Part shown: positions 1 through 64,000 of the stretch, piece after piece
Layout of the letters: each line of letters starts with the position of its first letter
How positions within the stretch are numbered: position 1 is the first letter of the stretch
Source of the DNA: Apostichopus japonicus
Taxonomy: Eukaryota > Echinodermata > Holothuroidea > Aspidochirotida > Stichopodidae
NCBI RefSeq assembly: GCF_037975245.1
Contig: NC_092580.1
Location: 26,935,501-26,999,500, forward strand
Direction: 5' to 3'
Length of the DNA stretch: 64,000 nucleotides
The notes under the pieces: model-generated
Databases searched by the model: none
The model's input: only the letters and a program-made list of their open reading frames with translations
Told to the model about the DNA's origin: nothing
Program-made: the position numbers and the translations under genes

Positions 1-274
1 TTTTACTTTGGTTTACCCTTCTTCCTTTGTCCATTCACCAGTTCACCAAAACAGTGAACTTTTAATGGAAATTCATTCAATCGTCATGTGAGTTCTCTAT
101 ATATATGTCACTTTAAGATTATAACCTTCCAATTCATTTCACAAATCTGTAAACCATGCAACTCCGGCTTGGTAATTCAAGCTGCAACACATGACCAGCC
201 TGTATCTCAAGATCTTTTGAAGCTTAAAAGTTTAACAGTGAAAAGGAGATTGTTTGTACAAAAACTCAAGTTAC

Positions 275-3200
275 CTTAACATTATTCCGTTCATCCAGAA
301 AAATATTCTCCAGTTTTAAATCACGATGAACCACATTGTTCTGAAAAGAAAAACAGAAAAGGAAATGAAATGAAATTCATGATGAAACAAAAATTGCAAA
401 TAAGGCATTTATAAGCTTACATCCCAATTTTTTTTTAAGTGTTTAAATTATTATCTACTTGTTTTTGAGTAGGATATCGTTATCCAAAGTATTAAAGGCT
501 TTTGACAGCACAATTATATCACATACAAGCGAAACACTCAGATGACTATATTGCTTAGAATTTTGAATCAACAAAAAATTGGCAACACTTTCACAATCAT
601 TATTGAAAATGAATGCACATCATCACAATACTTCTTTTTTGTCTTTAAAGTACTTCTAAATTTAAAAATTAAAAGGTTTTGAATCCCTTCCTATTAAAAT
701 ATTTTGGCATTTCAATCTTTTTTATATTTCCCTGCCAGTCTTTTCAGTGTTCCTTTACGACAAAAATATTTCAATTTTCAAATTTGACATAAAGTACTTG
801 AAATTGTAGTTATGACCAGAAAAACTGACTGTGACACTATGTAGCAAACACAGACCAAGGTCGTCTGCTGACTGACAATGTGTATGACAAACAAATATTG
901 TGAATACTCTTGAAGAAAATCAAATGAACACACACGGAATGGTATAAGTCAGGTGATCAGTTTACCAAAAAGGACCCAGTCATCATGGAGGGAGAACAGT
1001 GGTAAGAGGTTACCAGATCACTCTTGAGGCGTGGGAGGGTAATTGACAAAGCGTAGTAAGAATTATAACCAAATGTTATGTATAAATTTATGACCATCTA
1101 CAACGTTACGTACGTCAAAAATGCTGCATTTCTTTAACTTTAGCCCCCTACAGCTTTTATGGGTGGAGAAATGGTGGTGGGGTGGGATAAATGATGGGCT
1201 GGAATTGCCCATCATCAGATACCTCTATGATACAAACAGTTGATAGTGGGTGAATTTAATTTCTGCTCGTACTACTACTCAAGTTCTCAGAAGACATACA
1301 CCACGTGATGGGAAGTGCCTAGAAATCCTGATGAGATGAACAGATTAAGGTTCCCCCTGACTCTCCATTACTGGTGTCTATATTTAACTTGTTAACATGT
1401 CACGAGCATATTAATTACCATATGACAGAATGCCACGGCAGATACTATCTGTCTGAACAGCCTCTGGACCTCCCCCTCGACTATGTCGTTCATGTCGGCG
1501 TAGTCGTAGAGCTCACCCCTGGATGCAAACTCCATCACCAGGACGATCTTCTCCTTGTTCTCAAAGACTGTGGATGAAGGGAGTGGAAAGGACACACATT
1601 GATGTAAAGAGAAATTACAAATGACGTGATAGCCTGGCTGACCAGTAATCGATGTCACGGCCAATTTATGTTACATTTAAAGAAGAACTTAGGCCTGTAA
1701 TGAATATGCAAACTATTTGAAAGGCAGCATTTGTATGAAACACGGTGTAATTTATATAGTTGTTTACGTTTTCCATTCATGAACACATTTTAGGTTTATG
1801 AACTTTGTTTATCATTAAATTGAAAAACACTAACAAAAGCATTAAACAAAAAAGGATGGATTTTTATGCTTTTCGGCCATGTTGTATACATGCCACTGTA
1901 TCTATATATATGCAAAGAAATGTTAGCAAAAGAGTGCAAGAGACCACAGAAATAACATGAGCAAAATCGGTGGGAATAAATGTCAAACTTTCCAAGTATA
2001 CTTTCAAATTTCCCAATACCAGTTGGGAAAAACTCTCTCCAGTCCTTACAACTGTACAGGTACCTTCAGTATCATTTCATCACATTCATGGCAACCTGAC
2101 TTTTTTTAATTGTCACATTTTCAATCACTGTTTAACCTCTACACATACACCAGATGAAGTGCACTGTAAAGGTACAACACTACTACAAACACTGCAACAC
2201 TGGGTCTTGCAATATGGCAAAACAAAACAGCACAAATATGTATGGCAATCTTTAAAAGTTCATCTAACAGCTTATTCCGATGATAAAACCTACAAAGAAA
2301 ACATCCGTTTACAGATTTCTCCTTCGATTGAAATATTTTGAATTACTTCAACTTCAATTTGACCTACTACGGTCCACACAACAAACCTGCTTGGCCTCAG
2401 AGCCATTAGGAAGTTACTTGTTTTTGTTTGTGCAATGGTACTGTACGTACATCTATATAACCAGGCTGACTCCATGCTTTGTGCATGTTTGTAATATCTC
2501 TGCACGGTTCTTGGAAACTAGTTGTTTCTCATTTCACTATTAATCACTTCACAGTATTTGGTGAAAGTAACTCCTGTCCTGATTGTGGTTTTACAAGAAT
2601 TTTGCCTCTTATGATGTATCAGATTTCAGATGTCAGCATTTCCCACCCTAACGTTCAAAATTCCTGTGATAATACCGCAACGATTTGGGATTGCTTGGGA
2701 TACACGTAGTTGACTATAAGGAATGGTAGATTCGGAAGGAAGAGAAAATGGGCAGTGTGCCGAAAGTAGGATATGATGGATGATGGAGCGCTAATACATT
2801 TCCGTGCAATGCAGTTTTTTCTTCTCCACACCTTTCTGTCTTTGTCCTTCCCTCCATCGTTTATCTCCTACCTCTCCTCTTCCCCTGTTGCTTTCTTCTC
2901 TCCATCCCTTGTCTACTAATCCCCTTACATGTATCTCATTGTGTTCACCGTGCTCCTTAACCTGTCTGTGTTCTGTGCATGTTTTTGTCCCTTCTGTTAC
3001 TGTTACTTGTCATTTAGCCTCTGAAGAAGATCCTGCTAGGATCGAAACGTCAGGCCAACTTACTTTTACACATTCTATTACACAGGCTCTATAGTGGATA
3101 AGCAGTTTGCTAACAGTTTTATTTTATTTCAATGCAGTTTTAGTTAGATAAAAGAGTGCAACTGTAGATTGGAGACTGGTCAGAGTGAAGCGAAGTCGAT

Positions 3201-6200
3201 TTTAGGATTTGCAGGTTCAAAAACCGATACAAAACTATTCTTCTTTTATAAACTCAACATAACTATGGCATAAATTGAAGGAAGGGGGCGATGGGTGTGC
3301 ATTTATGGTGAAACACTTGATTTTATACCCTCCCTGAAAAAGAAATGGTTCTAAGACACATAATGTGGCCGATGTCCAAGTACGTTTCAGTAAGATGAAG
3401 AGAAAGGGAGCTAGACATGAGGGGAGGAGGGGGGTGTAGGAGGGGGGAGTAGGAGGGGATAAGGAGGACACCTAATGAAGTGTTCCCTGAGGGTACATAC
3501 AAGAGCTATTACATTTGGTGACGATGAAACTACATATCAACCAAGATATGAGGAAGAAAACCATCTCAGAGACAGGGTTGAATAGAAGCAGACCCAAAAC
3601 ATGAGTTGTCCTAGTCCAGACTTGCCCCTCACTTTGAGAGCATTGAGGTTAAAATTTCACGAATTATATCATGGTTGCTATGCTATGCTATGCTATATAG
3701 TATTTCCTTACCGTTGTGAATAGCTATGATGTGAGGATGTACAGTACCATACTGGACATGATCTCAATTTCCTGTATCATGGTTGCTGTGCTATGATTTG
3801 CTGTGCTATGCTATGCTATTTAGTATTTTGTTACCTTTGTGTATAGCTATGATGTGGGGATGTACCATACTGGACATGATCTCGATTTCCTGTTTTATGG
3901 TTGCTATGCTATGCTATATGCTATGCTATGCTATTTCATTACCTTCGTGTATAGCTATGATGTGAGGATGTACCATACTGGACATGATCTCAATTTCCTG
4001 TATCATGGTTGCTATGCTATGATTTGCTGTGCTATGCTATGCTATTTAGTATTTCGTTACCTTCGTGTATATAGCTATGATGTGAGAATGTACTATACTG
4101 GACATGATCTCAATTTCCTGTATCATGGTTGCTATGCTATATGCTATGCTAAGATAGTATTTCGTTACCTTCATGTATAGCTATGATGTGAGGATGTACC
4201 ATACTGGACATGATCTCAATTTCCTGGTGAATTCGTCTCAAGTCCTCCGGATCTTTTATCTTGCTCTTTGGTACCGTTTTTATGGCAACCTGGAGGGGAA
4301 ATAGAATAAACTGATGATGGCCAAACTTACACACAGTATTACGTACTGTACCACCAATGTTCAACATATACCAAAAGTGCCGAGAGCAAGAAGAAATACT
4401 GCTCAAGCAACGCTGTTTAACATTTGACATGAAACACACATCAAGTGTGAACTGTCCACAATTCATCTTTCGATATAATTGCTAATTGTACAGTGTGTTT
4501 ATACCAAGACTCTTATCCAAACAGCAGTGACCTAGATTGCCTTCACTGCGATGTCATCACTTCCGAATAAATTACCTAGACAAGGAACATTTAATCAGCT
4601 GTCACCATCAATGGGGTGATGAGAGAGATCTTTAGCATAGATCTATTTTCTTACAGGAACTGCAAATACCAATGGTAAAATTTAAATCTATTCACACCAA
4701 AACGGAGGCCAGAGTGGCAAAAGAACAACATACATGAAGACCCAATACATTGTGTTCGATTTCAACATGTCTGAAACATTAAAAGCTGTGCAAGTCTTTT
4801 GTGGCCATACTGACAACACAGTGAGGAGACTAAAGAGTCAAATTTTGTATTGGTTGCCAGTGAATTAAATTACAACTGTCCTTACCCTTAATCAAATACG
4901 AACTGACAACCTCTTCTACTTGAATGAAAATCTTAAATTTATAGCCTTTAGAATTCCATTGGTCTTTTACAAAACTGTTCTAAATTGTGCCTTTTTTTCT
5001 TGAAACCTACAGCATTCGCTGGTATCATTTTGAAAATGCATAAAACAGTGTTGTATTTAGCTGAAGACAACTAGTTGAATAGCAACATTTTGAACACAAT
5101 GCGTTAAATATATGTTTTATGTTGGGATTCTAGTGGCCAATACAGTACAGCAACCTTTACTTGGAGTAAACATTATTTACCACCAGAGATGCCAAATAAA
5201 GTAATTTTCCAAGTTTCAATTTCCATTTACTAATGTCACTGACTGATTTATTACCCAAAGTACTGAACACAAATCCATCAAGTACATCGCTACAGTGATA
5301 ATAATTTGTGGTAAAATTTGTGAAGTTCATTAACGAAAATCTCTATAAATTGACCTCAAGGAGTGAAAACAATCAACTTGAAAGCAAAACAAGTTTTTAT
5401 TTCCTGCCTTTTGTCACTAAGATCTAAGAGCTGTTGATGGATTCAGAAGAGGTATTGAGAGGAAATGGTTTGATCCCTGACAACGATACCAGGAAATACT
5501 AATCACCCAATTGAACCTTTAATTTTGATAATTATCCTATAACATCATGGGAAAGAGTTCACCACTTTTGTTTTTAATCTTGAAACATTTGGAAAAACCA
5601 TTGGGACAGGCTAATTATGAGAACTATAACTACATTACTTGATATCTGCTAATATAGTATCAAAGCAAACACATGTATTACAGTACAATGTAATATGATT
5701 GCTGTAGTATTGTTTGACTCAATGTGATAGACAGATGGAACACATCATCACAGAAACGGCAACTAATAATGGTCTGTTCATCCTCCACGGCTTTCCTTTT
5801 CTCAGTTTACAGAGCTATCACTACAGGAAATTGATGTCACGTTGCTCAATTTGGAAACCAAAGGCCATAAATTAATGGTCAATTATAATATTACAGTAAG
5901 CAAATAATGTCGTACGTGCTACTTCCAGAAATTGTCCAATATTGTGAAACCAGCTGATATTGAGATATGTAGTTTTTTTTTCAAGTTCAATTAATATTGT
6001 GAATCTTGCAGAGAACAAACTTGGGCAATATAGTCAACAACTTGTATACATAAATATCAAAAGCCTATCACAGGTTATCATAAGTAAATAACCTGAGGGA
6101 TTGCTGTCATTTAAAATTACTGTGAAAAAGTAAGTTGGCCTGAGGTTTTGATCCTAGCAATATCTTCTTCAGAGGCTAAATGACAAGTAACAGTAACAGT

Positions 6201-9200
6201 AACAGAAGGGGCAAAAACATGCACAGAATACAGACAGTACAATGAGCATGGTGAACACAAAGTGATAGATGTAAAGGGATTAGTAGATAAGGGTGGAGAG
6301 AAGAAAGAACCAACAGGGGAAGAGGAGTGGTAGAAGATAAACAGGGCTTTTACACATTCTCTTACACAGGCAGGCTCTCTAGTGGATAAGGAGTTTGCTA
6401 ACAGTTTTATTTTATTTTGAATTAAAATTACTAGCAATTTAAGTATTCCCTGATAATTTCCGTTGCAAACAGCAAAAGATAGCTGAGTTGCTTTGTAATG
6501 TAAGAGTGTCCATGCATGGATGGGAATAAGGTCAATCACACAAATTAACATTGAACCCCTCATTCCACTATCAAATATACTCCAGATCAACACAGAAAGT
6601 AACCATGGCAACATGGGAATAGATGATTTGTGCCACCTTCGCATATCACTGTATTCAGCTATATATATATATATATACAGCACAATTCAGTGGAGTTAGT
6701 ACTGTCTGCTCCACTGTCCTCTAATTTTGCTGCCTGGATCTAAAGGTAAACTTGTTATAAACTAAATCCACAGCAGGACATTAAAACCTACTTCCACAGT
6801 AGGACGCTAATTTGTAACACACACTTACAAGCTGTTCTTGTGTGGATATCAAAGGGATATGTAATGCTGTGTTAAAATGTATAGAGATTTATCCTTGGGA
6901 CATACTGTACATGTGTTTAACTTGAGGTTAGTGTTTTAATTGAAGTCACATGGAATGAGGTGGATATTATAGTTTGGGCTACAACAGTTTCAGGCAGTTT
7001 TAGTAAACTGTACATACAGTGTAAAGAATTTAGTGAAACTGTTTCAGCTTGTTGTAGAAGGTGTCTTTTGACAGTTTGTGAAACTTCTTCTGTAGGTCCA
7101 TCTATGCCAAGGAACTTGCAGTAGTACAGACAATATGTCCACATGGCCTAAATTACAGGATCATGTTACAGTTTAATTTAAGACCAAAACATGATGTAAT
7201 CAATAAAACCACATATACACAGTTCATTGCATATAATTTGGGGTTGTATGTAAACTGATGGAACTTTCAAGGTACATCCTAGGCTTGCCTTGAACATATA
7301 TTTGAATGAGAGGGGATGGGGAAGGGGGAGGGACTGATTTGTGTTAATATGCTCTACATTAACTCGATGCAAAATATGTGCACAAAATTGCCTGACCCTT
7401 GAAGAATGGTGCACACAGCACAGTTTTCTTTCAAAACTGCCAGGTTCATTAACATGTGGGAACTGAATTTTCATCGTACTACTGTAGTGCCGTAACTGTG
7501 AAGAAAATACATGGACATTAACATAGTCTAGGACAAATACAGTATGCAATAAGACAAAATTAAAACATGACCTCTTCCCATTTTTCTGTTTTTCTTTCTA
7601 AACGATCGGCTTTACATTTTTAAGATATGGAATATTTATAACAATGGTCTTCGTAAGCATGAAAAGATCATCGGCAGACTTCTAGTATGATTGATTCTGA
7701 CATTGAAGAGGTAAATAATTGGCTGACACTAGATGAGTTCAACTATCCTCAATAACAGATGGGCCACGGTAAAGACATTGGCCCCCAGAGAATGGCTGTT
7801 CCATTGCTTGTTTAGGGGCCCCATCTAATCCCACATGATAAGCTAACTATGCAGAAATGACAAGTACAACTTGGAAAGTTAGTTTAATATATACTGTAGT
7901 CTCTCACATTGACTCTGCTGGGTAAACCTTCACAACCCTGCCAATTTCTTTCTGCAAAGATTATACTGTATATTCAATCTATATTTATTAATCACTTCAG
8001 GTTTAACCCTGTATTTATCAAGGACGCATCTTACAATTAATTTATCCCAGGGGACATGCAAACTTATTCTGCATTGATAACCCCCAAAGAAACAAAAACA
8101 ACAATACAGAATAAAAATCACCTCATTTCTTTTCATAAACATAACCTGTCACAAAATAATCTAATGAAAGCATTGCCCTTGATTGTTTTTTCACTTAAGG
8201 GTTAAGAAAAAATTCAAATTTTATTTATTCATTTATTTCTTTTTATTGAATTATATCTACATGAACCTACAGCCAATAATTAGTTTGGAAGATTTTCCTC
8301 TGCAATTATCAAGGGTAACTCCTAATGAGATCTGCATGACTGAATACACGTTCAGGCTTTTGTCAGGCTAAAAATATCACTTATTTGATGTTTTTGTCTT
8401 TCAAAGCAGTTGGGCAGCTCTTTCATGATATACTAACATTAGTAGGCCTACCACTTAATGCATTTTTTTTTTATGTTCTTTTTTATGTTTACAATTAAAT
8501 TGCATTTTGGGCAAAGGAAGGGAAGTTTGATATATACCTGAGTCAAACTCAAGTATCATCAAGTAACGTTTAATCTTTGCATTCTCTTCTTATACTGCAC
8601 ATTTCCTTTTTAATTATTTAAAAAGTTTGTATTCCTTTAAGTTTGTACAATTTAGCATGATTTGAGCTACCCTGGTACATGTATCATTCAAAATGGATCA
8701 GGTGTTGGTGTTGAAACCATTACCATGAGAGAGAGATAGTCCATATACAGTACTGCTGTGAATGGTCTGGCATACAGTACTCATCCATCTTTTTCATACA
8801 GGTCTGTCATTGACCTTCAAATTCCTAAGGCCCCTAACTACAGCATTCTGTTAGCAGTGGATTCCTGACATAGTACACTAAATAAAAACAGGTATAAATG
8901 CAATTAACTTATATGTAATACAGTACTGGAGCTGACAGAATTCTCAGATGAGTAAGTAGATGTACTGTGCCTATATGCACACATATCATACTACTAGCTC
9001 TACTCAACAGGTTTAAAACAGACTCCTGAATTAAGTGAGCTAATAGCATCATGAATTCTAACTTATTAAATGTATTCAGAAATGGTAGATTCATAAGGAA
9101 GGGTGGGGGTGATGGGCATTGAATCAGAAGCGGGTAAATGGGGGAAGAGGAGGGGGCAGTGCTAAATTGTTACCAATGAACATGCTACATTTAGCTGGGA

Positions 9201-10932
9201 GAGTGTATTGGTAGAATAGAGACAGGTATGAGATAAGAGCAAGTAAATTCACAAACAGAAGGTTAGGTAAATGGGATTGCGTACAGTATGTATAGGAGAC
9301 AGCCTGGTAAGAGAGGAATTAACTGAATTTTTAGTGAGCTTTGATGCTATCAATTTTTGGAGTTTCTAAAGGCAGATGTCGAACAGTTAGCCGATATAGA
9401 TTTGTTGATTGAAGTCTGAAAGCAGCAAAGCTAATGTATGTACTGTATATCAATGGCAGAAGAGTGAAGTGCTGAGAGATGGATGTAAACAAATTCAAAA
9501 GGGCAAAACAATTTCTGTCTGGAACAGGATTCCAACAAGCCACCTCAGAAATTCCAAAACTTAACCAGGTTGGGGTTCATTTTTTAACAAGGGACAGTCT
9601 TTCCTGATTCCCCCACAATGCAATTATGTTCAACCATGTAAAGAGTGAACTGGTCACTTTCTTAACATTGTGCCAGTACGCAGCAGTGAATGATCTGTCA
9701 TTTATCAAGCAATGTCCATCTCATGAGATCATCTCTCTCCCAAGCCACTCCCAATGTCCATCTCATGAGATCATCTCTCTCCCATAACACTCCCAATGTC
9801 CATCTCATGAGATCATCTCTCTCCCAAAACACTCCCAATGTCCAACTCATGAGATCATCTCTCTCCCAAAACACTCCCAATCAATGCCCATCTCATGAGA
9901 TCATCTCTCTCCCAACACACTCCCAATAACTCAGCAGCGAGCTATGTCTCCCCACACACTGATACTCAGGACCTCTCCACAGGCTATTGACACGTTACAC
10001 CTGTTATAGTATGGGAGCCAGCTTTAAGTCATGTCAGATGTAACCAATCACAGAGAAATGATTTTGCATGTGACCTAAAGGAGCAAAGGTTGTAATATAA
10101 TAAACAGAAAACAGTGAGCTTGAGTGTGCAGGGGGTACTGTAAGATGTAGACGACAATGGGTCTTGTTGACCATCAAACCAGTGGGTGGGTCACTCCAGC
10201 AAGTTAGGTTGTGTTCAGTCAGGCTTTGTGTATGACTGCTTTAGTGAACAATATTGCTGATGTTCATGTCAGACACTCCATGACTTTCATAGAGAACATT
10301 TCCATGGATTATTGTAGGTTGAGTTCGTAATGAAATTCAACCATATACCTGTACATGCATAAACTCATCTACAATACTGATTCTTGTAAATTGTTGTAAA
10401 TTGTTTCCTTTCTGCATTTCCTCTAGCAGTCATACTGTACGTGACATATAGCCACTGATAACCTGCTTTATTAACACTGATCAGCAAATCTATCTCGCCG
10501 GAATCATTTAACAAGATTACAGAGAAATTTGATCAAACTCTTCCACAAACGGAGATCTACGAATGACAGTTCTTCTATATAGAAAACCTTTACCTTTTCC
10601 ATTAATGTAATGAGAAACCATTTCAAACCATTACAGTTATTACATAAATGTAACCTAATGTAATAAATCAATCCACACTAATAATGTAATGTAGTCACAT
10701 ACCTGTTTGCCTGTCTCCAGTTCTGTGGCCTGTTTCACCTTGCCGTACGTGCCCTTCCCGAGCGTCCTCTCAAATTTAAAGCGGTGTTTCAACTTATGGT
10801 GGTGTCGATGGTGTTTAACACCAGACTTTCCATTGACCACCTTCACAGTCTCATTCGTCATAGCTGATGATGTGACCGTTGCACAGACTCAAGGAAATAA
10901 CAGAATTCTTCTTGCAGACAATATGTAGAGAC
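275..10932 (-). CDS. NUAK1: NUAK family Ser/Thr protein kinase, N-terminal part (gene continues beyond the left edge)
   Basis: AMPK-related Ser/Thr kinase. In the known family it is activated by LKB1 and acts in adhesion, polarity and stress signalling. Four coding exons fit in phase on the minus strand: 10861-10703, 4289-4169, 1567-1419 and 340-275, giving about 165 residues. Visible motifs are a basic His/Lys-rich N-terminus, the glycine loop LGKGTYGKV, the VAIK lysine, an alpha-C helix with REIEIM-like sequence ([19 protein letters not shown]), [20 protein letters not shown], and the catalytic-loop start [10 protein letters not shown]. The match to NUAK1/NUAK2 is strong through this region; which vertebrate paralogue is closer cannot be decided. 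The start is supported by an in-frame upstream TGA and a 71-nt 5' UTR whose acceptor (TTTTTCCAG) ends near 10933. The DFG motif, the activation loop and the C-terminus lie left of position 1. The 6.4-kb intron 1 and 2.6-kb intron 2 carry the repeats listed separately. Confidence 0.9.
2819..3129 (+). mobile_element. 5'-truncated retroelement copy with hammerhead-like core, inserted in NUAK intron 2
   Basis: A 311-bp insertion flanked by a perfect 12-bp direct repeat, CAATGCAGTTTT, at 2807-2818 and 3130-3141. This is read as a target-site duplication. The body is pyrimidine-rich, then contains a hammerhead-like core (3014-3058), then a tail ending in a T/A-rich stretch (ACAGTTTTATTTTATTT). A second copy lies at 6122-6421. 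No reverse transcriptase remains. Hammerhead motifs of this form are known from Penelope-like retroelements, so assignment to that group is an inference. It lies antisense to the host kinase gene. Confidence 0.72.
3014..3058 (+). ncRNA. Hammerhead ribozyme-like core inside the retroelement
   Basis: The sequence contains CTGAAGA (3021-3027), a 5-bp stem II (GATCC 3029-3033 with GGATC 3039-3043, loop TGCTA), then GAAA (3044-3047), CGTC ending at 3051, and a closing stem I (GCCT 3017-3020 with AGGC 3052-3055, extended past one A/C mismatch by TT/AA). The predicted cleavage site is after GTC at 3051. Stem III would be only ACGT (3047-3050), with no loop. Such minimal forms in Penelope-like elements are thought to act as dimers. 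The departure from consensus is one extra A (3028) between CTGAAGA and stem II. Activity is not shown. Confidence 0.55.
3712..4117 (-). repeat. Tandem array of four partial copies of NUAK exon 2, spaced by GCTAT microsatellite
   Basis: Four units of about 100-120 bp lie directly downstream (in gene sense) of the real exon 4289-4169. Each unit holds the 3' half of that exon plus its splice donor: 3712-3771, 3835-3889, 3943-3997 and 4061-4117. Units are separated by runs of GCTAT. The 3943-3997 copy encodes exactly the same 18 residues as the real exon (EIEIM to AIHE). The 3835-3889 copy is in frame with a final E-to-K change. The other two carry 4- or 5-bp and 2-bp insertions that shift the frame. 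All four keep a GT donor, and each is preceded by an ACAG where the authentic exon reads CCAG. Confidence 0.88.
6122..6421 (+). mobile_element. Second copy of the hammerhead-bearing retroelement, with a 5' inversion
   Basis: The insertion is flanked by an 11-bp direct repeat TTAAAATTACT (6111-6121 and 6422-6432). The part at 6122-6345 matches the body of the 2819-3129 copy in reverse complement. The part at 6346-6421 matches its 3' tail in forward orientation. The break falls in the TTACTTTT stretch that is continuous in the other copy. This is the structure expected of twin-primed target-primed reverse transcription. The hammerhead core is decayed here: GAAACGTC has become AAAACCTC and stem II is broken. 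Confidence 0.75.
6660..6678. repeat. (TA)n microsatellite
   Basis: Nine to ten TA dinucleotides in NUAK intron 1. The rest of that intron between 6680 and 9700 shows no exon and no clear repeat structure to my reading. Confidence 0.9.
9710..9923. repeat. 42-bp tandem repeat, five copies
   Basis: Five head-to-tail units start at 9710, 9752, 9794, 9836 and 9878; the last is four bases longer. Each holds CCATCTCATGAGATCATC and a CTCTCTCCC tail, so every unit has the palindrome CTCATGAG. Copies differ by only one to four bases, which indicates recent expansion. It lies in NUAK intron 1, about 0.8 kb from exon 1. The apparent ORFs on both strands through it are repeat artefacts. Confidence 0.92.
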
Positions 10933-13082
10933 CTGGAAAAACATGTGGGAAAAAACTTGTTTGAATTTGTAGCACTTGAGTATGCTGAAGAATTCATGTC
11001 ACATCAAAACTTACCGTAATTACATCCTGCAAGTACAGAAAGTACACATTTGTTGCTTAAAAATCTATACAATTTTCTACCTATCAATAAATGTTTCCTG
11101 AATATATCTCATTTGGGCAAAAGGTTGTTCATCGACCCTATTTTTGGCGTCAAAACTGACAAACTAGGCGACGTTTTTTTTTAACATTTCCTTCCAATTT
11201 CCTTGCATGAGTCAGGGAAAAAATGAAAACCGGGTTAACTGAGGCAAAAAAGGACATAAACGCTTTCGTTGTCACTAATATATCGGGGCTTCTTCCCCCC
11301 TTTTAAATCCCAAAAGATAACGTCCTACTAAGTATTAAACAGAACCATCAGGCAGGAAGTATCCCACTAGCTTTCCAATTTCCCTCATTTATGTCTTTCC
11401 CAACGGTGTATGGTTTCATCAAGAAAGTAACAAAAAGAAAATAAAGATTTACTCACTGGGTCCTTAATCAATTACCGAGGATGACCGCATATATACTACT
11501 GTATATATATACTGTTCTGTAACTGATAGGACACTTCGGCAGAGCAAGGTTATTAGTAATCAAATTACAGACCAAATGGATAATCATTTGTCATTTCCTT
11601 CAGACCTTTTTTATGTTATGATAATTTTGATCCTGAGAAGTTAACAAGAGATCTATTCAAGTTTTTTTTGTTTCCAAAACGTTTTCAAATTTGTAACAAA
11701 TTGGACAATATTCCAGACAAAATTGATATAGTATGTATGGATAACCTCTACTTTCTACTGATGCCAGCATATAAACAACCAATAAACAAGGGAGTGGTAG
11801 AGAAATATGAGGGGAAATGGAGAACTGACAATTTTTCTTCTTTTGAGAAGATAAATATTGCACAGTTAGTATAGGTACATGGCATCTATATAGTTGGACA
11901 CAGTTAACTATGTCAATAAGGTTATTGATATTAATTTGTTAATATTTTCTTTAACCATTGGTAGAGAAAGTTTCATCCCCCTCCCATCTCTCCCCCACTC
12001 CCCACAGCTGTTTTATTTTTCCTCCCACACAGCTGTTTTTTTTCTTCCATCATACCATGCACATAGCCACAACATGTATGTTTCCACAGAGAAGACTGAA
12101 TTAGAAATGTTAAACTACTGTAATAAAACGTTTAAAATATTTGAAAATTTGACAATATCACAGAGCTAAATTCATGTGGTTGTTCTTAGACATAGTACAT
12201 TATGAAACTAGTTCACAGTATAATGTAGGCCTGCTGTATGTATTGGTCTATACACATCAACTTTCCGGTGGTACAGTAAACATGTGCTCTCTGCACTATA
12301 TATAGATACTCCCTTGGAAGGAAATAGCAAACAGCCTGAATACAAGCAGTAAGTACACTTTTTACATTTGAGTTGGAAATTTTAACGACATACCAATACA
12401 TGTGCAAACACCACTTGTTCACCTATGTACACTTGTAGCAGTCTTCCATTTTCACAGGTCTGATTTTGAAGGGTCATATTAACATGTGCGATATTTTTAT
12501 CATCATGTGATCCCAGGGCTCAAGAAATTTCCCATCATGCAATATATTGAGATAAACAAATCGCCTATAAAATAAAAGCAAAAATATTGCGCCCGGGCGA
12601 ATTTTCTATCGTATTGCATCTCATCACCACCGCGCCTAGTGTGAAAGGGCCTTTGCTGTTAAATTGACAGCTTCTACTCTTCATCAACTTAACCTGTTTC
12701 TGACATACTGCAAACATATGTAAGCAATGATCTAGAAACATAATTTCAGAACATTCCTTTGTCTTAACCACACAGTTCAGCTCATTGTTAACTGTTAAAC
12801 TAGAGCGATTACTGTACAACATCTGGAACTTGTTTGTGGCACACTGCAACACAAGCTGCACGTCAGTCTGTAATTTTGATCATTTTTATACAACACTTTT
12901 AGCAAGTGAAACATTTCAGCTCTGAAAGATCTGTTTCAAATGCACTTAGTCTCCTTTCCTCATAGTTTGTATCTTATATCAACACCAATGGTATGTAAAG
13001 GTCACCATTATCAGCACCAACTGTCATTGTTTCTACCAACTTCAAATTTATGAAGGCTATATCTGATGGAAGAAGAAAGCTA

Positions 13083-13718
13083 TGGAAATATTAAGGTGCC
13101 TTCAACATGTCAAAATTTTCACTGTAAAGTCAACTGGGAAATTTTCTGCTCATTGTAAAGTTAATATTTACTAATATATAATTGACAACAAATTGATGTG
13201 TTGTATACATAAAGTGACCTATTCATCATACATGTACATAAACAGTAGTTGCTCAAGGAGAAATGCTATGCTACTTATGCTTTTGAAAATCTAATCAACT
13301 TCAGAATGTTGTGCCAATGATGAATTATTCACTAATATTTAATGTTAAGTCAGTTAATTTACGATTATCAACTGCAAATATTTAAGCAAAGCATTATGAG
13401 CTATTTTTATTTCTGCACTGAGTAAATTCATTAATTTGCAACAAAATGTCGATCAAACCTTCAAGGTTTCTGCAAACTGTCAATAAATTTATTTCGAAAT
13501 CAGTTACATCTCGCATAAAAATGCTGACTTTTCAGTTTTACATTGTACATGTATGGCAAGTGAGGTAATTAAAATTTCTTGTAATTTGCATTGAATTTTT
13601 AAACTGTCCAGACCCATGAAGTTGTCAACTTCTCAATTTCGTGGCATCTTTGAAGTAACTACATGTCAGCAAATCTGTGCTGAACAGTTTTACATTTGAG
13701 GGCACCTTAACATTTCCA
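13083..13718. mobile_element. Non-autonomous DNA element with terminal inverted repeats and TA target duplication
   Basis: The left end TGGAAATATTAAGGTGCC and the reverse complement of the right end, TGGAAATGTTAAGGTGCC, match at 17 of 18 positions. TA lies outside each end (13081-13082 and 13719-13720). The interior of about 600 bp is AT-rich with no long open frame. A TA duplication suggests a Tc1/mariner-mobilised MITE; the superfamily is inferred only from that. Confidence 0.72.
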
Positions 13719-16700
13719 TAGGTAAACCAACTTGGCAAGGGAATGAAGAAACAGGAAATAAGGATTATTAAACAAAGCCAGTCGTTGTAACTAGGAATAA
13801 ATTCTTGTGGGTATTGTGTAATGATTACATAAGTGTGGTTTAGTATTTCCTATTGGTTTGAAAGTCAACAGCTACTTATTGAAACCCTTTGGAAGCGATG
13901 ATCATGGATGAACACCGACATATAAAACCGATCATATAAAACCGAACACCGATCATGGAAAAACACCGACATATAACCAAGCCTTCCCTTTTCCATTTCG
14001 TGCATTGTTCAGAGGGTTACAAGGCAGACATGTATAACTGTCACACCCATTCCCATTTATTTCTATATTCTGGTTGTTTTTACTGTAAAGGGAACACATA
14101 ATAATAATAATAATATCACTAGACAGACTTTACAATGTGTTTGCTTTTTCTCTCTTGTACAGTACACATGTCTGTTCTTAAGTAGTTGTCATTACTAACA
14201 ATATTTTGTTACCATTCTTCAATCTTCACTATAGCGATGAGGAGGAGGTATTAATTATCCCGGCAACCACTCCTCATTTCATAACATTCAGACTCTACAG
14301 CTCTGTTTGAATGTTCAGCCTCTCCACCACCACTTGAAAGATGTGATTTTGTATCACTCTCTTCCTCGTGCACAGTAACAACACAATAAATGTACAGTAC
14401 ATTTACATAATTTGCATAGTATGAAACCCAAAATGTGAGGTACATAATTTACGATTGACATACATGGGTACTTACGAATGAGGATACATAATTGGTTCTG
14501 CAACATATATATGATCTTCAATCACCCTACCATGAAAGACTTGGTAACTTATAATTTAGCATTGCAGCCCTACTGTCTCACTTAAAAGTCTACATCTACT
14601 TGTTCTTTTTTCCAAAATTTACTTATTTATAGGCTTACAAATATAATTCCAGAGTGACTGAATATGTCAAAATGAATACAGTCCAGGTGCATGACCCTGT
14701 TCAGTATGTAACAACTTGACAAGGTGATGATAGTGGTTTATCACATAGATTCAGATTACTCGTTTATTTTCTCCTGGTCATCTTGACATAAACTATCAAC
14801 ACAATAGGGTAGGTCCATCCTGTTTATCTGGTGTTGGAAGTAGTTTCAGGTTCAGCTGACGAGAGTCACTGCTTTAGCTTTTTCCCACTGGTGTTTCTTT
14901 TGTTAGCTGTTTTGTGTGGTCAAGGATTATCTTAAGCTTTGTTTGCTGGCAGGTATAAATTGTTGCAGGGAGGCTTTCTGAACAGTTTTACTCCAGCTTC
15001 CTCTTCATAACATACTTGCTTCACATTTCACTCATATATATACTGTACTTTACTTCATTACTTTGCATTTTACTTTATTACAAAGTACTGTACTGTTATT
15101 CATCTATACGGATTACATTATTATACTATTGGATCTTTACAATAATAATACTACTGGAAATCTTATTCTACTTGTGTTGTGTTTATTATGCATCCCCTGT
15201 TATAGGTTCATGAAGTTGAAGTTAACATTTTAATAGAGAGGTCAAAACATACTTACAATCAGGAATTTTGATATATATTATAGAAATAACCTGCATGGAA
15301 ACATTTATGAATAACCTGTCATTATATTGTAAAAGGCTTGAATTAGTCTTGTAATTAGGCTTGAATTGGTTCTAGGTATCTCAAACTTCATTCCCTACAG
15401 TCTCTTACAGTAGGTCTTTCCATGAGAATTACAAATTCTAATTACTGATACAGTTATCCACTAGCTTCTTTCAGAAATGGTTAAATGTAATTACCTCACT
15501 ACTGTAGAATAACGGATCATTGGATTTTTTTTTCAACCGAGATAGCCTCTTAAATTTGTGGATTCTTTACCTCTACAAGCATTGCCTGCATATCTGTTAA
15601 CCTCAAGTCATGGGTACTATAATCAGGGAAATGCTATTTAGCAATTCCCTGTATTCCTATATCAGAGCTCTGGCCAGCAGGCTTCAATTTCTAACTAGCT
15701 CAATATAACTACGATGAATCATATAGGTGCATCTTCACTCAAAATATTGAGCGGGTATGTTTAGGCTATTGACAGTATTGTGAGTATTGATATAGCCTAA
15801 ATGAGTAACGTAAAATGAACATTCACCTCATCACTATGTGTAACCTAGTAATCCCCATCCAATATGCATTAGCAGCACTAAGCTGTTTGCGATAGTATCC
15901 CTGCATAAACTTTGAAGTACCAAGGGGCTTGTAAATTGTAATAAAGGTTTCAATTGACTCACCGTAGGTTTGAACACCGAGTTACTTGTCCGATCCTACA
16001 TGAGTAGTACTGTAGTAGTAGTACGTTCGGCTCATTTCACACCGAACAAGTTGGGTGTATTTATATCTAAATCAACACAAAGAATCTGCGAAAGAATAAA
16101 AAACAAATGGGTCTTGCTCACCTCACGAAAATCGATCTCAACTCCGGGTTCATATATCAAGGACAATGATTATATCAACTATTGTTACTTTAAAAAAAAA
16201 GTTTATGATGACTAATGTTGCTGCTTGCTGGTCTTATTGTCATCAACTGTCTACTGACGGTGTGCCGCAATTGATATTGATATAAATATCTCTCCGAACA
16301 AAACACGACTGCTAAACATAGTTCACATTTGGGCTGCACAGCTACCGTTGGTTCTTACTGACATCACCAGATAACCTGGCTGAACGTCCAGTGCATGAGG
16401 TAACCCAATGTTACGCATGTAGATGGAACCAACTATTTCAGTTTGGGGAATGATGCGGCTACAACGGGTCTTGTTGTTTTGCGATGACAGCTGATTCATG
16501 CAGCTCCGCCTATTTCAATTTCTGTAAGAGGAACTAGATCGAGATAATTCGATTCGATAATGGCCGTATTGTGTTCACAGTAAAATGATTCATGTGAGTG
16601 GCAATAACTCAGTACTTAAGCCGTTTAACATAATACCAGCCCATATGTCAATGGCAGTAGCCTACAGTCTCGCAGCGCCGAAGACCGTTATTTTCTGAAC

Positions 16701-17480
16701 TCTTTATTGCAGACCGTCCTCAATTAAGTTTGTTCAGATCAGATCCACCACTGGCAGAATGAACGGGCAAGAAATTCAACAATGGACCCATTTCTGTCGT
16801 CAGTGGCGTCTACAATAGATTGAGACGATGGAGGTACACCCCTAAAGGCGCACCCCACCCCTCCAATGAAATTTGACATACCCCCCCAAAAAAAAATAAA
16901 CATAGGCAGGAGAGGATACACTACTCTTTGACTTCTACCGGGCCATCATTTACTTACGGCTTCCTCCAAAATTTGAAGCTAATGTATGTTCTGGAAACGA
17001 TGAAAGCTTCAAGGTATTAATCCCCGTTACCAGGGTCAAATGGTTGGCCCCTGTACCCTACGCTGTCATGTATGGCTCCATGCTAGTGTCCGAACCCCAA
17101 GAACCCCAACCCACACCCACCACCCCCCCCCCCCCCAACCCACATAACCGTTGTTCGGTCTTGTTTTCTTATGTAAAACCCAGCAAACCCTTTTATGAAC
17201 CATGATAAATATTTATCGAATATATGGTATGCCTGTGTGACAAGAGAAAAACGTGACTGCTTACGTCAGCGCTCACCACTGGGGGTACACTTTATTCCAC
17301 TCAAGTATAACGATAAAGTTACCCAGCTAGCTATCCTGCGGAATGTGCAGTAACACCTTGGTGTGACTTGATAATATGCAACTGGTCACTATTCTTAGAA
17401 CTGTTTGGTTATTTTCGTTTGCCGCGACAACTCTGATTGGATATAATCAGCGACCAGCTGCCCGAAATGATTTAGATAGC

Positions 17481-17540
17481 AGTTCTCGTGATTATATTTA
17501 TTTATATATGTATATATATATATATATGATCACGAGAACT
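17481..17540. repeat. Perfect 12-bp inverted repeat around a TA-rich loop
   Basis: AGTTCTCGTGAT at 17481-17492 is the exact reverse complement of ATCACGAGAACT at 17529-17540. The 36-nt loop is almost only T and A, ending in a (TA)n run. It could extrude as a cruciform or be a small fold-back element or a palindrome-type microsatellite. Nothing nearby suggests a transcript. Confidence 0.75.
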
Positions 17541-19815
17541 GATATATGATATTGAGACGACGTTGATCAAATGCTACATAGTGTTGAAAAAGTGTTTGTT
17601 ATACATGTATCATTGATAAAATCTGCCACCGAAATATCCATTTAAATATTCTGATGATGCTATACACATTAATTTTACCCAATGTTTGGAAAGTGTACTT
17701 TGAGAAAATCTAATTTGCTGAACGCGATTAACTATATCTCAAAGATCGCAATAACAGAAAATAAATATAATCCAGTCCTTTCGTTTGGTAACATCCGTCC
17801 ATGCAACGTGTTTCATAAAATGATCATTTGTGAATCTATAAAAAGAAAGAAGAGAGAATTGTTTCTCAAATTGTGTGATTCATGAAGAGATGATCAAGTA
17901 TGATCAAGATGATCAAGAGTCGTGTAACACTGCGATGTCATAGTAATTATCTACCCTCCCGTCACGATTTGTAAGACCGTGTTGATTATACTAAAAAGGT
18001 TTGCATTATATTACATCATGGCTCCCCGGGGCAACGCTTAATCTCGACCCAGACCGTTCCCTCGGCTGCTGTAATTTATATAGATTGTTCAGTTGCTCGC
18101 ATTCTGAGTAGAAATATAATAAAAGAAAGACTGAAGTTCGCATATAATGAACGCAAATAATATCAATTCGGTGTGTCTGCAGGGCACATAACTCGCAAAA
18201 ATGGACACTTATACCCCACACGTTGTACCGTCGAATACCTGAATAAGTAAATGCATCAGAAATGATCACGAATTTCGTCTACGGTTTACATATCAGATGT
18301 CCGAGAAAAACTAACATTGCAGAAAATGTCTTTATAGTTGTATATGTTACTTCTGGAAACTGTATTGATATGAGATATGAGTCATGTGTGGTATCGGTTG
18401 TCAACAAACTTGAACAACACGTAAAGGGGAAATTAAGTCACCAAAATGAATTTTGTTACGACTTACGACCAATAAGAAAAAGTTATCAGTCCACGTTTAT
18501 GTAATTCTATAACAGAAATGTGGCTATACTGCTTATTCTAACGCTTGTACCGATAGGCCTTCAGTTAATCATATGTAACACACCAGGCCTACTCAGACGG
18601 ACGTGGTAAGAGCCTCTTCAAGTTTACAATACATCACAAACAGTGGTGTAACCAGCGGGAGGTGGGGGGGGGGGGGCGGGAGCCACCCAAGTCAAATGTC
18701 TTCCCCCGGTTTGGCCGGTAAATTATCTAAATATGACCGGTTGTGTTACCATTAATCTCCGCCGATTGGATAAAATTTGAAAGCTCTGAACTCCACCATA
18801 TCGTATATATGCTGAACCCCACCAGCTGGGGGCCCTATGGTGACCCCTGGACCCCACGCAGATAGCGCAAAGCGTCCTCGTTGACAGGCCAATCAATTGA
18901 ATCCTCGCTATACGCGCTTACTTTCTCAACAATATATCAAGTCACTTGTCATATTTCAGTAGGACTATCCCTAGAACTCAGGAATAAACTGTTCAATTTG
19001 GGTTAAGAAACATTCATAACAGTACCGTTACCATGGTTTCAAGTGTTTTGGAATGGGGCATATTGCAAAAGTACATGTGAGGAGGCTACTTTATAGCTTC
19101 ACCATTTCAAACTTATCTTGTGTAGGGTAACACTTTGTATATATTTGGGAGAACTGTTGATCAAACGCAAAGAGAATTTTTCTCATGATCAGGGTTACAT
19201 TATTTAGAAGGGGAAGGTGTAGTGAAAATTGACTCTTTGGTTGCTTTAGGTTGAAGGGAGTGAAGGGGGCCTGCGGGTGCATGGGAGGGATGATAGAACC
19301 CGATACTTACAGGGAAGAAACCTCATCTCAATACCTTGTTACTAAATGTACCATTATGTGATTTTTTTTTAATTGAAAAATCGAAGTTAAAAATTCCCTT
19401 TATCAGATAAATTCTTCTTTATACTCTTTTGACGTGTAAATGATTTGTTTGTCTTTGACTTCATGGGATTTTTGAAAGTGCATAAGCCACAATTTATTGA
19501 TCGTTGGGTGTAAGCGGGATTTGGAGGAGAGGGGGATAAGGTTCATCAAGGGATTACTGTTCCTACTTTGGATCTGAAATAGAGGAAACTATAGTCCTTA
19601 AAAGCTGTTGTCTGATGTAACCAGAATTTTAGTACCCGGGTAGCTTACCCCCATATAAAAATGGTCTTGTGTTATATAAATACACACTAAGGAAGACGCC
19701 CTGTCATGTTTATTATCGTAGATTACTCCAGATCTAACAATAACTCATCGTAAATAGTTCATTGCACGGCAGGCCGCGACTCATCTCCAACACAGAATTG
19801 CTATGGAATTCATAA

Positions 19816-20502
19816 CAGTGGCGTAACATTTTTTTTTTGGCCAGAAAATACTCCTAGATCGTCGGAAAAGACAATTCCCGGGCGTTTCAAGTTGCACTTC
19901 AGTCGGTTGTATTGAGATCTCATGTGTTAGGACTTTGACTTTCAATAATATCAGTAATGCACTATGAACATAACTAGAGAACTGTTGGTTGGGTGAAATC
20001 ATTGAAATGTCAAATGTTTAACTATTTTTTCAATTTTTTATTTTCCAGGGGGAGGGGACAAGTCCCCCCACCTTGCCCCTCCCATGGGGCCAAGGTCTAA
20101 GGATTTATGCAGGATCAATGCAGGGGGTCTTGGTTTAGAACATTTGAATTGTCATTTGGTATTTACACATTGTTTCCAGCTGACAAATATGTTTTAATGC
20201 TAAAATACATCAAGAGAAATGACAGAACAATACTATGAACATAGCTATAACAATTCTTTGTAACTATGTACCATGGTATGAGGATTGAGGAATTCGGCTT
20301 CTGGGTACATCTTACAAGTTGTATGAGTGAGAAACAACATTCGGTCTTGCATGAGTTTTTCTTTCCCAGTAAAAACGGGCCCTCCCTATCCAAAGAGGTA
20401 TACCCTTTTTCTGTGCATCAGTATAGCGGGGGCCCCCTTTTGGCCGGGGCGCCCGGGGCCCACGGCTCAGCACGGTCCGAGCCCATAGGAGTTACGCTAC
20501 CG
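19816..20502. mobile_element. hAT-like non-autonomous element
   Basis: It starts CAGTGGCGTAAC and ends GTTACGCTACCG, an imperfect inverted pair. The flanking 8-mers are ATTCATAA (19808-19815) and AATCATAA (20503-20510), 7 of 8 identical, as expected for a hAT 8-bp target duplication that has drifted. The interior is G/C-rich near the right end (CCCGGGGCCC) and encodes nothing recognisable. The ends resemble those at 39429-40773 and 46725-47103, so these are probably one family or related families. Confidence 0.62.
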
Positions 20503-21903
20503 AATCATAACACGAGCGTCGGAATGAAGGAGTACAAATGGTTCAGTTTAAGAGGGGAAGGAAAATCTTATCATGTATGAAGATGCAACTGAAACAGGAC
20601 TATACCGGGAAAATGTGAAGATATAAACAATGCTAGTTCTACTGTTTGTTGCAGCTCCAGTGGTATACCACTATAGTTTTTTTTTTTTTTTTGGGGGGGG
20701 GGACGTTTTCAGTTAACTTTATCTAGGTACAACATTATGTCCAAAACGATCAGTCAGTATATATTTCCAAGGCTCTGACCTAACTTGGCGTGAAACCAGT
20801 CACACCTACCATATGATTTGTCATCAAGAATCTCTTGAAGGTATGATGTATCATGCTATAGATATTCAAATATGGTCACCTTTGGTCAAAATTCTTAGAC
20901 TTTTTATTACAACCTTCAAGAAAATTTTCCTCACTGGGACATTCAGTCATTTTGTGTGTTCCTTAAAAATGTCTGAGAACAATTTGGAGGGTAAAGACCT
21001 CCAGGAAAGTACTTTATGAAAACTACTAGCAATTATACAGCCTGCTATAATTTGGGGCCTATACTGACTATGATTAAGGAAACCAGATTAACGAATACCT
21101 TAACCACCCTGTATTGCCCATTGAGCTTGTTCGTATATGAACCGTCCGCAGCACTGAAAGGTTACAATTATGAGCTGACGGGCTGAAGGTTTGGCTGAAA
21201 AAATGCTTTTTCCCTAAATTCGGTTACAAACTTGTTGTACCGCCGATCGAGTACCCACGGCTCTCGTTTACCTACTATTGGGTCCATGATACTACATGCT
21301 GTACACACTCCGGACAGTCTGCGTGGCTGCTAAAGAAACTTTCATTCGTGGACCACTATCAATTCAGTATCTCAAAGATAGTCAAATTTATCTTGTGTAA
21401 ATGAGTGCTACTGGTGACAAACACATTTTCTGGTTTGATCAAAATCCGGACAAGTCTTTGTCTTCAAGGGGATGATACGCAAGATGATGCGACAGCATAT
21501 ATGGGGGATTTCCCCGCTACTCGTTTACTTACTCCAAGTCGTAATATGACGTTTGTTCTGCAGCTGTTGTGTTCTCGCATAAACGGTATATACGATGTGC
21601 GCACAACGCCTACAACAGTTACATACAAAAAGGTACTTAGTCGACGATAACAGTTACACGTAGGCTGGGTATACACCAAGTGCTTTTGTGTTGGGGTTAT
21701 CGCTAGCTCAGCGGAATCAATGATACGTGTTACTCGCGGTTTATGTTCTTACCGACTTCAGTACAGTGTTAAACTCGATCGCCTGGACAGAAAGCAAAAC
21801 TCATGATAATTGGTGGAATAAAGTAGTTATTTCATATACAGTAGATTCGTGATTTGCGTCCATTTTGGGTAGGTGACCAGTGTAGTCATTGCAGTTCGTC
21901 ATC

Positions 21904-24900
21904 ATGGAAGACATCGAAGTGGCACCTTTGAGGTCACTGCAAGACTTTTTAACAGAGTCCGCTAGATTTTCATCACCAGCGTTAACGGATGCTGAGAGGT
22001 TTACCAATAGACTGGTGGACAACCTGCTCTACTATCAAACTAATTACTTCCTTCTCTTTGTGATTATCTTTCTGTTGGTCGGGTAAGCCCCTATGACAAA
22101 ATTAAAATAAAGTTGATCATATTATACTACTTGTACCCATACCTTATAACTATGCAATGTTAGAAGTACTATAAGGGGAATGTTTTTTGATGATTTTAGA
22201 CTCAAGAAATTTACACAATCAACTTCATCTCATTCTGATAAACTTTATCAAGCCATTAATAAAATTACTTAGGCTAGGTGCAGGATAGAATTAAACCACA
22301 GAGCTACCTGCCATTACTGTTGTCTTCTAAAGAATGTTTGTACTGTTAGTGTTAGTCTTAGCAAAGCTGTTAGTGTTAAGTTACTGAAGACCATCCGATT
22401 TGTGCACAATGCTATGATCAGCTGTAGTGTAAGCCTACTGTTATTTTCCAGAGGACTGAAGTCATGGGATGAATGCAAGATACTCAAAGTAAAAGATCCA
22501 TAGGAGTGGTAACTAGTATTATTGTAGCCTAAATAGGATATATTTAGAGACACACAACACACACACAAAAACCTTGGGCAAAAGATATTTAATTTGCCAC
22601 AATCACTTAGGAATTCTCATCTTCTTTTCATTGGATATATTTGAACTGTTTAGAAAAGAAGTGATACTGTGCCTTTCTTCACTGATTAATTAAAGGGTGT
22701 GAAGACTTGCACAAAAAGAAACGTCTAATGTCGGTAATTTGACCTAGTTTCGATGAGGTGTAACAGAAGTGTTATAACACCACCATCGATCCCAGAAAAT
22801 ACACACACAGCTTGCTACCGTAGGTCATTAGACACTAGTGTACAGTCAGTACATACAGCTGCGGTCAATACCCACAGCACTGTATACAAACGATACATCG
22901 ATGGACATCTCAGGTCCAGCTAAAGATAACAAGGTATCACGTTTCATTACTGTCTGCATTTTGTATCGACACAAACAAAACGTCACTTGCAAGCAACGGA
23001 AAGTTAACTTTTTCAGATGGCCGCACGCGGTTTGGGGCGAGTCTTCAATGCCTTTAAGGACATCAATTGTATCTTCTAAATAGCTGAAATCATGTTTATA
23101 ATTTAAGATTGGGTCAATGATTAGCACTACAGCTAACCAGTTATGAATATTTAACAATCATATAACTTACGCAACTATACATAAAACACACACAGTATAT
23201 AGAAAGACTCAACTTTCGAGTTTGGGAAAAAGCACACACAATATATAGAAACAAATATTTTAAAAATATATTACTATACAGTGCAATATTTAAGCATAAA
23301 GAACTCTTATCAAACGTCCCTTTTGAAAACTTTGAAAATCTCCATACTAATTATCCATGGTAATTCTGTCACAGACAGGCCTAGGCTTCACCACTTGTTC
23401 AAAACTGCGCTTGATAGAATCTACTGGCAAAAATCAAGTACCACATGAATTACAGCACAAACCAGTGACTCTATGTATGTGAGTTTTGGGAGTAGCCCAC
23501 TAATATTTGCTGATTATAAGCTATAATTTACCGGGTTTATGATAGGTACAGAAATTATACCAAGGTTTTTGGAGGGTGATTGTTACCCTTTATTCAATGG
23601 TATTTTGCCAACTTACATAGCCTGAATTTCTTAACCTGCAGCCAGCAACCAACTTGGTAGCTATCAGTGAAAAAATGACAGTGTGAAAGTATCAGATGAA
23701 GACTTTTTATCTATGCTCTCAGAGATATCCATACCCTTGTTGTTTTGTAATTCCCTTTCAAAGTAGGGACATAATGATACCTCACTTGACTTAATAACAC
23801 CATCACTGTCACAGTCTCAGTGTAAAGGGAGTGAGGTTGAGAGTGGACTGAGTTGTTTGGTTTCGTGCCTAGGCTGTATCGTGGGTGACTGTTCTTAAAT
23901 AAGTACAAACCTTCATAAAATTTGGCTTTCAATGTTTGCTGTAATACAAGCACTGTATGCTCTTCTTCTCATTTTTCAATTCTTTAGCTTTATGGATCCA
24001 AAGGCCATGATGATCGGAATCATCATCGTGGTTGTATTATGCGCTGGTTTTGTTTACTTATCCAACCATAAACGGGAAAGCCAGAAGTTTAAGAGGCAGC
24101 ACCCTCTGGTTTGTGCTTCTGGTATAGTAGTGGCAGCTTGTATCCTTGTGTACCTATGTGGAAGCCTTCTTGTCTTTGTGTGGGGCATATTAGCCCCATT
24201 GACAGGTAAGTGTGCAAGTCATAGCTAATCAAAACAACTGAATATTATTGACATGTCTGTCTGTCTGTAAACATTGTGCTCTATTTGTTTGTTTATTTAC
24301 TATTTCTTCAGTGACAGTGATTGCCCTTGTTATTACCTAAATTCAATGGCAAAGTACAAATTCTGCATTTGCATGCTACTTTCAAGATCATTTCTGCGAC
24401 CGTATGTCAGAGGAAGGAGAATACTTACCGCTGGTTATGGAGACCTTACAGGGACAGAATGACAGTGATCTAAGCCTCCTGGGAAAATGGTCATTGCGTC
24501 CACTGTGGCATAGTTAGTGATTAAAAAAAAGGGAGTCCTCAAAACAAATGGAGTCCTCCTAAGAAGAAGTGTTGAGATTTAGCCCATTTCTGGATGACAT
24601 GGATAAGACCCACAATGCTAGAACAAAAGTTGTGTCTTTGCATTCAAAATATAACATTTGATTAGAAAGCTGTGGAGCCAAGTAGGCCCCCCCCCCTTGC
24701 TATTTCTCTATGCCATATAGCACTGTCCGATGGCTAGGCAGGTCAGTCCACCCCCCATGGTTCATTTCATATGTGATCTCTGTGTTGTTCTCAGAATCTT
24801 CACCTATAGATGATGTAACTAGCCTGGACTATAGAATGTGGTTGAAACAAAGATGACACTGTTTGTCACATTTACTTCTGACTGTTGTATACAGTAGCTT

Positions 24901-25094
24901 ATAAAATGTGTCAAGACTATCTTTCCAGTTAGCAATACTGCTTCTCTTTTCCAGCTGTTTTATTGCATGCTGCGTTCAGGATGAGAAATCTCAAGAACAA
25001 GATGAGCAAGAAGCTTGAGTCGCTGGGGATCAAAAGGACCCCGATGGGAATCGTCCTCTTCGAACTTGGATTAGAAGACCAGGCGAGGTCGTGA
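21904..25094 (+). CDS. PRAF2: PRA1 domain family protein, PRAF2/ARL6IP5 type, complete (178 aa)
   Basis: Small multi-pass ER/Golgi membrane protein. In the known family it binds Rab GTPases or Arl6 and modulates export of transporters and receptors. Three exons join in phase: 21904-22082, 23988-24205 and 24955-25094 (stop TGA). Diagnostic stretches are APLRSLQDF near the N-terminus, NLLYYQTNY, two long hydrophobic hairpins (about residues 45-77 and 98-133), HAAFRMRNLKNKM and GIKRTPMGIVL. The length of 178 aa and the short C-terminus equal vertebrate PRAF2. The neighbour UBA3 recalls ARL6IP5, so it may represent the ancestor of both paralogues. The start matches the family N-terminus (MEDIEVAPLR). 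Intron 1 carries a MITE (22690-23057). A possible poly(A) signal AATAAA is at 25510-25515. Confidence 0.92.
22690..23057. mobile_element. MITE copy A (TTAA-bounded), in PRAF2 intron 1
   Basis: The 368-bp sequence begins TTAAAGGGTGTGAAGACTTG and ends GTCTTCAATGCCTTTAA, an imperfect inverted pair with TTAA at both boundaries. It is closely similar over its whole length, in the same orientation, to 31258-31621. It has no coding capacity. TTAA boundaries are typical of piggyBac-mobilised elements, but the termini do not start with the usual CCC, so no superfamily is assigned. Confidence 0.82.
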
Positions 25095-28000
25095 CTAGGC
25101 CAGAAGATTCCCTGCATCTTAAACGTCTGGAAGGCTAAACGTATGAGCTACAGGGCCAAAGTAGGACATGGTCACTAAAGAGAGGTTGAGAGAAATGGAA
25201 AATAATTTGCACTCTATTGTTTATTCATCTATTCAAATTACATCCAAAGATAATAGGGGGACAAAAAGAAAAAAGCAAGGTGCAGTTTGTGTTGTAATTG
25301 ATTTCTTGGAGTTTTTTTGATAGTGGAAAGTCTTAACAAAAGTATAGGAACTTTTATTGGTTTATTTTCAGTCAAATACTTGCTAAATGTGGCTAGCAGA
25401 TAATTGGTATTACAGGAATATTATGAGGAATTTGCATTTGCTAATTACAATTGTGTTTGATATGTAGAAAAAAAATGTATTGATATTACTTAGTCCTACA
25501 AAGATTGATAATAAAAATGATTACTGTTGGTTAATATTGTTGCTAGCCAGTAAACCACTAACACCAAACAAAACACAATGGATTGTTTAAAGCATTTTTG
25601 AAAAAGCATGATTGTTCAATTGCAAGCTTCAGAAACCTGTGATGGTGACAAATGCCAACTCAAACTGACAAATAGGTTAACTTTTCTTGCCGATAAAAGT
25701 TTGTTCTGAAGACTGATATGCAGTGGTTTCTGTACGCTATTCGCCTATTTGGCTGCCAAAGAACATCTGTACAGCTAGGTTTCAGAACTGAAAAGATGAA
25801 TCTCATTCAACTTTGCCTTTCAACGACGTCAAACTTATCAAAAGAGACTTGATCAAGTCCAGAGTGATCGCAGTATTTCTCAAGGGAAGATTAGTAATTC
25901 GAATCATTATAAGATGGGAAATTTGAATTCTACTGTAGCCCTCTTTTCGCACAGTGGTAGATTTAAGCTATGGAATATGTCATAGCTTCCCCATATAAAT
26001 TACACTCTACTTTGATTGAGGAGTGTTCAAATATTGTGTCTGAAAGTAACTTTTATTGAGAGTTCTCATTACCATCCATTCTGGCAGTTGACTGAATATT
26101 TTACTCCTCCAAGATTTTGTCGGAACCATTCTTTTCAACACAAGCTGCTCCTTTTCTTTCTCTTTTTTCTCCTATTAGATATGATCTAAATCGCTTTTAA
26201 TTTATAATTTTAATCTTATGGTGATCCGGGTTATGAGAATTACTTTAACTGACAATTGGGTTTCAATTTATTCATAGTTTTTGGCAATTGGTCTGCCAGG
26301 GAATCTTTGCATATTCATGTAACAATTAAAATATATCAGAGCAGTGGACAAGTCAATGTGAAAACAAATTCTGAAGTAGATTTGATGTTTTTAAGAAATC
26401 GGTGTGTTTAACTGAGGTTGTCACAACAAGTCTTAAACTATCATGAAGCATTATTATAACATACTTTCATGTCATTAGGATGAATGCTATGCAAGCAAAC
26501 ATAAAAAGGGAGAATGGTGTAGTAACGCATTTTGATGGTCAAGGGAGGGGAGAGGTGGTGGGGGGTGTGTGTACATAAATATATGACATGATTAAAAGGA
26601 CCCTACTCAATGCTTGTATTACTAGCTTATCTTTCATTGATTGAAGGATCTCTAAAGAATCATTTGTGGTGATTTTTATGGCAATCTGTTTTAGCAATCA
26701 AGTTAAATTAAGGTGAAAATTTCTAGATAATAGCCACAAGAGTCACTAAGGCTAAGTCAATAAGAAATTAAACAGTAGCACTGTGTACCTGCGCAGAGTC
26801 AGTGGATTACACTGGGAAACCAAATATAAAATTATTTTGTTTGCTCTTTTAATTAATTGCATAGTAAATTAACAAAAATTTCTTGCCAAAAACCGTTTTC
26901 TTGATCATTTAATTATGTGACAGTTATGTTACATTTGTTTGCACAAGGAAATTCAGAAAAGATCAAGTATATCTTTGCAATGCAGGGAATCTTTTTTTCT
27001 TGGTTCTGGTGTGACAGAGACAAATACTACACAAGATGGCAAAAGCTACCTACGCAATACAGCAAAATGGCAACACTCTACATATGGCACAATTTAGTAC
27101 TAAATGGAGACAAAACTGCTGTAGTGAATTGGAATATTTTCTACACAAATTAAAAGGATGCTTAGTGCTTCTACCTTCTATGGTAAACAGAGGAACTCTT
27201 ACCATTTAATGATGAAGAAAATTTTACACACTTTACGTATGAAAATCTAAACACAAAATAATTCCCTGCATTGCTCACTTGGTATCTGTTTATGATTTAG
27301 TCAAAGGGAAACGAATTGTTTAGAAAGTAGAGCGAGTTGACTTGAGCTCTAAATGAAAAAACTCCGGCACAACGTGGGTGTCTTCACTCCATTACTGGAA
27401 AAGTGAATGCTTTATGAAAGTACATGAGAAGTGTTTAAAGACTGAATGCCAGAAATTTGTCATTTTTACCATCTTTTCAAAATATAATATTCCTTCATTA
27501 TTTCTTTACGATCAAGCACTATTGGTTCCAATGGACCTTTCTTTTAGTTAATGGCTGTTAAAGTTTTTTTTTGAGGAGGGGGAAGGGTGAGGGGGAAAGA
27601 GTATAGGTGAGGTGAACCATATTTTGTGGTATGTTTATGTTTCAACTTATACTGAAATATCTGCTTTTTCATTAGTATATAACCTTCATTAGTAATTTCA
27701 TATTTTACTCAAAGACCTCTTTTTGTTGTTGGCTGTTTAGTCATCAAATAGGAAATATAAGATATATTGATGTTGTATGTTACAAATACAGTATTTCCTT
27801 AACTTATCTTTGCAAAAATATTTCAGTGACCTTTCAGAATTAGTGTCAATTCCAGATATTTCTTTACAATTTGTTCTTCTCTTTTCTGTGGATTCTTACA
27901 AAAAAACTCTGACATGTAAACTTGAATGGGAAGGTGGTGTTGCCATGGTAGCATTTGCCATACATCATACAAATGAGCACAAAATATTCATCAGTTTGTT

Positions 28001-28784
28001 GTAGTCATGTCTTGAAAGATGAATATCACAAAAAGTTACCTTTCATGAGATTCATGGTATGAAGCTGTTTCGTAATTGGTGTACGGTATAGCATATTTAC
28101 CGTGTCATGACCTGTCGTTCCATTGTTGTAAAATATGTCAGCAGTATACATGTAACGTCTTTATAAAACATGCTAACATAAAAATGATAATTGTAGTAAC
28201 CTTGTTGTTCATGCAGATAATAGTATGCGAACATTTGTGTTAATAAGTAGGACATGTCTGTTTGGTCTTTCTAGTCCTTTCAATTGCATTCAGACTTATC
28301 AGATATTTTTCACTGCATCTATCTTCTTTTCGTATATAGATCTACATATACATACTTGCTGTACAAATCTGTCAATAAACATTTGTTTATCTTATACATT
28401 TGCTTTGACTTGCTGTTTTCTCTCCTGCCCTGGCTTTCTCGTCCAGCTTGTGTAATCTCATGTTACCCATTCCTTATTCCACAGCATATCAAAAGAAAGT
28501 ACAATTTTAAACAAGTTTTTCAAGCAATGAAGGACACGGGAAAGTGTTGGCAAGCTTGGCAACTGTTGGGTACAAGTTATTTTATCTGAGGAGAGTGAAA
28601 AGCAATTGGTGCAGTCGATGGAAAATGTCAGTCTTCGGGAATAATGAACGACATTGTCTCAATGTATTGTGTGAGGGGTGTATGTATGGTGGGGCAGAAA
28701 GATCTATATACCACAACGGTATATACCTAGCATTTCCGCACAACCATATATGTACTGCTCCAGTATGTAGTTGGTATTTAACAA
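25095..28784. other. Intergenic/3'-flanking sequence of PRAF2, no gene seen
   Basis: AT-rich single-copy-looking DNA with short GC islands. It includes the probable PRAF2 3' UTR up to about 25.5 kb. Small open frames exist but none has a recognisable motif or a splice partner. Confidence 0.5.
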
Positions 28785-29046
28785 GGCTGTGGCTATTCTT
28801 ACGACGAGTCGTAACAATTATTTATAAACTATTCTTACAACAAAGGCAAATTCAAGCGCAGTAAAGTAAATAAAGCAACTGCGCATGTATTAGGGGTAAC
28901 CCTAACCCTAAACCTCAATCCTAACCCTAACCGGAAATTATTGTTTCTCCTCGTCGTAAAAATAGTACTCCTGGTAATGAAAATAGCAATTGCGCATGCG
29001 TAGTCGGGAATTATTCTTACGACTAGTCGTAACAATAGCCACTTTG
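28785..29046. mobile_element. MITE with palindromic terminal repeats and a telomere-like core
   Basis: The 262-bp element is flanked by ATTTAACAA at 28776-28784 and 29047-29055, a perfect 9-bp duplication. The ends are about 33-bp imperfect inverted repeats: GTGGCTATT then TTACGAC..GTCGTAA on the left, and the reverse complement on the right. Each terminal repeat is itself palindromic (TTACGACTAGTCGTAA on the right). Inside are TGCGCATG motifs and a telomere-like tract (see 28895-28933). Confidence 0.78.
28895..28933 (-). repeat. Interstitial telomere-like repeats (CCCTAA)n inside the MITE
   Basis: Perfect and degenerate CCCTAA units (AACCCTAACCCTAA, then ATCCTAACCCTAACC). They read as TTAGGG on the minus strand, the metazoan telomere unit. 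The flanking MITE ends show they were carried inside a mobile element rather than left by chromosome fusion. Confidence 0.8.
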
Positions 29047-29499
29047 ATTTAACAAATTGACGGCGCTGTTTCAAAATTCCGCTTCCATGAAAGAAATCCT
29101 AAATCAAATTGTATTCTGCAGCGGAAGCGTCATGGAGTAGCATCGAGCATGACCCTTACTCCAATCTTCGTACGGATTCGCATTTGAAATTAGAAATCAC
29201 CGTGAACTCGTTCTTTTAAAAGTATGTTTGTCTATTAATATCATACATTAAGTTAACCTTTTACACTATGTTGAGACCTATGTAATGAAGAAACACTTTC
29301 ATAAGGCTCAGTCCAAAGTCAAACTGTTAATGTTATTGTCGTCGTGAAACTGGTTAACTAGTAAGCAATCATTGCGCCTCACTGTTACTTTTGTGTGACT
29401 TACTCAGGCAAGAAAAGTAAGAAAAACTTCTGTAACTAAACTAGGCCTAACTAGCGTACGATTAGCGGAATAAGAAGCCTGCCTAAATTACTCTAAAAT

Positions 29500-29797
29500 G
29501 AAATCAAACGGCTGGAAGGTTGAGCTTTATTTCAAATCGGCGGATACCCTCGAAAACAGAAGAATCAAAGCACGACTTGTTACCATATATAAAGAGACTC
29601 ATGGCCTAATTCCAAGCAACATAAATAACCTTCTCACAGTTTGAATTATAAAATTCCTCAAGCTCAAAAGAACTGTTATAAATATTCGCTTTATCCTCGC
29701 ACCATTCCTCAGTGGAACGCACTCCCACCTGAGCTGAAATCAGCACCAAACACCGCCTCCTTCAAGTTCATGCTGGAAAGTCAGCAGCACCATTAAC
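29500..29797 (+). pseudogene. Relic of a non-LTR retrotransposon reverse transcriptase C-terminus
   Basis: Two out-of-frame blocks translate to the conserved tail found after the polymerase domain of CR1/Jockey-like LINEs. The first is ENRRIKARLVTIYKE followed by THGLIPSNINNLLT. The second is YKYSLYPRTIPQWNALPPEL, then KSAPNTASFKFMLES and a stop at about 29795. An in-frame stop and a frame change between the blocks show that it is dead. No upstream RT or endonuclease remains. It lies about 570 bp upstream of the UBA3 start codon. Confidence 0.8.
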
Positions 29798-30362
29798 AAA
29801 ACTCGAAGGACTGCACGTCAACAGCCACATCAGGGGCGATTTGTGCAGTACCACACCAAGACCATACTTGAGGACTTACTGCGGGACATTTAATTAATTT
29901 CTGCCATAGAATAATGAACAAGAAATATTCAATTAGCCTAATTTGTTTTACCAGTCATTGGCCTAAGCAATTGCAGATAAAGTAACGTAATAAAAATGAA
30001 CAAAAGTTACAACTTAGATCACAATCCATCAAAGGTGTATTGTTTTTATTGGTTCCCTGCAATCAGAACTTGGTCTAGCCTACTGTAAATAGTTCTTCTT
30101 TTTTTTGGTTCTAGAATTTTGTAAGCTAAACAATTTGTGATGAAAAGTATAAAATATGTTAAATATCCAGTCAACTGCAGAAAACATTCTGATTGGCATT
30201 GAGTCCCAGCAATATTTGAAGGATGTTTATTTTTGTTTCATCCATCCCAGTATAATAGCGTTCAATTTGTTATCCCAAACCAGGGATTAATTAGCATTTT
30301 CTTCTCACATTGTCATGGTCTAAGGATCTTTGAAACAGAAAAAAATTTCAAGAAGATTCACT

Positions 30363-33300
30363 ATGAATACTGATAGTGATACAGGAGATTGGAGTGGCCG
30401 ATGGAAGCACATTAGCAAACTTTTAGAAAGATCTGGACCTTTTGCTCATCCAGACTTTGAAGGAAGCCCTGACGTAAGTTGGTGATATAACTGGTTTACT
30501 TGATGATATTTCTTCACATAAGTTAAATCCAAGCTGATTCATTTCAGGTAGTGTGTTTACAGCAACAAGGTTGCCATTTTAGTGGTCCTTGCTATTATCT
30601 GCCACTTTAGTGGGAAAACTGATTTACTTGGGAGAAAAAAGAATTGCTTCCAAATTAGTAGAGGAGATTCTGTTTAGTAATACACTGCTCAATAAGTTTC
30701 CTTCATTTTACTGTTATCCTTTGTACATAAAATGTATATTTGCGTTTGTAATATTTCTTTTCTTTGCTTCTGGGAGAGTGGAAGTACTCTTACAAAACCT
30801 TGAACATGGATTAGAAAGTTGAAAGCTTCTATAGAAGCTTTCTTGCGTTTGAACCACAACAGAGACTATGGAAGCCACACTTCTTCATAAATGTCTCATA
30901 GAATGTTTTTCCAAGTAGCTTCATTTTCATGACAGACCCTCCATCTCACCCCCTCACGATGGGTAACGCTTACCTGTTTTCTTCAGTCTATGCAAATTTC
31001 GATAGTAATGTTAAATCAAGGGTATAAATATTATTGCTAATTTGTGTGTGACTTAATCTTATTTGTGTATTTCTTCCATAGATTTTAGAATTCATGCTGA
31101 GTACATGTAAAGTATTAGTGATAGGAGCTGGTGGCTTAGGTTGTGAAATCCTGAAAGGCTTGGTAAGTGTTTTTAGTCTACAATTATTGTTAAATTTTCA
31201 CTACAGTGGGCTATGGACAGAGATAATGGTTGTGCAAATTAAACAGTTTTGATGAGTTTAAAGGGTGTGAAGACTTGCGCATAAAGAAACGTCTCATGCC
31301 GGTAATCTGACCTAGTTTCGAATGAGGTGTAACAGAAGTGTTAGACACCACCATCGATCCCAGAAAATACACACAGAGCTTGCTACCGTCGGTAATTAGA
31401 CACTAGTGCACAGTCAGTACATGCAGCTACGGTCAATACCCACAACACAGTGTAAATAGCAGCGATGGACATGTCAGGTCTACATGAAAGATAACAAGGT
31501 ATCATGTTTCATTACTGTCTGCATTTTGTAGCGACACGAACAAAACGTCACTTGCAGCATTGGAAAGTTAAATTTTTCAGATGGCCGTACGCGGTTTGGG
31601 GCGAATCTTCAAAGCCTTTAAATGTTTTCTCTTGAAGTACTTTCACTGTGTCCCGCAGTCATTAATTTAATTAAATATAATAATTAAATAATATAATTTA
31701 AATACATTAATAATTCTAAAAATTATATATATATTCAAATTAATAAATAAATAAAAATGATATAATTGAATATTTAATTAGTCTCATCTGGTTCTGTCCA
31801 AGTTGAAATGATCATTTCAAAAGAATCTCCAATTTCTTGATGTTCTAAATAGTTTTTAACCTTTTTTATCTTCAGAATTAAGCTATTAATTGTTGTGTTG
31901 CCATGCACCAGAATATACCATATACATGTATCAATGATATGTTTTCTTCTTTTGCTTTTCAGGCATTATCTGGGTTTAGGAATATCGATGTTATCGACAT
32001 GGACACCATAGATCTATCTAATTTAAACAGACAATTTCTTTTCAGGTAAGTTATTTATTCGGAAGTGGCCTTTTACCTGAACCAAAAAAGAATGTGTTTG
32101 ATATTTCAGTTGTTCCTACAGTTCTGTATTGAAGATAGGGGACAACATTTGATGTTGTTCTGCAAATATTAAACCAGGGAAAATGTTGTTTTCCCTGTTA
32201 TTATGTCTTATACTTCAATATGTTTTATTTCTGTTTTATTTTAAGTAATAGATTTTTCTATTACAAGATCGTTTGTGATGTTTAGAGAAATCTTGTGCTT
32301 TTGAGCATAACTCTTCTGTCTGTCTGTCTATCTATATGTCCGGCTGTCTCAATCATTACATGTTAGGTGGTAGCCGTTGACCTATTTGAGTCATAAAAAA
32401 GGAGTAAAACATAACTCAAAAGCAGGCCGGGCAGCTGCTCTTTATAAATTTGGTCAACATTAAAATTGTATGCGTAAGTTTGCTGGTTACTATGACATAC
32501 TTTGAACAGAAATTATGTGAATCTGTTGATGTATTTTTCCCTCTTTCATTGAAACTCTCATGATTATCCGTATTCTTCCTTCCTTTTCTTTTCCTTTTCC
32601 TTCTTTTTTCTTTTTCCTTTCTTAGGCTGAAAGACATTTCTAGAGACAAAGCTACAGTGGCTGCAGAGTTTATCAACAATCGGGTCCCTGGATGTAATGT
32701 TACACCGTATCCTTTCAAGAGCAAAGAGACAAGACTTTTTTTCAGTTATAAAGATAATTGCCTCAGGTTCTTATTAGGAACTTATTTTCAGGAATAGTCT
32801 TAGAAGATCTGTTAATTCAAAATTAAATTGAAAACATTTTTGGTGTATTCTCTACCTCTTTGGTTTGGTTGCATTGTCAGTTGGTTTTTTATGAATCTAA
32901 TATATATGTGGAGCGTCATGGCATGAAATAGTTCATCAACAATGTTCTGTGAAAATGTAAGACATTTTCATTCAGGAGCATCGGCAATGGGTGGGGATGG
33001 GGTGGGGGGTGGGGGGGTGGTTCAAAGTAGCAAAAGAATGAAGTTGAACAGTTCTGCTAGCTCAAAATAAATACAGTATTGTTATTAACCGTTCAAATTT
33101 GAGGATATACTGGTTGATCCTTTTATTATGAGCCAATAAAATGTTTAATTCTTTGGACGGTTAACAAGTTATCAAACACCAGTGGTTTATTTGCACCTCC
33201 CACCACCCCCTCTGGATTTTTTTTCTGCAGATTTCCCTATATTTGACTATTCCAAATCATATCAAATATAATAATAAAAATAATATAAATAATATAATAA

Positions 33301-36300
33301 ATCTCTATATTTTTTTATCTACTATTTCTATCCCATTTATGTAAACAAGTATTGTCAACCTATATATGTAAGTAAACATCTAGGTTTATACTTTATAGAA
33401 TCATTACTTTCTTTGATGGTTTGCTTGTTTCTTTGTTGGATTTCTTTCCTTAACCATCGTATCAGTCACTTCAAGAAGATACAAGACTACGACCAGTCTT
33501 TTTACAGAAGTAAGTATCCTTGCTGTGATTCTCGGCAGTGATGTTCAGTCACTATGTTGTGTTTGCTATAACTAGTATACATATATACTTAAGTGTGTAA
33601 GTTTAAATACTTACATATACATACGTATCCTCCCTATGTTTGCTGTTTCAGCCCCCAGATAAAGATGGCAACATTTATTGTCCAATGACTATGGTAGTGC
33701 ACAAAGAAAGCTCTGACAGACTGACTGACCCACAGATCCTTAAGTGATATTGAAGCATTATTTAATATCTTACCAATTTGGGCAAGAAACAAGAGCACAA
33801 AAGCCCCCAGAACAATGTAGTAATATCCTTACAAGTCCTTTGACATTTTAGGAACTTATATTTGATTTTTTTGTTCAATTTGTAGTTTGTTTGTTTTTCA
33901 TCAGAATTTCACATCGTTATTTGTGGTCTGGATTCTGTGATAGCTAGAAGGTGGATCAATGGCATGTTGGTAAGTTATGTGAACCAAGATTGGCCGACCA
34001 GAATACAGTACAAAGATCATCCATGCTTGCCGTGGTGAAATTCTGTACACCCCGAGGAATACAATTCTAAGTTGAAGGTTTTCTCAAAGATTAGATTTAT
34101 GGAAGCAGAATAGTTCAGAAACCTTACTTTACAAAGAATGTGGATAATTCATGATTAGCTTTTCTAATTGTTCTCAAAATATGAAGTTATGAAGACATTT
34201 TGATCAGTGGAACATGTTGAGTGTATTTGCCACTTATAAGCATAGGTAGAATAATGGTAAAAACATTTTCCTCCCACTCACCCACCCCCCCTCCCCACAC
34301 CCAGCCCAACTTATATGGCTCCTTACCCTTTTCATCCCCAGTGTTGTGTCAGTGATGTATGGTTTCATAATTATAAAGCTCTGTCTTAATTAGACCATTG
34401 TCTTAACCTCTCAATTTTTGTTCCTTAATTAGATTCTCAATTAAATAGCATTAAGACAAAAGTTAGATTAATTGTTAATTGATTAAAAAGATCAAGGTTT
34501 GTTTTTAATCACTCTTGGATTATTCACATCCATTATTCATCTAGTGGTTTATTACCTTCGTCCATTTGTGTTGGTTAGAAGACATAACCCTAATTGTACA
34601 ATAATGGAACTATATACTAACTAGATAACTATTACTGCCTCCTAGCTTGAAGAGATATTAACTATTAAAACTGTTTCTATTGATTACCCTGACAGCTGAG
34701 TTTACTGAACTATGAGGATGATGTGTTGGACCCCACCACCATCATACCCATGATAGATGGAGGCACAGAGGGCTTTAAGGGTAATGCTAGGGTCATACTA
34801 CCTGGTATGACTGCCTGTATTGACTGTACATTAGACCTATTCCCACCTCAGGTAAGGGGTACTCCTAGATTTATATTTTAGTTTTGGCAAATGGGCCAAA
34901 TAGTGGCAGGATTCATTGAAATGTGGAGTTGCTAAGCAAATAATGGTGAAACATGCATCACTCTGTGTGTGTTTTGCTGTGTGAATTCTTTGTTGGAAGA
35001 GATGGTGGATAGTAAGGAAATTAGTTAAATAAGTAAATACTAAGATATTGTCAGGATTAGTCTATATAATACTGCAACTTTTACTATTCAGCCCCCCCCC
35101 CCAAAGAAAAAAAACCCCACCCACCTGAAGTTAGCAGATTGACCCTATCAGAGGCCCTGACAGTAACTTCTTTTTAATATTCAGCAGAAACCTCCAACTC
35201 ACCTCCATATTACCCTAGTCTCTCACATTATTTACCCTTATGAAACAAGTTTGGACACTGTGATTATCATTAATGGGATCAGAGTTTATACTGTGCACAG
35301 TTCTACTCAGTGAAAATAAATTTAATTTTATATGAAATAATTGTATCCATATGACCATTTATAAGCTTATGTGACTATTAATTAATTAATTTTTATTTTG
35401 TGAATGGTTCACTTGATACATTCAATATGATCCTCTTGGAAAAAGTTAGCTATCATTTATATCAAAATTTGCCTTTGTGAATGGACTCAACCTTGAGTTG
35501 TAATATCTTCTGTTTCTCACTCCAGGTTAATTTCCCTATGTGTACTATCGCACACACACCTCGTCTGCCTGAACATTGCATAGAGTATGTCAAGGTCCTA
35601 CTCTGGCCACAAGAGCACCCCTTCGGTGGTGAGTTCTCCCTTTCACATCGCCTCGGGGAAAGTACTTTTGAAAACTTGTAGCAACTTTTTAATGTGCCAA
35701 GATTTGAAACCAATACTAGTGACCTTCAAAACAGATGGACAGGTCCTTTGAAAAATATGATATTACTTGAGATGGTGGGACAAAATAGCATTATGGGATG
35801 GTGATAATATACCTTGACCTTTTCAGAATTGCGCTAAGTATCTTTCACTCGTCCATCTATTTAGAGAATGTTGGTATCGATGGTGACGATCCTACTCACA
35901 TCCAGTGGATCTTTGAGAAGGCACAAGACCGAGCTGACCAGTATGGTATTAAAGGAGTGACCTACAGGCTGACACAGGGTGAGTGTAACTCCTCTTGTAG
36001 AGCATCTGCTCGTCTTTGCAACATAATGTTTAAAAATGTACAAGATCTGAGCAACGGATGTATTCTTACTTTGTTGCAAAAAAAGTCCTGCTGCTCATTT
36101 GATCCATTTAACTACAAATTTTTTTCATCGGGAAAGTACTTCAATTCAAAAGGTAATGTTCATTTCAAAGTTGAAGCCCGTTTTGTGAAAGTGCGTTATA
36201 AATATCTTTCACATTCCTCGTCCCTTTAGGTGTCGTTAAACGAATCATACCTGCCGTCGCATCCACAAATGCCGTCGTAGCCGCCCAGTGTGTGACGGAA

Positions 36301-39275
36301 GCTTTTAAATTAGCATCCAGGTTTGTTATCTTTCCAAAGAATTTATCATCATGTGTTTACTTCCTAAAGACTGAGCTCGTTGAAATAAATTGATATCATG
36401 ATGCAAGAAATAATTTACTCATCTAAAGCATGTTTAATCTATGTATGTCTGTATGCGTGTGTGTATGTATGTGTGCGTTTGTTTTGTATTCTGACCGAGG
36501 ACTTGAACAAAAGAATTCCAGGTCCTCCGTTGTGATTTCTAAAGAATCACCACGTCCTCGGAAGAATTCTATTGTATGGGGTATTGTTAAGGTTAGGGTA
36601 CGTGGATTTGAACAATGGAAAATACAATGGGGTCCTCGGTCTGAATGTAATACAAGCATGCGTGTATGTGTGTGTGTATGTGAGTGTGTATGTATGTATG
36701 TCTGTCTGTACTGACTGAGGCTACACTTTGAATTCACAAATTCACAGTACACAGGAGATCCTTGTATAGGTAGCCTCAAGCAGCCTCTGTGCTTAAAGTG
36801 GTTCTGTGTATACTTAGATTACTAACATCACAAAATTTAAAACTTTGAAAAGAGCAAAGAAATTTATTGCTGAACAGGATTTATTTTATTGAGTTAAAGG
36901 TTTAAATTTGGACTTTTCAACGTTGATTGTCTGCATCTAATAATGTTGATCTTTGATGGTTTTGTTTTGGTTTTTCTTTTATCAGCTGTTGCAACCCTCT
37001 TAACAATTACATGGTATTCAATGATACAGACGGACTTTACACCTACACCTATGAAGCCGAGAGAAAGGTCAGTTGAACACCAATCATAGTTCCAGTAAAT
37101 CTTTTTAAATCCTTGTTTTGTGGTCGGTAAATTTGATCAGCAATTCATTTCTGACATCTGGTGGAATTTTGTTAGCATGATATAGAAGTTCATGTTAAAG
37201 AAAGGGTGTTTAGTAGAATTAACATGGAATTCATTTCTTCATTGATTGATTGAAAGATTGATCATTCAGTTGATCAAAAAATTCATCTATCAATCCATCA
37301 ATAAAACAATCAATCAATGTGAATCAGCAGCTGTAAGGGAAAAAGTAGAAGTAACAGTAATTGCAGATAAATTTTTTCTACCCCCACAGTACCCACCCAC
37401 CTACCCAGCATAAAAACAAGAAATTTCAATGAGAGTATATCTGCAACCTGAACCAATTACAGAAGGTCATTTTCTTTAAATTCACAATCCTCATGTGGAC
37501 CATTCTGGATGTACACATTTATGATCAAGTGTAATATAAAATTACATCACCATTTACCAATTACCATCATTGTGTTCTTTGCCTTCGTCTTGCCAGATAA
37601 AGGAAACAAAAACTCATTAAATAGATCAACTTTAATTGCATCTCATTAGTTGAACTAATAGCTAACAGCCACGCAGAACAAAAACATGGCATAAGAAAAG
37701 CAAAAATTATTCAAATAATTTATTTATAAAGATAATGTGTGCGGCAGGTTACTGATGTAACAATTAGCCATAAAGTTTTCACAAATAACATTTATGATTT
37801 TTTATGATATTTCAGGATGATTGTCTGGCCTGCAGTCAAGTTCCGCAATCTCTCTCCTTCAAAAAGGATGCCGTTCTACAAGATTTGGTCGACCATCTAA
37901 AGAATAGCGTCACCTTGTAAGTTACATCCAGTCTGTAATTCTCATCTGGACTCTGCATGACTTACCTGGTTTTACGAGATAAATGTCTTTGGTATCCTGG
38001 TCAGGCTGTTTCAATGTTAAATTGTTTGTTGCATATGACATCAGGGAGAAAAAGCAACTATAAACATTTATGTCACACTCTCCTCCTTACCAAATTCTGA
38101 CCAGAAAACTAGAAAGTATATACTCCAGTTAGTCTGAGCTTTGCGGGAATTATCTAAATTTGTAATCATTTAATTTAGCTAAGTGGGGTCGTTCCTGCCA
38201 TTTCTTTGGAAGGAAGAAGGGCTGCGAGGGATAGACTGAGGTTCGGGGGGGGGGGGTGGGAAATGTAAGGGGAGGTGAAAGGAAGAGGGATGGGGTAAAA
38301 AGCTGGCCTCTAATTTCTTCCCCATTGACTGCAGTTAAAGTGTTGACAACATTATAATCCGGTACCAACTCTGATCCTTCTTACATTTTTCATTAATTCA
38401 CATATATTATAATAATTACCTCTTCCAGACAAATGAGACAGCCGGGTATAACAGCCACTGTGAATGGAAAGAATAAAACATTGTATATGCAAAGTGTTGA
38501 AGCCATCAGGAAAAGAACAAAAGATAATTTACCAAAGAGACTATCAGGTGAGAGAGTTCCCTCCCCCCTCCCCTCCTCGCCCTTCCCCTCCCCCTCCCAC
38601 TTCGATATCCTCAAGAGTTAAGAGACCCATGGTGTCTGAAAAAATGTACAATAGCTTTTGGAATTTTTCAATTAAGTTCTGTTAAACAGACATACTTGAT
38701 GAAACTGGGTTAGTAATGGAAAAACAAGTAAAATATATTGGAATAGCTGCCAGTTCATTATTTGATTTGAGAAAATGGACAGTGAAAGGTTACAGGTAAT
38801 GACTTACCTAGCAACAAGCATCATGTATGTTTGGTATACTGAGTACAGTACAAATTGTAAGCCTAGGCCTAACTTTATTATAAAGGAGCTGCTTTATACA
38901 AGTCAAGAGGGCATGCAGTAAGAGGGATATTTGGTGAGAATAACAAGAAAAATCTTACCTATATCTTTGGTGGTATGAGGTGGATGTAATTTTATTTAAT
39001 CAATCGTTATTTACAATTGTTGGATGTTAGTAAGTATCGTAGAAATGAAAGTTCTTTGCATAAACTTGCTTTCATATGACCTTTGACATTTATGTCTTCA
39101 TAATCTCCTCAGCTGAGCCTTAACCTAAATGACATCAAAGACATCCTGCTATAAACTTTAACTTGTTGTTCTTTATTCCTTCTCAGAGCTCGGCTTAACT
39201 GATGGCCAAGAACTAGTCGTTGCTGATGAAACTACACCTAATGCCCTCATCTTCAAGTTAAAGTACGAAACTTAA
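30363..39275 (+). CDS. UBA3: UBA3, NEDD8-activating enzyme E1 catalytic subunit, complete (439 aa)
   Basis: With NAE1 it forms the E1 that adenylates NEDD8, takes it as a thioester and passes it to UBE2M for cullin neddylation. Fourteen coding exons join in phase: 30363-30473, 31082-31162, 31963-32045, 32626-32706, 33466-33509, 33905-33969, 34696-34851, 35526-35628, 35865-35978, 36230-36320, 36986-37067, 37816-37916, 38429-38547 and 39187-39275. Visible features are the nucleotide loop GAGGLGCE (52-59), [24 protein letters not shown], the catalytic Cys213 in NFPMCTIA, zinc cysteines 196/199 (ACIDC) and 340/343 (CLAC), and a C-terminal ubiquitin-fold domain that binds the E2 (about 350-439). 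The length is close to the human isoforms. An in-frame TAA at 30321 with no ATG between supports the start, although a short N-terminal extension present in human is absent. Introns 2 and 10 carry MITEs. Confidence 0.96.
31258..31621. mobile_element. MITE copy B (TTAA-bounded), in UBA3 intron 2
   Basis: Same family and orientation as 22690-23057. It begins TTAAAGGGTGTGAAGACTTG and ends AATCTTCAAAGCCTTTAA. Identity to copy A looks high along the whole length, with scattered substitutions and short indels. It is followed by an A/T-only low-complexity stretch at about 31665-31765. Confidence 0.82.
36485..36655. mobile_element. Short inverted-repeat element inserted in a GT microsatellite, UBA3 intron 10
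   Basis: The left end TTGTATTCTGACCGAGGAC and the right end GTCCTCGGTCTGAATGTAA form an imperfect inverted pair; internal copies of GTCCTC/GAGGAC add further folding. On both sides lie TG-rich tracts (36440-36480 and 36660-36712) with GTATGT and GTGTGT units, so the element appears to have landed inside one microsatellite. Confidence 0.62.
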
Positions 39276-39428
39276 AACGGTTGAGGAAAGCAAGCCCCAC
39301 TGAGTGTCATGAATGCTGTCAAATGGAGTACAGGGGCGGATCCAGGGGGGGGCCCGGGCCCCCCTTTTTGAAAATCCTGATTTTTTTTTTTTTTTACCGC
39401 GTTCGAGGGAAAGGGCCCCATGCGTGAT

Positions 39429-40773
39429 CAGTGGCGTAGCTATGGGGGGCCTGGGGGCCGAGGCCCCCATGAAATAGGCTGGCCCCCCCCTGGGTACATG
39501 CTGCTTAGAATACTCGGGAAGTGCCGTTTCCGGCCATCTGGGGGGTTTGTAAAGCCAAAAATTTTCATGTACGCTCCGTGCCAACCGATGACGGCGCTCC
39601 GCTTAGATAGTCTTACGTTCAGGCGCGGCTGGACCAGTCAGACCCCCCCCTGTCACAAATCCTGCATCAGCCCCTGATATGTCATTGAATATTCCACAAA
39701 ACAACTTTTTTATGCCCACGAAACTGTCGAAACATGATTTTCACTACTGGTAGAGATATAAAATATTGGGAATTCTGAAATTCCTGCAAACATGCGGCTG
39801 TGCCTATTCAATACTCACTACTGTATCGCCTTAAAAAATGATGAGTGGAAATAGTTTCTCCAGGACCGTATCGTATCGTGGGTATCGAGTGCGTCTGATA
39901 TACGAACGTACGTAGTACGTACATAAGTACGTCTATGATGATATGCACTCTACTGTACTGATAAAAACATAGGTGAATTTCACTCCAAGGGAGTGATCAC
40001 TGAGCACATTGAGGTATAAGAGTGAATTTCCACTCCATTGGAGTAAATCTTCACTCCTAATAGAGTTATATTCACTCATATTAGGAGTGAGGGTTAACTC
40101 CAATAGAGTTAAATTTCACTCTTAATTTGAAGTGCACCGAGTGATCACTCCAATGGAATGAAATCCACTCATTTGTTTTTAGAGTGTTGCTAGATATATG
40201 AAGAAGAAATTTACATACCAATACATGTTATCGGTCATCGATTGGCACAAAACCCCAGATTCTGATGACAGCTGCCTCAAGAAACCCAATAAATGGCCTA
40301 ATTAGCACTGACCCACCAATGTGGACCATTACCGAAACATCGATGCGTGTTAGTCTTCCATCCCCTTCCTCTAATGCTATTTAAGTCCACATGTGGGCAT
40401 ATCCTGCAAACCTACCGGTAGCCCACAGGGGTTTGAGTTGGGAGAAAGGCCTTGGTAGCTTGAAACGACAAATGATGCCAACTTCCCTCAAGTTAAAAGT
40501 CTGGCTGAGTTTGCAAGGCCAGTCAGCATGAAAGAGAAAAAACTTTTTTTGCATTTCTGTCACCAAAGTTGCACATCTTTTTGGTTGCTATTTTGCCTCA
40601 CAGGTGCCATCTCCTGCGATCTGGGGGGTGCTGAAATCTCAAATTTTCTCTGTACGCTCCGCGCCAACCAAGGTGGCGCTCCGCTTAGATAGTAACCGCC
40701 TGCCCCCCACAAGAAAGAACAGACGCCATGCCCCCCCCACTCAAAAACTCAAAAAATCCTAGCTACGCCACTG
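39429..40773. mobile_element. Inner hAT-like element of the nested cluster
   Basis: It begins CAGTGGCGTAGCTA and ends TAGCTACGCCACTG, a perfect 14-bp inverted pair. The flanking 8-mers TGCGTGAT and TCCGTGTT agree at 6 of 8 positions. Within it a block of about 72 bp containing TACGCTCCG and GGCGCTCCGCTTAGATAG occurs twice in direct orientation (39539-39610 and 40621-40692). This suggests that two related elements are joined or that one was duplicated. Confidence 0.62.
39945..40187. mobile_element. Fold-back element rich in CACTCC/GGAGTG
   Basis: The left side (CACTCTA, AAAAACATAGGTGAATTTCA, CTCC) pairs imperfectly with the right side (GGAATGAAATCCACTC, TTTTTAGAGTG). The interior repeats CACTCC, GGAGTG and TTCACTC many times in both orientations. 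Both arms contain GAGTGATCACT. It appears to be nested a third level inside 39429-40773. Confidence 0.6.
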
Positions 40774-42664
40774 TCCGTGTTTTTTTTTGTAAAATAAATT
40801 TGCAAAAAGAGTACACCATCATTCTGATAAAGTGAAGGTGAGAGGGGCACTCTGACTGCATCAATAGTCTCCATCTGGAAGGGGGCATCCAAGATGAAAT
40901 GGCCTGGAGTAGCCTGGTAAAAAGTAGTTTGCATCACTACTCCCCAAAGACGTAAATCCCAGCTCATTGCTCGAAATTGCAAATATATGCCCGGCAAACC
41001 ATGAATACATGATTTATTGGAAATAAATTTTACTCCAAACTTTCACGAAAAGTAGCACCAGATTGCACCGAGGACCTCCATATTTTGTGAAATTTTCCAA
41101 AGGGGAGGGGGCCACCCACTCCCCTTAGACCCGTCCCCGGACGACGATTAGGCATTTCCCATCTGGGCCCCCCCTTTGGCGAAATCCTGGATCCGCCACT
41201 GGAGTATGCACAATTCCTTCTGCTAATAACCATGGCAACAGAAACTCTGTATTAAAGGTCTTGTGCACTCATTCGTGGTTATCTAGCTTAGATCCGAATG
41301 GTCTTTGCTGATGTGTAACATAGGTATAAATACATGAGACCAGTATGCTTAAAAAGTAGAGCCATGTGAGAATAACTAGTGGATGACTTTATTTGTAGAG
41401 ACTAAAACCAGCTAAAACATTTTGCTTTTACGGTACCAGAGAGCAGGGGTTGTCAACAAATTTTCTATGAGGGTCTAAGTGAAACAATGGGGTGCAGCAA
41501 AGGGCCAGAAAAGACCAAAATATCATAAAATGAGGAATGTGCACGGTTGGGTAGTATGGTGTTCAAGTCTAGATTCCTTAAAGGGACACCCTCAAGGCAC
41601 ACCCTCAAGACACACCTTCAAGGCACACCATCAAGTGCAAAATTGTGAGACGATTTTCACTTCGAGGGTGGGACTGAAATCTTCCGCTGGACTGATCTGG
41701 CTCGTAGCCCTGCCAAGATCTTTTATAAAAAGAACTTCCACACAGTCCCTCAATTTGTTTCGTAAAGGACCGTCGTATAAATTGACTATTTAAGTGATTG
41801 AGAGGTACAATCACATTAATCATGGATCAGTGATCATATTCATTTTGTAACTTGACAGTTACCTGTCCAAAACATTTGAAATGTGACCCTATTTGCATAT
41901 TTGAGATATATTAGAGAGAAATTGAGAATATTTAAATATTACAGGTGTGCACTTCTTCAAGGTTGCTTCTTTTGTATCGTGAAAGTTAAACCTTGTATGA
42001 AATATCAGAAACTTGACCAGTGTATTCAAAATACAAAAGGTTTGGAAGAATTTTCTGGGGAAGGTACTTGGTTTGTGCAGAAAGAAGACAGTGGAAGGCC
42101 ATTCTTGTATCAGAAGTCAGAATGTAACCTTCAACCTGTTCGATGCGGGTGGCAATTGTCCTGTAGAATTTGTTTTTTTCAGGATATTAAAAAATCAGTC
42201 TTAAAACATTAAGAATCCAGGATTCACATTTACTGTATATGTGTAAAACTAACCCTTAAAAGTTTATGTGAAAATTGAACAGGATTTTGTTGTCTTTTGT
42301 TAATAATGAGCCATTCTTGTTACAAGTTTGATCCTCAATAGAACCCAAATTTGTATCGGATATCTGTAACATTACTTAAGTAGCCTGTATTGAATTGTCG
42401 GTATATTAAAGTGAAGAAACAAAGGTTCTGGTACTTTTGGAATCCAGGAAGATTCAAACAGATTTAAGTTATTTTCAGAGAGAGCACTTCTCACATGTCT
42501 CTGTGTCATACATGATCACACTATTTAACTACCTTATGTAGTAAAATCTGGTGAACCATTTAACAACATATCCTTCCTGCCAGTACTGAAAATGTCCTCG
42601 TACCATCCATGTTTTATTACATCTCTGTCAAATGTGATAAATTTATGATAAAATGATCGACTTG

Positions 42665-42712
42665 AATAAAAGACGGATGCAAAGCGTAATGCAGTTTTCA
42701 TGAAACTTTATT
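42665..42712. terminator. Possible convergent poly(A) signals for UBA3 (+) and TSR2 (-)
   Basis: AATAAA lies at 42665-42670 on the plus strand, 3.4 kb after the UBA3 stop and beyond the transposon cluster. AATAAA lies on the minus strand at 42712-42707, 2.1 kb after the TSR2 stop. The genes converge here, and both signals sit within 48 bp. If both are used, the 3' UTRs are long and their ends overlap or abut. Other AATAAA copies exist in this AT-rich DNA, so this is tentative. Confidence 0.3.
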
Positions 42713-44860
42713 TTGAGTCTTTTTCTGTAAGCCAGTTGACTTATGTTCATACATTAGCAGTGATGTTGTACAAATAGTAACAGAACAGTAAAAAGGTCTA
42801 AATACTGACATGTTTTATTTCTTTGTAATGTAATCATTTTAAACATGACGATTTCATAAAGATACAAATACATATCAGTAATACCTTCAACTTAAATATT
42901 GAAACATACTTGTGAAACAAAGAAGTATTTTGTCTTTACAGATGGTAACATCTGCTTTACAGATATGATCCCATCAACCATAACATGATTTTGTAGATTT
43001 CCAAAAAAAATTGAAAGGCTACATTTGAGGTGGTGCTCTTCATTAAGAATTCTGGCAATTCATACATGACACAGAATTATTTTTGTCTATGTGTGTCTCT
43101 CTTTAACACTTTAAATTTAGAATGACAGCCTTACCACACTATAGAATTGATAGACAGTGGCATATATCAAGGAGCTACCTGGCGCTGGTGAAGTAATAGA
43201 AATAGTCACCCAAGCCCCTGGTTTATGGTTTGGGGCAGAATTGATTATATTTGGCACCTCTAGATGCCCAGATATGGCTCTCACAGGCTTCTCTTTGGAG
43301 GACTGGGCTTTGTTTGGATTCCAAATTTGGTGGGTATCGTGAGAGTACCAAACTAACTGTATTGAACAGTATCTAAGACATAAGAAACTGAATGAAATCG
43401 TCTTTGAAACTTGTTTTCAGCCGATGGTGATCACATTTTTCAGTCCTTGACACTTCCCCCCCCCCCTTCCCCACCTGGGCCCTGGGAATTCACACTGGCC
43501 TAGTTAAATGTCTGTTGACAGATGGGAGTCTGCCTTTAAGCAGACATCTCTTTAATGAAGGTGGCTGGCAAAAGCAGACCCATTAAAACATGTATAATCT
43601 GTACATACTTTGCCACGTCTCTTTAAAAGTTATGCTTATACCTGTAGAGCTATGTAGTATTTTCACCACTTGGCTGCTTGCTTCACTTCCAACTTGCTGT
43701 TCCTTTCCAAAGTTGTCTGCCACATAGGGAGGAAATGAGCAACTCTACAGGGAAGCCATTGATGCACCCTTCAGTACTTCTGTTTTATTTCATTATTATA
43801 TTCTTTGTACACTGTGAAATATTTAAACACGCTATTCTTAGTGATTTCTTACTTTGTATGGTTATTTTCTAATGCATCACTGTTTTAGTAGTAATTTCGG
43901 TATCTAATGATGCTTACCTCTTGACCTCCCCACCCCCATCTCCCCTCCTACCTTTCAAGCCCACTCCCAACTTTAAAAAAATTCTGGATCCACTATGGGA
44001 TAGCCTTAGCAACCTATTCATTACATTAAAAGCTTATCAGTAGCCGCAGTACTGACAGCAAGGCAAAGATTGGATGGAGCAGGTGGCTTCATCAGATTTC
44101 TATGGTGATTTCAATAGTGGAGAGATCCCAGTTGACATATTAGTTGCATTGTTGAAAAATTGACTGATAAGTTTTACAGCTTTATAGCTTAGCATTGGTA
44201 AACAATTTACAACAATATATGTAATATTTACAAGATCTGAATAATAGACATTTAGGCTATTGTGTTTGTTATGACTTTTAGCTGAAGAATTGTTTGTGTT
44301 TCATAACCTCTTCTTAATGGGTTTACTCAAGTTACTTATCCAATGTTCTGTTACGCTGTAAGAACTCTACAAAGATGTTCTTTTTATATGCAAAAGTAGG
44401 CTAGGTTATGCACATCTGCTATGAGAGTGTGTGATGATTATACTGCTACATAAGGATACCAAAGACTCCAACATTTTTTATCTTTTCTTCCAGTTAGGAT
44501 TTATGTGCTATCAGAGTCAAATCAATATTTCACATTGAATTTGCATTTATCATCTTATTGTGATTGTGGTCACAACAACCAGAACACTTGCCAAGCAAGA
44601 TATTCTGTCAACCTTGTTTCTCACAATATTGTTGTTTAATAACACGATGCAACCCCTTCTCCTCCTTAGTAGAGAGTACCCAGAGTTGTAACATTCTTGT
44701 CTTCATAACCGACCAATCAGAGTGAAGTTGTCATAATATTCTTCTACCTTCTCTTGGATCAGCTATGCTTCTTCACAGACCGATCAGAGTTTTGGCACTC
44801 TGGCAGCAATCTTAGCTTGTCAGCTGTGACAACATTCAGTATGTGTGTCATCTAACGTGG

Positions 44861-47800
44861 TCATCTTTTACGATTCTTACTGACCACTGTCCATTCATCA
44901 TCCCCTTTCTGACCTGCAAGAGTAGAAGGTGACAAAGAACTGATATCAAACAAAGTGTTTGTAACATTGTGAACAAAGACTAACACTCTTTAATAATAGA
45001 CAATCAAAACTACCACTCAGGTTGCCATAACAACAAGTCAAGAAATTGAAAAGATAGTCAATGATTGTCAAAACCAGTCCACCGGAACAGCAGTATTACT
45101 GTACAGCCATAATACAGTATGAATGAACTGGTTTCTGAGTAACAGCAGCAATGCAGTAAAATATGGTTTCCAGGGGAACTACAGTATTACCTGGTGTCAA
45201 CAAGAATAGTAATACACTCAACCTGGGTTGCTACCGGAACAAGAGTATTACTGTAAAACTTGATTTATCTGTACATATCAGGACTGGAGTTTGGATATAA
45301 AACAATCTGGCTTTATGTACACTGTAATTTGCCCATTCGTAACAGACGGTACAATGTGCGCAATTTAAAGTTGTGGGAGGAGAATACTTTCATTATTGCT
45401 GTTATCTTCGACGACATGGTTGCCTAACACCATACTAAGTCAATGGGGTAATCTACCTAACCATCTGTTTATTAGCTGAAATTGTGACGCAGTTATAAGA
45501 TATCAATGGAATGCTTTCGTTATTGCTGTTATCTTGAAAACTCTTGCCTAACCATCCGTTTGCAAAAAAAAAAACTTTGCGTAAGATTCGGGTAATTAAT
45601 AAGGAACCAAGTATAGCGTCGGGCGGGTACTCGGACACCCGGTGCAAAAACTATTAAACTTACCCTCGTCATTCTCGCCAGTCCTGTCTCCTGTCTCCGC
45701 TCTTGAACTACACGATGCCCCGCCCTGGTTACTAATAGTCACATGACCAAACATAGCTTGCACATTATGGTCCTGCATGTCTGCCTCTTGATCATCATCA
45801 TCATCCTGTACATTAAACAAACATAAATCAGTTCAAAGCTTTGCATTTCCTAACAACTAACTATAAACTAGTTGCTATGGCACAGTAGATGTTGAATGAC
45901 AAGTATAATGTAGCTGATTAATTCTTTCATTGCTAGGATTTCATTAATGTTTCTATTACACCTCTTGTTTAAATATCTCAAAAATCGACCCCCTTTAGAC
46001 ACAGTAGTAGCTCAAGTCTGTTAGCTAACGAAAACTTATCAGTATTGTCTCCCTAAACTTATGAGTTTAGGAGAGCTACTTATTCCAAGAGTGCACACCA
46101 GGTACTTTATCAAGTTGGATGAAAACAATGCTTCCAGCAATATTACAGGTTTTGACTGCAAAGGTATGTACACATGTAAATGGAATATGTTGATCTCTTA
46201 ACATATCCATGGATGCATCTGCTACGGAAGTGTTTTTTTACTTTTATTTCTTGATGTTGAACTTTCTTGGAACAATAGGTCTACCAACTTTATCAAGTTG
46301 AACAAAAAAAATATTTGAGCAATATTCCATCTTTTGACAGCAGATTCATACATGTACATGCAAATATATTGATATCTTACCATATCCAACGATGCATCTG
46401 CTACAGAACTTTGGAGATCAGCTGCTGAAGTCTTCTGAATCCTTTCAAGGACAGCTTCAGTGTGTCCTCCTGAACACGAAACAAAGTCTAAGCAAATCCT
46501 TTGTGCGATCTATTGAATTATTGGGAAAATTGCAGACAGTTCAATTCCTTCAATCATTGAGCAGTCTCTCTGTTGTTTCCAATATGAGAGAGTAACAAGC
46601 AACTTTACGTCATTAACAAACCAAATTACAAGATTTTAGCATTTGATATGCCCAGAAATATTTGAAACTATTGTGTTTAACTGAATAGCATTGGAGGGCT
46701 TATCTTAGATAAAATACTGACTGTCAAGGGCGTAGGAACCGGGGGGGCTGGGGGGCGCCAGCCCCCCCCAGTGAAAAATGTGGAGGGGCGGAAGTACCAT
46801 TCCGCCCCCCGGTTCGCAGGTCAGAAAACCCCTTTTTCATTTCCAAATGTGAAAAAAAATCTCATTTGGAGCACCAAATTGCATCTAAGGCCAGTTGAAA
46901 ATACAAAATTAAGTTTACAAAATGGAGTGGGTGTTGAAGTGTGCTATATTGCACCAACTTGCATCTGAGGCCACCTGGAAATGCAAAAAATTCCAAAGGG
47001 GAGGGGGTGTCCCCCTCCCCTTAGACCCCTCCCCTTAGACCCCTCCCCTTAGACCCCTTAAGTCTTCAGCCCCACCACTCAAAGGTACCTTCCTACGCCA
47101 CTGCTGACTGTTATTTGATGACAGCAACAACCAATTCATATCTTTTTTTCCTTACAGTAAAATTGGAACACTCGTTAATGTTATGACATCATATTTTTCC
47201 AGTTTGTACTTGCCTCATTGACACTTCCATCTTCAGCAATTGTATCAAATTCATTGTTTAAGATATCTGCAATGAATTCCTCAAGCTCATCAGGATAAAT
47301 TCCATCTGTTAAGTATAAAACATTGAACGCTTGATATTAATTATGCCTCCTAATTATGCTAAATTTTCATTATACTTTACATTTCAGTACAATACATTTA
47401 ACATAATTAATTGCAAACCTTTTTATCACATATACACAACAAGAAATAAATTCAAGACCTAATTGATGAATTAAATTAAGAAAAGAGAAAGGAAGATTCC
47501 TAACTTATCACATAACAAAGAGGTATGAAATCAGAGTCAGGGGTAACAAATTAAGGAAAGACTATTGTGAAAATTGCTTGTGGTGACAAAAAAAGTTACC
47601 ATTTTCCATGAACCAATCAAATACAGCGCCAACCATCCATTCTGCCTTCTCTTTGGCATGAGGGCCACCACATCCATTTTGTACTGCAAGCTGAAAATGA
47701 TACAATGATAATAGATGCTGACAAAAGTCAATGGAACTTTTATCAGCTATCACTAAAAGAAAAGTCTTGATAAGCTGGTGTTCTGCTCACAGTAATGTAG

Positions 47801-49931
47801 CGTCTAGTGGAGAATGTGATATGGCTATGAAAGTGCAAGGTCACACCTAGCAGAGTGGGTGGTTTCTCTTTGAAAATCAAACATAAGGATCAGCAATGAA
47901 ATTGCTGGTATTCAATGTCATTAAGAATAATTTTCTGTAAGAGAGTTTGATATAATTACAGTAATCAGGTGTTTTATCAAAGGATGAATAACTTTGTAGC
48001 TTAAAAATACCTGTGACAAATAAATCATGGTGCAATTCAAGGGTCACACTAATTAGCGTCAACTCACGACAACTCACGACAACTCAAGACAACAGGCTTA
48101 AAATAACATCAAATACCATCAAATACAATTGATGTTAACAGAGTATATCTGGAAACACGTTTAAAACTGACTGGAACCAGCGTGCATACAGATCTTTCAC
48201 GGGAAAAAATGTTTTTGTCGTAAAAATCGCCAACTTTTTTCTAACGTTGAATTGGACGACAAGATGCCATTGCGCTTGCACAATGACATTGGACCGAACC
48301 ATTACACTACAGGTAAGTGTAATTTTTCAATTGAGAATGGTGCCCACACACTGGTAACTTGGCAAAAGGCGAAAATGATAGTAAGCAAGACTCTGTAAAG
48401 TTAATAATAACATATGTAAATTACAATGGAAAAACAATAAGAAGTATTCATTATTTTAAAAACATTCAATGATTTGACAGAGAGAATAATAAAACCGGCA
48501 AAATGATAGTAAGCAAGACTCTGTAAAATTAATAATAACATATGTTAATTAAAATGGAAAAATAATAAGCAGTATTCATTACTTTAAAACATTAAATAAT
48601 TTGATTTGGAGTTCATTCACCATACTTTGGTGCTTTATTACTACGACAACCCACCTTACCGACATTGTACACAAGGTACTTTCCAAACCTAGCACAAACC
48701 CACCCATATTATAATGGTTCGGTCCGATGGCATTGCGCAAGCGCAATAGCATCACGTCGTCTAATTCAACGTAAGAAAAAAGTTGGCGATTTTTACGACA
48801 AAAACATTTTTTCCCGTGAAAGATCTGTATGCACGCTGGTTCCAGTCAGTTTTAAACGTGTTTCCAGATATACTCTGATAACATCAATTGTATTTGATGG
48901 TATTTGATGTTATTTTAAGCCTGTTGTCTTGAGTTGTCTTGAGTTGTCGTGAGTTGTCGTGAGTTGACGCTAATTAGTGTGACCGCAATTCAACAGGGCA
49001 AAATAAGAGACTCGATTGCTGAAGGAAAACTTGCACTGAAATTTTAGTGACCCAAGTCAAGGTTCGTAACAGCACTGTAATAGTCTGTCAGTGCAATAAC
49101 ATGTATAATGTAGGACACAGAACGAGTTTTTAGAACCATCACGCGAAATTACCCTAGGCTTAGTACTGTTGCCAACAGTAGGATGGTGACTTCGAAGTTC
49201 GGCCACTTAAGACTTAAAACACCCCAAAACTAAATCTTCTGGTATAAATCATTTGAAAATATACTTCATATGGTGGGGAAATTTTGTTATAGTACGATAC
49301 ACGGCCAAACTTTCTTTCCTGCAAACTGTTTTCACGTTGTTTTCCAAAGAAGATTCTTCGTGATTGTGGAACTGGTATTTCTTGCTAGAGTATTGCGAAG
49401 TTCGGACGCGCAACCCACAGTGTGGCGATGGTGATAAAATTGGGGGCGCAGTTGCTCTTTCAGTAATTATAACAGACTTCATAGATCTTCGTCATTTTAT
49501 TGACAAATATGTAAGTAATTTCTTGCACACGGGTCATTTTGGAGAGAAAATAACTGTAGCTTCGTACTTTTTGGTGAAATTTGGCTCTTCCTGTAGGTTT
49601 TCATGGTGAAAATCGTGTATTTCTTAGGGTGCCCGAACTTCGCAGTATGGCGAACTTCGCAATACTGACTATACTGCTACTACTACTATTACTTGTCATG
49701 CTTGGTGGAACCCATCCACATACATACTGTATGATATAGGCATACGCTTGAATTTGTAGATCAGTAACCACTAAACGGTTGCTGACATTGCAGCTAATGT
49801 TTTGTATATACACTTAATCGCACTTAATTATTTAATTGTTAGCTAAAACACACCTGTAAACCAGTCCAGCCCCTAAAAACAGAGGAAACACTTTGTCGAA
49901 AAACTTCGTGTGCAGATATAGGGGCAGCCAT
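44861..49931 (-). CDS. TSR2: TSR2, pre-rRNA-processing / eS26 chaperone, complete (194 aa)
   Basis: TSR2 is the chaperone (escortin) that frees RPS26/eS26 from importins and delivers it to the pre-40S particle. Six exons join in phase: 49931-49854, 47690-47600, 47305-47214, 46509-46381, 45805-45664 and 44913-44861. The protein starts MAAPISAHEVFRQ, then GWTGLQLAVQNGCGG, then KEKAEWMVGAVFDWF (the WGG-domain core), then EEFIADILNNEFDTIAEDGS. It continues with an acidic stretch DDDDDQEAD (131-139) and ends EWTVVSKNRKR. Length and order match human TSR2 (191 aa). The start context AAAATGGC is favourable; an in-frame ATG at 50072 would add an unmatched extension. The intron after exon 3 has a GC donor. 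Introns 1 and 3 carry transposons. Exon 4 is the least conserved, but its phases fit exactly. Confidence 0.9.
46725..47103. mobile_element. hAT-like MITE with perfect 8-bp duplication, in TSR2 intron 3
   Basis: The 379-bp insertion is flanked by CTGACTGT at 46717-46724 and 47104-47111. The ends CAAGGGCGTAGGAACC and CCTTCCTACGCCACTG are imperfect inverted repeats. The interior has G- and C-runs and the unit CCCCTTAGACC repeated about three times. An 8-bp duplication plus CA..TG ends points to hAT. A similar interior stretch (AGGGGAGGGGG, CCCCTTAGACCC) occurs near 41100-41130. Confidence 0.85.
48041..48984. mobile_element. Mutator-like MITE with very long inverted repeats, in TSR2 intron 1
   Basis: The 944-bp insertion is flanked by GCAATTCAA at 48032-48040 and 48985-48993, a perfect 9-bp duplication. 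The left end GGTCACACTAATTAGCGTCA is inverted at the right end, and the match continues for about 265 bp per arm. The arms start with tandem CAACTCACGA/CAACTCAAGA units. The centre holds two near-identical direct repeats of about 105 bp (48374-48479 and 48500-48605). Long inverted repeats plus a 9-bp duplication are the hallmark of Mutator-like elements. No transposase is present. Confidence 0.88.
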
Positions 49932-52627
49932 TTTGTCGAAGCGCCCTCTAACCTCAACCAATTTTGGTCGTTCATTTGTGTACTGTACTTGTACATCACT
50001 AGTACATACATATGTACATGCACGACGTACGTACTTGTTCAACTTGCAAGAGCTCGCAGGCAAAGATATCAAAATGCCTCCTTTGGAGTTTGATTAAATA
50101 TTACCACGAGTATCTGCCTTAATCTTTAGGCATTGTTATTCAGTCGCTAGTGGTACATATGAGTCTTTCTTTTATGGAAAAAGGATAAACAATTGCCATT
50201 AATTGTGGTTGCCATTTCGGTAACAGTAAGTATACTGTGTTAGTGTGTATTGCACACACAGAAACAGTTTCTTGCTCGATCTGTACTGAAGGGACAGTGC
50301 TTGTCTACGGAAGCATACTGCACAGTTAACGACGAGAAGGTGCCAATAAACTGAAATGCGGTATTTTTCAGTTAAAATATACAACTCGCAGGATGTAACT
50401 GAAGTTTCATTTATCAGTTTGGGCTTATCGCTTTACTTGGGCTTAACCGTGTCTTGCTTTGGCATTTGGCCTACACTGGTATCTTAGAAATTTAGTTACA
50501 GTATAGTAGAAGCCAACTCACACCTGCTGGCAACAATTAAATAGGCTTTCAGCCAATATTGGTATCCCCAAAGCAATGACAGACTGTCATACCATTCCCA
50601 ACAAAGTTTGTTATCACCATAGCCTAATTTGAGTTGAATTCTACTATCTTATCTTAGCAATTGGATATAGGCCTAGCCTAGTAACTAAGTAGCTTTAGTA
50701 CTAAGTTTACAACGATAACTATATAGTTATAACTTATATTAGTAACAGTATAGTAAATGCTTCATAATTGACGCACCTTCAATTATTACTAGCAACGATA
50801 CAGCAGGCCACCTAAACTTTTTGCAGTCAAGCAGAATTACATATTTCATGAGTTTGAATCCATTTCAGCTATTTGCTGACCAAATTTTGGTATTTTTTAA
50901 GCATTTAACACCCTCCCCCCAGTTTTGCCCATTTTTTGGGCATTTGGAAATCTTACACCCTAAAAATAACCAACATAACCTCAATATGATAACACTACTC
51001 TCTGGGACCTGACCTGTCTGAGCTTAGAGGCTCAGAGCATAGCAAACAGCATCTAAAGTCAATGGATGTATACTAAGGCCTACACTACAGTTAGCTTATC
51101 GACAAATGTGTCAATTTAGGGGTATGAAAGAACTTGACACGGCAGACATTTTGTGGTCAAATTCTGCTCAACTGTACGGTGCATAAGCACAGATCCTTTA
51201 ATATTTTGAGATCATAACATTTCTGAGGAACTACACATATGAAAAACACATACTGTACAGCTGAGTGATTCGGATTTTTCCTTGATAGACATCGTTGATC
51301 AAATCCTTAAGTGCGTCAATTATGAGCCCACCATGCTACTAGTTGAAAACTTGTAGCTAGGCTAGGCAAGCCATATATTGTATCGCCTGTTAAATGCCAA
51401 AGGACAGACACAGTCTACCTGTAATCTAATACTGATCTATGAAACCTTCAATTACATCCTATGAGTTGTATATTTGTGCAGTTGAAAGCCGTATTTCAAT
51501 TTCGTGGCACTTTGAAAAAGTTAACCGTGCAGTATATATACTTCCGTAGATAGGCATGGTTAAGGTTTATTTCATCCCAGCAGTACAGATTGAGCAGCAA
51601 CAAACTGATCCATGGAAGGAAGTTTTTTTATATATAAAAATATTCTATATATATTTTATAAAAATATTTTATATAAAAATATTTTATAAAGATAAGTTTC
51701 CCTTTTTGCTTTCCATCCCACGTATGGATTCCCTTAGAAGTGGCTCGCATTTCTGTGTATTTATTTTATTTTTTTAAATTTCTCTCAATATGGCAAATTA
51801 GACAATCCATTGCCTATCGTTGTGAATCTACGTTACATAGCAGTGTTGGTTGATGCTTTTGGGTGACCTGTTGGTCTTCAAATTGCTGTCAGTTAGGATT
51901 TAGTTTGTTTGTGTCAAATATTTTTGGGACCATTTAGCTGCCAACTTTTCTCTCAGTTTTGGGAGGGCTGAAAATTTTAAAATTGCAATAACTTCTTAAA
52001 CAGTAATCGGATTGTATCCAAACGTGGAATACAGTTTTTGGTGAGTAGCTGGTACATACAGATGTAAAAAATTTTGGGACTATAATATGTCATTAAATAG
52101 ACTGTCAACATGATAACTGATTCCTGGTAGCTTCCTTTATATGTTGCCACATTATAGATAATACTCTTCATTTTTGTATGCACAAGTTTGTTTAAACATC
52201 AGAACCACTGAAGGTATTCGTTTTCTGGTTGTATCTTCCTATGGTGGGATCTCTAAAGCTAAAAGGCATAAAATTATCAGATTTGCATGGAGTTGTTGGT
52301 AGTTTAATATTTAAGAGTTTTATTTGAATTTGGATTGTTTTGAAAGACGGTTGAGGGTTCACCAATCTCATTTTTTTTTTTATGTGCAGAAATCTGCAGG
52401 TTTACAGTTTTAGGGGGTTGGCATATATCTGTTATCATTCTCAAATCACTTTCTGACTTAGCTAGACTATGAAATCCAAGAAACGATGATATATATATTC
52501 AATGTCTCCATTTTTAATTTGTTTATAATCTTGTCGGTCTCTTGTCAGTAATCAAATTACAATCTGTGTCCGTATCCTACTGTAACTGGGTATAACAGTG
52601 ACCTTTGTTCCATTCTCAGCAGACAAG
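49932..52627. other. Spacer between divergently transcribed TSR2 and TAF3
   Basis: This 2.7 kb must hold the promoters of both genes. I see no conserved coding exon. There is a TATAAAAATATTTTATA-rich stretch near 51630-51690. A possible acceptor (CCATTCTCAG) just before the TAF3 start hints at an upstream 5' UTR exon. No TATA box or initiator can be fixed by eye. Confidence 0.5.
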
Positions 52628-55600
52628 ATGGCAGACCAGTTTTCTCGAAGCCTCCTCAAGGTGGCTATAGCCCAAATCTGCCAGGGTTTGGGATGGCATG
52701 CCATGCAATCAACGCCCTGCGACATTTTGGTTGACATAATGCAAAGATACATTGAGAAAACAGGACGCATCTCCTCACAGTATGCCGCCCAGTGTAAGTC
52801 TTGGCTATGTCAGTTTTAGATAAGTGGACAGTTTTTCACATTTTGTACCGAAAGTGAATGTGAAGGTCTGAAGATTTTCTTGTTTGTGTCTTTTTTTGGC
52901 TTTGTTATTCATTTTATTGTTTTGACATTCCATTGAAGGGGATCCCAGTGCTATATGAAGGAATTGTAGCACCAATGAAGGAGGTATAACCTTGTTTACG
53001 ATACTTCCAATTTTGATGTCAGCAGAATATCTTTGGTGAAGAGTGACGTTAGGCACGAAATTGATTTCAATAAGTTGTAGACCCTTAAAAAGCACTGAGC
53101 AGTATTAAGTAAACTTGAACTGCTGTACCACTTTTAACTTGATAGAAATGACCATTTTAACAGATGAGGCTCATCCGTTAAAATGGCTGGACTACTACTG
53201 TAAGTCTAACGCACAGACCGTCAGAGACACTGCATTGATTATAATGCTGAATATCCTGAAAAGAATAATATGTATGGAAACACCATACTAGCACTCAACT
53301 TTCGGCATTTTTCTTAGTCTATGTAATATCACAAACAAAAATGTTCCCTGGGGGGAAAAAAATTAACATGTAGGATTTGAATTTCAATATTACCGGTATG
53401 TAATAAACTGTGTTCTTCTTTATCATTTCAAAACCAGAAATAATCTCCGATTGATTTTTCCCTTTGAAATCTCTTTTCAGTCGGAAGAACGTTTGTTAAT
53501 CTCAATGACTTAGCGTTAGCCTTTGAGGATATGGGTGTGAATCTCTATGAGTTTGAAAACTATGTCCATGCGGTTGAACCCATGCCCTTCGTCCACGATG
53601 TGCCATCTTTCCCGATTCCCAAGAAGAACAACTTACAGCACCCACCTTCTGGATCCAGGCACTGCAGGGAACGTTTAGCCAGTATCCCAGAATACATGCC
53701 TCCCCTCGTTGGAGTTAAAGAAGGTTGGTAGCAACAAGTGTGTCAAGCAGGAATTAGGAGTTAACTTGAGCACAATATATTGCAACGAATCACAAAGCCA
53801 ACTGGCTTCCTGGTGCCCCTTGTATTGCTGTTTTCCGTCGTCAAGCCACTAAACATCGTAATAAAGCCCTATTGGACCGAATTTAAGGTCACTCAAACAG
53901 CTTTAGGAAACCCAGTTTAGATGATCAGTGTAATAGCATCGTTTCATAACATGGTTCTATAATATAGACAATAGAGGGATATAGCTTGTTGTAAACAATC
54001 CCAAAGTATTTCTGTTTACCCGGTAAAAAATTTGACCATCCATGAAAGTGTAGCTTTGAGTGTACGTAGGTTTTGGAATTTGTCTGATTCTCTAACCACT
54101 AAAATACGAGTAATTAAATTCTCGTCTATGAATGTTTATCTAAATGTTGACCCCTTTACGGGATCTAATCAAATTAGAATGCTTTTTCAATTATTTTTTA
54201 TTTGGGCGATAGATTTTACACCAATTCATGACCGGAGGGACAGTTTGTTTTCTAGCCTGTCCATGGATACGGACAGTCCAGAATTACTCTCTCCAACCGG
54301 ACAAGATAGCCTGGAGAAAAGAGGCGAAAAGAGAAGTCCCGATTATGTCGATCACTCTATCAAAAGGTTTCGTCTGGACAGCGAAGGGAACCTGCAGGAG
54401 GTTGTCATAGGTGCCGTAGAAGATTCAAATAAAAGAAGGGTCGGGAAACTGCCCGAGGCGGTCACACCTCCAAGGAGAACTAGCGTCATGATCCCAGAAT
54501 CCCATCAGAAGTCTGCCGTGACGCAGGCTCTCTCGATGGCTGGGAATACCACCAAGTCAAAGTCTCCGAAACAACAAAAATATGGTACTCAGGAAACTAA
54601 GGCCCCCAAAATGAGGTTACCAGTATCAACCAGTTCCTCCAAGGGACCTATTAAACCCCAGTCAAAGTCCCCCAAGCACCACCTCTTCAATCCCAACGGA
54701 CCTTCAAAATACCCGGTGAAAGTTAAGACTCCGGTCAATGTGGGAGTCATCCCCCAACCGAACCAAGCAGTGGAATTTAAACCTGCCAAGGGTTCAAAGA
54801 GTCAAAGGGCAAGCGGGGGCGCCATATCGACATTACTCTCGGCAGCCCTGCAGATTCAAGACGACGAGAACAAAAGCACCGTCCCTCCACCGAAGAAGAA
54901 GGACGAGGCGATGAGCATCTACGACTTCGACGACGACACGGAAGGGAAGGGTAAGGAAAACATGGCGGCAAAAGAAGCCAGCAGCGAGGGGTTGAAATCT
55001 CCGATCACATCCGGCGAGAGCAAGGCAGATCCGAACTCTCCCAGGGTCTACGACGAATACGAGATCGTGAGGACCACTTACCCGACGGAGGAAGACCCCA
55101 AGAAGGAGGTCAAGAAGAAAGAGAAAGGGAAAGTGCGGAAGAAGAAAGAGAAAGTGAAACAGAAGGATAAAAAGAAAGCCAAGGTCATCATAGATCAACC
55201 TCTGTTTCTTCCGGATGCGAAAGTCAAAGCCAAGGCGAATCCAGCGAAGGTGAAGAAGGCGGAAGAATTTCCCGAGCCGGAGGCCAAGCCCGCCCAGTAT
55301 TCCAGCTACGTCCCCCCTAAGAAAGGCCGACCGCCAAAGTTGGACATTTCTAAGTTTGTCAAGAAGGAACCCGCCGAGGAGGAGATTGAACCCACCCCTA
55401 AAATCGTCATCAAGACGGTAGGGAAGGAACAGAACGTGGTCAAAAAACCGAACAGGTCGCCGATAACTCTCAAAAAGACAAAGAAACTTGAAAAATGGAA
55501 GAAGAAGAAGTTTAAGAAGGACAGGTACAAAGTTACTCTGGGATTCGCCACGGAAAAAACAGGCAAGACGCTGACTTCTAAGTTTGGCTCGCCTTCTAAA

Positions 55601-58600
55601 CTCAGCAAGGACAAGCCAGTCAAAAAGTTAAACATCATCAAAACGAACAGCTCGAATCCGTTTCAGATCAAAATCTCTTCCCCGAAGGTGGAGCTGCCAG
55701 AACCTGAGGTGCCGGTCGTCAAGGAAAAGACCAAGAAGAAGAAGAAGATTAAGATTAAGGAGGAGAAAAAAGCAATCAAAGATGAAACATCAACATCAAA
55801 GTCAACCACAAAGGAGAAAGAGCAGGTATGTTCACACAAGGGGGTGGTATATCTTCTTCCTACGTGATATGTGACATTTACAACAACAAAGATTAAAGAA
55901 AAATAATAATAATAATAATAATTAATTAATAATAAATATTATTCCTGTCTTCAAACCATCAGGTAATGGCCAAGTGGTATCCCTGACGATTGTATATAAC
56001 TATGATCATCCATAGATACATAGGTTAGAAAAGAATATAAGTAGTAACAGGTGACCCCACTCACCTCCCTCCCCTCCAGACCAAAGATTAGTCTGATGTT
56101 TGTCAAGATACTGGCATATTATTATATATATTATTATTATTATTATCATATATAAAGCATATTCTGAATTTGACTTTCTGTAACTTTTCTGATCTTTGGA
56201 AAATGTACTTTATTTTCTTCAATTTTGCCGTTTCCTTTGATAGAAAGCACCAAAAAGTGAGACATCGAGTGGAAGTTCTGTGCCCAAGATCACCCTGAAA
56301 ATGGGTGGGAACACCGGTGATGGTAAATTGTGAGTATCATCTGGCTTGGATAACAGTTGCCTTCTCTCATAACACCAAACTGCAAATAAACTATTTTTTA
56401 TTTATGCAGTAACAACACAGGTATTGCTTTCTGCACCCTGAAGGGTTTAACAATATTTAATGTTTCTACAGAGCCAACTATTTCCCTCTGACATTTTAAC
56501 ACTATCGATATGAACATCACTACTTGTTTTGTTTTAAATCCACACTAAAGCCGTCTCGTACTCTTCTGCCAAGCCACATCTTTGCCAAACCTCAGTAGCT
56601 CTACAGCTGTCAAGTTTTCCCTGAAAAAAAAAGGAACAGTCAATCCCATTGGTTCATGACAGGCGTTTCTCAGACTACCGTCCAATCATATTGCATCGTT
56701 GTGAAAGCTCTGATGATTTTTCCTACTGTGTTACATGCTAACTCTGCAGTGAACAAATTAAATGGAAAAATGAAAAAATCCACGACCTGCCTCCAGAAAA
56801 TTTAAAGGACCTTTTACCATTCCCAGATCTAACAGGAGCAAGTAAAACACTATTAGAGCAGCTAGATCTAGTTCTGTAAGAATGGCCATAAATGTTTGAT
56901 ATACCATTCACTGTAGCCTAAAGTTAGCCCTGTCTGCTATCAGTAAACAAGTATTGCAATGGCCTGCTCTTTATTGTCTTTCCCACATACATGTCCATTT
57001 TCTTATACTTACCAATATCTTGTGGTATTTGATTGAATGGAATGTGGTCATTAAATTCTTGAAGTCAACAGTAAAATTGTGTGAATGGTAAAACTAACGA
57101 AGTTAATGTTGGCATAAAGGATTAAATTGGGGGTTAGCATGTGGTATAGTCAGCTAAATGGCTGATATTAAGTTTGCCAAAATGTTTGAACTCCAAGCTC
57201 AAGGTTGTTTTCCTGGATTTTCAAGACACTTGGGATCACCAAGTAGATACCATTTCTGGTTAGCCACAAAATAGCCAGACTGTTTGGTATCTTATTCCTC
57301 CAGCCTAGTCAACTATATATAACACATTGTAGAATTTATAGCTCTGTTGTTTGGTCAAGAAAGTCATCCCAAAATGAAGATGTTATTGAAACTTACAGAT
57401 TTATTTGACATATTTCCCCAAAAGCACAGATGCAAATGAAAGCATCTTCCAGGACAGCTGTTGAACTCCCAAATTGATTTTCTTCTTTCCTTCTTCTTTT
57501 TCCTTCTTTCCTTTCTTCAGCGTGATAAAGACAATTCGTCCTCCGTCGCCGTCCAGTGACAAGGATTCTCCGCCCTCCTCTCCCATACCGCTGCCACCTG
57601 TTCCCAAGATATCCATACCAGTCTTACCAGCCAAGAAATCAACCAAACCTTCCACTCCCAAGACACCGAAAGCCACGGTCAAGAAACCCTTGAAGGTCAA
57701 AGAGTCTAGTGTATTCGTCGATTCGTTGCCTCCCCCCACGAAACCAAGACAGAAGAACACCTCTGGAGGTAAAGGTTCATCGAAGACGGCCAAATCTAAG
57801 ACCGTCGACGTTCCTGTCAGCCCCAAAGGTAGAGGCAGGAAGAGTTCTGAGACGCCTACTCCAGGGGGCAAGAAAACTGGTACGAATAAATCGAGTCCGA
57901 AGAATTCATCGGTGTCGCCGACTGGCGCCAAATCAAGCTCTGCCAGTAAGGAGAAAGCTTCGGCCGGAAGCAAAGTCTCCCCGACCAGCAAGTCGGGTAA
58001 AGCCAAGGGTACCGGGAATCCTCCCGGAAGGCCACCTGGTAAATCTAGTAGTAAAGTGCCTGTTTCTCCTAAGATTGAAATCAAGGAACCACCAGCCAAG
58101 AAATCGGCAGAGAAACCAGCAAAGAAAGAGAAAGTAGCAGCCGTTGCACCTCCTCCTCCACCGCCTAAGACGGAAGATGTTCCCATGACGATAATGACCG
58201 AAACCTTGGGAACGTTTGTGGTATGTCTCAAAAAGTTTTCCTTTTATGAAAGATAAACTAGCTATTTTGTCACAGATCAGATGAGGATCAGCAGATGAAG
58301 TTCAGTTGCCATGTAGCTGTTATGGTTGAAATAATTTTTACCCGAAATTTAACATAAACGCCTCAAGCGTTCTTTCTTGATAGTTCATGTTTATAAAAGC
58401 TCTCAGCTGGATTTATTGACACATAACCATTGGGTAATGGGTAATGGCATTAAGAGAGGAGAAAAACAGAACTTCAAAAAAAGTAGACACTTTTGTACGC
58501 TCTGTGCATTTACGCCAAGTAAGTCGTGAGGGGTGAGGGGCGGGAGTAAGCGGAGTAAGCGGGAGCAGCTCCATTTTAATGGAGCTGCACTTGTGTTCAT

Positions 58601-59323
58601 GTGAGGAGTACATTTCTTGACATTTAACATTGATAATGGTATTCATCGAATTTATAATAAATGAATGTTTCACAAAATGTCAGGAATTAAAATATTTCCA
58701 TCATCAGAAAAATGTCAGCTTGATATTGAAATGAACATTGCCTTTTAAACTACCTTTTTTTTGTTGTGGTTTTAGAGCGAGACTGGGGAAAAGATTTGGA
58801 TTTGTCCAGCCTGTAAGAGACCAGACGACGGTAGCCCTATGGTGGGGTGTGATGACTGCGATGACTGGTATCACTGGTATGTAGACTTTGCTAATCAGTC
58901 ACTTATATCATGATTCCACGATTAGGAGGCCCAAATATCCCTCAGAAATGTTATATGTGATATATATGATATATGTGAAGTGTATGCTTCCTATTGTTGA
59001 TGGATATGCACTTTCCGTTGGTTATCTACAATTATTGCTATTGATTCGATTGGATCTCTATCATATCCAATAATGCTTTCTGATCTATGGTCTGAGCTAA
59101 ATGAACCAAAAAAAGAGATGGAAGGTTAAAACAGAAGCTGCAAGTTAATGTCATTCTTATAAGGCAAATTAAACATTAACGACAATTTCTCCTCTCCTTA
59201 TTTCTCAGGCCCTGCGTTGGAATAACTATCGAGCCAAGTGAGGAAGAGTGGTTCTGTGAACGTTGCCTGGCTCTTAAGAATAAAAACAAAGGCAAAAAGA
59301 GAGGAAGAAAGAAGAAACTCTGA
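52628..59323 (+). CDS. TAF3: TAF3, TFIID subunit 3 (histone fold and PHD finger), complete (1007 aa)
   Basis: TFIID subunit that pairs with TAF10 through its histone fold and reads H3K4me3 through its PHD finger. Seven coding exons join in phase: 52628-52793, 53481-53723, 54213-55825, 56244-56329, 57521-58220, 58776-58876 and 59209-59323. Residues 1 to about 80 hold the histone fold (FSRSLLKVAIAQICQGLGW). The middle is long, disordered, Lys/Pro/Ser-rich and low in conservation, with many KKEKVKQKDKKK-like runs. The PHD finger has zinc ligands Cys946, Cys949, Cys961, Cys964, His969, Cys972, Cys986 and Cys989. The methyl-lysine pocket residues seen in human TAF3 (the Trp of WIC and the Trp of DDW) are kept as Trp944 and Trp967. 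The protein ends in a basic tail. The exon 3 acceptor (GGGCGATAG) was chosen by phase and is the least certain junction. Human TAF3 is 929 aa. Confidence 0.95.
55903..56152. repeat. AAT/ATT microsatellites in TAF3 intron 3
   Basis: AATAATAAT runs at about 55903-55940 and ATTATTATT runs at about 56118-56152 flank unique sequence. The two are near mirror complements and could pair in the pre-mRNA. Confidence 0.75.
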
Positions 59324-60487
59324 TAATTCTTTACTCGATTCTTTGGACAAATTCTTCAATTCTTGGATTGTTTGCAAAACTGTTAAAGTCGTGACTGGCT
59401 GATTTAAGTTGCTTCAGATCGTCATTTTTGGTTTGAATAATTTTAAGTTTGACAGGTTTGTGGATTTCAAAATGCTTGCCCTCTACCAAGAAAACCTTGC
59501 TTTTTTTGCCGGAAGGTATTATGGATAAGTTTGAAAGAATTTTGTAAATATGTGTAAATGTATGAATATCTGTAAATAATGTTTGTTATCAACCTCCCTT
59601 ATGAATCTCTGTTAAAAACTTTGACTGACTTTTTAGTTTTGATATCAGAGAAACAATTTAATTTATTTTCATTTATAGAAATGTGTCCTTGCAAGTTTTT
59701 CTTTTTTTAGAGAGAGAAATGAATCAAAAGAATTCTCCTTAGCTACTGAACATCATGCCAGAAGTGTAACCTTCAATTTTTTTATTTGGTATATGATGAA
59801 TTAGCACTATGGGTTATTGTCATGTAGCAAATTTTACTCCAGCACATTTATAGGACCCCCCCCCACCCATCCCGTAGCAGGGGCACAAAGGCTGTGCCCT
59901 TACACAATTACTGTGCTCTCAATCTGTGCCACCATCTTGTGTACAAGACCGTCACATGTTACCAGACATGAGTATTGTGCCCCTCTATCCCAGAATATCT
60001 GGCTTGTGGTGCTTTCAGAGGAGGCTATGTTAATCAATTAGTAACCTAAGAAAAAAGATTGTAAAGAAGAGAAGAGACAAACTGATATAAATTCAGGAGA
60101 TGAGAGTATAATTATACGAGACATGAGACGTCTGAGAGATGTCTTGTAGACTTCTAGAATTTTGATTTTACCAATTTATCTGGAACTTAATTTTGTTCAT
60201 CCTATTCTTGGAATTCAGGCTACGAAGTATTAGATAAATCCAGAATAATATTTTACATATTTCACAAGTGGAATGGAAAGCATTCAGACATTTGGTTCTT
60301 CGATGTTACCCTATTCTTGGCATGTTTTCTCCCAATTTCTGTGTTCTGTAAATTGTGTCGATTTGCTTGACATTTGTGAAATGTCGGGGAACTTGTAATT
60401 AACCTGTACATATGTATATATATCTATTACTTACATTGTAAATAATCTTTGTTTTTGATGGAATACAAACTGTAGACAATTAATAAA
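59324..60487 (+). terminator. TAF3 3' UTR and likely poly(A) signal
   Basis: AT-rich sequence follows the TGA at 59321-59323. AATAAA at 60482-60487 is followed by a T/G-rich stretch (TTCAATTGGTGATCTCTTT), the usual arrangement downstream of a cleavage site. This gives a 3' UTR of about 1.2 kb. The call rests on position and signal only. Confidence 0.45.
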
Positions 60488-60499
60488 ATACATTAATGT

Positions 60500-63400
60500 T
60501 CAATTGGTGATCTCTTTCACTTATCTTGATCATTTATCTGCCATGTTTGTTAGGTACTTTACATTTCAGTGAGTACCTTTAAAATATACTAATTTAATTT
60601 TTCAATAGTTTAATTTAATAAATTGGGCTATTAGAATTTCTAACATTTTGAATATTAAATTTGAAGGATAGAAGCAAAATTTTTCCAAGTATCAATCATT
60701 TGTGATTATGCCGATGTAATCAAACTTACTCTGTATATTGGCTTGAGTCTTGGTGCAGTAGAAGACAAAAGTAAAGAAGCACCACCAGCTGCAATTAACA
60801 TGCAAAATAAATCTCACACGAAACGAATACTAATTAACAACAAACAAATTAACAAACAAAACAATTGTTTTTAGAGTATCATCAACTTGTTTTTATTTTG
60901 TAAGACACTGACAAATGAGGTACTCACTTTCATGTCATTCATTTTCAATGAATTTTAAGTGGTGAATTTATACAACCAATATTATATGATATAATAATCA
61001 TTTAAATTACAATTCTCATCAACCTTTGACACACACCAAATGCTTGCTAAAGAACCGCTGTGAAAAGTGGAATTAGGTGCGAAAACAATGTTGGAAACCT
61101 GCGGTATTAAATATTGAAGTGAGGCGAATGCCCTGGGCATATATAAAAACAAGGGCATGATATGATGGGAATTTAGAAGTGTAAACAGTGCAAAGGATTT
61201 GACCTTGCCATGTGAAGAAATTAAGGCAAAATTTGGGGAAATCAACATTTTGGGACACGATAGTTTCACATCTGAAAATGAGATAATTAGTATTTTGGTA
61301 AGTTTCACAAAAATAATTGGAACCATCTGTCAACAAGAAAAGCAACAGCAGTTGTTAAATCCTGTTACAAGTCTGAATCAATATCAAACAAGATATATTA
61401 TCTCTGCAGACCATTTGTACCTCTCACAGTTGTACCTTATGTACACTTGTACTTAATGTCCTGGACAGCCCTGGTTTAAGAGATGCCACAGCCCCCTCAA
61501 CGCCCAACCTTTGACATGGCACCTTAACCCTTAATGATGGCATCGAATGAGGTCTTCCTCATATTTATCTCAAGAATGTAATAATGGGTAAAAAGAGTAA
61601 CAAAGAGAAAAGTTAACGAATAGGTACAAAGTATCAACTTTGTACAAAAGACAAGGTTATTTGAGGAAGGCTATGTGGTACTTTTGTGCGATGCAGTTTC
61701 TCAAGATTTTAAAATCAGAAAGAGCTGTTCTCTCCATGAGTATCCACTCTGGATGATTGATATCGGATGATGAAGTTTAAAGCATCCAGCCACATTCTTG
61801 CAATAATCAGTTATTACGACGGTTAACGCCTTAGGCTTGACCAGACTACCCTGCATATCGCTCATTCTAGTTATAGTGTATTATTTAGGCTTGAGCACCC
61901 TACCAGACTACCCTGCATATCGCTCATTCAAGTTATATGTATGCCTTAGGCTTGAGCACCCGACCAGCCTACCCCATATATAGCTCATTCTAGTTATAGC
62001 GAGATTTTGATTCTGTCCAACCCTATTCTCCAACCAATGTTTGTCCGTCCCTCGTAGAAAATCCATTGAGAACCGCTGTTGTAAAGGAAGCACAGTTAAG
62101 CTGGACAAAAAATGTGTTAAGTCTGATAAATACCAAAGGTAATTCTGATTATTCCTTGGATAACTTTACCTTTCTTATAAGGTTAGCAAGAACAACAAAC
62201 TTGGCTGTCCAACAAGACTAACGTATAATGGAAAGAATAAATGATTGCATTTGCTTTACGTGTTCAAGGAAGGGTTTGGTTTGTGGCTGCACCACTCATA
62301 TCTGTCTGTAGATTTTAAATCATTCCAACCACCTACACCATTCAACCTTACAATATGAATACCTTTAAATGTGAAGAAAAGAACGATCATAATAAAAATG
62401 AAAAAAAAATTAATAAAGAACAGATAAATCAAGGTACACCTTAACACTTGGCATTACTCAATATACACCAAAATAATATAAGAAAAACGAAAAATAAATC
62501 TAAAAATTTTCCTTTATAAGTAAACTTTGCCATGGGCATGACATTTAAACAAAGGAATGGATATGTTATAATAATGTATAATAACAGTTCTAATTTACAA
62601 CCTCTATTAAAAAATGGAATGTTCCTACATTTTTAGTTAGTAACTGCAGAGCTGGCTATGTTTTGTCTTTACCAACACCATTCATTATATTTTTAGGATG
62701 CATTCAATGTCGAATTTTCAAAAAGATTTTATTCTTGCTTACTTATGAGAATAAATTGTAATATGCATGTATGTCTCATGCATCGACTTTAGTAAATATA
62801 TTCATTTTAAGTTTGTTGGTTTCTGCATGTTAGTTTAAATTACAAAATAACTTTTCAATTACTTAACCATCCATTCTTCCCAGACCAGGGATGCAAAAAT
62901 TATATTTCTGTTTCTTCACATTTATTTTTCACTATATTTAAAAAAAAAATTATACTTAGCAATTTAATTTATTTCCAATTACTTCTAAGGCATTTCAAAA
63001 TATCACACTAAAGAACAATTGTTCTGACAGGAAGTTTTCTTTAGACCACTAATAGTAGTGAGAGACACAACACACAGCACTAACATGACCAAACTGAGCT
63101 GACACAAAATATTCTAGAAATTATCTAAGAAAATACACCATGTGATTTACAAAGGATGAAATTTGTAGGCCTACCTATGCTACATTCCTTCAGGTATAAT
63201 TCTTTGTTTTAAATTATGGTAAGTGGATAACGATGTTTTCTAAAGACCTTCACATAGAGAAGGGTTGCCATATTTATTTTTATAGTAATGGTGTATCACT
63301 CCCTAATTAGGAACAAGCAAATGTGGATGGTAGCCACATAAATCACTAAGTTAGAAATGAGTCATTATCCAATAATGCATGAATATTCATTGGATATGGC

Positions 63401-64000
63401 AGACACTCAGTTGGGAGAATTTTCTTTATACTATATTGCATGTCACGCTTTAGCTTCAAACAAAAGTTAGGAACTGTTCATACTGTCAGTATGAGGGCTT
63501 TGAACCATGGTACGAGAAGACAGTATACAGTGTTATTAGCACTGGAAAAATGTCCCAACTCGGTGGGGGTCAGACACCCAATTATCTCCACCATTACTGG
63601 TATATATCCATGGGAAATGTTCTTCCTTCTGAAGGATATATGTGTGGCAAGCGTATTGTTTTGTTCATAGAAATGCATTTTCTACCGGATATATCCTACT
63701 ATTAAGCCTAACTGTGATGATAAGATGGGACAGAGAGGCTACAAAATTATAACCCAGCTCAAACTGTCATTCAAGCTTAAGGAGACAACCACGCAAAAAA
63801 TGGGACATTGAAAAATCATGATCACCTTGTGATGAATTGCACACTCAGCTAAGGCTACAATTGGTTTTAAATACTCACCCTACATTTTGAATCAAAGTTA
63901 CATATTGAAACATATTACTTTGTACTTCTCCCTTGGTGTTTCCAATCAAGGCTGGTTGCTCATGGCAACAGTATGACATAATATAACAGTATTAATAAAC
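60500..64000. other. Right-hand flank, no gene recognised
   Basis: AT-rich sequence with scattered short open frames that show no domain motif or splice partner. The only structure I see is the minisatellite at 61828-62000 and A-runs near 62400 and 62940. Confidence 0.5.
61828..62000. repeat. Minisatellite, three copies of about 58 bp
   Basis: Three diverged head-to-tail units begin near 61828, 61882 and 61943. Each contains TTAGGCTTGA, CCAGACTACC (CCAGCCTACC in the last), a CATAT(C/A) stretch, GCTCATTC and (T/A)AGTTATA. Confidence 0.8.

Follow-up and report, generated by a model that had tools for sequence, protein, structure and literature searches.

The NUAK-type gene and its exons

The window analyzed here is a stretch of 64,000 nucleotides from Apostichopus japonicus (C20:26935501-26999500) which carries a gene for a NUAK-type kinase on its minus strand. 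In keeping with this origin, the joined arginine-kinase exons of the genome match, over 276 of 276 residues, PDB chain 3ju5_A, which comes from A. japonicus. The exons of this gene within the window, in window coordinates and in the direction of the gene, are:

10861-10703, minus strand: NUAK exon 1, coding part (MTNETVKVV...), ends in phase 0, donor CAG/GTATGT
4289-4169, minus strand: NUAK exon 2, 121 nt, phase 0 to phase 1, 40 residues plus G
1567-1419, minus strand: NUAK exon 3, encodes ...FCHM
340-275, minus strand: NUAK exon 4, 22 residues

Exon 1 contains a putative start codon at 10861 and encodes the glycine loop. The phases of exon 2 (0 at its start, 1 at its end) were obtained by joining it with exons 1 and 3; its acceptor is TTATTCTATTTCCCCTCCAG/G and its donor is AAG/GTAACG. 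If exons 1-4 are joined, no stop occurs in the reading frame. The gene continues to the left of the window, where the adjoining stretch (L030) contains three further kinase exons.

A Pfam match to Pkinase (PF00069) extends over exons 2 and 3. With the kinase domain of human NUAK1 as tblastn query, the exons in the window reached 60, 62.5, 57 and 59% identity and those in L030 68, 45 and 62%. With this kinase-domain likeness of 45-68% per exon, the identification as NUAK by the sequence-only reading is taken to be right; the name of the gene depends on this comparison with the human domain. Among the best 60 of 395 matches to solved structures, SIK3 and MARK are the closest relatives.

Further features were observed in the window. 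Intron 2 of NUAK contains a 36-nt motif, CTGAAGAAGATCCTGCTAGGATCGAAACGTCAGGCC (3021-3056, plus strand), which has 3,933 matches in the genome at two or fewer mismatches, 1951 forward and 1982 reverse. As the reversed-pattern control gave 0 matches, it is regarded as part of an abundant dispersed element. A second minisatellite lies in NUAK intron 1 (9710-9927; 42-nt unit, 5.1 copies, 91% matches) and another tandem repeat at 61839-61999 (61-nt unit, 2.6 copies, 86% matches). Long Lys/Pro-rich open frames occur on the plus strand at 53975-55867 and 57465-58256, and are reminiscent of TAF3; Pfam gave no match for the neighboring frame at 53468-53731.

Layout of the array

A tandem array was located at 3667-4226 by Tandem Repeats Finder (score 879), and a repeat search found a 72-nt core in five copies with spacings of 123, 108, 120 and 106. 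The array consists of five head-to-tail units of 106, 120, 108, 118 and 108 nt, namely the tail of exon 2 and four copies of it. The copied segment takes in the 58 nt before the end of exon 2 and runs on through the donor into the intron for approximately 50 nt:

4226-4121, minus strand: unit u0, source unit with the 58-nt tail of exon 2, the real donor and the intron start
4120-4001, minus strand: unit u1, 120 nt; pseudo-exon c1 at 4117-4061; donor AAG/GTAACG, equal to the real one
4000-3893, minus strand: unit u2, 108 nt; pseudo-exon c2 at 3997-3943; donor AAG/GTAATG
3892-3775, minus strand: unit u3, 118 nt; pseudo-exon c3 at 3889-3835; donor AAG/GTAACA
3774-3667, minus strand: unit u4, 108 nt; pseudo-exon c4 at 3771-3712; donor ACG/GTAAGG
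3666-3650, minus strand: single-copy intron, begins TAATTCGTGAAATTTT and marks the intron-side breakpoint of the founding duplication

Within a unit CAG comes first, followed by 55-60 nt resembling the terminal 55 nt of exon 2 and by GT; a spacer of the TAGCA type and AACCATGATA then close the unit, u2 ending in AACCATAAAA instead. The junction of u3 reads AAAACAG instead of GATACAG. Before the first unit the exon goes on (...GAATTCAC/CAGGAA), and after the fifth unit single-copy intron follows (CCATGATA/TAATTCG).

Tandem copies of the exon tail and its donor directly after the real exon 2 had been proposed from the sequence alone and are confirmed, four in number, as are the GT at the donor and the ACAG in front of every copy. 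The extent of the copied segment is a different matter: the exon tail with its donor was indeed copied, but the AG in front is the internal CAG (Gln) codon of the exon and no copied acceptor. The acceptor and the first 63 of the 121 nt of exon 2 are missing from all four copies.

By its head-to-tail units the array belongs with the minisatellites (units of roughly 10-100+ nt), and, as in repeats of the CBS type, the unit covers an exon end, a 5′ splice site and an intron start. In a tandem (mutually exclusive) exon duplication the whole exon with both splice sites would be copied; since the acceptor side is missing, the array is not a usual case of this kind.

Coding content of the copies

The first copy, c1, is 57 nt long, has two additional nucleotides (TA) and carries two missense changes. 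Copy c2 (55 nt) encodes the same 18-residue peptide as exon 2 with one silent difference, c3 (55 nt) has its final Glu replaced by Lys, and c4 (60 nt) has five additional nucleotides. Two of the four copies (c1 and c4) are therefore frameshifted by their insertions, and the peptides count as previously read: one identical, one with a single-residue change and two out of frame. The copied peptide begins at the glutamate after HQ, presumably the alpha-C glutamate. Copies c2 and c3 lead from phase 0 to phase 1 and are open to exon 4; c1 and c4 alone are not.

On the strand opposite to the gene, a 118-codon frame (3824-4180, plus strand) extends across the array without a stop and is most likely a by-product of the repeat.

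Scoring of the splice sites

For the scoring of splice sites we used donor and acceptor matrices of human base frequencies, calibrated on introns of the same genome. The controls were 32 donors and 32 acceptors. Ten of the control introns came from arginine kinases and were placed by a spliced aligner, 16 came from PGK, enolase and pyruvate kinase and were placed against the PDB chains 1vjc, 1te6 and 3bjf, and NUAK itself contributed six donors and six acceptors, placed by eye and including the natural exon 2 donor. Three of the five introns of one stretch (L023) were excluded as misplaced, which reduced the arginine-kinase introns from 13 to 10. Also excluded, as an aligner error, were the enolase rows at residues 121 and 124, which enclose an exon of 8 nt; this reduced 18 introns to 16. 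One of the two rows had the lowest acceptor (−11.39, 35% pyrimidine, AG 3 nt upstream), and its inclusion would blur the separation reported below. The myosin stretches L024-L029 were left out of the control set. The first 13 control acceptors were fully separated from the copies by score. Three further NUAK acceptors (0.14, 2.32 and −1.90) ended this separation, and the control set was therefore enlarged to 32 and a weaker claim made.

On the same contig two 989-residue frames with three guanidino-kinase domain matches each were observed approximately 31 kb apart and with near-identical scores (C20:18443595-18446393 and C20:18474619-18477417). They probably arose when a phosphagen kinase gene with three domains was recently duplicated in tandem.

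Donors of the copies

The donors of c1 to c4 scored 3.13, 2.69, 2.18 and 5.67, compared to a control median of 4.96 (n = 32). The number of control donors scoring no higher was 8, 6, 5 and 20 out of 32, respectively, so all four copies possess a credible 5′ splice site inside the control range. The natural exon 2 donor, itself among the 32 controls, scored 3.13 and lies in the lowest quarter of the controls together with c1-c3. To speak of a “spare donor” may be an overstatement for these three, given that position. The donor of c4 (ACG/GTAAGG) has the top score of the 158 GTs in intron 2, the natural donor counted.

One way to read this is that the array acts on splicing by its donors. The spare donors, with the strong last one (ACG/GTAAGG) foremost, would draw U1 away from the weaker natural donor, and the repeat number would in this way tune the productive NUAK message, which we consider rather unlikely; off-target use would yield stop-containing messages. 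The position of all four donors inside the control range, the identity of the c1 donor to the real one and the higher score of the c4 donor compared to the natural one (5.67 vs 3.13) argue for competition, and a human precedent is provided by the CBS 31-bp repeat across an exon-donor boundary (PMC2630376, PMC5188458). Against it, two of the copy donors, c2 and c3, are by score weaker than the natural donor, and no sign of selection on the donors was seen. The rival donors also lie 108-457 nt farther downstream and would define exons of 229-578 nt, which exon definition should disfavor.

Acceptors of the copies

The acceptors of c1 to c4 scored −2.06, −2.06, −4.90 and −1.89, while the controls had a median of 4.78 and a minimum of −1.90 (n = 32), and the natural exon 2 acceptor reached 9.20. 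As low as c1, c2, c3 and c4 were 0, 0, 0 and 1 of the 32 control acceptors. The weakest control, about equal to c4, is the acceptor of NUAK exon 7 (−1.90), whose position was set by eye with the frame as guide, so that the score taken by itself is still compatible with use of a copy. Only two properties separate copies and controls completely, the share of pyrimidines and the distance to the previous AG. Over the 20 nt scored the copies contain 35-40% pyrimidines (control minimum 50%, median 75%, n = 32), and their nearest previous AG is 14 nt away (32 controls: minimum 20, median 42.5). With regard to pyrimidine tract and AG exclusion zone, none of the four copies has a credible 3′ splice site. 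Other AGs in the array were considered as acceptors and rejected; the best, at 3723, scored 0.76 and stays below the top three of intron 2 (5.94, 5.68 and 5.62), yet exceeds three of the 32 control acceptors (0.14, −1.76 and −1.90), and is thus weak without being impossible.

The description of each copy as looking like a 55-60-nt pseudo-exon holds for the donors, which are in the range of real ones, and is weak for the acceptors, which in pyrimidine content and AG spacing fall outside all 32 controls. The scoring suggested along with it gave the same division, with four of four donors in the control range but three of four acceptors below every control and that of c4 tied with the weakest. 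The suggestion that the copies could be splicing decoys holds for the donors only. This combination of poor acceptors and usable donors arises because the duplicated segment takes in the donor and not the acceptor. Since the segment does not reach the acceptor of exon 2 or the pyrimidine tract that belongs to it, the copies fall short of proper exons. Judged from their sequence, the copies are donor decoys in potential, and not credible exons.

Predicted consequences of use

If exon 2 were extended to the donor of a copy it would measure 229, 347, 455 or 578 nt, and in all four cases a stop follows after HEGNEILS, which agrees with the competition of donors outlined above. If a single copy is added after exon 2, the frame ends in HEGN and an immediate TGA for c1, c2 and c4, and for c3 in a frameshift that ends with SL and a stop in exon 3. 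A premature stop, as expected of a poison or pseudo-exon, is thus predicted for every copy. Among 11 combinations of several copies none is open after exon 2; if exon 2 is replaced, only c1+c2 and c1+c3 are open. The frame also stays open if c2 or c3 alone takes the place of exon 2, with the loss of 22 residues including the catalytic-lysine motif.

Inclusion of one copy behind exon 2, as a poison or cassette pseudo-exon that kills the message, would fit these stops and the flanking of all four copies by AG and GT. We regard it as very unlikely, because the acceptors have no pyrimidine tract and an AG 14 nt upstream, unlike all 32 controls, and because three of the four score below every control while the fourth ties with the weakest. 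A further arrangement would lead from exon 1 over c2 or c3 to exon 3, and would give an in-frame, kinase-dead NUAK without the VAIK lysine. The phases permit this, exon 1 ending in phase 0 and c2 and c3 having the same start and end phases (0 and 1) as exon 2, and the joins with c2 and c3 stay open through exon 4, as do c1+c2 and c1+c3. For such a choice the strong acceptor of exon 2 (9.20) must be skipped in favor of −2.06 and −4.90. Moreover, c1 and c4 are not open when joined alone, so that the array as a whole has not preserved this ability; we hold such a choice to be extremely improbable.

Selection and RNA structure

Compared with the sequence of c2, the copies show eight substitutions in 232 exon-derived sites, by hand count five amino-acid changing and three silent, while the possible single changes are 133 amino-acid changing to 29 silent. 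No selection on the copies was detectable in the one assembly, where eight substitutions are too few to decide. Coding constraint was considered and set aside: a ratio of 5:3 against a possible 133:29 comprises too few changes, and two of the four copies carry out-of-frame insertions. At the observed rate of 8/232 per site the chance of all 16 GT/AG bases staying untouched is 0.57, and the intact GT and AG are therefore not evidence of function. Two observations speak against neutrality: two of the four copies keep an intact 18-residue peptide, and u3 has three substitutions of which two are silent. The copies nevertheless appear neutral, on the basis of one assembly and a handful of changes. 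A role of RNA structure was also rejected, as the array folds no better than its shuffles (z −0.29; 7 of 20 shuffles at least as good).

Origin and uniqueness of the array

The founding joint, CCATGATA/CAGGAAATT (CCATGATA/CAGG), has no evident microhomology. It is situated about 10 nt past the GCTAT microsatellite and thus outside it, and for this reason the first duplication does not look microsatellite-mediated. The sequence-only reading had assumed amplification through the microsatellite; this does not suit the founding step, but may apply to later ones. The spacers of u1 and u3 are identical in 58 of 60 intron columns (two substitutions, no gap), and share an extra segment which u0, u2 and u4 lack. 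The segments 3744-3845 and 3970-4071 are, moreover, 97% identical, and both observations point to a block of two units having been duplicated at a later step.

Searches of the assembly (671,581,487 bases, 35 contigs) revealed no second array. A 661-base DNA query returned, in a search that skips simple repeats, itself and two short overlapping places on contig C11, which are pentanucleotide repeats. A 19-residue peptide query matched the array as the sole place in the assembly, and the spacer pattern occurred at four places in the array and one on contig C4 with one mismatch. A dispersed element as source of the array was rejected, the three kinds of query matching elsewhere only the C11 pentanucleotides and the one-mismatch C4 spacer. 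Equally rejected was a second NUAK gene as source of the copies: in a protein search with identities given for the best candidates only, exons 2 and 3 of the window match at 95-96%, and the remaining 26 of 28 matches at 22-59%.

Tandem repeats are a known source of assembly errors, and a single assembly stands behind the array, so that the assembler might have stuttered a single exon tail. This is highly improbable. The exon-derived parts differ in every pair of the five units, and the copies have private changes including the +2 and +5 nt. Moreover, the published A. japonicus assembly, which this one appears to be, was made with hifiasm from approximately 64-fold HiFi reads of 14.7 kb mean length (PMC10344927), a length far above that of the 560-bp array.

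Proposed course of events

We consider the array to be probably an intronic minisatellite with spare 5′ splice sites, and an ordinary drifting repeat that at most supplies additional donors. A segment of about 108 nt across the boundary of exon 2 and intron 2 was copied in tandem with blunt breakpoints, as the junctions show. This founding segment joined the 58-nt tail of exon 2 and its donor to the first part of intron 2, TAGCA microsatellite included. Expansion to five units presumably followed, at least once by a two-unit block, to which the alternating spacer types point. By the scoring, the copies amount to four additional 5′ splice sites in series, downstream of a natural donor of mediocre strength. 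The normal message presumably uses the own donor of exon 2, and an occasional use of a spare donor would lengthen exon 2 until the in-frame TAG after HEGNEILS is reached, as the frame predicts; such transcripts would be destroyed or truncated. Meanwhile, the copies would drift neutrally.

Comparison with known repeats and duplications

By analogy, the closest parallel of the array is the 31-bp VNTR of human CBS, reportedly described by Lievers in 2001. In both, the unit contains an exon end, the 5′ splice site and the adjoining bases of the intron, and every unit thereby contributes one more donor. The CBS repeat is placed at the boundary of exon 13 and intron 13 as c.1444_1467+7(16_21) (PMC2630376), and a higher repeat number is reported to go along with lower CBS activity (PMC5188458). 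The CBS repeat has 16-21 units of 31 bp and is polymorphic, whereas our array has five units of 106-120 nt, comes from one assembly and contains a microsatellite spacer. A copy-number dial on NUAK, in which the spare donors behind a weak natural one, with the strongest at the far end, divert part of the transcripts into stop-containing forms and the repeat number differs among sea cucumbers, is in our view unlikely.

The tandem duplicate of COE/EBF exon E13, which is included in vertebrate transcripts, shares with our array a coding duplicate beside its parent exon and an intron phase that sets the readable combinations (PMC2394523). It is a duplicated exon that is included there, in contrast to the exon tail and donor alone, copied four times, here. 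In the AGGT model of intron gain (potato RdRp) a local tandem duplication likewise makes AG/GT pairs from exon sequence, but the duplicate has an acceptor side, pyrimidine tract and branch site (PMC4974935), while our array has the donor side. Because the copies have this donor side without an acceptor side, no new intron is expected from them. With ordinary intronic minisatellites, as generally known, the array shares head-to-tail units (here 106-120 nt), block duplication and private changes; it differs from them in that half of each unit is conserved coding sequence plus donor. None of the papers listed by literature searches has a title naming this locus, and the one paper found with both NUAK and sea cucumber is a chicken study.

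As it stands, the array is most likely an inert intronic repeat. It presents a clean natural case in which a partial tandem duplication over an exon end creates plausible donors without plausible acceptors, and it separates what looks like an exon from what can be spliced as an exon. Should the repeat number vary and alter the NUAK output, the human CBS repeat would have a counterpart in an invertebrate.
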